Assembly: GCA_027061855.1 (NCBI GenBank)
Contig: JAMOVT010000051.1
Location: 1-41,553, forward strand
Direction: 5' to 3'
From: Flavobacteriales bacterium
GTDB taxonomy: Bacteria; Bacteroidota; Bacteroidia; Flavobacteriales; Flavobacteriaceae
Length of the DNA: 41,553 nucleotides
Part shown: piece after piece, positions 1 through 41,553 of the stretch
Layout of the letters: every line of letters begins with the position of its first letter
Position numbering within the stretch: position 1 is the first letter of the stretch
Notes under the pieces: model-generated
What the model was told of the DNA's origin: nothing
The model's database searches: none
The model's input: the letters and a program-made list of their open reading frames with translations, nothing else
Program-made: the position numbers and the translations under genes

Positions 1-1049
1 TATATCCCCACTCCGTCATAATCCAATGAGCCTAAATACAAGCTGTCTCCAAATTGTTGCACACTGGAAATCTGAGCAAATTTTCCACCGGGATCTTGTA
101 AATTATAAAGGATTTCTCCATTCTCATCAATCCCCAACACAAAACCGTAATTTTTTGCTTTGGGTTTTAATGCCTCGGGCAAGCGGGCGATAATTTTTCG
201 TAAAAAAGGTTTAGGCATTGTTTTATCCAGCATAGGATCACGGGGAGATACCAAGGCAACCCAATAAATTCCGTTTTTTCCTCTTGATATTCCGTCATTA
301 AACCCGGGTAAATTATCAATAAGGATTTCATTTGTTCCTTTTTTTGGTCCTTTAAGCCAATATTTCCTTATTCTATACGCGGAGGTCTCATTGATCAATA
401 CAAATTTTCCTTCGGGATTGACTGCCACGCCGTTGGCAAAATACATCGAATCGATTAACTTTTCTGTTTTTTGAGTGGAAGGATCATAACGGTAAAAAAC
501 TCCGTTGGCTCCATGTTCCAAGATGTCGTTTTTGAAATTTTTAAAAGGAAACTTGGTAGAGGCATCGGTAAAATAAATGTTTCCGTCGGGAGCTACTTCC
601 AAATCATCCGGAAATCCAAATTTTTTTCCCTTATAATTATCAGTCAGGACACTGATTTCCCCATTTTTATCGATGGATATAATCCCTTTGTGTGCATCGG
701 CCACAATTAAATTTCCTTCTTTATCAAAATCCATTCCTAATGGACGGCCTTTTGTATCGGCAAAAACAATTCCTTTTTCTTGGTTTTTGTCAAACTTCAT
801 TATTTTACCGTCTTCCCGGCCTCCGTAAATGGCACCGGTAGAATCAACCGCTACATCCTCACAGGCTTTACATTGCCCTTTAAATTTCACATCTACAACA
901 GACAATTTATCGTTTTTTTCATATTTTCCTTTCAAATCGGGGGCGGGTTTTGGAAACCAAGGCTGAGGATTTATGGAAACAGGCCAAAATAAAAGATAAA
1001 TTATCCCTGCCAATAGCAGAAAGAGGAGGGTTTTGCGAAATTTCTTCAT
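1..1049 (-). CDS. Strictosidine synthase-like / SMP-30 family beta-propeller protein, partial (C-terminus beyond window)
   Basis: The reading frame opens with ATG at 1049 and runs without a stop to the left edge, giving about 349 residues. Residues 6-22 are a hydrophobic segment, so the protein is probably membrane-anchored with its propeller in the periplasm. The body has the repeated Asp/Gly-rich blades of the SMP-30/gluconolactonase/strictosidine synthase superfamily. The stretch FANGVAVNPEGKFVLINET followed by YRIRKYWLKGPKKG and LPGFNDGI closely resembles the strictosidine synthase-like domain of animal APMAP proteins, which have arylesterase/lactonase-like activity; the substrate here cannot be read. 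A CKAC motif follows the membrane segment. A near-match promoter (TAACTTTA, 1065-1072 on the minus strand) precedes the start. Family is fairly sure, function is not. Confidence 0.8.
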   Translation of the reverse strand, partial: MKKFRKTLLFLLLAGIIYLLFWPVSINPQPWFPKPAPDLKGKYEKNDKLSVVDVKFKGQCKACEDVAVDSTGAIYGGREDGKIMKFDKNQEKGIVFADTKGRPLGMDFDKEGNLIVADAHKGIISIDKNGEISVLTDNYKGKKFGFPDDLEVAPDGNIYFTDASTKFPFKNFKNDILEHGANGVFYRYDPSTQKTEKLIDSMYFANGVAVNPEGKFVLINETSAYRIRKYWLKGPKKGTNEILIDNLPGFNDGISRGKNGIYWVALVSPRDPMLDKTMPKPFLRKIIARLPEALKPKAKNYGFVLGIDENGEILYNLQDPGGKFAQISSVQQFGDSLYLGSLDYDGVGI

Positions 1050-1136
1050 AACTTTAATTTTGGATAAAGTTATAAAATTTTTTGTAGCCGAAAAACAAAT
1101 GTTTGATTATCAGATTTTTAAGTTGGGTTATGAAGC

Positions 1137-1547
1137 TCAAAAACTCTTAAAAATACGGGCGCTGCTTTTTCCGGGAGCTTTCACTTCCAGATCCAAAAAA
1201 TAGCCGAAAGGAGTTTGTTCCACATCATAGCCTGTATTTTTTAATCGTTCTTCAACACTGTCAAAAAACTCCTTGGTAATTTCCGGCGATGCTTTGCTTT
1301 CCGATAAATGGGCAAACGAATGAAGAATAATATGCTTGGTAGCATTCTTTTTAGCTGCCCATTTTAGATTTTTAACGAGTTTGGTTTCGGCATATTTTCG
1401 GTTTTCTTCATCCTCCTTTTCCATTTGGATAAAGGCGGCAAGAACATTGTTTCTTTCTACTTCATCGGTATAATCGGGATAACCTTCCAAGGTTTTTATG
1501 GTGGGTTTGTATTTGAAAACATCCATATAAATCATCAATAGTTTCAT
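1137..1547 (-). CDS. Free-standing archaeal-type threonyl-tRNA synthetase editing domain protein
   Basis: This 136-residue protein looks like the N-terminal editing domain of archaeal ThrRS (tRNA-Thr_ED, DTD-like fold), with no synthetase attached. Matching landmarks are the N-terminal MKLLMIYMD strand, the acidic MEKEDEEN segment, SFAHLSESKASPE around residue 80, and TPFGYF around 112-117. In archaea the domain removes serine mischarged on tRNA-Thr. His80 lines up with the archaeal active-site His (His83 in Pyrococcus abyssi numbering). The essential archaeal Lys121 is replaced by Leu118, and the Glu134 position appears to be Arg. I used ATG at 1547; a TTG two codons upstream (1553) is possible. 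It is transcribed divergently from fhs. The family call rests on remembered sequence and is likely; the activity is uncertain. Confidence 0.75.
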   Translation of the reverse strand: MKLLMIYMDVFKYKPTIKTLEGYPDYTDEVERNNVLAAFIQMEKEDEENRKYAETKLVKNLKWAAKKNATKHIILHSFAHLSESKASPEITKEFFDSVEERLKNTGYDVEQTPFGYFLDLEVKAPGKSSARIFKSF

Positions 1548-1641
1548 AAGCAAAAACTTAAACTTTCAAAAAGTCATTTTTATCGTCTAAATTTACCAAA
1601 TTTTTTTAGATATTTGCTACAATTTTTTAATTGATAAAACT

Positions 1642-3315
1642 ATGGAAAAGACTTTTAAAACGGATATAGAAATCGCGCAAAGCGTGAAACCTTATAAAAT
1701 CAAAAAAATTGCTAAGAAATTGGGAATTTCATCCGAAGATATTGATCCTTACGGGAAGTATAAAGCCAAATTGCCTTTATATTTAATCGATGAGGAAAAA
1801 ATCAAAAAAAATCATTTGATATTGGTCACTGCATTGACACCCACTCCTGCCGGAGAAGGAAAAACAACGGTAAGTGTAGGTTTGACAGACGGGCTCAATA
1901 AAATCGGGAAACAAGCCACGGTGGTTTTGCGTGAGCCTTCCTTAGGTCCTGTGTTCGGGATGAAAGGGGGAGCTGCCGGAGGAGGATACGCACAAGTAAT
2001 TCCGATGGAAGATATCAATTTGCATTTTACCGGAGATTTTGCTGCGGTAGAAAAAGCAAACAATTTATTGGCTGCATTGATCGATAATCATTTACATCAT
2101 GGAAATCAACTCAAATTGGATGTGCGTCAAATCCTGTGGAAAAGAGTGATGGATATGAATGACCGCGCATTGCGAAATATTGTCATCGGATTGGGCGGAA
2201 AAGTAAACGGAGTTCCCCGTGAGGACGGTTTTAATATCACACCCGCTTCCGAAGTAATGGCTATTCTTTGTTTGGCCAATGATTTGAAAGATTTAAAAGA
2301 AAAACTCGGGAATATTTTGGTGGGAATCAATATGGACGGAGAACCCGTCTATGCCAGCGATTTACATGCCGAAGAAGCGATGACCATTTTATTAAAAGAA
2401 GCCATTAAGCCTAATTTGGTGCAAACTTTGGAGCATAATCCCGCCATTATTCACGGAGGACCTTTTGCCAATATTGCCCAAGGAACCAATTCGATTATCG
2501 CTACAAAAATGGGACTTTCGCTGAGTAATTATGTAGTGACAGAAGCGGGATTCGGTGCCGATCTGGGGGCGGAGAAATTTTTAAATATAAAAAGTGTTTA
2601 CGGAAATCTAAATCCCGAAGCCGTAGTGCTCGTGGTAACGGTAAGAGCTTTGAGACATCACGGAGGAGAGAAGGATTATAATTCTCCCAATGTAAAGGCT
2701 GTCCGCAAAGGTTTTGCCAATGCGGCCAAACATATTGAAAATATCAAGAAATTTGGCATTACTCCGGTGATTGCCATTAATAAATTCCCCAATGATACCG
2801 AAGAAGAAATCAAATTGATTCAAGAATTGGCAGCCGGAATGGGAGTCAAAGCGGTATTGGCAGAAGAATGGGCCAAAGGAGGAGAAGGAATGAAAGACCT
2901 TGCCACGGAAGTAGTGAGAATCATCGATGAAAACGGAAATAAATTCAAACCTCTATATGACTGGAATCAGCCTATTCAAGAGAAAATCAGAACGATTGCA
3001 CGGGAAATATATGGGGCTAATGATGTAGAGTATTCCAAAAAAGCTTTAACCACCATCAAAAAAATAGAGAAATTGGGCTATTCTCATTTGCCTATTGTCA
3101 TGGCAAAGACGCAAAAATCTTTATCGGACAATCCTACAAAAATAGGCCGCCCTACCGATTTTAATGTGTCGGTACGTGAAGTAGAAATCAATACCGGTGC
3201 CGGATTCATCATTCCCATTTTAGGGAAAATGATGCGTATGCCGGGTCTTCCCTCAAAACCGGCCAGCGAAAATATGAAAATAGATGCCGAAGGAAATATT
3301 ACCGGACTTTCCTAA
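1642..3315 (+). CDS. fhs: Formate--tetrahydrofolate ligase
   Basis: This cytosolic enzyme makes 10-formyl-THF from formate, THF and ATP, feeding purine and formyl-Met synthesis. The 557 residues match the family's usual length. The P-loop-like motif TPTPAGEGKTT lies at residues 66-76, followed by the glycine-rich FGMKGGAAGGGYAQV segment and HFTGDFAAVEKANNLLAALIDNH, all hallmarks of the family. The C-terminus keeps the NTGAGFIIPILGKMMRMPGLP signature. The only promoter-like element seen is GATATTTG at 1609-1616, one mismatch from the Bacteroidota -7 consensus. The TAA stop overlaps the stop codon of the convergent NamZ-like gene, leaving no space for a terminator. Confidence 0.97.
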   Translation: MEKTFKTDIEIAQSVKPYKIKKIAKKLGISSEDIDPYGKYKAKLPLYLIDEEKIKKNHLILVTALTPTPAGEGKTTVSVGLTDGLNKIGKQATVVLREPSLGPVFGMKGGAAGGGYAQVIPMEDINLHFTGDFAAVEKANNLLAALIDNHLHHGNQLKLDVRQILWKRVMDMNDRALRNIVIGLGGKVNGVPREDGFNITPASEVMAILCLANDLKDLKEKLGNILVGINMDGEPVYASDLHAEEAMTILLKEAIKPNLVQTLEHNPAIIHGGPFANIAQGTNSIIATKMGLSLSNYVVTEAGFGADLGAEKFLNIKSVYGNLNPEAVVLVVTVRALRHHGGEKDYNSPNVKAVRKGFANAAKHIENIKKFGITPVIAINKFPNDTEEEIKLIQELAAGMGVKAVLAEEWAKGGEGMKDLATEVVRIIDENGNKFKPLYDWNQPIQEKIRTIAREIYGANDVEYSKKALTTIKKIEKLGYSHLPIVMAKTQKSLSDNPTKIGRPTDFNVSVREVEINTGAGFIIPILGKMMRMPGLPSKPASENMKIDAEGNITGLS

Positions 3316-4496
3316 GGATATAACAGGTATTTTTTTCTGATTTTTTTAAACTTGGTGAGTTCCTCTTGCCAAGTTTTTTTTATTTCCCCGGCAGTCAAGC
3401 CTTCTTTTATTTGCTTTTGTAAAGACGAATTTCCGGCCAATCGATTGAAAAATTTATTAAAATATTTTTCTTTCACCGGATATTTATTATAAGTGTCAAT
3501 CAGCCATTCCAAATACAGTTCTTTGGGCGGATTGATTTTTCTTAAATCTTTTCCATAGCATTTTTTCCCTTGATGTTTAGGCCATTTGCTTGCAGCATTG
3601 GGTTGTGGAACAAAGGAAAAATCACTTGGCGGGAGGGAAGGAGAACCGTACACTTGGAAAGGAAAATCCGTTCCGCGTCCTATGCTGATATCCGTACCTT
3701 CAAATAAACAAAGGGAAGGATAGAGCCGTATAGCTTGTTGGTTAGGTAAATTGGGAGAAGGTTTGACAGGTAAAATATATTTTTTATTGTGTGCATAATT
3801 TTTATTGGGAATTACCAACAAATCGGGTTGAATTCCGTTTTTCAGCCATTTTTCTCCTTTAATCATCCGTGCATATTCACCAATGGTCATTCCATAGACA
3901 ACCGGCACCGGATGCAAGCCTACAAAAGAAGAAAAATCTTTTTCCAAAACGGGGCCGTCTATATAATCGCCATTCGGATTGGGTCTGTCCAAAACGATGA
4001 CCGGAAGATTGTTTTCGGCAGCTGCTTCCATCACATAATGCAAAGTGGATAGATAGGTATAAAAACGTGCCCCTACATCTTGAATGTCAAATACAAGGAT
4101 ATCGACATCTTCCAAATCCTCATCCGTAGGTTTTTTATGCTTTCCGTAAAGCGAAATAATCGGCAATCCGGTTTTTTTATCTTTGGAATCGGCTACGTGT
4201 TCCCCGGCAGAAGCCTGTCCGCGAAAACCATGCTCCGGAGCAAAAACCTTTGTGATATTTACTCCTAAGGACAATAAAGTATCTACCAAATGCACGCGGT
4301 TTATCTCGGAAGTTTGGTTACCTACAATCGCCACGTTTTTGTCGTCCAATAAAGATAAATAGGCATGTAGTTGATAAGCACCCGGCTGTATTTCTTTGTC
4401 CGTTTTAGTAGATGGGACGGAATGGGTTTGAGTTTTACAAGAAGTGAAAATAAAAAATAGCAAAATGCTAAATAAATACGTATTTTTGAGAATCAT
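3312..4496 (-). CDS. DUF1343 / NamZ-like exo-beta-N-acetylmuramidase lipoprotein
   Basis: The 394-residue product starts with a lipoprotein signal whose lipobox FTSC puts the lipidated cysteine at residue 20, so it should be an envelope lipoprotein. The rest matches DUF1343, now known as NamZ (glycoside hydrolase family GH171), which releases terminal MurNAc from peptidoglycan fragments; characterised members include Bacillus subtilis NamZ (YbbC). Conserved stretches include VFAPEHGFRG (residues 85-94, with Glu88 a plausible catalytic residue), SLYGKHKKP, FDIQDVGARFYTY, and DRPNPNG. A role in cell-wall turnover or recycling fits. Its start lies only 12 bp from the divergent permease start, so its promoter must lie within the neighbouring coding region. 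Family is sure; the exact substrate is inferred. Confidence 0.9.
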   Translation of the reverse strand: MILKNTYLFSILLFFIFTSCKTQTHSVPSTKTDKEIQPGAYQLHAYLSLLDDKNVAIVGNQTSEINRVHLVDTLLSLGVNITKVFAPEHGFRGQASAGEHVADSKDKKTGLPIISLYGKHKKPTDEDLEDVDILVFDIQDVGARFYTYLSTLHYVMEAAAENNLPVIVLDRPNPNGDYIDGPVLEKDFSSFVGLHPVPVVYGMTIGEYARMIKGEKWLKNGIQPDLLVIPNKNYAHNKKYILPVKPSPNLPNQQAIRLYPSLCLFEGTDISIGRGTDFPFQVYGSPSLPPSDFSFVPQPNAASKWPKHQGKKCYGKDLRKINPPKELYLEWLIDTYNKYPVKEKYFNKFFNRLAGNSSLQKQIKEGLTAGEIKKTWQEELTKFKKIRKKYLLYP

Positions 4497-4508
4497 AATT
4501 CTTACAAT

Positions 4509-5744
4509 TTGAAAATAGATTTTTTTATAGCCAAGCGCCTAATTAAACCCGGCATAAACAAAGATAGAATTTCTTCGCCAATAATAAAAATTGCGATTAT
4601 CTCTATCGCTATCGGTGTGATAATCATGCTGATTTCTATGGCAACGGGTTTTGGCTTGCAACATAAAATCAGAGAAAAAATCTCGGCTTTTTCAGGACAT
4701 GTCATTATTAGCGATTATGATAATAACCAATCGGATTTAACTATAAACCCCATTTCTCTAAATCAGGATTTTTATCCGCATTTTGATAGTATTGAAGGCA
4801 TAAAAAATGTACAAACCTATGCAAGTATCGGGGGGATTTTGAGAACCGAAAAAGACTTTGAAGGGATTGTATACAAAGGGGTAGGTCCTCATTATGATTG
4901 GAGTATTTTTAAAACCTATTTAATCGAAGGAAAAATCCCCGATTTTACTCAAAAAATATTTAACGACAGTATCATCATTTCCAAAACCTTGGCCGATCGT
5001 TTGCAATTAAAAAGAAATGATAAAGTGCCTGCCTATTTTATGCGTGAAGGTTCACAGAAACCGCAGTTGCGTGTTTTTAAAATTGCCGGAATTTATGATA
5101 CGGGTTTTGCCGATTTCGATCAAACTTATTTACTGGGACAACTCAAAATGGTCCAAGCTTTATACAAATGGCCGGATAGCTTGACAGGAGCCTTTGAAGT
5201 GATACTCGATGATTTCAATGAAATCGACGAGAAAACAAATGAAATTTATCAAGCCATTCCGGCTGATTTGAATGCACAGTCTATAAAAGATAAATATCCG
5301 CTGATATTCAATTGGTTACAAATGTTTGACTTCAATATATTAATGATTCTTGTCATCATTATATTCATTGCGGGTTTAAATATGATTACGACCATTCTGG
5401 TGCTTATAATGGAAAAAAGACAATTCATCGCTATGATGAAAGTAATGGGAAGTGACAACCGGCGCCTGCGACGTATCTTTTTAATCCAAGCGGCTTATAT
5501 TATCGTTTTTGGCCTTTTAATAGGAAATATCATCGGCTTGGGATTGATTTATTTGCAAAAATATCTCGGCTTTATAAAACTCGATCCGCATACTTATTAT
5601 GTCAAAACAGCACCCGTCTATATCGATTTTAAAGATGTATTATTTTTAAATATCGGGGTGGTATTGATTATTTTATTGATGTTGTTGATTCCCGTATTGA
5701 TTATAGGAAGGATTTCACCGACAAAAGTATTGAAATTCGATTAA
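4509..5744 (+). CDS. LolC/LolE-type ABC transporter permease (FtsX domain)
   Basis: This 411-residue inner-membrane protein has the LolC/E layout: one N-terminal transmembrane helix (about 24-49), a large periplasmic domain (about 50-270), then three helices (about 273-300, 322-349, 376-401) forming the FtsX-like domain. Its ending ISPTKVLKFD is typical. LolCDE-type exporters move lipoproteins to the outer membrane, or drive other periplasmic mechanotransmission. The start is TTG at 4509: no ATG or GTG lies between it and the upstream in-frame stop at 4473-4475, and the N-terminal FFIAKR motif belongs at the very start of the family. No ATPase partner is adjacent. It is divergent from the NamZ-like gene with a 12-bp gap. 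The exact substrate is unknown. Confidence 0.88.
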   Translation: MKIDFFIAKRLIKPGINKDRISSPIIKIAIISIAIGVIIMLISMATGFGLQHKIREKISAFSGHVIISDYDNNQSDLTINPISLNQDFYPHFDSIEGIKNVQTYASIGGILRTEKDFEGIVYKGVGPHYDWSIFKTYLIEGKIPDFTQKIFNDSIIISKTLADRLQLKRNDKVPAYFMREGSQKPQLRVFKIAGIYDTGFADFDQTYLLGQLKMVQALYKWPDSLTGAFEVILDDFNEIDEKTNEIYQAIPADLNAQSIKDKYPLIFNWLQMFDFNILMILVIIIFIAGLNMITTILVLIMEKRQFIAMMKVMGSDNRRLRRIFLIQAAYIIVFGLLIGNIIGLGLIYLQKYLGFIKLDPHTYYVKTAPVYIDFKDVLFLNIGVVLIILLMLLIPVLIIGRISPTKVLKFD

Positions 5745-5747
5745 TCA

Positions 5748-6713
5748 TTAGTTCAACTGCGGACATTTGATGCGACTCACAGGACGGCGGCAATTAAAAT
5801 TATATCCGATGGTTATCTGATGAAATCCGCTATTGCTGAAAACCCTTTCCCCTAAATCATAGGTGTAAGTATAGCCGAATGTGAATTGATTCATTCGTAT
5901 CCCGATTACAGGAGTGATATTGTTATATGCATAAATGGATTTGCTGAAATCGCGCCGGTAGGAGAGACCGAAATAAGCCTGGTTTACCCGACTTAAATCA
6001 TAATAAGCTTTCAAGTTGTGGTCAACAATTAATTGTCCTGTATATTCTTTGTATTGCACCAAAAAAGAAGGTTCAAGATGGAAATCTCTTCCTCCAAAAT
6101 AATAACTTACCGAACCTACATAATTTCGCAAGTTTTGTGATTCATAACCCGAATACAAAGTACGATTCATCAATAAGGCATTTTTTAAAGTGAAATTCAT
6201 TGAAAATTGACGAACATGATAAGAAAAGCCGAAATCCACATTAAAATAATTTTCACTCATAAGAATTCCGGAGATGACGGGATCGTATAATCCGGGATCA
6301 AAATGTGTTTCATCGAGTTGGTTTTGTGCAAAAAGTCCGGAAATACCAAAGGAGAGCTTATTCATTTCTCCTCCATTACTGAAATCCAAGTGATAAGCAA
6401 AAGCCAGTTGCATTCCTTTTTGAGAATGATAACCGTTTTTGTCATTAAAAATTATGGCTCCTACACCTACTTTGGCTATCGGTCCCAAATAGGTATGCAA
6501 GCTTAAAGTTTGAAAATCGGGTGCATCTTCCACCCCAAACCATTGGGTGCGTGCAGTCATTCTGGCTTTGGCACAATAGGAAGCACCGGCCATTGAGGGA
6601 TGAAGCAAAAAAAGATTATCGGTAAAATAATCGTGATATATGGGGATGCCTTCTTGCGCTTTACTTGTAAATAGAGAAAAAAACAGAAGGAGTGAAAAAG
6701 CAATTTTGTTCAT
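5748..6713 (-). CDS. PorP/SprF family type IX secretion system outer-membrane protein
   Basis: The product has 321 residues, begins with a signal peptide (cleavage near residue 20 after SKAQ), and shows the PorP/SprF pattern: YFTDNLFLLHPSMAGA near the N-terminus, then alternating beta-barrel strands such as LSFGISGLFAQNQ and YAYNNITPVIGIRMNQFTFGYTYTYDLG. Members sit in the outer membrane, bind T9SS-exported adhesins, and help their surface attachment. Here no large adhesin gene lies next to it, unlike the sprB-sprF arrangement, so it is an orphan with an unknown partner. The C-terminal tail contains two cysteines near CRRPVSRIKCPQLN. Its stop lies 3 bp from that of the convergent permease gene. 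Confidence 0.92.
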   Translation of the reverse strand: MNKIAFSLLLFFSLFTSKAQEGIPIYHDYFTDNLFLLHPSMAGASYCAKARMTARTQWFGVEDAPDFQTLSLHTYLGPIAKVGVGAIIFNDKNGYHSQKGMQLAFAYHLDFSNGGEMNKLSFGISGLFAQNQLDETHFDPGLYDPVISGILMSENYFNVDFGFSYHVRQFSMNFTLKNALLMNRTLYSGYESQNLRNYVGSVSYYFGGRDFHLEPSFLVQYKEYTGQLIVDHNLKAYYDLSRVNQAYFGLSYRRDFSKSIYAYNNITPVIGIRMNQFTFGYTYTYDLGERVFSNSGFHQITIGYNFNCRRPVSRIKCPQLN

Positions 6714-6774
6714 ATTTCTTTATATGTGTCTCAAATTAAAGGGCTAAAATTAAAGAATTAATTTGAAATACCCT

Positions 6775-7725
6775 TTATGATTCTTTAAAAAATGAATCGA
6801 CAAATTCAAATTTATCAAAATCTTGTAAATCCTCTACTTTTTCACCTACACCTATATATTTCACCGGAATACTGAATTGATCGGAGATACCGATTACTAC
6901 TCCGCCTTTGGCTGTTCCGTCGAGTTTGGTAACGGCAAGAGCGTTCACATCGGTGGCTTTGGTAAATTGTTTGGCCTGTTCAAAAGCATTTTGTCCTGTA
7001 GAGCCATCCAACACAAGCAAAATTTCATGTGGCGCTTCGGGAACAATTTTTTGCATTACTTTTTTTATTTTGGACAGCTCATTCATCAAGTTGATTTTGT
7101 TGTGCAAGCGTCCGGCGGTATCGATAAGAACCACATCGATATCATTTGCCTTCGCCGATTGCAAAGTGTCAAAAACCACCGAAGCGGGATCGCTTCCCAT
7201 TTTTTGCTTCACGATAGGAACACCGACCCGGTCTGCCCAAATTTGTAATTGATCGACAGCAGCAGCCCGAAAGGTATCGGCCGCTCCAAGCATCACTTTC
7301 TTGCCTTCCTCAGTAAATTTATGCGCCAACTTGCCAATGGTAGTGGTTTTTCCCACACCATTTACCCCGACCACCATAATGACATAAGGCTTTGTATTCT
7401 CGGGAGTAAAAGTTTGTTCTTCTTTTTTTTCTTGTTCGGCCAATAAGGCGGCAATTTCTTCCCTTAATATTTGATTGAGTTCCGAAACGCCCAAATATTT
7501 ATCTTTGGCCACCCTTTTTTCTATGCGGTCTATAATTTTTAATGTGGTATCCACACCTACATCACTGGTAATCAAAACTTCTTCCAGTTCATCGAGTACC
7601 TCATCATCCACTTTTGATTTTCCGGCAACTGCTTTGGAGAGTTTGTTAAAAAAACTTTGCTTGGTCTTTTCCAGACCTTTATCTAAATTTTCTTTTTTCT
7701 TTTTTGAAAAAATCTTTTTAAACAT
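6775..7725 (-). CDS. ftsY: Signal recognition particle receptor FtsY
   Basis: The 316-residue SRP GTPase has a short lysine-rich N-terminus, a helical N domain (about 20-100), and a G domain with the P-loop GVNGVGKTT at 120-128, AADTFRAAAVDQL, DTAGRLHNK, and TKLDGTAKGG. FtsY docks ribosome-SRP complexes at the membrane for cotranslational insertion. It lacks the long acidic A domain of E. coli FtsY. The gene follows rpmB-rpmG-DUF4295 but is separated from it by a terminator hairpin at 7775-7805; a near-consensus promoter (TATTTTCG at 7743-7750, with TTTG at 7771-7774) points to its own transcription start. The SRP RNA gene lies about 23 kb away. Confidence 0.97.
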   Translation of the reverse strand: MFKKIFSKKKKENLDKGLEKTKQSFFNKLSKAVAGKSKVDDEVLDELEEVLITSDVGVDTTLKIIDRIEKRVAKDKYLGVSELNQILREEIAALLAEQEKKEEQTFTPENTKPYVIMVVGVNGVGKTTTIGKLAHKFTEEGKKVMLGAADTFRAAAVDQLQIWADRVGVPIVKQKMGSDPASVVFDTLQSAKANDIDVVLIDTAGRLHNKINLMNELSKIKKVMQKIVPEAPHEILLVLDGSTGQNAFEQAKQFTKATDVNALAVTKLDGTAKGGVVIGISDQFSIPVKYIGVGEKVEDLQDFDKFEFVDSFFKES

Positions 7726-7742
7726 ATATTATAAATTTTGAA

Positions 7743-7774
7743 CGAAAATACTTCTTTTTTATCAGTTGCACAAA
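7743..7774 (-). promoter_or_regulatory. Predicted ftsY promoter overlapping the preceding terminator T-tract
   Basis: On the minus strand a TTTG (7771-7774) is followed after 20 bases by TATTTTCG (7743-7750), one mismatch from TAnnTTTG. The TTTG is the end of the T-run of the terminator at 7775-7805. The ftsY start at 7725 leaves a leader of about 12 bases. Confidence 0.5.
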
Positions 7775-7805
7775 AAAAGTGCCACCCGGAAAAGGTAGCA
7801 CTTTT
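7771..7805 (-). terminator. Rho-independent terminator after DUF4295
   Basis: AAAAGTGC (7775-7782) pairs with GCACTTTT (7798-7805), and the stem continues with three more pairs after one mismatch. On the minus strand a run of seven T follows. It lies 27 bases after the DUF4295 stop and would end the rpmB-rpmG-DUF4295 transcript. Confidence 0.8.
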
Positions 7806-7831
7806 GTCATATCGTTAATAAGAAAAATAAA

Positions 7832-7981
7832 TTATTTCTTAAAAAATTCCTTTGCTTTGTCAGCGCTAAGCATTCTTTCTTCAAATATATATGCGCCGGT
7901 CTTGGGTGATTTTTTTACTTTGATCACCTTTGTAAATTTCTTGGAACCTGTTTGTAAGGTTGCTACCGTTTTCTTTGCCAT
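7832..7981 (-). CDS. DUF4295 small basic protein, probable Bacteroidota-specific ribosomal protein
   Basis: This 49-residue lysine-rich protein runs from ATG at 7981 to TAA at 7832-7834. It begins MAKKTVATLQTGSKKFTK and ends DKAKEFFKK, matching DUF4295, a short family confined to Bacteroidota and encoded next to rpmG. A Bacteroidota-specific large-subunit protein named bL38 was seen in the Flavobacterium johnsoniae ribosome structure; from memory this family corresponds to it, but I cannot confirm that here. It starts 8 bases after the rpmG stop and is the last gene of the operon before the terminator at 7771-7805. Confidence 0.85.
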   Translation of the reverse strand: MAKKTVATLQTGSKKFTKVIKVKKSPKTGAYIFEERMLSADKAKEFFKK

Positions 7982-7989
7982 GACTTAAA

Positions 7990-8178
7990 TTATTTAATTT
8001 CTTTATGTAAAGTATATCTTCTAAGTATAGGATTATACTTTCTGAGTTCTAATCGTCCGGGTGTGTTTTTTCGATTTTTAGTAGTAATATATCGAGAAGT
8101 TCCCGGCATTCCGCTTTCTTTGTGTTCTGTGCATTCTAGGATTACTTGCACTCTGTTTCCTTTTGATTTCTTTGCCAT
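7990..8178 (-). CDS. rpmG: 50S ribosomal protein L33
   Basis: The 62-residue basic protein has the L33 pattern: [16 protein letters not shown], then [23 protein letters not shown]. It holds a single cysteine rather than the paired CxxC motifs of the zinc-binding form, so it is the zinc-independent type. It sits 11 bases after rpmB and 8 bases before the DUF4295 gene in one operon, the usual order in Flavobacteriia. Confidence 0.96.
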
Positions 8179-8189
8179 TGTGCTCTAAT

Positions 8190-8435
8190 TTATACGTTTC
8201 TAGTTAAATAACCTTTGGCTTTTGCTTCTTTAATAGCGGCCAAAACTCCTTTCTTATCAATGATTTTCAAACCGGCTTTGGATACCTTTAAGGTTACCCA
8301 ACGGTCTTCTTCAGGGATATAAAACTTCTTCTTGAAAAGGTTTACATCAAACCTTCTTTTGGTTTTATTGTGCGCATGAGAAACATTATTTCCCATCATC
8401 ACCTTCTTTCCTGTTATTTCGCAAACTCTCGACAT
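8190..8435 (-). CDS. rpmB: 50S ribosomal protein L28
   Basis: The 81-residue protein starts [20 protein letters not shown] and continues [18 protein letters not shown], a clear L28. The N-terminus has one cysteine and no CxxC zinc motif, so it is the zinc-independent form. It is the first gene of the rpmB-rpmG-DUF4295 operon and has the cleanest consensus promoter in this part of the window directly upstream (8471-8501). No Shine-Dalgarno sequence precedes the ATG, as is normal in this phylum. Confidence 0.97.
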
Positions 8436-8470
8436 CTTACTTGATTTTTTAACTAATTCAAAATTGAGTG

Positions 8471-8501
8471 CAAATTTACAAATTATTTTTTAATAGACAA
8501 A
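8471..8501 (-). promoter_or_regulatory. Bacteroidota sigma-A promoter of the rpmB operon
   Basis: On the minus strand TTTG (8498-8501), a 19-base spacer and TAAATTTG (8471-8478) match the -33/-7 consensus exactly. The rpmB ATG is 36 bases downstream. The rest of the 272-base gap (8436-8707) is AT-rich, with no gene I can support. Confidence 0.8.
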
Positions 8502-8680
8502 GACTCACTAAGTTTTTTATCTTGAAAAAGTTATTAACAATTTTGATAATTTTATTTCCGGATGCAAAATTAATTATTTTGGTTTTATTTTTGCAGGAAA
8601 AAGAAAACAAAAAAATTATTACCCAACACAATAAATGAACGAAAAAAACATTTTACATTAGATAAAAAAACATTTCATTT

Positions 8681-8688
8681 TATTTTTG
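8681..8688 (+). promoter_or_regulatory. Predicted -7 element of the secreted-protein gene
   Basis: TATTTTTG matches TAnnTTTG and lies 19 bases before the ATG at 8708. No clear -33 TTG was found. A second TATTTTTG at 8586-8593 could be an upstream alternative start. Confidence 0.5.
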
Positions 8689-8707
8689 TATTTTTACATT
8701 ATTGTTT

Positions 8708-9295
8708 ATGAAATTTATGCAACGATTATTTTTACTATTTTTTCTCTTGGTATACGTAATTCCTGCCATAGGGCAGACCGGAAAGGCACCGGTTGACGTA
8801 TACCTCAAACAGGGAAAAGACAGTGTATATATAAACAATCGGACCATCAAAATAGACCGTAAACCATTTACATTAATCTTTGTGTATAATGAACCTGAAA
8901 AATACCCGGGTGTATTTGTCAATACCTCTTTAACCAAAGATTATTACAAACTCAGTTCGTCCGAAACCATTCCCGATCTTCATTACTTACCACAAAAAGT
9001 ATATTCCGAAAATAAATTTAATCCCAACAAAGAATTGAAAGTAAACAATGAGTTTTTTCAATATTTCGGCTACAATCCAAAGGCAAATTGGAACAAGTTT
9101 GATCGTGTAATCAAAAAAAACGGAAAAATAATCGCATATAGAAAGGTAAACAATTTTACAGTGGTAGATGATAATGTCAATTTCCCGGTGGATAAAATGA
9201 AGTATACATTATATCTTACTTATGTAGTAATAAAGAAACGGAATTCCTTTGCCAATCAGGAAGTTTATCGAGCCAATACCAAACTAAAATTTTAA
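8708..9295 (+). CDS. Secreted protein of unknown function
   Basis: I do not recognise this family. From ATG at 8708 it has 195 residues; a TTG two codons upstream is less likely. A signal peptide covers about residues 1-20, with probable cleavage after AIGQ. The mature part is rich in Lys, Asn and aromatic residues, with no cysteine and no further membrane segment. It contains segments such as KNGKIIAYRKVNNFTVVDD, suggesting a beta-rich periplasmic or outer-membrane-associated protein. A consensus -7 element precedes it. Its last 12 bases overlap the end of the convergent DUF2797 gene. Confidence 0.75.
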   Translation: MKFMQRLFLLFFLLVYVIPAIGQTGKAPVDVYLKQGKDSVYINNRTIKIDRKPFTLIFVYNEPEKYPGVFVNTSLTKDYYKLSSSETIPDLHYLPQKVYSENKFNPNKELKVNNEFFQYFGYNPKANWNKFDRVIKKNGKIIAYRKVNNFTVVDDNVNFPVDKMKYTLYLTYVVIKKRNSFANQEVYRANTKLKF

Positions 9296-10075
9296 ACTTA
9301 CCACATAACCGGAGTGATTTCTTATATTGAATACATTTCCGTCTTCAAAAATCAAATATTGCCCTTTGATACCCGCTAATTTTTTCTTGAAACGGGGTGT
9401 TTTTTCCAAATTGATACTTTTTATTTTTTCAGGGTATTGCAAAACAGGATATTCTATTTTGACAGGTTCGGTTTCTTCAATCCAATATTTTTTATAATCT
9501 TCCGGAATTTGTTTTTTTATCATTTCACGGGATTCTAGCAAATCTTTTTCGGTTGTAACTCCTTTTAACATCTTTTGCCAGCCTGTTTTATCGGTAAGGT
9601 ATTGTTTTAAAAAAACTTCTATTTGTCCCGCAATGAACCGGTTGGGGGTTTCAAAAATCACCATGGCTTCATCAGCCCCTTGATCGATCCAGCGAGTGGG
9701 TATTTGTGAATGCCTGGTTACACCTACTTTAATATCACTGGTTTTTGCCAAATACACAAAATGCGGTTGTAATTGCACCTCTTTTTCAAATTCGAGATTG
9801 CGGTGTTCTATACCGAGATGCGCTTTGCTCAATTCGGGTTTCATCACCCATTCGCCGGTGTGCGGACTTTCAAAATAGCATTTTTTACATAAACCCTGGG
9901 CAAAAATCGGAAGGTCTTCTCCACAACTCAGGCATTCGTATTTTTTGAATTCTATTTCCAATTCATTGCCAATCAATTGATTAAGGATAATGAAGTCTTC
10001 GCCCATGTCCAAATAGTATTTGACAGGCTGATATAGCTCCACTTCCATTCTCTTTAAAACGCTTTGGTATTCCAT
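9284..10075 (-). CDS. DUF2797 family zinc-ribbon protein
   Basis: From ATG at 10075 the protein has 263 residues. It carries a four-cysteine zinc-binding element, CLSC (48-51) and CKKC (63-66), followed by the DUF2797 core HFVYLAKTSDIKVGVTRHSQ and TRWIDQGADEAMVI. That core resembles the beginning of a GIY-YIG nuclease fold, which is suggestive but not shown. I rejected a longer start at 10135 because it would run through the start region of the divergent GH3 gene. The function of the family is unknown. The end overlaps the secreted-protein gene by 12 bases. Confidence 0.85.
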   Translation of the reverse strand: MEYQSVLKRMEVELYQPVKYYLDMGEDFIILNQLIGNELEIEFKKYECLSCGEDLPIFAQGLCKKCYFESPHTGEWVMKPELSKAHLGIEHRNLEFEKEVQLQPHFVYLAKTSDIKVGVTRHSQIPTRWIDQGADEAMVIFETPNRFIAGQIEVFLKQYLTDKTGWQKMLKGVTTEKDLLESREMIKKQIPEDYKKYWIEETEPVKIEYPVLQYPEKIKSINLEKTPRFKKKLAGIKGQYLIFEDGNVFNIRNHSGYVVSLKF

Positions 10076-10115
10076 AAAAAAATAGTATTTTCGAGAGTTA
10101 AAGATAGAGAAAATT

Positions 10116-11633
10116 ATGCAAACGGGCTTCATCAATTCCTTGGCTTCATGGTGGTTTAAAAAAAGACTTTCCGATCTGGATATTTTCCTTAAAAATCCTT
10201 TTGATACCCAAAAATCTCAATTGAATTTTTTACTGAACCGGGCAAAAAATACTGATTTCGGAAAACAACACCGTTTTTCTCAAATTACTGATTATAATAG
10301 TTTTACCCGTTATGTGCCATTGAGTGATTATGAGTCTTTATATCCTTATATCCGGCAAATGATGCAAGGAAAAAAGGATGTATTATGGCCCGGTAAAATC
10401 AAATGGTTTGCCAAATCCAGCGGAACAACTTCGGCAAAGAGTAAATTTATTCCCGTATCGGAAGAAGCCTTGGAGTCCAATCATTTTCAAGGAGCGCGAG
10501 ATGTCGTAGCCTATTATTTGGCCAACTACCCTCAATCCAAATTGCTTAAAGGAAAGACACTAAAATTGGGAGGAAGTAAGCAATTGCTAAAAATAAAAGA
10601 TGCTTATGTAGGAGACCTGTCTGCCATCATGATTGATAATATGCCTTTTTGGTCCAATATGGTAACCGTTCCCGAGAAAAAAACAGCTTTATTGCCCGAT
10701 TGGGAGGTGAAACTGGATAAGATTATACAAGAAGCCTTAAAGAATAAGCTAACGGGTTTAGCCGGTGTGCCTTCCTGGATGATGATGCTTCTCAAAGAGA
10801 TTTTAAAAAAGACGGGTAAAAATAATATTTTGGAAGTATGGCCCGACATAGAAGTCTTTTTTCACGGGGGCGTGAGTTTTACTCCTTATAAAGAGGAATA
10901 TGAAAAACTATTTCCTTCGAAAGATTTTCATTATATGGAAATTTATAATGCTTCCGAAGGTTTTTTTGCATTGCAAGATCTAAAAACAGCAGGCGAATTG
11001 CTTTTGATGTTGGATTATGGTGTATTCTATGAATTTATTCCGGTGAAAGAATTCAAAGGAAAAAAATCAACGGCATACATTCCTCTTTCCGAAGTGAAAA
11101 CCGGAGTGAATTATGCCATGGTAATTTCTACCAATTCCGGATTATGGCGGTATATTATCGGTGATACGGTAGAATTTACTTCCATTAAGCCCTACCGGAT
11201 TAAAATAACCGGTCGAACCAAACATTTTATCAATGTTTTCGGAGAAGAAGTGGTAATAGAAAACACCGACCGGGCGATAGAAAAAGCAGCTCGTGAAACG
11301 GGAGCCAGCATTGTGGAATATACGGTAGCTCCCGTTTTTATGGGAACCGATAAAAAAGGATCGCATGAATGGATGATTGAATTTGATACTCCTCCGGAAA
11401 ATTTCGAACGTTTTAAAAAATTGTTGGATTCCCATCTTCAAGAACTTAACTCCGATTATGAAGCCAAGCGATATAGAGATTTGACCTTAGGATTTCCCGT
11501 GATTCACCGGGCAAAAAAAGGTTTGTTTTATAAATGGCTCAAATCCAAAGGGAAATTGGGTGGGCAAAACAAAGTACCCCGCCTGTCCAATTCAAGAGAA
11601 TATATGGAAGAACTATTGGCTTTAAATGCGTAA
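10116..11633 (+). CDS. GH3 auxin-responsive promoter family protein (acyl-adenylate-forming)
   Basis: The 505-residue protein belongs to the GH3 branch of the ANL superfamily, known in plants for joining amino acids to jasmonate or auxin through an adenylate. ATP-binding motif I is SSGTTSAKSK at 101-110, motif II is YNASEGFF around 277-284 and motif III is LWRYIIGDTVEF. The C-terminal cap has the conserved lysine-rich end GKLGGQNKVPRL. Bacteroidota homologues are widespread but their substrate is unknown. It is divergent from DUF2797, with 40 bases between starts, and its stop lies 4 bases from that of the convergent exonuclease gene. Confidence 0.92.
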   Translation: MQTGFINSLASWWFKKRLSDLDIFLKNPFDTQKSQLNFLLNRAKNTDFGKQHRFSQITDYNSFTRYVPLSDYESLYPYIRQMMQGKKDVLWPGKIKWFAKSSGTTSAKSKFIPVSEEALESNHFQGARDVVAYYLANYPQSKLLKGKTLKLGGSKQLLKIKDAYVGDLSAIMIDNMPFWSNMVTVPEKKTALLPDWEVKLDKIIQEALKNKLTGLAGVPSWMMMLLKEILKKTGKNNILEVWPDIEVFFHGGVSFTPYKEEYEKLFPSKDFHYMEIYNASEGFFALQDLKTAGELLLMLDYGVFYEFIPVKEFKGKKSTAYIPLSEVKTGVNYAMVISTNSGLWRYIIGDTVEFTSIKPYRIKITGRTKHFINVFGEEVVIENTDRAIEKAARETGASIVEYTVAPVFMGTDKKGSHEWMIEFDTPPENFERFKKLLDSHLQELNSDYEAKRYRDLTLGFPVIHRAKKGLFYKWLKSKGKLGGQNKVPRLSNSREYMEELLALNA

Positions 11634-11637
11634 TAAA

Positions 11638-12351
11638 TTATTTTACACGAATAATTTTATCATCGGTTAATAATTCTTTCCCGCTAAACCGGAGCATAAT
11701 TTGGGCTATGGCAATCACATCCCGCTCACAATATTCCTTGATGCGTTCCAAATCCTTTTCTTCATAATAAATACGTGCCACATCTTTTCCTTCAATATCG
11801 GTTTTAGGAGAGGGAATGCCCAAAATATGGGTCAATAAATCCAGTGAAGTATAATGTTTGTAATCGCCGAATTTCCACATTTCCATCGTATCACAAAAAG
11901 GGGTTTCCCAAGGTTTTTTTCCGAAAACCTGTAATTGTTTGGGAAGGGGAATTCCGTTGATCAGCATACGCCGGGCGATATAGGGAAAATCAAATTCTTT
12001 TCCGTTATGCGCACAGAGTTTTAAATCTTTACGTTGAAAATAATTGGAGTTGAGTAATTCTGCAAAGTCCGATAATAATTTTTTTTCGTCGTGTCCATGA
12101 AAAGATTTGATTCTGAATTCACCGTTTTTGACAAAAAAACCGGTCGAAATCACAATAATTTTTCCGAATTCGGCCCAAATTCCCGCTTGGTGATATAATT
12201 CTTCGGCGGTATTTTCTTCATTGAGGCGGTATTTGACTTTTTTCTCAAAGAGTTTTTTTTCTTTTTCGCTTAGATTTTCAAACTCATAGACAGCCGGGAC
12301 GGTTTCGATATCTAAAAATAAATAGCGGGTAAGATTTTCATTTTCGAGCAT
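11638..12351 (-). CDS. Predicted 3'-5' exonuclease, PolB-like
   Basis: The 237-residue protein has the DEDDy exonuclease signature: FLDIETVPA with Asp14 and Glu16 (Exo I), HNGKEFDFPYIARR with Asp121 (Exo II), and YCERDVIA with Tyr207 and Asp211 (Exo III). This is the stand-alone family resembling the proofreading domain of family B DNA polymerases (DNA_pol_B_exo2). It probably degrades single-stranded DNA 3' ends or trims RNA; no polymerase domain is attached. It is monocistronic between a convergent GH3 gene and a divergent membrane-protein gene. Confidence 0.92.
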   Translation of the reverse strand: MLENENLTRYLFLDIETVPAVYEFENLSEKEKKLFEKKVKYRLNEENTAEELYHQAGIWAEFGKIIVISTGFFVKNGEFRIKSFHGHDEKKLLSDFAELLNSNYFQRKDLKLCAHNGKEFDFPYIARRMLINGIPLPKQLQVFGKKPWETPFCDTMEMWKFGDYKHYTSLDLLTHILGIPSPKTDIEGKDVARIYYEEKDLERIKEYCERDVIAIAQIMLRFSGKELLTDDKIIRVK

Positions 12352-12380
12352 AATTTCAGGAGTTTGGTTTATAAAAGCGA

Positions 12381-12407
12381 TTTGTGATAGTAAATATACT
12401 ATTTTTG
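12381..12407 (+). promoter_or_regulatory. Predicted promoter of the membrane protein-gldA operon
   Basis: TTTG (12381-12384) and TATTTTTG (12400-12407) match the consensus elements, although the 15-base spacer is shorter than usual. The ATG follows 16 bases later. Confidence 0.5.
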
Positions 12408-12423
12408 TGATAAATTTTTATAA

Positions 12424-12720
12424 ATGGATAATTTAACTTTTGCTTTTTTTGTGTTCTTAATTGCTTTCCCTTTTGGTTTTTGGAGGGCACGCACAAAATT
12501 TCGTAGCCGCGATTGGATGCTCGCTGTCCATATTCCCGTAATTTTTATAATTTTACTTCGTATTTATAATAAATTGCATTATCATATCGGTTTTTCATGG
12601 ATATCGGTTTTATATAATATTGTGGCTTTTTTCAGTGCACAATATTTGGCAGGTTTGATTTATAAGTACTATATAAAAAAGAAAAAAAGTGGACGGAATT
12701 ACTCTTCAACAGGTCAATAA
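12424..12720 (+). CDS. Small membrane protein of unknown function, co-transcribed with gldA
   Basis: The 98-residue protein has hydrophobic helices at about 4-20, 31-47 and 59-80, and ends in a basic tail (KYYIKKKKSGR). I do not recognise the family. It has its own consensus -7 element and its last 32 bases overlap the start of gldA in another frame, so the two are almost certainly translated from one message. A role linked to the GldA transporter is possible but only inferred from position. Confidence 0.8.
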   Translation: MDNLTFAFFVFLIAFPFGFWRARTKFRSRDWMLAVHIPVIFIILLRIYNKLHYHIGFSWISVLYNIVAFFSAQYLAGLIYKYYIKKKKSGRNYSSTGQ

Positions 12721-13588
12721 AAAGTTTGGAAACCAACAGGTTCTCAAAGATATTAACATATCTCTTCCCACCGGTCAGATTACCGGACTGTTAGGTCCAA
12801 ACGGAGCGGGAAAATCTACCTTGATGAAGATCATCACAGGTTTTATTCCGGCAGACAGCGGTGAAGTAAAAGTCCAGGGAATTCCGGTAGATAAACTACC
12901 GATGGAAACCAAAAGTAAAATCGGTTATTTACCTGAGCATAACCCTTTATATACGGAAATGTACGTACGGGAATACCTGTCTTTTGTAGCGGGAATTTTT
13001 TCTCTACCCGACACGCGAATTGAAGAAGTAATTAAAGAGACCGGGCTTATGCCTGAGGCACATAAAAAAATCCAAGAATTATCAAAAGGATACCGGCAAC
13101 GTGTAGGTCTGGCAGCTGCCATTATTCATGATCCTGAAATATTGATTCTGGATGAACCTACTACGGGTTTAGACCCAAATCAGTTGGTGGAAATAAGGGA
13201 ATTAATAAAGAAATTGGGAAAAGAAAAAACCATTTTGCTCTCTACCCATATCATGCAGGAAGTAGAGCAAATGGCTGAACGTGTGTTGATTATCAATAAA
13301 GGGGAAATTGTCGCAGACAAAAAATTAAAAGAATTGCAAACCGGCCAACAACAAATTATAGAAGTGGAATTTGACTTGAAAATCGAAAAGGAATTTTTCA
13401 ACGAGTTGCCTCATCTTGACAGAGTTGAAAATCTGATGGATAGTATTTGGTGTTTTGCTTTCAATACTTCGGAAGATATGCGTCCCCTACTATTTGATTT
13501 TGCCAGTAAGAACGGTTTGAAAATTTTGGATATGCATAAAAAAAATCGAAATTTGGAACAGCTTTTCAAAGAGATTACTCAAAAATAA
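12689..13588 (+). CDS. gldA: Gliding motility-associated ABC transporter ATP-binding subunit GldA
   Basis: The 299-residue ATPase has Walker A GPNGAGKST (36-44), signature LSKGYRQRVGLA, Walker B ILILDEPTTGLDP, and the H-loop STHIMQEVEQMAERV. The stretches IGYLPEHNPLYTEMYVREYL and LDPNQLVEIRELIKKLGKEK are very close to GldA of Flavobacterium johnsoniae, which with GldF and GldG forms a transporter needed for gliding. As in that species, gldFG are not adjacent. Translation starts with GTG at 12689, inside the end of the upstream gene. Its presence suggests gliding ability but does not prove it. Confidence 0.9.
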   Translation: MDGITLQQVNKKFGNQQVLKDINISLPTGQITGLLGPNGAGKSTLMKIITGFIPADSGEVKVQGIPVDKLPMETKSKIGYLPEHNPLYTEMYVREYLSFVAGIFSLPDTRIEEVIKETGLMPEAHKKIQELSKGYRQRVGLAAAIIHDPEILILDEPTTGLDPNQLVEIRELIKKLGKEKTILLSTHIMQEVEQMAERVLIINKGEIVADKKLKELQTGQQQIIEVEFDLKIEKEFFNELPHLDRVENLMDSIWCFAFNTSEDMRPLLFDFASKNGLKILDMHKKNRNLEQLFKEITQK

Positions 13589-13682
13589 ACTGTTTTTTAC
13601 CAATACCTATATATTGTAAACCTTTATTTGTACTTGTTTTATTTTGAAGGGAGAATAAGGGAGAGGATAATGTAATTACCAT

Positions 13683-13710
13683 AAAAAAAGCCGGAGAAAA
13701 ATTCCGGCTT
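13683..13710 (-). terminator. Rho-independent terminator after DUF2892
   Basis: AAGCCGGA (13688-13695) pairs with TCCGGCTT (13703-13710) and on the minus strand is followed by seven T. It lies 12 bases past the DUF2892 stop. The rest of the gap back to gldA (13589-13682) shows nothing. Confidence 0.8.
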
Positions 13711-13722
13711 GTCAACAGGTTG

Positions 13723-13932
13723 TTATTTTTTGGGTTTGTTGGTGTTGATTCCTAACAGAGAATATATCGGGCAATAATTCAAAAGTGAAGTAAGTGCCAA
13801 TATAAAAGCGATGATCAACCAAACAATATCCATAGTAGTATTGCCTTCACCTCCTTTGTAAATAAAAAGGAAAATTACAACGGCTAGTATTAACCGGATT
13901 AGTTTATCGAGATTTCCTACGTTTTTTTTCAT
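13723..13932 (-). CDS. DUF2892 small membrane protein
   Basis: From ATG at 13932 the protein has 69 residues: MKKNVGNLDKLIRLILA, a first helix, a short loop, a second helix, and then NYCPIYSLLGINT. This is the DUF2892 (YgaP-like transmembrane) family, in which the conserved NYCP-Y-LLG motif follows the second helix. I chose the internal ATG because a longer version starting at 13992 would overlap the upstream gene and does not fit the family. No rhodanese domain is attached. Its function is unknown. Confidence 0.88.
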   Translation of the reverse strand: MKKNVGNLDKLIRLILAVVIFLFIYKGGEGNTTMDIVWLIIAFILALTSLLNYCPIYSLLGINTNKPKK

Positions 13933-13978
13933 AGTATAAATTTTTTGGGATTTTTGATTATGAAATATACGATAAAAT

Positions 13979-15634
13979 TTAACGAATGTCAAATTTATAC
14001 AAAACTCCGCCCATAATTTGCATTTTTTCTACCGGATAGCCCGAATATATTTCATATGATTTATTGAGTAAGTTATTTCCTTTAATGAAAGCAGAAAATT
14101 CTTTATTTACTTGATAGTGAATGCCTAAATTCAAGTCTGTATAAGAGGACAAAGTTGTATAGTCTCCCGGTCTACTACCTACATTAAATAAAGCCATATC
14201 CATTGATAATTTTTCAGACGGTCTGAAAAACAGAATGGTCTTTACTTTATAATCGGGTAAAAAGTAAGCTTTGGTTAAATTTTCGGGATTGTTTTGATCA
14301 TATTCAAAGTCCAATTTGAAATCGAGTTTATTTCCGATGCCTATATTGACAGCCGATGCAAAATAGGATTGAGTCAAGTCATCATAGAAAATTCCATAAG
14401 GCAGATTTGCCGGGCTATATAAAGCGGTAAAAAAAGCATAATTGTTATATTTTTTATATCCCATACGCAATTCATAGCTAAATGAGGAAGAAAAATTTCC
14501 TTTGATTCCTCCATAAAGATCTATGGGTTTTAACATAGGTTTCATTTCCTGAGGAATTAAATAGGGATTTTGATTTTGAAGGTTTTTAAAAGAATTTTGA
14601 TATAAATCTCCCTCAAATCCGGCAAAAATATTGAGTGTTTCATAGATAAGGCTTAGGTTTAAACGTAAATCTGGCAAGATTTGTAATTTATTATAATCCT
14701 CATGATTTTGATAGTAGACTTTTGCGCCGATATTGGCTTCCAAATTATCGGAAGTATAGGTAAAGGCGGGTATAATACCCAAATCAAAATTAGTATAAGT
14801 AAATTTTTCCGTTTTATCGGTAAAAGGTATTTTTATATTACCGGCTACTAAATCGGACTTTACTTGATTTTTCAGTTCGATATCTCCAATGGGAATGGTA
14901 AAATGCGAAAGAAATTGAATAGTATTTTCCGTATTATTATCAGGATCCCAGAAGCTTGTAAAATCAAAACTTGTTTCCTTTAAAAGGGATTCTTTTATTT
15001 TTCCGTCAAGTGAAAGATGGAAAAAATTATTCTTTCTTAAGTCATCGTAATTTAAATATGAAACCAATGGGACAGGTTGTGGGTTAATAAACGGGCTGAT
15101 ATTTAAGTAATTGATTTTCCCTTCATAACCCATATCGATAAACCATTTGCTTTTATCATTTTTGTAATTAAAAAGGACATTGGCTTGAGTGGTATATGCA
15201 GGGTTCAATAAGTCATCTCCTTTTTTTCCTTGTGTAGAAAAATGATTGAAAAAGAAACCTGTTTGTAATCGTTCGGTTACTTTGTAATCTAAAAAAGCTT
15301 GTGTCCACAAATGCATATAATTGCCGACTCCCATCAAAGCATAACTGCCCGGGAATTCTTGGTAATTTCCTTTGAATTGAAATTCGCTCATGCTTCCTTT
15401 TTCCGGTTCAAAAGTAGAAGCTACCGGAACCGAACGAATAGAGATTTCGACAGGAATCTTCTTCTCAATTACCTGAATGGAATCGGGGTTTACCGTTAAT
15501 TTAAAGGCGTCTTGCACTTCCGGATTAAAGGATTTTGTCACTTCAATGACTTCTGTTTTTACGGTATCATCTTTTTGTTGTGCAAATAGATTCAGACTGA
15601 AAAGCAATAATATATAGAGGGATAATTTTTTCAT
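13979..15634 (-). CDS. TonB-dependent receptor-like outer-membrane beta-barrel protein
   Basis: The 551-residue protein has a signal peptide (cleavage near residue 19 after LFAQ), a short periplasmic N-terminus containing VIEVTKSFNPEVQDAFKL, and then amphipathic beta-strands to the C-terminal phenylalanine-rich end (GGVLYKFDIR). The segment NVGSRPGDYTTLSSYTDLNLG and the NNLLNKSYEIYSGYP motif resemble the last strands of TonB-dependent receptors. It is too short for a full receptor and I see no plug domain. It starts 12 bases after the giant TPR gene, a pairing common in Flavobacteriia, so the two probably work together in the envelope. No ligand can be inferred. Confidence 0.8.
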   Translation of the reverse strand: MKKLSLYILLLFSLNLFAQQKDDTVKTEVIEVTKSFNPEVQDAFKLTVNPDSIQVIEKKIPVEISIRSVPVASTFEPEKGSMSEFQFKGNYQEFPGSYALMGVGNYMHLWTQAFLDYKVTERLQTGFFFNHFSTQGKKGDDLLNPAYTTQANVLFNYKNDKSKWFIDMGYEGKINYLNISPFINPQPVPLVSYLNYDDLRKNNFFHLSLDGKIKESLLKETSFDFTSFWDPDNNTENTIQFLSHFTIPIGDIELKNQVKSDLVAGNIKIPFTDKTEKFTYTNFDLGIIPAFTYTSDNLEANIGAKVYYQNHEDYNKLQILPDLRLNLSLIYETLNIFAGFEGDLYQNSFKNLQNQNPYLIPQEMKPMLKPIDLYGGIKGNFSSSFSYELRMGYKKYNNYAFFTALYSPANLPYGIFYDDLTQSYFASAVNIGIGNKLDFKLDFEYDQNNPENLTKAYFLPDYKVKTILFFRPSEKLSMDMALFNVGSRPGDYTTLSSYTDLNLGIHYQVNKEFSAFIKGNNLLNKSYEIYSGYPVEKMQIMGGVLYKFDIR

Positions 15635-15646
15635 TTTTCTTCTTTT

Positions 15647-18600
15647 TTAGTTTTTTAAAGACGAATTTTTCTTGGCTTCTTTTTCTTTTATTTCTTTGAG
15701 TAAATCTTCGGCTTCTTTTACTATATCGGGATACTCTTTGAAATTTTTAATGACACTTTCCAATATATAGGTGGCATTGAAAGCATCTCCTTTGGCATAT
15801 GTATTTCTTGCCATTAATACCAAGGCTTTGGCTGCCCAATATTTATGTCCTGCATATTTTTTTGTCAGTTTGGCGATGGTTTTGTTTGAAGCATCATATT
15901 TTCCTTCTTTATGTTGGAAATACGCAACATAATACAAACTTTCTGCGGCTATCTTTCCTGAGGACGTTTTGGCAAGTTTATTATAATAGGTTTTTGCTTT
16001 ATCTTCTTCCCCGGTTTTTAATGCGGAACGTGCCAAGATCAATTGCGCATCATTTCTCATCCGGCTGCTGCTTTTCGGGTTATTCAGAACTTTCTCCGCA
16101 TAATTTATCGCTTCTTCAAAATTGCCTGTTTGGTAATAGGCTTTCATCAAGTTTGATTGGGCAAAAATCAAGTCCCCGGGAGATTCGGTGACGGCTTCCA
16201 ATCGCTCCAAATAAGGAATGGCTTTTTTCCAATCTTTTCTTTCCAAGTAAAGAAAAGCAAGGTTTCTTAAAGCTTCCGAGGAATATTGATTATGAGGCAA
16301 ATCCACAATCGCTTGATAATGCAAAGCTTCTTTTCCTTTTTTTCCTTTTTGTTTATAAAGTCGAGCTAAATAGTAATGGGCTTTCAGACGATTGATTCCT
16401 TGCGGAAACTCTTGTAAATATTTTTCCAATTCATTTATTGCCTGAGGATCTTTGCTCATATATTTTTCTTCGGCGGCTTCAAAAACGGCCTGATCCAACT
16501 CGGTATTTGTCACATTAATCCACGGATATCGATCGGCCCAGCGGGCATATTCAGCGGCTTTACCTTCTTCGATATAAATGTTTTTTATGTTTTCGGCTGC
16601 TTGATAGGCTACCGGTGTATTCGGATACTTGCTTACAACCTCCTTAAATTTGTTCAAGGCTTTTTCATTTTGTCCGGTATTATAGTATATGCTGCCTTCT
16701 TTGAGCAAAACAATAGGGATGTATTTGCTTTTGGGATACTCATGCAATAATTTTTCAAATGTTTCGATAGCAGCTTGGTTTTTTCCCGTGTTTGCATAAG
16801 CGCTTCCCAATTGATAAAGCGCATCGGGCATATATTTGGAATGTTTGAAATCGCGGATGAATAATTTCAAATCTTGGATTTTTCGGTTGTTTTTGCCGAC
16901 AAATCCATAACTGATAGCTTTTTGATAAGCGGCATAATCGCTATCCGCTCCCGGTAATTGGATGGCTTTATTATAAGCTTCCATAGCCGGCCAATATTTT
17001 TTTGAAGCAAAATAACTGTCCCCCAATCGTAAATAGGCGTCTTTAAGGAATTTTTTATCGGGGTTGCTTTCAATGAATTGTTTAAAATAACTAGCGGCTT
17101 TGGGATAGTCTTTGAGTTTGAAATAAGTATATCCCAAATTATACGGTGCCAGTTTAGCTTCTTTTGTATAACCCATATTATTACCGGCCATAAAATCTTC
17201 AAATCCTATTCTGGCTTCCTTGTATTTATGTTGACGGTAATCTGCCTCGGCATTCCAGAATTTAGCCAATTGCCTGAGTTGAGGATCAAATCCATTGTCC
17301 AATAGCTTTTTAAACATTTGTTGTGCTTGCTGATAATCTCCTTCATTCAAGAGTTCCAATCCACGGTAGTAAGTAGCTTTTTGATAGGTTTTTGTATTGG
17401 TTTCGTTGTTTTTTTCAAGAAGTTTGATTGCTTCTTCAAAATTATTGGAAGTCAAATAAGAGTTCACTAATAAATCTTCCAGTTCTTTTTTATAGATGCT
17501 TTGGGGATATTTGTCTAAATAAGCTTGAATGACTTTTGCCGGATTTTCAAAAGGATTTCCGATTTCATATCCCAATTTGGCATAATTATAATAGGCATCT
17601 TCTTGCATTTCGGGATTAAAAGACATTTCGGATACTTTTTTAAACGCATTTAAAGCTTTGAGTTTTTGTCCTGTTTTTAAGTAACTGTCTGCCAAATGAT
17701 AATAGGCATTTTGTGCAATCGCATCATTCCCTTCAATAATCTTATTAAAATAATCAATGGCTTTTTTGTAATCTCCTTGCTTGTAATAAGCATAACCCAA
17801 TTGGTAATAATCCGTATTGCTCCATTTTCCTCTTCTGTTACCTTTCTTTCCTTTATATTCAAGTAAATATGGGATTGCTTTATCATATTTTTTTAAATTG
17901 AAATAACTTTCGCCTATTATTTTTGCCAATTCCGAGCGTTCTTTTCCGCGACTGCGAGGATATATTTTCCGGGCTTCCTCGATGGCTTTTTGAAATTGAC
18001 GGAGTTTAAAATACATATCTGCACGGTAATAAGGAAGTTTTTTGTTGAAATTGGCATCTTCCATTACCATGTCAAAATATTTTTGAGCTTTGGCAAAATC
18101 GTTTTGTTGATAAGCAATATATCCGGTGTAATATTTTGCTTGTTGTGCGTATTTTTTTGAGTTTAAGAGCTTGTCAAAGAGACGTTGTGCCGTTTTGTAT
18201 CTTTTGTCTTTCACGGCTGCATAAGCCAGATAAAAATTATATTTTTCGTAATCGCTTTTTGACAGACCGGAAGGATCTACTTTTTTTATTAATTCTTTGG
18301 CTTTGTTTTGTTGGCCGTGGGTAAAATAATAATCGGCGGCTTCAAAAAAAGCGGCGTTTCTCTTGGGATGAGTAGGGAAGTGAGTGGTGAAATAATCCAA
18401 TAATTCTTCCGCATCTATTTCATCGGTCCTTACGGCAATACTAGCCAAATAGAAAGCAATATCTCCTTTGATATTTTCATCCGAGAAATGATCTTTAATT
18501 TTTTTGAATAAATATTCTGCCGCTTTGTATTCCTTTTCATTATAAAGATTCACGGCTTCTATATATTCGTTTTCGGGACTTATATGTATTTTAGATAGTT

Positions 18601-18658
18601 GTCCCCAGCCGGTTTGGAGGCTTAAGATGGCAAGTAACAGAAAAATTTTTCTTTGCAT
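15647..18658 (-). CDS. Giant periplasmic tetratricopeptide-repeat protein
   Basis: The 1003-residue protein has an N-terminal signal peptide (cleavage near residue 20) followed by TPR units almost to the C-terminus, such as YYTGYIAYQQNDFAKAQKYF and YQLGYAYYKQGDYKKAIDYF. The last residues form a lysine/glutamate-rich coil. It should lie in the periplasm or on the inner face of the outer membrane as a protein-binding scaffold. It precedes the beta-barrel gene by 12 bases in one operon. Homologues are usually annotated only as TPR proteins. The minus-strand element TATATTTA upstream is one mismatch from a -7 box. Confidence 0.9.
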   Translation of the reverse strand: MQRKIFLLLAILSLQTGWGQLSKIHISPENEYIEAVNLYNEKEYKAAEYLFKKIKDHFSDENIKGDIAFYLASIAVRTDEIDAEELLDYFTTHFPTHPKRNAAFFEAADYYFTHGQQNKAKELIKKVDPSGLSKSDYEKYNFYLAYAAVKDKRYKTAQRLFDKLLNSKKYAQQAKYYTGYIAYQQNDFAKAQKYFDMVMEDANFNKKLPYYRADMYFKLRQFQKAIEEARKIYPRSRGKERSELAKIIGESYFNLKKYDKAIPYLLEYKGKKGNRRGKWSNTDYYQLGYAYYKQGDYKKAIDYFNKIIEGNDAIAQNAYYHLADSYLKTGQKLKALNAFKKVSEMSFNPEMQEDAYYNYAKLGYEIGNPFENPAKVIQAYLDKYPQSIYKKELEDLLVNSYLTSNNFEEAIKLLEKNNETNTKTYQKATYYRGLELLNEGDYQQAQQMFKKLLDNGFDPQLRQLAKFWNAEADYRQHKYKEARIGFEDFMAGNNMGYTKEAKLAPYNLGYTYFKLKDYPKAASYFKQFIESNPDKKFLKDAYLRLGDSYFASKKYWPAMEAYNKAIQLPGADSDYAAYQKAISYGFVGKNNRKIQDLKLFIRDFKHSKYMPDALYQLGSAYANTGKNQAAIETFEKLLHEYPKSKYIPIVLLKEGSIYYNTGQNEKALNKFKEVVSKYPNTPVAYQAAENIKNIYIEEGKAAEYARWADRYPWINVTNTELDQAVFEAAEEKYMSKDPQAINELEKYLQEFPQGINRLKAHYYLARLYKQKGKKGKEALHYQAIVDLPHNQYSSEALRNLAFLYLERKDWKKAIPYLERLEAVTESPGDLIFAQSNLMKAYYQTGNFEEAINYAEKVLNNPKSSSRMRNDAQLILARSALKTGEEDKAKTYYNKLAKTSSGKIAAESLYYVAYFQHKEGKYDASNKTIAKLTKKYAGHKYWAAKALVLMARNTYAKGDAFNATYILESVIKNFKEYPDIVKEAEDLLKEIKEKEAKKNSSLKN

Positions 18659-18818
18659 AACTTCGGATTTATGAATGTTAACGTGGTTTGTCGATTTTTA
18701 TTTTTAAACAATAAATATACCATTTTCTTCCGTTTTGAGTTATAATAGTATGAACGGGTGTTTTTTTGATTATATCTTTTTTTTAGAAAAACAGCACATT
18801 AGTTTTAAAATATTTGCC

Positions 18819-19445
18819 ATGAAGCGGTCCTTTATTATTTTTATTTGGCTTTTTTCGGCACCTATTGCAAATTCTCAAAAAACTATGGGATATTTTATAG
18901 GGGGAACTTATATTTTCTATGACAAAATGGAAAGCGGAATAAGTGTGGGACTGACACATTCACGAAGTTATAAAGACAATAATAAATGGCAAAATGTTTT
19001 AGGTATCGGATATTTCCCCGGAGAATATACCTATATCACGCAACCGCAAAATACCCAAAAACTGTTCAAAAGAGAAGTAACCGCAAACAATTTCGATTTT
19101 AGGATAGGAAAAGAATATGGTCTGCTATTGATCAATAAGAGAACAAAAAAGTTTTTTACCGGCCCTTCTTTAAGTCTAATGGTTTTGGTATTTTATGAAC
19201 AAGGAACAAACACCGATTTGCAAACTAATGAACAGGATTTACATTTTACGGATTTTAATTTGGAATTCGGAATCTCTCCCGGTTGGTTTATGGAATATGA
19301 ATATACTCTTTATCAAAATTCCTTTTTCTTACGCTATGAATGTGCTTATCTCTATAACCCTGTTCAAGCATTGGCACCCTATGGCGGCTTCCCCGGTTCT
19401 TGGATAATGAGAATGTCTGCCGGTTATAGAATCAATCGTTTTTAA
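18819..19445 (+). CDS. Secreted or outer-membrane protein of unknown function
   Basis: From ATG at 18819 the protein has 208 residues with a signal peptide ending near residue 20 (IANSQ). A longer start at 18735 would put 28 non-signal-like residues ahead of it, so I rejected it. The mature part alternates polar and aromatic residues (GGTYIFYDKMESGISVGLTH, MRMSAGYRINRF at the end), as in small eight- to ten-stranded outer-membrane barrels. I do not recognise a named family. It is monocistronic between the TPR operon (divergent) and slyD. Confidence 0.75.
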   Translation: MKRSFIIFIWLFSAPIANSQKTMGYFIGGTYIFYDKMESGISVGLTHSRSYKDNNKWQNVLGIGYFPGEYTYITQPQNTQKLFKREVTANNFDFRIGKEYGLLLINKRTKKFFTGPSLSLMVLVFYEQGTNTDLQTNEQDLHFTDFNLEFGISPGWFMEYEYTLYQNSFFLRYECAYLYNPVQALAPYGGFPGSWIMRMSAGYRINRF

Positions 19446-19498
19446 GCGATTATAAGCATAAACTATCCTTATAATAAACTTATTTTATCAATATTCCG

Positions 19499-19527
19499 TT
19501 TGATGCATTCTCTAATTGTTATTTTTG
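19499..19527 (+). promoter_or_regulatory. Bacteroidota sigma-A promoter of slyD
   Basis: TTTG (19499-19502), a 17-base spacer and TATTTTTG (19520-19527) match the consensus. The ATG lies 19 bases downstream. Confidence 0.75.
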
Positions 19528-19546
19528 TTACAAATAAAAAATCGAA

Positions 19547-20056
19547 ATGGAAATAGTTATAAATAATGTCATTGCGTTTAAATATATTGTACGCGATATA
19601 GAGACAGGGGAAGTATATGAGAATACATACGGACAGAAACCCGTGGAATTTCTGGTGGGGAAAGGAAGAATTTTGCCTGCTCTTGAAGAAGCTTTAATAG
19701 GATTGCAAGCCGGAGAACAAACAAAAATTGTTTTGCAAAAGCCTTATGGTGACTATGTAGAAGGAAATTTGGTTGAAGTTCCCATACATCAGGTAGGAAA
19801 TATTCCTCTGGAAACAGGAATGATTTTGTATGCACGGGGAAAAAACGGGGAAGCGCTGCAAGTAAAAGTCAAATCTTTTGATGACGAGAAAGTGATTATC
19901 GATCACAATCATCCTTTGGCCGGCAAAGATTTGGAATTCAAATTAAAGGTTACATCAAAAAGACAAGCAACACCCGAGGAAATACAACACGGTCACATAC
20001 ATCCTGCAAATAAAGAGGAGGGCTGTGGATGTGGCTCCGGATGCGGTTGTCATTAG
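19547..20056 (+). CDS. slyD: FKBP-type peptidyl-prolyl isomerase, SlyD-like
   Basis: The 169-residue cytosolic protein has the split FKBP fold of SlyD: FKYIVRDIETGEVYEN, VEFLVGKGRILPALEEALIG, then the inserted chaperone flap (about 70-125) and the return strand HNHPLAGKDLEFKLKV, which is highly typical. The C-terminal tail is rich in His and Cys (HGHIHP, then GCGCGSGCGCH), like the nickel-binding tail of E. coli SlyD, so metal storage or delivery is plausible. It folds proline-containing clients. It has its own promoter and is followed 46 bases later by the HIT gene, which has a separate -7 element. Confidence 0.93.
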   Translation: MEIVINNVIAFKYIVRDIETGEVYENTYGQKPVEFLVGKGRILPALEEALIGLQAGEQTKIVLQKPYGDYVEGNLVEVPIHQVGNIPLETGMILYARGKNGEALQVKVKSFDDEKVIIDHNHPLAGKDLEFKLKVTSKRQATPEEIQHGHIHPANKEEGCGCGSGCGCH

Positions 20057-20059
20057 AGC

Positions 20060-20090
20060 TTGAAAAGTCATTCGGTTTTCACTAAATTTG
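20060..20090 (+). promoter_or_regulatory. Bacteroidota sigma-A promoter of the HIT gene
   Basis: TTG (20060-20062), a 20-base spacer and TAAATTTG (20083-20090) match the consensus, 12 bases before the ATG. Confidence 0.7.
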
Positions 20091-20102
20091 TAAAAAAATA
20101 TT

Positions 20103-20507
20103 ATGGCTTCTATTTTTACAAAAATTATCAATCGTGAAATCCCGGCTTATATAGTGGCGGAAGATGACAAACATATTGCCTTTTTAGATATATTTCCTAC
20201 GGCCAAAGGCCACGTTCTGGTAGTTCCCAAAAAAGAAACGGATAAAATTTTCGACCTATCCGAAGAAGAGTATTTGGACTTAATGCAGTTTGCCCGAAAA
20301 GTGGCCAAAGCCCAAGAAAAAGTTTTTGATGTGAACCGAATTGGAATGGCTGTAATCGGATTGGAAGTACCGCATGTTCATGTGCATTTGATTCCCATAA
20401 ACAAAATGAGCGATATGGATTTCAGTAATAAAAAATCCTTTTCCGAGGAAGAATACAAAGAGGTGCAACAAAAAATCAGTCAAGCATATAACGAATTATA
20501 TTCCTAG
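20103..20507 (+). CDS. HIT family nucleotide hydrolase/transferase (Hint-like)
   Basis: The 134-residue protein has the histidine triad HVHVHLIP with His91, His93 and His95, and the N-terminal IFTKIINREIPAYIVAEDD and DIFPTAKGHVLVVPKKE blocks of the Hint/HinT branch. Such enzymes hydrolyse adenosine phosphoramidates or similar nucleotides in the cytosol. Their cellular role in bacteria is unclear. The TAG stop shares the palindrome CTAG with the stop of convergent hisS, so the two genes overlap by 4 bases with no terminator. Confidence 0.95.
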   Translation: MASIFTKIINREIPAYIVAEDDKHIAFLDIFPTAKGHVLVVPKKETDKIFDLSEEEYLDLMQFARKVAKAQEKVFDVNRIGMAVIGLEVPHVHVHLIPINKMSDMDFSNKKSFSEEEYKEVQQKISQAYNELYS

Positions 20508-21868
20508 GATTGCAATTCGGTGATTAATTGATCGAAATCGACTTCTTTTTGCTCTCCGGTATTCATATTTTTTAAGCTGAAGGTATTGTTTTCCATTTCC
20601 CGGCTACCTGCCATGGCGACTAAAGGAATTCCTCTTTTGTTTGCATAATTCATTTGTTTTTTCATCTTGGCTGCATCGGGATATAATTCGCTTTTGATAT
20701 TTTTTTGACGTAATTTTTGCAAGGCTTTCAGACTGTAAGCGGCTTCTTTTTCTCCAAAGTTTATAAAGAGGATTCTTGGTTTCGGGATTTCCACATCTTT
20801 AAACAATCCCAGTTCTTCCATAACGAGATAAATACGGTCTAAACCGAATGAGATCCCGATTCCACTGAGGTTTTTCAATCCGAAAATTCCTGTTAAATCA
20901 TCATAACGTCCGCCTCCGCCTATGGAACCCATTTGTATATTGTTGGCACTTACTTCATAAATGGAACCCGTATAATAATTGAGTCCGCGGGCAAGAGTAA
21001 TGTCTAGTTCCAAGGAATTTTTCAATCCGGCATCTTCGACATTTTTCAGAACAAATTCCAGTTCTTCAATCCCTTTCATACCTGTTTCGGAATCAAAGAG
21101 AAGCTCTTTTAATAATATAAGTTTCTCTTGATTGTTTCCTGAAAAGTCAAAAATCTTTTCTATTCGTCCGATAGATTTCTCAGAAATTCCTTTGGCAAGC
21201 ATTTCCTTTTTTACTCCTTCTTTTCCTATTTTATCCAATTTATCCAGTGCAACGATAAAATCGGTAAATTTCTCTTTTTCATCAATCAGTTCCGCCAAGC
21301 CCGTAAGAATTTTACGGTTATTTATTTTTATGGTTACGGGAACTTCCAAATCTGAAAATACTTGATCATAAAGAAGGGCAAATTCTACATCTTGCCATAA
21401 TGAGTTGCTTCCGACGACATCTGCATCACATTGATAAAATTCGCGGAAGCGTCCTTTTTGCGGCCGGTCGGCACGCCATACCGGCTGAATTTGATATCTT
21501 TTAAAAGGGAATACCAATTCGTTCTGGTGTTGTACAACATAGCGGGCAAAAGGAACAGTCAAATCATAGCGTAAAGCTTTTTCTGAAATTTTGGCAGTAA
21601 TTTTTGACGGATTTCTTTCCAAAAGAGTTTCATCCGGCACTTTTTTAAGAAAATCACCGGAGTTTAAAATTTTAAAAATCAGACGATCTCCTTCTTCACC
21701 GTATTTTCCCATCAAAGTGGTAAGATTCTCAAAGGAGGGAGTCTCTATGGGAGCAAAGCCGTAATTTTCAAAATTCTTTTTTATTTTTTCAATAATAAAA
21801 TTTCTTTTGGCAATTTGTTCTGCCGAAAAATCTCTTGTTCCTTTGGGTACGCCGGGTTTCTGTGCCAT
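20504..21868 (-). CDS. hisS: Histidine--tRNA ligase
   Basis: The 454-residue class II synthetase charges tRNA-His. It has the start KPGVPKGTRDFSAEQ, motif 2 region FRREFYQ-like RFREFYQCDADVVG, the histidine-binding LARGLNYYTGSIYEV, motif 3 GGGGRYDDLTGIFG with GIGISFGLDRI, and a C-terminal anticodon-binding domain (about 360-454). Length is normal. The upstream region has only a near-match -7 element (GATATTTG). It is monocistronic and convergent with the HIT gene. Confidence 0.97.
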   Translation of the reverse strand: MAQKPGVPKGTRDFSAEQIAKRNFIIEKIKKNFENYGFAPIETPSFENLTTLMGKYGEEGDRLIFKILNSGDFLKKVPDETLLERNPSKITAKISEKALRYDLTVPFARYVVQHQNELVFPFKRYQIQPVWRADRPQKGRFREFYQCDADVVGSNSLWQDVEFALLYDQVFSDLEVPVTIKINNRKILTGLAELIDEKEKFTDFIVALDKLDKIGKEGVKKEMLAKGISEKSIGRIEKIFDFSGNNQEKLILLKELLFDSETGMKGIEELEFVLKNVEDAGLKNSLELDITLARGLNYYTGSIYEVSANNIQMGSIGGGGRYDDLTGIFGLKNLSGIGISFGLDRIYLVMEELGLFKDVEIPKPRILFINFGEKEAAYSLKALQKLRQKNIKSELYPDAAKMKKQMNYANKRGIPLVAMAGSREMENNTFSLKNMNTGEQKEVDFDQLITELQS

Positions 21869-21942
21869 GAATAAAACTAATTTTATGCAAATATCATATT
21901 TTTTCTTTTATTACGTTTATATGGGGGGTATAATTTTTGATG

Positions 21943-21950
21943 TACCTTTG
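21943..21950 (+). promoter_or_regulatory. Predicted -7 element of the small barrel gene
   Basis: TACCTTTG matches TAnnTTTG 17 bases before the ATG at 21968. No clear -33 TTG was seen. Confidence 0.55.
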
Positions 21951-21967
21951 TCAAAAACAAACAAAAA

Positions 21968-22432
21968 ATGAAAAAAATAGCATTAATTATTCTTTTTTTA
22001 GGTTTGAGTTTCCAAGCGGGAGCTCAAGAATACACAAATGAAATCGGATTTAGAGGCGGATTATTCAATGGTATTACTTTTAAGCATTTTACTAATGATA
22101 ATGTAGCTTTGGAAGGGATTCTTACCAGCCGCTGGAGAGGATTTCAATTGACCGGTTTGGTAGAATATCACAATGACATCAATGATGTTGAAAACCTCAG
22201 ATGGTTTTACGGCTATGGTGCACATGCCGGTTTTTATGATGATAAATACACCGGTTGGGGAGAGGATACCAGTTACACCAATATCGGAGTAGATGGAATT
22301 ATCGGATTGGAATATGTAATTCCCAATGCACCGATTTCCATAAGTATTGATTGGAAGCCTTATTTCAACTTAGTCGGATACACCGGATTTGCAGGTGATT
22401 CAGGCGCTTTATCCATTCGATTTTTATTTTAA
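21968..22432 (+). CDS. Small outer-membrane beta-barrel protein
   Basis: The 154-residue protein has a signal peptide (cleavage near residue 19 after AGAQ) and a mature part of alternating strands: NEIGFRGGLFNGITFKHF, WRGFQLTGLVEYHND, GIIGLEYVIPNAPISISIDW, ending in the aromatic ALSIRFLF. That ending is typical of outer-membrane assembly signals. It resembles short barrel proteins common in Bacteroidota without a known role. A strong terminator follows at 22450-22486. Confidence 0.82.
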   Translation: MKKIALIILFLGLSFQAGAQEYTNEIGFRGGLFNGITFKHFTNDNVALEGILTSRWRGFQLTGLVEYHNDINDVENLRWFYGYGAHAGFYDDKYTGWGEDTSYTNIGVDGIIGLEYVIPNAPISISIDWKPYFNLVGYTGFAGDSGALSIRFLF

Positions 22433-22449
22433 TCAGTTTTTGAATAGAT

Positions 22450-22486
22450 AAAAAATGCCCGCCAAATTTTAGGCGGGCATTTTTTT
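22450..22486. terminator. Bidirectional terminator between the barrel gene and the cyd operon
   Basis: ATGCCCGCC (22455-22463) pairs with GGCGGGCAT (22472-22480), flanked by A-runs on the left and T-runs on the right. It can end transcription from both the plus-strand barrel gene and the minus-strand cyd operon. Confidence 0.88.
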
Positions 22487-22502
22487 ATAAAAATAATTGG
22501 CA

Positions 22503-22613
22503 TTATTTATTTTCGTATTTTTCTTCGTATTTCTTTACTGCCCAAAAGCTCAATTTATAAGCTAAATAAATGAGAATGGGCCAACTGATAAAATGTATCA
22601 TTCCGTATAACAT
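22503..22613 (-). CDS. 36-residue single-span membrane protein, CydX-like candidate
   Basis: An ATG at 22613 opens 36 codons ending in TAA at 22503-22505. The product begins MLYGMIHFISWPILIYLAYK and continues LSFWAVKKYEEKYENK: one hydrophobic helix at about 4-25 and a charged C-terminal tail. It starts 11 bases after the cydB stop and is followed by the terminator at 22450-22486, so it is the last gene of the cyd operon. Proteobacterial CydX and Gram-positive CydS are also tiny single-span subunits of the bd oxidase, often encoded after cydB. I see no clear sequence identity to them. The assignment rests on size, topology and place. Confidence 0.72.
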   Translation of the reverse strand: MLYGMIHFISWPILIYLAYKLSFWAVKKYEEKYENK

Positions 22614-22624
22614 AATTTCTGATT

Positions 22625-23806
22625 TTAGTATTTAATTTCTTCTTTTTTTAATTCTTCAACAGATAATTTATGGCTGTCCAATGCTTTCCAAGCCCAGATA
22701 ATATAGGCAATTACAAAAGGAACCATTAAGGAAACATATGCCATGGCAGTTAACGTATATTTGCTGGAAGAGCTGTTGGCAATTGTCAATGAGCTTTGTA
22801 AATCATAAATGGAAGGATAGTAAGAGGTATGATTAAAACCTGCCAAAAAGAATATGGCCATTACGGTAATAATCGTTCCTATACCGGCTTTCCAAAAGGC
22901 ATTGGTTTGGTTTTTAAACAGTCCTCCGTATATTCCCCATAATACCAATAGAATTCCTATTAATAGGAAAATCAACAGGGCAGGTTGTTGAACCAAATTA
23001 TGGAAATATTTATAAGGCTCCATATAGATTTCTCCGGTTTCAGGATTTACGGCAAATCCGTTTATGAACAAAAGACGTATCAGCCAGAATAAAAAGAAAA
23101 TGAGAAATAGAATGACATTTCTTTTCAAACATTTTTGGGCTTTTTCAAGAATGTTTTGGTTGTCCACCATTTTTTTGATATAGAGCAATGCGATTACCCG
23201 TGCAAGAAAGAAAATGGCTAGTCCCAAAGCTAAGTTTTGTAAAAAAGCCAAATTGTCAATAGTCCAGATCGCTTCCAAACCATACCAGGGAGATTTCCAT
23301 TGAGAAATAACCGCTTCGACATTACTTTTTAAATTGACAATTCTTGATTTATCAACGGAAAAAGGACTGCCGGTAAAGAAAGTAGAAACAGCTACTCCCA
23401 AAAATACCGGAGCAATTACTCCGTTAAAAAAGAGGAATTTCTCATAGGTTTTGCTTCCGAGAAAATTGTTTTTTTTCTTACGGTATTCATAAGAAACCGC
23501 TTGAACGATAAATGCGAATAGAATGATCATCCACACATAATAAGCTCCCCCGAAACTGGTAGAGTAGAAGAGGGGAAAGGAGGCAAAAAAGGCTCCTCCG
23601 AAAACTACCAAGGTGGTGAAAGTAATCTCCCATTTATGGCCGAATAGATTGACCAAAAGGGTTTTTTCTTCTTCGTTATCACTTAGTTTGTTCAGCAAAG
23701 TTTGTCCTCCCTGAACAAAGAGCATAAATACCAGTGCGCCTCCCAAAAGGGCAATAATAATCCACCAGTAAGCTTGTAAAGATTCATATGATAATGCTTC
23801 AAACAT
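22625..23806 (-). CDS. cydB: Cytochrome bd ubiquinol/menaquinol oxidase subunit II
   Basis: The 393-residue integral membrane protein has about eight to nine hydrophobic helices and the CydB N-terminus LQAYWWIIIALLGGALVFMLFVQGG, where the family has LxxxWfxligvlligyfildGfdlG. It includes NLFGHKWEITFTTLVVFGG, matching the conserved GPvWdgnevWlv region in a variant form, and FLLIGILLVLWGIYG. CydB stabilises CydA in the bd oxidase. It starts 12 bases after the cydA stop. The N-terminal motif departs from the E. coli form, as is usual for Bacteroidota. Confidence 0.92.
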   Translation of the reverse strand: MFEALSYESLQAYWWIIIALLGGALVFMLFVQGGQTLLNKLSDNEEEKTLLVNLFGHKWEITFTTLVVFGGAFFASFPLFYSTSFGGAYYVWMIILFAFIVQAVSYEYRKKKNNFLGSKTYEKFLFFNGVIAPVFLGVAVSTFFTGSPFSVDKSRIVNLKSNVEAVISQWKSPWYGLEAIWTIDNLAFLQNLALGLAIFFLARVIALLYIKKMVDNQNILEKAQKCLKRNVILFLIFFLFWLIRLLFINGFAVNPETGEIYMEPYKYFHNLVQQPALLIFLLIGILLVLWGIYGGLFKNQTNAFWKAGIGTIITVMAIFFLAGFNHTSYYPSIYDLQSSLTIANSSSSKYTLTAMAYVSLMVPFVIAYIIWAWKALDSHKLSVEELKKEEIKY

Positions 23807-23818
23807 AGTCGTAATTTT

Positions 23819-25387
23819 TTAGTTGGAAAAACCGTTTTTAATTGTTGTAATCATGATTTTTATCTCGGCAATCAATAATGCTGTAAAGACAATAAAGAAA
23901 AGAGCAAAGGTAAGCATGACATTTTCTTTATGAAGATGTGAGACGGCTACCATGGTAGGCATTAAATCTTGAATAACCCATGGCATACGCCCAGCTTCGG
24001 CGGTGATCCAACCCAATTCTTGTGCCAGCCAACCGAAAAAGATTCCCCATACACCTAATTTCAGAAGCCATTTTTTCTTTTCAATGTTGTCTTTTTGTAC
24101 CGCACGGTACACCAGATAAAAGAAAATTAAAAACCATGTTCCTAATAGTACCATTGTATGGAAAGACATAAAGGTAATTGTTACCGGAGGAATCAATTCT
24201 TCCACTCCCAATTTGTCAAAATATCCATACCCGAAATCGTCAAAATGTGCACGGAAAATTTCCAAATATTTTTTTGCTTCCGATTCCTTTCCTTCTTTTT
24301 TGGCTTTCTTATAATTAGCCAAAGCTTCGATGGCAATTTTTCCGCTTTTGATTCTTTCTTTGTAGGAACGTATGCCCTCTTTCGGATTTCCTTCGACCAA
24401 GTCTTTGATACCGGGAACAAAAGCATTCGGGTCATTAAAAGCGAGAATGGAAAGTCCGTAAGGAATCTCAAAACCTTCAATTTTTACTTTCTCTTGGTTT
24501 CTTCCCGCCAAATCATCTTCAATGGATTTGATTAAACTCCCGTTTCTTATGGTAGGAGTCCCGACGGCAATCAATGGAGCTCCACGAGATCCTTTATATA
24601 AGCCTTCCATTGCCGCTAATTTCATCGGTTGGTATTTGGCCACTTGCTTGGCTGAACCGTCACCTGTTATAATGGTGGCTATAATGGCAAGAAAACCAAA
24701 AACAGAAGCGATAATCATGCTGTATTTGGCATAGAGCTTGTCTTTGTTTTTTAAGATCAACCAAGCACTCACACCTATTACAAATAAGGCGGAGAAAGTG
24801 TATGCGGAAGTAATTGTATGGATAAATTTATTGATTGCGACAGGATTAAATAATACATCCCAGAAATTTTCCATTTCATTTCGCATCGTATCGGGATTGA
24901 ATTTCATACCGACAGGGTTTTGCATCCATCCGTTTGCCACTAATATCCATAAGGCAGACAAGTTACTTCCGATAGCTACTAACCAAGTGGAAATCAAATG
25001 AGCTTTTTTACTTACTTTGTTCCATCCGAAAAACATAATGGCAATAAAGGTAGATTCCATAAAAAAGGCCATAATTCCTTCAATGGCGAGTGGAGCGCCG
25101 AAAATATCTCCCACAAACCATGAATAATTTGACCAGTTGGTACCGAATTCAAACTCCAATATGATTCCGGTTGCTACTCCGATGGCAAAATTGATTCCAA
25201 AGAGTTTTAACCAAAACTTTTCAATTTTCAGCCATTTCTCGTCGCCGGTCTTATAATAGATCGTTTCCATAATGGCCAACATAAATGAAAGTCCCAGTGT
25301 GAGCGGGACAAAAATCCAGTGATACAAAGCAGTCAATGCAAATTGTGCTCTGGACCAGTTTACTAATCCCCAGTCAATGTGTTCCAT
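23819..25387 (-). CDS. cydA: Cytochrome bd oxidase subunit I
   Basis: The 522-residue protein reduces O2 with quinol electrons at the cytoplasmic membrane. Counting against E. coli CydA gives a constant offset of four: His23 (haem b595 ligand, His19), Glu103 and Glu111 (Glu99/Glu107) in LAIEGIMAFFMEST, His190 (His186, haem d or b595 ligand), and Lys256 and Glu261 (Lys252/Glu257) in the Q-loop motif QPMKLAAMEG. Met412 matches the haem b558 ligand Met393. The Q-loop (about 261-400) is of the long type. The Arg391 position is His410 (SFHTM). It lies 2 bases after DUF4492 and 12 before cydB in one operon. Confidence 0.96.
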   Translation of the reverse strand: MEHIDWGLVNWSRAQFALTALYHWIFVPLTLGLSFMLAIMETIYYKTGDEKWLKIEKFWLKLFGINFAIGVATGIILEFEFGTNWSNYSWFVGDIFGAPLAIEGIMAFFMESTFIAIMFFGWNKVSKKAHLISTWLVAIGSNLSALWILVANGWMQNPVGMKFNPDTMRNEMENFWDVLFNPVAINKFIHTITSAYTFSALFVIGVSAWLILKNKDKLYAKYSMIIASVFGFLAIIATIITGDGSAKQVAKYQPMKLAAMEGLYKGSRGAPLIAVGTPTIRNGSLIKSIEDDLAGRNQEKVKIEGFEIPYGLSILAFNDPNAFVPGIKDLVEGNPKEGIRSYKERIKSGKIAIEALANYKKAKKEGKESEAKKYLEIFRAHFDDFGYGYFDKLGVEELIPPVTITFMSFHTMVLLGTWFLIFFYLVYRAVQKDNIEKKKWLLKLGVWGIFFGWLAQELGWITAEAGRMPWVIQDLMPTMVAVSHLHKENVMLTFALFFIVFTALLIAEIKIMITTIKNGFSN

Positions 25388-25389
25388 AA

Positions 25390-25611
25390 CTAATCTTTTT
25401 TTGGTGTAATAATTAATTGTTTTTCTATATGTTCAATTCTTTCTTTGTCAGAATGAAAGTTTTCCTTGAGTATATTCGGGAAGAAAAAAATTTTTAGAAT
25501 GGCAAACATCACGAAAAGTTTAATAAAAATGATGAACCAAAGCTTTTTTCCTCTGGGAGACATATCCCTAAAACCCTCATAATAAAATAACCAAACCTTT
25601 TTTAGAATCAT
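25390..25611 (-). CDS. DUF4492 small membrane protein, first gene of the cyd operon
   Basis: From ATG at 25611 the protein has 73 residues: MILKKVWLFYYEGFRDM, one membrane helix at about 24-45, and a charged tail. This matches DUF4492, a Bacteroidota family usually encoded directly before cydA. I chose the internal ATG because the promoter's -7 element (25630-25637) would place the longer ATG at 25632 upstream of the transcript start. It is followed 2 bases later by cydA. A role in assembling or stabilising the oxidase is plausible from position but unproven. Confidence 0.85.
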   Translation of the reverse strand: MILKKVWLFYYEGFRDMSPRGKKLWFIIFIKLFVMFAILKIFFFPNILKENFHSDKERIEHIEKQLIITPKKD

Positions 25612-25629
25612 TCTAAATAATTTAAAATA

Positions 25630-25660
25630 CAAAGTTACGGTAATTATTATAGGAAGTCAA
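25630..25660 (-). promoter_or_regulatory. Bacteroidota sigma-A promoter of the cyd operon
   Basis: On the minus strand TTG (25658-25660, within TTGAC), a 20-base spacer and TAACTTTG (25630-25637) match the consensus. No convincing CRP/FNR operator was seen around it. Confidence 0.75.
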
Positions 25661-25765
25661 TTTATTTTTAAGAAAGCTGTTTAAAATCATTTTTCGTTTA
25701 AAATTGATTTTAAATTAATAAGAATAGCTTTAACTTTAAAGTATTCATTTCTAAAACCTTATCTC

Positions 25766-26692
25766 ATGAAAACAAAAATTTACAGCAGTTTTATTTTTTT
25801 TATTTTTCTTGGTTTGACTCTTATGCAATCTCAGGAATTGAAAAAAACAAAAGATTATCCGGGTATAAATCGGATGGAGAATGCGCAAATAAAATGGTAC
25901 CAACAAAAAAATTTTGACCGGTACTATATTTTATATGTAAAAGATCAGAGAATTCATAATAAACAAATAGAAGGAAAGATTTTAAGATTTCAATATGTAT
26001 TGCCAAAAACGGTTTCTGTATATGAAGCCTTCAAATATTATGAACAATTATTAAAAAATCAAGGTTTTGACATACTTCTTGAACTGGATAAAACAAATTG
26101 TGGTGTAAATCTTAGTGAATATTTATATATAGGCGAATTTAGCGGTTTGAATGCATTGCCACATCAAGAAACGATTAAACCGGATTTCAGGGAAGATAAA
26201 TTTGCTTATATCGAAGCCAAAAAAATTTTACCGGACAAAACAGTATACGTGGTGGTTTATATTACTGAATATGGAGAGCCGTTAGTTACGCTTGATATAA
26301 TTGAAGTAAAAAGAAACCCCACTGCTTGTTTTACCCCTGAGCAAATCGGGCAACAAATAAAAGATTACGGCCATTTTTCTTTGTATATAAAGGAGAATAA
26401 AACTTTGGAAAAAGAGCCTGAATGTTTGGCAAATTTAGCCGGTTTTTTAATATCGCATAAAAATGATAAGTTCTATTTAGTAGGTCATACGGATCGTTCA
26501 TTAGGTCAAGAAAAGGGACAGAAAATTTCAATAGAAAATGCCCGTTTTATTAAAAATACGTTGGTGAATAAATATTCTGTAAATCCGGATCAATTGAAAA
26601 TCAAAGGAGTGGGAAGTATATGTCCGCAGGCTTCCAATGAAACGGAGGAAGGAAGGAAATTGAATAATAGGGTGGAAATAGTAAGACAATAA
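25766..26692 (+). CDS. DUF4892 - OmpA C-terminal-like domain protein
   Basis: The 308-residue protein has a signal peptide (cleavage near residue 22, MQSQ), an N-terminal region resembling DUF4892 (about 28-190), with IEGKILRFQYVLPKTVSVYEA and YYEQLLKNQGFDILLELD, and a C-terminal OmpA-like peptidoglycan-binding domain (about 200-308). In the latter, FYLVGHTDRSLGQEKGQ, SIENARFIKNTLV, IKGVGS and NNRVEIVRQ are the usual landmarks. It should tether an outer-membrane or periplasmic function to the cell wall. The same domain pair is known in Pseudomonas proteins. A strong terminator follows at 26691-26719. Confidence 0.88.
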   Translation: MKTKIYSSFIFFIFLGLTLMQSQELKKTKDYPGINRMENAQIKWYQQKNFDRYYILYVKDQRIHNKQIEGKILRFQYVLPKTVSVYEAFKYYEQLLKNQGFDILLELDKTNCGVNLSEYLYIGEFSGLNALPHQETIKPDFREDKFAYIEAKKILPDKTVYVVVYITEYGEPLVTLDIIEVKRNPTACFTPEQIGQQIKDYGHFSLYIKENKTLEKEPECLANLAGFLISHKNDKFYLVGHTDRSLGQEKGQKISIENARFIKNTLVNKYSVNPDQLKIKGVGSICPQASNETEEGRKLNNRVEIVRQ

Positions 26693-26719
26693 AAAAGGGC
26701 TGGAAACAGCCCTTTTTTT
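26691..26719. terminator. Bidirectional terminator with GAAA tetraloop
   Basis: GGGCTG (26697-26702) pairs with CAGCCC (26707-26712) around a GAAA loop, with an A-run before and a T-run after. It serves both the OmpA-like gene and convergent sucC. Confidence 0.9.
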
Positions 26720-26737
26720 GAATGAGATTATATGTGA

Positions 26738-27937
26738 TTAAGCCTTTTGAAGTACTTCTTGTACTTTATCTGCGGCTTCTTGGAATTCCGTTACAAAATG
26801 AACGGGTATACCACTTTTTTCTATGAGTTCCTTTGCTTTATCTGCATTGGTTCCTTGTAATCTTACAATAATGGGAACATTGATTTCACCTTTCATATTA
26901 TTATAGGCATCTACAATTCCTTGTGCAACGCGGTCGGCACGAACAATTCCTCCAAAAATATTTACCAAAATGGCTTTCACTTTCGGATCTTTAAGAATGA
27001 TTCGGAATCCTTTTTCTACTCGTTCGGCATCGGCAGTACCTCCCACATCCAGAAAGTTAGCGGGATCTCCTCCGGCTTGTTTAATTAAATCCATTGTAGC
27101 CATGGCCAATCCGGCACCATTTACCATACATCCTACGTTTCCGTCAAGTGCCACATAGCTTAATCCGGCTTTTTTTGCTTCCACTTCAATAGGGTTTTCT
27201 TCTCTTTCATCTCTCATTTCAGCAATGTCTTTATGGCGGAATAAAGCATTATCGTCAATCACTACTTTAGAATCGACTGCTAAAATTTTATTATCAGAAG
27301 TTTTTAGAACCGGATTAATTTCAAATAATGAGGCATCATTTTTTGTATAGGCATCATATAATGCTTTGACAAATTTCACCATTTCTTTAAAGGCTTGCCC
27401 TTTCAATCCGAGATTAAAAGCGATTCTTCTTGCTTGGAAATCTTGTAATCCATGTGCGGGATCAATATTTTCTATGAATATTTTGTCGGGAGTCTTTTCG
27501 GCTACTTCTTCAATATTCATTCCGCCTTCGGGCGAATACATAATCATATTTTTTCCTTCTCCACGATTAAGCATTACACTCATATAATATTCTTCAGGAT
27601 TGCTTTCGCCGGGATAATATACATCTTCGGCTATTAAAACCTGGTTTACTTTTTTCCCTTCGGGAGGAGTTTGAGGAGTAACCAATTGCATTCCGATGAT
27701 GTCGGAGGCTATTTTTTTTACTTCATCCAGATTTTTGGCGAGTTTTACTCCACCTCCTTTACCACGTCCTCCGGCATGCACCTGGGCTTTTACTACATAC
27801 CATTTGGTACCGGTTTCTTCGGTTAATTTTTTGGCAGCTTCAACAGCTTTTTCAGGAGTGTCGGCTACATATCCGCGTTGCACTCTTACGCCGGATTTGC
27901 TTAATATTTCTTTTCCTTGATATTCGTGTAGATTCAT
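26738..27937 (-). CDS. sucC: Succinate--CoA ligase (ADP-forming) subunit beta
   Basis: The 399-residue protein has the ATP-grasp start [58 protein letters not shown] with its metal-binding residues, the phosphohistidine-loop partner [14 protein letters not shown], and [13 protein letters not shown] followed by [10 protein letters not shown]. It acts with the alpha subunit (SucD) in the TCA cycle, forming ATP from succinyl-CoA. sucD is not adjacent, which is common in Bacteroidota. The C-terminal region is standard and the length slightly exceeds E. coli SucC (388). A -7 element (27979-27986) precedes it. Confidence 0.97.
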
Positions 27938-27978
27938 AATTTTTTATTTAGAATTTTTTTTGATTTTCAGGGTCTTTG

Positions 27979-27986
27979 CAAATGTA
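27979..27986 (-). promoter_or_regulatory. Predicted -7 element of sucC
   Basis: TACATTTG on the minus strand matches TAnnTTTG, about 41 bases before the start codon. No -33 TTG was found. Confidence 0.55.
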
Positions 27987-28017
27987 ATAATTTGTTTGAA
28001 TTTTTTACAGATATCTA

Positions 28018-28776
28018 TCAGTTTTTGGCTGCTTCAATTATAGCATTAAAGGAATCTGCATCCAAAGAAGCGCCACCAATTAATCCGCCGTCCACATCAG
28101 GTTGAGAAAAAATTTCTTTGGCATTGCCGGGTTTCACACTTCCTCCATATAGAATTCTTACATTGTCTGCCAGGTCTCTTCCATATTTTTTTGCCAGTGT
28201 TTCTCTGATAAATTTATGCATTTCCTGTGCTTGCTCGGGGCTGGCAGTTTCTCCTGTTCCTATGGCCCAAACGGGTTCATAAGCAATTACTATATTTTTA
28301 TAGGCCTGCATGGGTAAAGAAAAAAGAGCGTTTTCCAATTGGCTTTTCACTACTTCAAAATGTTTTCCGGCCTGTCTGTCTTCCAATTTTTCTCCTACAC
28401 AAAAAATATTCATCATTTGTTTTTCATAGGCTTTATGGGCTTTCTTTTGAAGCATTTCATCCGTTTCATTAAAATAGGCTCTTCTTTCGGAATGCCCCAG
28501 GATTACTTTGTCCACACCTATGGCTTTTAGCATATCGGCTGAAACCTCTCCGGTATAAGCACCACTGTCTTCAAAATGCATATTTTGAGCCGCCACTTTA
28601 ATGTCTGAGTTTTTTGTTTGTTCAACAGCTTCGGGTAGATTTACAAAGGAAGGAGCAATATACACTTCCACTTTGTTTTCGGTATTTACTTTTGATAATA
28701 ATTCTTGTATTAATTGTTTTGCTTCGGGCAAAGTTTTGTTCATTTTCCAATTACCCGCTACGATTTTTTTTCTCAT
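28018..28776 (-). CDS. tpiA: Triosephosphate isomerase
   Basis: The 252-residue glycolytic enzyme interconverts dihydroxyacetone phosphate and glyceraldehyde 3-phosphate. It shows GNWKMN with Lys11, GHSERR with His95, the loop AYEPVWAIGTG with Glu167, and GGSVKPGNA and GGLIGGASL near the phosphate site. These positions coincide exactly with E. coli numbering. It starts 12 bases after yciO and is the last gene of the SDR-transaldolase-yciO-tpiA operon. Confidence 0.98.
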   Translation of the reverse strand: MRKKIVAGNWKMNKTLPEAKQLIQELLSKVNTENKVEVYIAPSFVNLPEAVEQTKNSDIKVAAQNMHFEDSGAYTGEVSADMLKAIGVDKVILGHSERRAYFNETDEMLQKKAHKAYEKQMMNIFCVGEKLEDRQAGKHFEVVKSQLENALFSLPMQAYKNIVIAYEPVWAIGTGETASPEQAQEMHKFIRETLAKKYGRDLADNVRILYGGSVKPGNAKEIFSQPDVDGGLIGGASLDADSFNAIIEAAKN

Positions 28777-28788
28777 GTTTGTATTTTT

Positions 28789-29415
28789 TTATAAGCCTAA
28801 TTTATCAATATCTCCTTTTCCTTCTCTGATAATCACAGGTTCCTCTCCGGATAGATCAATTACCGTGGAAGGTTGATTATCTCCATACCCGGCATCGATA
28901 ATGATATCTACTTTTTTATTCCATTTTTCATTGATCAACTCGGGATCGGTGGTGTATTCCAATACTTCGTCTTCGTCTTTAATGGAAATATTCACAATGG
29001 GTTCACCTAACTCATTCAATATTTTTCTGAGAATTTCATTGTCGGGAACACGCATACCGAAGGTTTTTCTTTTTTTGAAAATTTTGGGCAATTTGTTATT
29101 TGCCGGCAATATCATGGTATAAGGACCGGGAAAAGCTTTTTTCAAAATTTTAAAAGTAGAGGTATCGATTTGTTTGGTATATTCCGATAGATTGCTAAGG
29201 TCGGGAAAAAGGAAAGTAAAATTGGCTTTATCCACTTTCATTCCTTTGAGTTGGGCTAATTTTTCTATGGCTTTTGGTTTTTTTATACTTACTCCCAAAC
29301 CATAGACAGTATCGGTGGGATAAATTACCAATCCGCCGTTACGTAAAGTATCTACGACTTCATCTATAAGTACCTGGTCGGTATGATCGTTATAGAGTTT
29401 GATAAATTTGGCCAT
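28789..29415 (-). CDS. yciO: YciO-type Sua5/YrdC family protein
   Basis: The 208-residue protein has the YrdC fold start LRNGGLVIYPTDTVYGLG, which automated pipelines tend to label L-threonylcarbamoyladenylate synthase. The following segment (ANFTFLFPDLSNLSEYTK, PGPYTMILPANNKLP, RKTFGMRVPDN, PSTVIDLSGEEPVIIREGKG) follows E. coli YciO rather than TsaC. The KxR motif of TsaC is not conserved here (LKGMKV). YciO is reported to have at most weak threonylcarbamoyl-AMP synthesis and its role is unclear. A true TsaC should be sought elsewhere in the genome. It lies between transaldolase and tpiA with 12-base gaps. Confidence 0.85.
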   Translation of the reverse strand: MAKFIKLYNDHTDQVLIDEVVDTLRNGGLVIYPTDTVYGLGVSIKKPKAIEKLAQLKGMKVDKANFTFLFPDLSNLSEYTKQIDTSTFKILKKAFPGPYTMILPANNKLPKIFKKRKTFGMRVPDNEILRKILNELGEPIVNISIKDEDEVLEYTTDPELINEKWNKKVDIIIDAGYGDNQPSTVIDLSGEEPVIIREGKGDIDKLGL

Positions 29416-29427
29416 TTTAATTATGTT

Positions 29428-30084
29428 TTATGCATTTCCTTTTTTATAATCGGCAAGGAATTTTTCTAACCCAATATCTGTTAATGGATGTTTTAATAAT
29501 CCCAGAATCGGTTTAAGCGGAGAGGTTACCACATCCGCTCCGATTTCCGCACAGCCGATAATATGCATTGTATGTCTAATGGAAGCGGCAAGAATTTGGG
29601 TATCGAAAGTATAATTATCATAGATTTGACGAATTTTGGCAATCAATTCCAAACCGTCTTCGGATATATCATCCAAGCGTCCGATAAAAGGAGAAACATA
29701 AGTGGCCCCTGCTTTGGCTGCCAAAAGTGCTTGGCCGGTAGAGAATACCAATGTGCAATTGGTTTTAATACCTTTATCGCTTAAATATTTAATGGCTTTG
29801 ATACCTTCTTTAATCATCGGTATTTTAACAACAATATTGGGAGCGATTTTTACCAATTCTTCGGCCTCTTTAATCATTCCTTCAAAATCGGTAGAAATTA
29901 CTTCGGCACTTACATCTCCGGGAACAATGTCGCAGATAGATTTATAATGAGCCAATATATTTTCTTTGCCCGTAATTCCTTCTTTTGCCATTAATGACGG
30001 ATTGGTGGTTACTCCGTCCAAAATGCCTAAATCATAGGCTTCTTTAATGTCATTTAAATTTGCTGTATCGATAAAAAATTTCAT
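29428..30084 (-). CDS. tal: Transaldolase, small TalC/FSA-type
   Basis: The 218-residue (beta/alpha)8 enzyme has [34 protein letters not shown], the Schiff-base lysine Lys87 in [35 protein letters not shown] and ILAASIRH. The position of E. coli FSA Gln59 is Glu61 (SAEVIST), the residue used by true transaldolases, and the tail resembles Bacillus transaldolase. It is therefore more likely transaldolase of the pentose phosphate pathway than fructose-6-phosphate aldolase. It starts 6 bases after the SDR gene. Confidence 0.93.
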
Positions 30085-30090
30085 AATCGG

Positions 30091-30903
30091 TTATTTTTTT
30101 ATTTTGTAATGTTTCAATATTAATTTTTCAAAAAAGCGTCCCGGTAGGCAAGTAGCCAGAAAGGGCGCTAATTTTTGCATAAAGATACCAATATTATAAG
30201 TTAATTTAGGATTTTTTTTCCTAATTATTTGAGATACTTTTTTTCCGAGTACTTCGGGTTCCAATCCTTGCTCCACTTCAATATCAATCATTTTTAAAAT
30301 ACGTTGGTAATCTTCATAATAAGGAGAGTCTTTTTTTAGCGGGGTATAGATTCTTCCTTCTGCAATTTTTGTTTTGAAGTCACCCGGTGCAATTTCCACC
30401 ACTTTAATGCCGAATGGATACAATTCAGTGCTCAAAGCTTCAGTCATTCTCATTACCGCAGCCTTGGTTGCCGAATAAATGCCACGATATGGAAGACCGG
30501 TATATCCGGCAATGGAACTGATGTTAATGATCAATCCTTTTTTTTGCTTTCTCATTGCAGGTAAAACTTCTTGTATAAGTTGCATCATCCCAAAAAAGTT
30601 GACTTCAAAAACTTTTTTGACATTTTCAATAGAAGTTTCTTCAATGCTTCCTGTGATACCTATACCGGCGTTATTGATAAGAATGTCTATTTTACCTTGT
30701 TCGGATAAGATTTTATTTACCGCCTGGGTAATGGATTCGGGTTTTTGCAAATCCATATACACGGGAATATAATCGGTTGTTTGTGTTTGTTTTCTTCCGG
30801 CTCCATAAACTATATATTTTTCTTTGTCCAAATATTTAGCAATAGAAGTTCCCAGACCACCTGTTGCTCCGGTTAAAAGAACAATTTTCTTGGATTGATT
30901 CAT
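30091..30903 (-). CDS. Classical short-chain dehydrogenase/reductase
   Basis: The 270-residue SDR has the cofactor motif TGATGGLG (11-18), NNAG (77-80), and the catalytic Ser130, Tyr143 and Lys147 (YSATK). GAGRKQ after the second strand ends with Arg-Lys, which hints at NADP preference. The C-terminus is long and basic with a hydrophobic stretch (QKLAPFLATCLPGRFF), possibly membrane-associated, as in sphingolipid or steroid-type SDRs. The substrate is unknown. It is the first gene of the operon with transaldolase, yciO and tpiA, and its predicted promoter overlaps the SRP RNA terminator. Confidence 0.9.
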   Translation of the reverse strand: MNQSKKIVLLTGATGGLGTSIAKYLDKEKYIVYGAGRKQTQTTDYIPVYMDLQKPESITQAVNKILSEQGKIDILINNAGIGITGSIEETSIENVKKVFEVNFFGMMQLIQEVLPAMRKQKKGLIINISSIAGYTGLPYRGIYSATKAAVMRMTEALSTELYPFGIKVVEIAPGDFKTKIAEGRIYTPLKKDSPYYEDYQRILKMIDIEVEQGLEPEVLGKKVSQIIRKKNPKLTYNIGIFMQKLAPFLATCLPGRFFEKLILKHYKIKK

Positions 30904-30919
30904 AGAAAAAATTTGAGTG

Positions 30920-30950
30920 TAAAGGTAAGAAATGTAGGGGGAGTATCAAA
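30920..30950 (-). promoter_or_regulatory. Predicted promoter of the SDR-tal-yciO-tpiA operon
   Basis: On the minus strand TTTG (30947-30950) is followed after 19 bases by TACCTTTA (30920-30927), one mismatch from TAnnTTTG. The TTTG is the end of the T-run that terminates the SRP RNA gene. The start codon is 17 bases downstream. Confidence 0.5.
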
Positions 30951-30956
30951 AAAAAA

Positions 30957-31052
30957 TGGCAAGCTACCTACATCGCACCGCTACGACCTCCTACCCTTGC
31001 TGCATTCCTGCCCTGGGGGATTCAGAGGGAGCTGGTCGTGTAGGACTTGCCG
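30957..31052 (-). ncRNA. ffs: Signal recognition particle RNA (small bacterial type)
   Basis: On the minus strand the 96-base element folds into a long hairpin: GGCAAG at the 5' end pairs with CTTGCC at the 3' end, CTCCC with GGGAG-like partners, and the apical part contains the conserved SRP54-binding loop CAGGGCAGGAATGCAGCAAG (variant of the GGAAGCAGC loop). A run of nine T directly follows its 3' end, so its terminal stem serves as terminator. The promoter TATCTTTG (31056-31063) with TTG at 31085-31087 lies just upstream. The SRP RNA works with Ffh and with FtsY at 6775-7725. Confidence 0.9.
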
Positions 31053-31055
31053 ATG

Positions 31056-31087
31056 CAAAGATAGGAATTTTTTTCTGTTTAAATCAA
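31056..31087 (-). promoter_or_regulatory. Promoter of the SRP RNA gene
   Basis: On the minus strand TTG (31085-31087), a 21-base spacer and TATCTTTG (31056-31063) match the consensus. The predicted start coincides with the 5' end of the SRP RNA, within a few bases. Confidence 0.75.
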
Positions 31088-31118
31088 TAAAAAAAATGAA
31101 AAATTTTTTGTGTTTTTC

Positions 31119-31151
31119 TTTTGTTCATATTTAAAATTTTTTATACATTTG
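31119..31151 (+). promoter_or_regulatory. Promoter of the first tRNA-Pro gene
   Basis: TTTTG (31119-31123), a 20-base spacer and TACATTTG (31144-31151) match the consensus, 12 bases before the mature tRNA. Confidence 0.8.
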
Positions 31152-31163
31152 CACTACTTTTTT

Positions 31164-31241
31164 CGGGATGTAGCGCAGCCCGGTTAGCGCACCACGTTAG
31201 GGACGTGGGGGTCGCAGGTTCAAATCCTGTCATCCCGACCA
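31164..31241 (+). tRNA. tRNA-Pro with anticodon AGG
   Basis: A full cloverleaf: acceptor CGGGATG/CATCCCG with the C1-G72 pair typical of tRNA-Pro, D stem GCGC/GCGC, anticodon stem CCACG/CGTGG, loop TTAGGGA, T stem GCAGG/CCTGT with one wobble, and an encoded CCA end. The anticodon at 31199-31201 is AGG, which reads CCU (and more if A34 becomes inosine). G36-G37 suits TrmD m1G37 modification. Anticodon AGG is uncommon in bacteria. Confidence 0.9.
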
Positions 31242-31243
31242 AA

Positions 31244-31278
31244 TAAAAAACCACTTTTTTAAGTGGTTTTTTATTTTT
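31244..31278 (+). terminator. Terminator after the first tRNA-Pro
   Basis: AAAAACCACTT (31246-31256) pairs with AAGTGGTTTTT (31261-31271) with a TTTT loop and a further T-run. It separates the two tRNA genes into distinct transcripts. Confidence 0.8.
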
Positions 31279-31297
31279 AAAAAAGAATTATTTGTTA

Positions 31298-31305
31298 TAC
31301 TTTTG
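31298..31305 (+). promoter_or_regulatory. -7 element of the second tRNA-Pro gene
   Basis: TACTTTTG matches TAnnTTTG, 11 bases before the mature tRNA. No -33 TTG lies at the usual distance. Confidence 0.6.
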
Positions 31306-31316
31306 AATTCTCATTT

Positions 31317-31390
<74 letters not shown>

Positions 31391-31447
31391 CTACCAATAA
31401 AGATATAACAAGGATTTTGTTATAAAATTAATGAAAGTATTTCAATT

Positions 31448-31479
31448 AAAAAGCCTGCGAAATTTTCCGCAGGCTTTTT
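31448..31479. terminator. Bidirectional terminator between tRNA-Pro and the T9SS cargo gene
   Basis: AAAAAGCCTGCG (31448-31459) pairs perfectly with CGCAGGCTTTTT (31468-31479). It ends the second tRNA transcript and the minus-strand cargo gene. Confidence 0.88.
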
Positions 31480-31499
31480 AATGTTTAATAAGTGTATTA

Positions 31500-33539
31500 T
31501 TATTTAACAATAATTTTTGTAGTGGATGTTTTGCCGTCTTTTGAGCCGATATTCACAAGATAGACACCGGTTTTAACGGATAAGGGAATGCGAATTTCTG
31601 TTTCATCCGTATTTATATTTTTATGTAAAATAAGTTGCCCTGTAATGGCAAATACTTGAAGCTGATCAAGCGTATGATTTTTGTCATTAAGAATAACCAA
31701 TTCGGAATGTGTATTATCCATATAGGTTTTAATATTTTCCAATGGAGGAATATTTGTGCTATTAGTTGTTTTTCCTTTAAAAGTTAAATAGAATCGATCT
31801 TTGTATAATCCTTCATTTAAGAAAATAGTATAAGGTTCATTCAGTTTTATTTCTTTACTTATATTTAATAATTGGTCTTCAATAAAAATTCCTTCTATTT
31901 GTTTGGGTAAGTTAACAATAGCATCTAAGGTAAAACTTACGATACCGCTTTTGTTCATTTCTATGTATAGAGGTAGATTTGTGTCTTCTTCAATTGCCGG
32001 AATGGCTTGTATCACATATTTTTCGTCATTTATATTCCAGTTCATATCAGCACCCGGATTTCCGGCGTCAAAGTTTTTTCCATCCCATCCGTAATCCACA
32101 TCCATAGTGGTATTGGGACGTATCCCTAATAATAATTGTCTGTGGTAATTACCGGGAATGTCAAATCCAATTCGAATATCCGTTAATGCATTTTTAGAGG
32201 GGCGTAAGAATACACTATTGTTTCCGTCTTCTATTTGAAAGGCTCTTTGGGTATTGTCAAAATTAACTGTACCTCCTTGTCCGTCTTCAGCCCAAATAAA
32301 GAAACCTTGACTTACGGGTATATAACGTCCTGGTGTTTTACTTCCCACTGGAGTAGAGTTATCTTTCCATGAAACGGCAGCAGTTCCTCCCGTTAAATTA
32401 TAAGTGGCATATCCGCCCTCATAACTGGCAAGATAATGATCATTTGCAGTAACGTGTTCCCAGAAATAAAGATTGCCGTTAAAAGCTCCGTTATTATCAT
32501 TTATAAATTTATCTGCATCCATAGCACTGGGATAGGGATTTCCTACCAAATAGTCATGATTTGCATCAATAGTAACCGAAAAACTTCCATCATTGGGTGA
32601 GCCGGCAAAAGTATAACTCTCATATTCAGTTGTGGATGCTCCGTTTGCAGGATTCAAATCTTTATCAACACCTGGTCCTTTCATGGTATATCCTTCTGCG
32701 GGATTCAATGTTCCGGTGTGTTTAATGTGGTTATCAAACCATCCGTCATAAGAACCGTCCAAGCCGTTTCTAAAAGCATATATCCAATAGGCATTAAGAT
32801 AAACAGGATGACTTTGAGTGGGCAAATCTCCGGTTGCATTATAATTATCCGCCCAACGGATATCCCCGTATGAGCTTTGGGTAAGATCATCGCCAAGTGC
32901 TCCGTCTTTAAGAAAACGAGCTTTCCAGATGCCCCCTCTATTTACAGGGGATGACCAGTAGTTATACATATATTGATTGGAAGTTCCTTGCTGGTCTTTC
33001 CAAATATATTTTGTCCCGCTAACGAGAGAAGTTCCGGTATGGGTTTGTATAAGTTGTGCTTCCCCAATTAACCGTAAGTCTCCGTCAACTACTAAATTAT
33101 CTTGAACATAAAGAGGCAATGCATCTGCGGTACGATAATCAAAATCGGCATTACCGTCATTGATTGTCATAGTATTAGTATGTACTTCATTTTCTTCTTG
33201 GGTTACCATCCCATCCGTATGATCTATGATTAGCTGATTGAAATTGGCTATCTCACTTCCTTTGATAGACTGATCCGAAGAACCGGTAAAAGTAGTGGTT
33301 CCTTGGGTGGTTTGAGTCATGCTTCCGTTATTAGTAAAAGTAGTTCCTGCAAAATAGAAATTTCCTTCATTGGTATAGGTAGCACCTGCATCGTTCAATA
33401 AATTTACTCCGGATAAATAAACCGTAGTTCCGGGAGATACATAAAAAGTTCCTTTATTAATTAAAGTAATCTGAGCAAAGCCGGAAAGGCTTATAAAAAT
33501 GAAAAAAAGAAAAGAAGTAATTTTTGTCATGCGATACAT
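31500..33539 (-). CDS. T9SS type A sorting domain-containing surface/secreted protein
   Basis: The 679-residue protein has a signal peptide (cleavage after SGFAQ near residue 23), a repetitive Asn/Thr/Gly-rich N-terminal part (about 25-150, with phrases such as NNGSMTQTTQGTTTFTGS) and a large middle region. It ends in a type A T9SS C-terminal sorting domain over about the last 75 residues (LQVFAITGQLILHKN, RIPLSVKTGVYLVNIGSKDG, TTKIIVK). It should be exported by the type IX system and released or anchored at the surface. No catalytic domain is recognisable. ATG at 33539 was used; ATG at 33530 is also possible given the -7 element at 33549-33556. Confidence 0.9.
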   Translation of the reverse strand: MYRMTKITSFLFFIFISLSGFAQITLINKGTFYVSPGTTVYLSGVNLLNDAGATYTNEGNFYFAGTTFTNNGSMTQTTQGTTTFTGSSDQSIKGSEIANFNQLIIDHTDGMVTQEENEVHTNTMTINDGNADFDYRTADALPLYVQDNLVVDGDLRLIGEAQLIQTHTGTSLVSGTKYIWKDQQGTSNQYMYNYWSSPVNRGGIWKARFLKDGALGDDLTQSSYGDIRWADNYNATGDLPTQSHPVYLNAYWIYAFRNGLDGSYDGWFDNHIKHTGTLNPAEGYTMKGPGVDKDLNPANGASTTEYESYTFAGSPNDGSFSVTIDANHDYLVGNPYPSAMDADKFINDNNGAFNGNLYFWEHVTANDHYLASYEGGYATYNLTGGTAAVSWKDNSTPVGSKTPGRYIPVSQGFFIWAEDGQGGTVNFDNTQRAFQIEDGNNSVFLRPSKNALTDIRIGFDIPGNYHRQLLLGIRPNTTMDVDYGWDGKNFDAGNPGADMNWNINDEKYVIQAIPAIEEDTNLPLYIEMNKSGIVSFTLDAIVNLPKQIEGIFIEDQLLNISKEIKLNEPYTIFLNEGLYKDRFYLTFKGKTTNSTNIPPLENIKTYMDNTHSELVILNDKNHTLDQLQVFAITGQLILHKNINTDETEIRIPLSVKTGVYLVNIGSKDGKTSTTKIIVK

Positions 33540-33548
33540 TTTAATTTA

Positions 33549-33556
33549 CAAATATA
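33549..33556 (-). promoter_or_regulatory. Predicted -7 element of the T9SS cargo gene
   Basis: TATATTTG on the minus strand matches TAnnTTTG, 9 bases from ATG 33539 and 18 from ATG 33530. No -33 TTG was seen. Confidence 0.55.
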
Positions 33557-33595
33557 TGAAATATAATTTGAAATTGATGTTTTTTTTCTTATGAA

Positions 33596-34408
33596 TCAGA
33601 TTTTGATATTAAAATCATCCCAATCTAAACCTACTTTAAAGTTTTCTCTTAAATTTTTAACAGTTTTGTTTTCAATATCAATATAAATAATTTCTTCCAT
33701 TCCTGCTTTAGCTTTTTCTATGATTTTTCCCTTAGGATCAATATATTGACTATCTCCCGAGTGTATGATATTCTTGCCGTCTTTTCCCACCCGGTTAACC
33801 CATATTACGGAGGATTGGTTTTCGATTGCACGCGCTTTCAGTAGATTTAAATAGGCTTCTTTTCTAGATTCGGGCCAGTTGGCAATATAAATTAAAACAT
33901 CATAGTCATATTCATCGGCTTTTTTATCATAACGGTTTTTGCTCCATACGGGAAAGCGTAGATCATAACAAATTTGCAACATAAATTTGATGCCTTTATG
34001 GTTGATGATTTTTCTTTCTTTTCCGGCGGTCATTATTTTATGTTCACCTCCCATATGAAACAGATGTCTTTTATCATAGTATTCAAAAGTTCCATCCGGT
34101 CTCATCCAATACATTCTGTTATAATATTTCCCCTCTTTTTCCGTTAAAATGCTCCCTACAAGAATTTTATTTAATTTGATAGCTTTATCTTTTAGCCATT
34201 CAAAACTTTTCAATCCCGCGGGTTTTGGAAGAGTCTCAATATCCATAGTAAATCCCGTGGAAAACATTTCCGGTAAAATTACCAATTCGATTTCTGCCGG
34301 AATTTTTTGTAGCCAAAGATCTAATTTTTTTAAATTGGCTTCAATATCTTCCCATTTGATATCCATTTGTACTAAAGCAGTTCGTATTGTATTTTCAGCA
34401 GCTTTCAT
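33596..34408 (-). CDS. Nitrilase-superfamily amidohydrolase, omega-amidase (YafV/Nit2) type
   Basis: The 270-residue enzyme has the carbon-nitrogen hydrolase triad Glu47 (LPEMFSTGF), Lys113 (YDKRHLF) and Cys147 (QICYDLRFPVW). The FSTGFTMD and HLFHMGGEH segments match E. coli YafV and mammalian Nit2, which hydrolyse alpha-ketoglutaramate and similar omega-amides. It starts one base after the stop of the aminotransferase gene, so the two are translationally linked. Together they could remove amino groups with glutamine as donor and pull the reaction forward by opening the keto-amide. The precise substrate is inferred. Confidence 0.9.
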   Translation of the reverse strand: MKAAENTIRTALVQMDIKWEDIEANLKKLDLWLQKIPAEIELVILPEMFSTGFTMDIETLPKPAGLKSFEWLKDKAIKLNKILVGSILTEKEGKYYNRMYWMRPDGTFEYYDKRHLFHMGGEHKIMTAGKERKIINHKGIKFMLQICYDLRFPVWSKNRYDKKADEYDYDVLIYIANWPESRKEAYLNLLKARAIENQSSVIWVNRVGKDGKNIIHSGDSQYIDPKGKIIEKAKAGMEEIIYIDIENKTVKNLRENFKVGLDWDDFNIKI

Positions 34409-34409
34409 C

Positions 34410-35561
34410 TTAAATTGTTTTTAAAATCTCAGCGGCTTTTAATAGTGTTTCCTCTTGTTTTGGAAAGGCAAAACGCAAAAGTTGTTGGTTTCTTTTATTA
34501 TGGTAAAAAGAAGATAGAGGGATGGAAGCCAAGCCTTTTTCTTTGGTCATCCAAACGGCAAATTCAAATTCTGGGAGATCGGAAATTTCCGAATAATCCA
34601 AGACTTGAAAATAAGTGCCGTGAGAAGGAATTACTTTAAATTTGGAACCTTCAATGGCTTGCAAAAAGAAATCCCGTTTTTGTTGGTAGAATTCCGGTAA
34701 ATTCAGATAATTATCGGGATTTTGAAGATATTCCGCCAAAGCATATTGAATGGGTGTGTTGACGCTGAAAACATTGAATTGATGCACTTTCCTAAACTCT
34801 TCGGTTAGTAGGGGTGGAGCTACTACATAACCGGTTTTCCAGCCGGTGGCATGAAAAGTTTTTCCAAAGGAATAAACCGCGATACTTCGTTGGTATAATT
34901 CATCAAATTTAATGACGCTTTGATGTTGTAATCCGTCAAAAATAATGTGTTCGTATACCTCATCACTTAATACAATAATCTCTGTATTACGGATAAGTTC
35001 ATTCAAGGTTTTCATATCCGATTCACTCAAAACATAGCCCCCGGGATTATTTGGAGAGTTAATAATAATCATTTTGGTTTTTGAGGTGATTTTTTGGCGG
35101 ACGAGATTCCAGTCGATTTCAAAAGCGGGTTTGGTCAATTCGATAAAAACAGGCACTCCTCCGTTTATTTTAATCGAGGGAACATAGGAGTCATAAGCCG
35201 GTTCGAAAAGGATCACTTCATCACCTTTATTTACAAATGCGGTAATAGCGGTAAACAAAGCTTGAGTAGCGCCGGCAGTGACGGTTATTTCTTTGTTTGG
35301 ATTGATCTCTTTATTATATAAGAGTTTGATTTTTGAGGATAAAGATTGTCTTAATTCCGGAACGCCCGGCATAGGAGCATATTGATTTTTTTCTTCTAAC
35401 ATGTATTTGTTTACCAGTGAAATAAGTTCGCGGGAAACGGGAAAATCAGGAAAACCTTGAGATAAATTTATGGCATTGTATTCATTGGCCAATCCGGACA
35501 TAACGGCAAAAATTGAGGTCTCGGTTTGGGGTAATTTGCTTTTTATTTTCATTTTTTTCAT
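34410..35561 (-). CDS. PLP-dependent aminotransferase, methionine/glutamine transaminase (YbdL/KAT-like)
   Basis: The 383-residue class I/II aminotransferase has INLSQGFPDFP, QYAPMPGVPELR, SPNNPGGYVLS, LSDEVYEH with Asp200, and the PLP lysine Lys234 in SFGKTFHATGWKTGY, with a C-terminal LLRFAFPK arginine. The GFPDFP and TFHATGWK(T/I)GY motifs group it with E. coli YbdL (methionine aminotransferase) and kynurenine/glutamine transaminases. It would transaminate methionine, aromatic acids or kynurenine in the cytosol, using glutamine or keto acids. It is the first gene of a two-gene operon with the omega-amidase. Upstream is TAACTTTA, one mismatch from a -7 box. ATG at 35552 is an alternative start. 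Confidence 0.92.
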   Translation of the reverse strand: MKKMKIKSKLPQTETSIFAVMSGLANEYNAINLSQGFPDFPVSRELISLVNKYMLEEKNQYAPMPGVPELRQSLSSKIKLLYNKEINPNKEITVTAGATQALFTAITAFVNKGDEVILFEPAYDSYVPSIKINGGVPVFIELTKPAFEIDWNLVRQKITSKTKMIIINSPNNPGGYVLSESDMKTLNELIRNTEIIVLSDEVYEHIIFDGLQHQSVIKFDELYQRSIAVYSFGKTFHATGWKTGYVVAPPLLTEEFRKVHQFNVFSVNTPIQYALAEYLQNPDNYLNLPEFYQQKRDFFLQAIEGSKFKVIPSHGTYFQVLDYSEISDLPEFEFAVWMTKEKGLASIPLSSFYHNKRNQQLLRFAFPKQEETLLKAAEILKTI

Positions 35562-35581
35562 TTTAGTGACGTAAAGTTACT

Positions 35582-35589
35582 TAAATTTG
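35582..35589 (+). promoter_or_regulatory. Predicted -7 element of surE
   Basis: TAAATTTG matches TAnnTTTG, about 36 bases before ATG 35626 and 45 before ATG 35635. Confidence 0.55.
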
Positions 35590-35625
35590 TTTTTTAATAA
35601 TATATTTATTTCTTAGAAAATATAA

Positions 35626-36420
35626 ATGAATTGTATGAAGAACGATGAAAAACCTCTGATTTTAGTAACTAATGACGACGGTATTACTGCACCGGGTATT
35701 CGTGCTTTGATTGAAGTGATGAATAAACTGGGTGAAGTAGTGGTAGTGGCACCCGATTCCGCTCAGTCGGGAATGGGACATGCCGTTACAGTAAATGATG
35801 TATTATTTCTCAATGAAGTGAAAATAGATGACGGGGTGCAAAAAGAATTTCAATCCTCGGGAACTCCGGTCGATTGTGTAAAATTGGCCATCAGTGAAGT
35901 TTTGCACCGCAAACCCGATTTAATCGTATCAGGAATCAATCACGGTTCCAATGCCTCTATCAATATTATTTACAGCGGAACCATGTCGGCAGCTGTAGAA
36001 GGAGGAATTGAAGGTGTACCCTCGATCGGCTTTTCTTTGGATAACTTCAGCTGGAAAGCGGATTTTGAGCCTTCCAAAGTTTTTGTTGAAAAAATTGCAA
36101 GGGAAGTATTAAAAAACGGGATTCCAAAAGGAATGGTATTGAATGTAAATATTCCTAATCTTCCGTTGGATCAAATAAAAGGAATCAAAATTGCACGACA
36201 AGCTCATGCCAAATGGGAGGAAACTTTCGATAAACGTATCAATCCGCATGGCAAAGAATATTATTGGCTTTCGGGTGAATTTAAAAATATGGATTCCGGT
36301 ACAGACACCGATTTATATGCTTTGGAAAACGGCTATGTTTCGGTAGTGCCTGTGCAATATGATTTAACGGCTTATCAATGGATAGATAAACTTAAAAGAT
36401 TGGAAGATGAAGACAAATAA
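35626..36420 (+). CDS. surE: 5'/3'-nucleotidase SurE
   Basis: The 264-residue metal-dependent phosphatase removes phosphate from nucleoside monophosphates. It has VTNDDGITAPGIRAL with Asp17/Asp18 as metal ligands, APDSAQSGMGHAVT with Ser48, VSGINHGSNA with the metal-binding Asn, and YSGTMSAAVEG. The second ATG (35635, MKNDEKP) is an equally good start. Its last 14 bases overlap the next gene, a small membrane protein, in a different frame. Confidence 0.96.
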   Translation: MNCMKNDEKPLILVTNDDGITAPGIRALIEVMNKLGEVVVVAPDSAQSGMGHAVTVNDVLFLNEVKIDDGVQKEFQSSGTPVDCVKLAISEVLHRKPDLIVSGINHGSNASINIIYSGTMSAAVEGGIEGVPSIGFSLDNFSWKADFEPSKVFVEKIAREVLKNGIPKGMVLNVNIPNLPLDQIKGIKIARQAHAKWEETFDKRINPHGKEYYWLSGEFKNMDSGTDTDLYALENGYVSVVPVQYDLTAYQWIDKLKRLEDEDK

Positions 36421-36703
36421 TAAATTGGATTTTTTTACCGGTATGCTTTTCGGATTAATGGCTCCCGTCATCGGAATGTATTTTTTTACGAATCTTTACC
36501 TTAAATCGGATTTGCAACCTGCTTTGGAGCGAATGATTCAAAATCAAACTTTTACACAAGCCCTTACGATTGTAGTCGTTTTGTCCAATCTTTTTGTGTT
36601 TTGGGTTTTTAATAAAAGAAATGAATGGCAGAAAGCAAAAGGAGTTATTGGCGCCACTTTGTTTTTTGCTTTATTTATTGTTTACTGGGAAATTTTCAAA
36701 TAA
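36407..36703 (+). CDS. Small membrane protein of unknown function, overlapping surE
   Basis: The 98-residue protein has three hydrophobic segments: about 8-28 (FFTGMLFGLMAPVIGMYFF), 50-68 (ALTIVVVLSNLFVFWVF) and 79-96 (VIGATLFFALFIVYWEIF). I do not recognise a named family. The start ATG lies inside surE, 14 bases before its end, so it is translated from the same message. Its association with surE is seen only from this arrangement. Confidence 0.8.
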   Translation: MKTNNKLDFFTGMLFGLMAPVIGMYFFTNLYLKSDLQPALERMIQNQTFTQALTIVVVLSNLFVFWVFNKRNEWQKAKGVIGATLFFALFIVYWEIFK

Positions 36704-36824
36704 ATTTTTTAAAAGCATTTTTTTAAATACTTTTTTTGACAAGGTTTTGTTAATAACTTCGCTTTACATTACTTGGGTTTTTTATTAACTTGCGAGCTAA
36801 TTTAATCGAAACAGAATAATTTTT

Positions 36825-38690
36825 ATGGCAAAAAAGGCGGTGGCATATACCGAAGATCATATACAGTCGTTGGATTGGAAACAACATATCCGGATGCGAC
36901 CGGGTATGTATATCGGAAAATTGGGTGACGGATCTTCCCCGGATGACGGAATCTATATTTTAGTAAAAGAAGTGGTAGATAACTCCATTGACGAGTTTGT
37001 AATGGGCGCCGGAAAAACCATCAATGTGCAATTGGAAGAAAAAACCGTAAAAATCAGAGATTACGGACGTGGTATTCCTTTGGGAAAGTTGGTCGAAGTG
37101 GTTTCAAAAATGAATACCGGAGGAAAATACGATTCCCAAGCCTTTAAAAAATCCGTTGGATTAAACGGTGTGGGAACAAAAGCCGTAAATGCCTTATCCT
37201 CGCATTTTAAGGTACAAGCCTTTCGAGACGGTCAGACCAAATGGGCGGTTTTCAGCAAAGGAGAATTGATAGAAGAATCGGAGTTGGAAGCCACTACCGA
37301 AAAAAACGGAACCTATGTGGAATTTATTCCCGATGAAGAAATTTTCCCTAAATATCATTTTCGCGAAGAATATTTGGAGCGGATGTTTAAGAATTATATT
37401 TACTTAAACACCGGTTTAACCATTAAGTTCAACGGAAAAAAATTCTATTCGGAAGAAGGACTCAAAGATTTGTTGAGTGAAAATATTCCCGAAAACGACC
37501 GCCGATACCCTATTATACATCTTAAAGGGGAAGATATTGAAGTGGCCATGACCCACAGTAAAACCCAATACAGTGAAGTGTATTATTCTTTTGTTAACGG
37601 ACAACATACTACGCAGGGAGGAACTCATCAAGCGGCTTTTCGGGAGGCCATAGTAAAGACTATTAGAGATTTTTTCGGAAGAAATTATGATGCCTCGGAT
37701 ATTCGCAAGTCGATTGTGGCAGCCATCAGTATCAAGGTAATCGAACCTGTTTTTGAATCGCAAACAAAAACCAAACTCGGTTCGACAGATATGGGAGGAA
37801 ATCTTCCTACGGTGCGAACTTATGTGAATGATTTCGTCAAAAGAAATTTGGATAATTATTTGCATAAACACCCCGAAACTGCCGAAGCCATTTTACAAAA
37901 AATCGTACAAGCCGAAAGAGAAAGGAAAGAACTTTCCGGCATTCGGAAATTAGCCAGGGAACGGGCTAAAAAAGTCAGTTTACATAACAAAAAATTGCGT
38001 GATTGCAGGGTGCATTTAACGGATTTGAAAAAAGAAAATCGCTTGGAAAGCACCTTGTTTATTACCGAGGGAGATTCGGCAAGTGGTTCCATTACAAAGT
38101 CGCGGGATGTAAATACGCAAGCAGTTTTCAGTCTCAGAGGGAAACCTGTAAATTCCTACGGTTTGACAAAAAAAGTAGTTTATGAAAACGAAGAATTCAA
38201 TCTTTTGCAAGCTGCTTTAAATATCGAAGACGGCTTGGAAAATTTAAGATATAACAATATTGTAATTGCTACGGATGCCGATGTGGACGGAATGCATATC
38301 CGCTTGCTTTTATTAACCTTTTTCTTAAAATTTTTCCCCGAATTAATAAAAGAAGGCCATTTATATATTTTGGAAACGCCTTTATTCCGGGTGAGAAATA
38401 AACAGGAAACCATTTATTGTTATTCGGAAGAAGAAAAGCAAGCGGCCATAGAGAAGTTGGGAAAACGTGGGAAACCGGAAATTACCCGTTTCAAGGGATT
38501 GGGAGAAATTTCACCTAATGAATTTAAACATTTTATAGGGAAAGATATTCGTTTGGAGCCGGTAATGATGGAAGCCGATTTGTCTATCGAAGACTTATTG
38601 AGTTTTTATATGGGAAAAAACACGCCTGACAGGCAAAAATTCATCATAGATAATCTGAAAGTGGAATTAGATATAGTAGAAGAGAATTAA
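36825..38690 (+). CDS. parE: DNA topoisomerase IV subunit B
   Basis: The 621-residue type IIA topoisomerase ATPase subunit has the GHKL motifs [11 protein letters not shown] (Glu49, Asn53), YGRGIP-like [30 protein letters not shown] and the Toprim motifs [12 protein letters not shown] (Glu415) and [12 protein letters not shown] (Asp484 and Asp486/Asp488). Length and adjacency to parC, 7 bases downstream, make it ParE rather than GyrB, which in these bacteria lies apart. It decatenates chromosomes with ParC. Only weak promoter-like elements lie upstream (36704-36824). Confidence 0.93.
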
Positions 38691-38697
38691 TATATAA

Positions 38698-41244
38698 ATG
38701 GAAAAGAGCAGTATTACCAAAATATCGGGCAAATACAAAGAATGGTTTCTGGATTATGCCTCCTATGTAATTTTAGAACGTGCCGTTCCGGCAATTGAAG
38801 ACGGTTTCAAACCTGTGCAAAGACGTATTTTGCATTCGATGAAGGAATTGGACGACGGACGCTATAACAAAGTGGCCAATCTGGTGGGACATACCATGCA
38901 ATATCACCCACACGGAGATGCTTCCATCGCCGACGCAATGGTAAATATGGGGCAAAAAGACCTTTTGATAGATACACAGGGAAACTGGGGGAATATCCTT
39001 ACCGGTGATTCGGCAGCGGCCTCACGTTATATCGAAGCCCGGTTGTCAAAATTTGCCTTGGATGTTTTGTTCAATCCCAAAATTACCAAATGGACGCTAT
39101 CTTATGACGGACGAAGAAAAGAACCCATCAATTTGCCTGCCAAATTTCCCATTGTTTTAGCCCAAGGAGCAGAAGGAATAGCCGTAGGGTTATCCACTAC
39201 TATTTTACCTCACAATTTTAACGAATTGATTGATGCATCCATCAAAATTTTGCAAGGAAAAAAGGTGACTTTATATCCCGACTTTCCTACCGGTGGAATG
39301 ATAGATGTAAGTAACTATAATGACGGTAAACGCGGAGGAAAAATAAGGAATCGTGCAAAAATCAAAATTGAAGATAACAAAACATTGGTGATTACCGAAA
39401 TTCCTTTTAAGACAACCACCGGGAGTTTAATAGATTCAATTATTAAAGCCAATAATAAAGGAAAGATACGCGTAAAAAAGATAGAAGACAATACTTCCGA
39501 AAATGTAGAAATCCGCTTGCATTTGCCTCCGGGAATTTCTCCCGATAAAACCATCGATGCCTTATATGCTTTTACCAATTGCGAAATTTCCATCTCTCCT
39601 CTCGGAGTAGTAATTGAAGATAACAAACCGCGTTTCTTGGGTGTAACGGAAATATTGGAAATTTCCACTCGACGAACAGTGGATTTATTGCGTAGAGAAT
39701 TGGAAATTGAGTTGGAAGAGTTAGAAAATCAATGGCATGCCGCTTCGTTGGAACGTATTTTTATAGAAAATAGAATTTACCGCGATATTGAAAAAGAAGA
39801 AACCTGGGAGGGAGTATTGAAAGCCATTGACGAAGGTTTAAAACCACATATAAAACATTTAAAAAGGCCTGTGGTAGAAGCGGATCTAGTTCGATTGACC
39901 GAAATAAAAATCAAAAGGATTTCAAAATTCGATATTGATAAAGCCAGAAAAAATATTGAAGCCATAGAAGAAAAGATTGCCGAAAAGAAACACCATTTGG
40001 CTCATATAATTGATTACACGATTGATTTTTTTAAAAATCTGAAAAAGAAATACGGAAAAGGCAGAGAAAGAAAATCCGAAATTAAAACCTTTGATGATAT
40101 CGAGGCTACAAAAGTGGTTATGCGTAATGTAAAATTATATGTAAACCGTCAAGAAGGTTTTGTAGGTACTTCTCTTAAAAAAGATGAATATGTAGCCGAC
40201 GTTTCGGATATTGACGACATCATTGTAATCCGTAAAGACGGAAAAATGATGGTGAGCAAAGTAGCCGACAAAAAATTCTTTGGCAAGGACATTATCTATG
40301 TAAATGTTTTTAAGAAAAAAGACAAGCGTACCATATACAATATTATATATAGAGACGGCAAACGCGGGCCGTCTTATATGAAACGTTTTTATGTTAGCGG
40401 TATCACCCGGGATAAGGAATATAATTTGACAGCCGGAAATCCCGGTTCAGAAATACTCTATTTTTCGGCCAATCCCAATGGCGAAGCCGAAGTGGTTACC
40501 GTATATTTGAGACAGACGGGTAGCTTGCGCAAAACAAAATTCGATATTGATTTTAAGGATCTCTTAATAAAAGGCAGGGGAGTAAAAGGAAATTTGGTTA
40601 CCAAACTACCGGTGAAAAACATCAAATTGAAAGAAGCGGGCGTTTCTACTTTGAAGCCCAGAAAAATATGGTTTGACGATATTGTTATGCGTTTAAATAC
40701 CGAAGAAAGAGGCGAGTACTTGGGAGAATTTCAAGGAGAAGATAAGCTAGTAATGATTACCCAAAAAGGAAAAATCAGTGTTTTCACCCCCGATTTGGAA
40801 AAACATTTCCCCGACGATATGATATTATTGGAAAAATATGTTCCGAATAAACCTGTCACTGCCGCTTATTTTGATAAAGAAAAGAAAAAATACTTTATCA
40901 AACGTTTTTTGATTGACGAACTCAAAAAAGAAGATACTTTTATTCCTGATAACGGACAATTATTACAGGTCTCTTATGATTGGAAGCCCGTTTGGGAAAT
41001 TCATTTTTCAAAAGAAAGAGGAAAAGATCAAAAAGAACCTCAACAAATCAATATTGAAGAATTTATAAATATAAAGAGAATTAAAGCCTTAGGAAATATA
41101 TTGTCAAAAAACAAAATCAAACAAATTGATATATTGCCTTCCTTGCCCTTTGAAGAAGAAATAAATGGAAAAGAGAAGAAGGAGAATTTCACGGATGAAC
41201 CGAATCAATCGCCTAATTCGGAAGATCCGCCCACTTTATTCTAA
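38698..41244 (+). CDS. parC: DNA topoisomerase IV subunit A
   Basis: The 848-residue breakage-reunion subunit has YASYVILERAVPAIEDGFKP, the catalytic Tyr111 in ASRYIEARLS, and HPHGDASIADAMVNMG in the quinolone-resistance region. The coiled-coil tower (about 340-450) and a C-terminal beta-pinwheel follow. I see no GyrA box (QRRGGKG), which supports ParC. At the E. coli Ser80 position it has Ala75, while Glu84 is Asp79. The C-terminal tail is acidic and Asn/Pro-rich. It starts 7 bases after parE in the same operon. No clear hairpin terminator follows within 41245-41491. Confidence 0.94.
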   Translation: MEKSSITKISGKYKEWFLDYASYVILERAVPAIEDGFKPVQRRILHSMKELDDGRYNKVANLVGHTMQYHPHGDASIADAMVNMGQKDLLIDTQGNWGNILTGDSAAASRYIEARLSKFALDVLFNPKITKWTLSYDGRRKEPINLPAKFPIVLAQGAEGIAVGLSTTILPHNFNELIDASIKILQGKKVTLYPDFPTGGMIDVSNYNDGKRGGKIRNRAKIKIEDNKTLVITEIPFKTTTGSLIDSIIKANNKGKIRVKKIEDNTSENVEIRLHLPPGISPDKTIDALYAFTNCEISISPLGVVIEDNKPRFLGVTEILEISTRRTVDLLRRELEIELEELENQWHAASLERIFIENRIYRDIEKEETWEGVLKAIDEGLKPHIKHLKRPVVEADLVRLTEIKIKRISKFDIDKARKNIEAIEEKIAEKKHHLAHIIDYTIDFFKNLKKKYGKGRERKSEIKTFDDIEATKVVMRNVKLYVNRQEGFVGTSLKKDEYVADVSDIDDIIVIRKDGKMMVSKVADKKFFGKDIIYVNVFKKKDKRTIYNIIYRDGKRGPSYMKRFYVSGITRDKEYNLTAGNPGSEILYFSANPNGEAEVVTVYLRQTGSLRKTKFDIDFKDLLIKGRGVKGNLVTKLPVKNIKLKEAGVSTLKPRKIWFDDIVMRLNTEERGEYLGEFQGEDKLVMITQKGKISVFTPDLEKHFPDDMILLEKYVPNKPVTAAYFDKEKKKYFIKRFLIDELKKEDTFIPDNGQLLQVSYDWKPVWEIHFSKERGKDQKEPQQINIEEFINIKRIKALGNILSKNKIKQIDILPSLPFEEEINGKEKKENFTDEPNQSPNSEDPPTLF

Positions 41245-41424
41245 ATAAAAAGACCGAAAAGTATTTTATTGACGTTTTTATATGGTAATAAAAGTATCTT
41301 AAATAAAAAAAAATAAAAAAATTTTTAACTGCATAAATTAATCAGGCTTCCTATTTATTTGATTATCAATAAAAAGACTCTTGAATTTAAATTTTAACAT
41401 TTTTTTATATTAAATGTGTTTAAT

Positions 41425-41432
41425 CACCTTTG
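41425..41432 (+). promoter_or_regulatory. Near-match -7 element before the last gene
   Basis: CACCTTTG has one mismatch to TAnnTTTG and lies 59 bases before the ATG at 41492. The gap 41245-41491 is AT-rich and otherwise shows no gene. Confidence 0.35.
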
Positions 41433-41491
41433 TATTCGGATTTTTTTCTTATTTTTAAACCAAATTAAAGCTAAAAATAACAATTAGTATT

Positions 41492-41553
41492 ATGAGAAAA
41501 TCAAATTGGTTGACCCAATCTGTTCTTGTAATTTTGGTATTCCTTATGGGAGT
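41492..41553 (+). CDS. Start of a protein with a signal peptide or N-terminal membrane helix, cut by the window edge
   Basis: ATG at 41492 opens a frame of 20 complete codons to the right edge. Residues MRKSNWLTQ are polar and basic, followed by the hydrophobic SVLVILVFLMG, which looks like the beginning of a signal peptide. The family cannot be told from this. The upstream region has a near-consensus -7 element (41425-41432), so it is probably a real, separately transcribed gene. Confidence 0.6.
   Translation, partial: MRKSNWLTQSVLVILVFLMG

Follow-up and report, generated by a model that had tools for sequence, protein, structure and literature searches.

The window analysed here, a stretch of 41,553 nucleotides, carries on its minus strand four genes in an operon-like order, a DUF4492 gene, cydA, cydB and a short ORF, followed by a hairpin (Table 1). 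The ORF runs from an ATG at 22613 to a TAA at 22503-22505 and comprises 36 codons and the stop, and the plus-strand reading of 22503-22613 contains stops. The preliminary description had placed an ATG-to-TAA ORF of 37 codons, stop included, 11 bases after cydB. Both points are confirmed, as cydB ends at 22625 and its stop is separated from the ORF ATG by 11 nt; the strand was absent from that description. The start of the DUF4492 gene is listed as TTG, but translation may in fact begin at an internal ATG.

Table 1. The cyd genes and neighboring elements in the window.
Feature	Position	Strand	Basis
Gene for a 36-aa single-span membrane protein, CydX/CioY-like (putative)	22503..22613	-	ORF, conservation, pN/pS, AlphaFold2
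20 nt upstream of the ORF start codon	22614..22633	-	A at -3, -12 and -13
cydB, bd oxidase subunit II, 393 aa	22625..23806	-	Pfam PF02322, E 1.4e-63
cydA, bd oxidase subunit I, 522 aa, long Q-loop	23819..25387	-	Pfam PF01654, E 7.9e-166
DUF4492 gene, operon head	25390..25632	-	Pfam PF14899, E 3.5e-27
14-bp stem-loop, likely terminator	22450..22485 (about)	-	fold of 66-nt stretch

The predicted product, MLYGMIHFISWPILIYLAYKLSFWAVKKYEEKYENK, consists of a single hydrophobic stretch and a charged tail. In agreement with the hydrophobic helix and charged tail noted earlier, AlphaFold2 models one helix spanning residues 2-34 (mean pLDDT 86.3, pTM 0.44). A 19-residue hydropathy of 1.6 is a rule-of-thumb mark for a membrane span; the best value of the window ORF is 1.42, under this mark, and values above 1.6 are found in 79 of the 104 members of the family described below. 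The strong terminator proposed to follow the ORF is borne out by folding of the 66-nt stretch containing the hairpin (-26 kcal/mol; z -5.36 relative to shuffled sequences), though a simple consensus terminator scan of the window did not list it, probably because the stem takes up the T run. A convergent ORF on the plus strand (21968-22432) ends just past the hairpin.

The window ORF matched nothing in Pfam (E ≤ 1) or NCBIfam (E ≤ 10), and scans of 15 family members indicated no convincing family in either collection. Those scans yielded two Pfam matches and a few NCBIfam matches, confined to one or two members apiece and all to unrelated families, the best being PspB (E 0.0013). PDB searches with the ORF sequence and with the ORF profile gave chance hits only.

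When the single ORF sequence was searched against 60 relatives, 26 gave some match at E ≤ 10, and the strong matches among these 60 were confined to the genome of the ORF itself and to one of the two genomes from its genus; the other same-genus genome, which is 90% complete, gave no ORF match. Named genomes scanned with CydB provided 41 cydB loci; at ten of these, an ORF of 35-41 aa that contains an x[WY]P motif lies no more than 60 nt past cydB. A profile of those ten and the window ORF picks up two loci absent from it, L044 and L045, bringing the number to 12 of 41. The genomes of the 41 loci include 16 with a match at E ≤ 0.1 and 13 with a match at E ≤ 1.2e-12; 12 of these 13 strong matches are the cydB-adjacent ones, and the thirteenth is genome G598, with two copies. 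G598 has three cydB loci, L062 without the ORF and L116 and L117 with it.

A wider search, using a 15-sequence profile against 247 genomes of the order of Draconibacterium orientale (G568), found matches in 99 genomes at E ≤ 0.01 and in 93 at E < 1e-3, and the six genomes with E values of 0.0019-0.0096 were left out of the latter. Ninety of the 93 matches follow a cydB on the same strand, within 250 nt in all but four: 78 were placed there by joining the match table with the cydB rows listed, and 12 more by inspection of the other 15 loci. The three exceptions are an orphan copy (L123), a match at a contig end (L130) and a weak match (L132) that, as read from the translations, has a cytochrome c oxidase operon close by. 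The orphan copy (G669:C112; E 4e-12) has no cydB in the surrounding 4.9 kb, and its genome has a cydB match. Overall, the ORF matches in 92 of 174 genomes with CydB versus one of 73 without CydB.

The occurrence of the ORF after cydB is patchy. Of the cydB rows without the ORF (71 among the matches listed), 40 were examined. All 15 loci from Bacteroides, Phocaeicola and Prevotella are without the ORF, and their genomes give no match at E ≤ 0.1; a DUF4492 gene is present at 14 of these loci, and the remaining one (L058) has too little upstream sequence. The expectation that the ORF would follow cydB across relatives therefore holds for many Bacteroidota and fails as a universal rule. A record titled Gracilibacteria (L054) has DUF4492 and cydAB, and some 140 nt beyond cydB a hydrophobic ORF of 42 aa (about 5315-5443) containing the motif FWPF, which could reflect transfer, mis-binning or a divergent copy; in a record titled Chlorobiota (L026), CydB is 92% identical to that of the Marinilabiliaceae locus L061, and mislabeling or transfer is possible. 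The cydB type of the window is found in two of 149 genomes of its own family and in six of 395 genomes of a phylum sample, its own genome included in both counts. As this type is rare in its own family, the cyd operon of the window may have been acquired from elsewhere.

The family of 104 sequences used below excludes two duplicates (L133 of L032, and L140 of L035) as well as L123, L130 and L132, which are not shown to adjoin cydB. Pro is invariant (104 of 104) and is preceded immediately by Trp in 93 sequences, with Ile at Pro+3 in 95 and Tyr at Pro+7 in 85; the corresponding residues named in the window ORF are W11, P12 and Y19. After the Tyr comes a Lys/Arg-rich stretch with an acidic residue, basic residues averaging 2.9 over Pro+13 to Pro+22 and 0.24 in the part ahead of the Pro. 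The interval between the cydB stop and the ORF start has a median of 18 nt (n = 104), being at most 60 nt in 86 cases and 426-605 nt in four. In two of the 93 matching genomes (G702 and G796), a stop is listed inside the matched stretch, and each reads as a 33-codon ORF. At one further locus, L222, there is a divergent copy with a WYF...W start, for which the profile E is only 0.007.

Several lines of sequence evidence point to selection on the encoded protein. The window ORF and that of the same-genus locus L002 differ at 28 nucleotides and nine residues (pN/pS 0.25), and comparison with L023 gives a pN/pS of 0.33; frame disruption was looked for in these close relatives and none was found, both ORFs being of the same length and free of stops and frameshifts. 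In 20,000 neutral simulations, residue changes as few as those between the window and L002 never occurred, and those between the window and L023 were matched in 1.1%. As pairs picked by ORF protein identity bias pN/pS toward low values, the test was repeated with disjoint pairs picked by CydB identity, one of 35 being dropped for having under eight differences. In-frame pN/pS is below 1 in all 34 remaining pairs and below 0.5 in 26 (median 0.36), consistent with the synonymous-biased substitution predicted at the outset. Medians in the shifted sense frames are 1.04 (+1) and 1.44 (+2), and those in the antisense frames are 1.04, 1.72 and, in the frame sharing wobble positions, 0.54.

The start codons have a consistent context. 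An A-rich signature at -3 and -12 is typical of initiation in Bacteroidota. A occupies -12 in 89% of ORF starts and -3 in 68% (n = 101, six of 107 starts being left out), compared with 35 and 31% of other nearby ATGs (n = 813) and 61 and 72% of cydB starts (n = 95). A at both positions occurs in 62% of ORF starts, 10% of other ATGs and 42% of cydB starts; the difference between ORF starts and other ATGs has a Fisher p of 4e-30, computed over ATGs that are not mutually independent. Shine-Dalgarno-like motifs precede six of 103 ORF starts.

Judged by its conservation and the frame-specific purifying selection, the ORF is more than a chance reading frame. A terminator-like hairpin follows it, in keeping with the contrary reading that the stretch goes untranslated, as a fortuitous ORF or as part of a 3' UTR with conserved sequence; the frame-specific selection, the start-codon context and protein-level conservation in 104 sequences reduce its probability to almost nothing. 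A leader peptide was also considered and ruled out, the ORF being the last before the hairpin, and a UTR element was ruled out by the protein-level conservation.

The oxidase encoded with the ORF is of the long-Q-loop type. Window CydA has E. coli bd-I (6rko_A) as its best sequence match in the PDB, and its Q region, measured between the same anchors, spans 148 residues, compared with 133 in E. coli. Counts of Q-loop type and of DUF4492 were made at 97 of the 104 loci, where CydA is present and long enough: the Q region is 127-158 residues in all 97, and the ORF is found at none of nine short-Q loci (67-76 residues). Conversely, 65 of 162 long-Q loci (Q region 122-153 residues) are without the ORF by profile, one of them, L222, holding the divergent copy. 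A long Q-loop alone is thus not enough for ORF presence. On a quick CydAB tree of 162 loci, ORF presence changes at least 17 times, a number that missed copies would inflate. The many long-Q loci without the ORF and these repeated changes suggest that the oxidase can do without the ORF or use something else. The ORF is a genuine and conserved gene, under purifying selection at the protein level and linked to cydB, and in the examined loci it occurs only with long-Q CydA.

The absence from long-Q loci might be explained if the ORF product were an assembly or maturation factor for CydAB and not a stable subunit. This is improbable, as CydX, a counterpart in both size and gene position, has been observed in the oxidase purified from E. 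coli (PMC6853902), and the Campylobacter jejuni protein CioY co-immunoprecipitates with CioA (Froschauer, 2025; PMC11955535).

The DUF4492 gene, present at 89 of the 97 ORF-bearing loci, adds another small membrane protein to the operon. Its absence is not judgeable at L022, L058 and L064-L068, where upstream sequence is short, and not firmly so at loci cut by contig ends. The quick tree does not show correlated gain or loss of the ORF and DUF4492. Among 14 control genomes, DUF4492 matched only in Bacteroides ihuae, and it is not named in the limited collection of literature searched. Seven loci with Bacteroidales or Bacteroidetes titles (L027, L028, L029, L031, L034, L057 and L062) have long-Q cydAB with neither DUF4492 nor the ORF found, and are possibly a distinct cydAB subgroup.

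We consider it likely, with a probability of about 0.85, that the ORF codes for a protein, a small subunit with a single span that belongs to the long-Q-loop cytochrome bd oxidase of the same operon. The predicted helix would lie against CydA where CydX sits in E. coli, at transmembrane (TM) helices 1, 5 and 6 close to haem b558; the Lys/Glu tail would be cytoplasmic, and the product would help to assemble and hold the haem-bearing subunit. The predicted single helix, the basic tail and the pairing with long-Q CydA fit the same role as that of CydX. Mutual information among the ORF, CydA and CydB (97 loci, Neff 51) gave no support for the TM 1/5/6 site: of the top 60 pairs, none falls in TM1 or TM5 and one in TM6, with TM limits set by eye. 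The top pairs join the most variable columns, in the ORF tail and the Q-loop, and are probably an entropy effect.

The product might instead be an oxidase subunit bound elsewhere, for example in the cleft at TM 1/9 that CydH (YnhF) occupies, plugging the oxygen channel, in which case the CydX position might be that of the DUF4492 protein. The operon does encode two small membrane proteins at most ORF-bearing loci, and E. coli bd-I contains both CydX and CydH (PMC6853902; PMC8951039). Yet E. coli CydH is encoded outside the cyd operon (PMC6853902), the resemblance of the ORF family is to CydX, and CioY, which has the same named residues, is modeled in a CydX-like position (PMC11955535). This arrangement is accordingly an unlikely one, and a subunit at the CydX position is the reading we prefer.

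Such a subunit would extend the tiny third chain of bd oxidase, putatively and in 104 sequences, to another large phylum, in which many anaerobic members use or remove oxygen by bd oxidase. It would supply a chain for structural work and account for the small gene that ends many cyd operons. Loci that lack it, such as those of Bacteroides, Phocaeicola and Prevotella in its patchy distribution, provide a natural test of the subunit role.

Among known small subunits, CydX/AppX of Proteobacteria are like the ORF product in size, gene position, single span and association with a long-Q CydA; the ORF product differs in having about seven more N-terminal residues, the invariant Pro and a basic tail, and in lacking a Pfam match. 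The Pfam family of CydX is PF08173; no CydX family match was found for 15 members at E ≤ 10 in Pfam and NCBIfam, nor did the four proteins of the window operon match a CydX model. A profile of 105 sequences (the 104 and L222) compared with seven CydX sequences scored 23.8 with a probability of 66.9% (65.1% without L222), in a colinear alignment of 27 columns that pairs MWYFxW with LWxxSW. The best control scores were 16.9 for 60 column-shuffled CydX profiles, 13.9 for one reversed profile, 21.5 for 100 shuffled families and 18.2 for 66 TM-rich CydA/CydB windows; one shuffled family reached a probability of 62.8%, over eight columns. When 15 members were compared with just the E. coli CydX, the probability was 2.6%. 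These results are suggestive of a remote resemblance of the ORF family to CydX, short of the usual certainty.

CydS of Geobacillus (5doq chain C; 33 aa) shares with the ORF product a single span and a Pro in the first third. A profile comparison of the ORF family with CydS did not show the similarity expected from this Pro (score 7.3, reached by 53 of 100 shuffles); Geobacillus CydA is more distant from window CydA than E. coli CydA is. CydZ (DUF2474, PF10617) goes with a short Q-loop; no such Pfam match was found for the window operon proteins or for 15 family members, and the Q-loop here is long.

CydW of Porphyromonas gingivalis, like the ORF product, is a small membrane protein of a cydAB operon. 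It is unlike the ORF product in being encoded upstream and in its length of about 80 aa, as for DUF4492 (PF14899). The P. gingivalis study gives the name cydW to an upstream gene and reports that the species lacks cydX and has neither cydY nor cydZ behind cydAB (PMC4668044). The window DUF4492 gene is probably, from its position, the counterpart of cydW, and because this separate gene is also in the window, the ORF is not CydW/DUF4492.

The closest described protein appears to be CydY/CioY, which the preliminary description did not name in proposing a Bacteroidota counterpart of the bd-oxidase small subunits, a proposal now supported by analogy. CydY was predicted after cydB in 15 species, in long-Q operons without CydX; its helix opens with a conserved Trp, described as absolute, and each of these operons also encodes another small hydrophobic protein upstream of cydAB (Allen, 2014; PMC4325964); we infer this upstream protein to be DUF4492. 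CioY of C. jejuni (34 aa) was found translated by Ribo-seq, and in the same work its association with CioA was detected, it was modeled on CioA as CydX on CydA, and Trp, Pro and Tyr were found to be conserved (Froschauer, 2025; PMC11955535). The name CydY is doubly used, for the epsilonproteobacterial small protein (2014) and for E. coli YnhF/CydH (2019; PMC6853902).

The ORF product is thus similar to CydY/CioY in gene position downstream of cydB/cioB, single helix, length (36 versus 34 aa), long-Q CydA, absence of CydX from the operon, the Trp, Pro and Tyr, and the upstream hydrophobic small protein, as far as these published accounts describe it. It is unlike CydY/CioY in its Bacteroidota host and in that Trp is found in 93 of 104 sequences and is not absolute. 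No Campylobacterota cydB loci appeared among the matches listed in the named-genome scan or in the plasmid searches with cydB and DUF4492, one of which had 40 of its 264 records among the matches listed. The likeness is therefore drawn by the residues named in the paper, and orthology is presumed by analogy. The terms 'Bacteroid' and 'Flavobacteri' are absent from the main text of the 2014 survey (PMC4325964), and the limited collection of literature searched yielded no description of a Bacteroidota copy.

The survey suggested separate inventions inside Proteobacteria (PMC4325964). Tentatively, and against somewhat adverse odds, CydX, CydY/CioY and the Bacteroidota family might all descend from one ancient subunit of long-Q-loop bd oxidase that was kept or lost many times, and Bacteroidota copies with a WYF...W start, as at L222, would then be intermediates. 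On the analogies above, the ORF family is most likely a Bacteroidota branch of the CydY/CioY/CydX kind, whose translation, CydA binding, position and function would follow those of its better-described counterparts.
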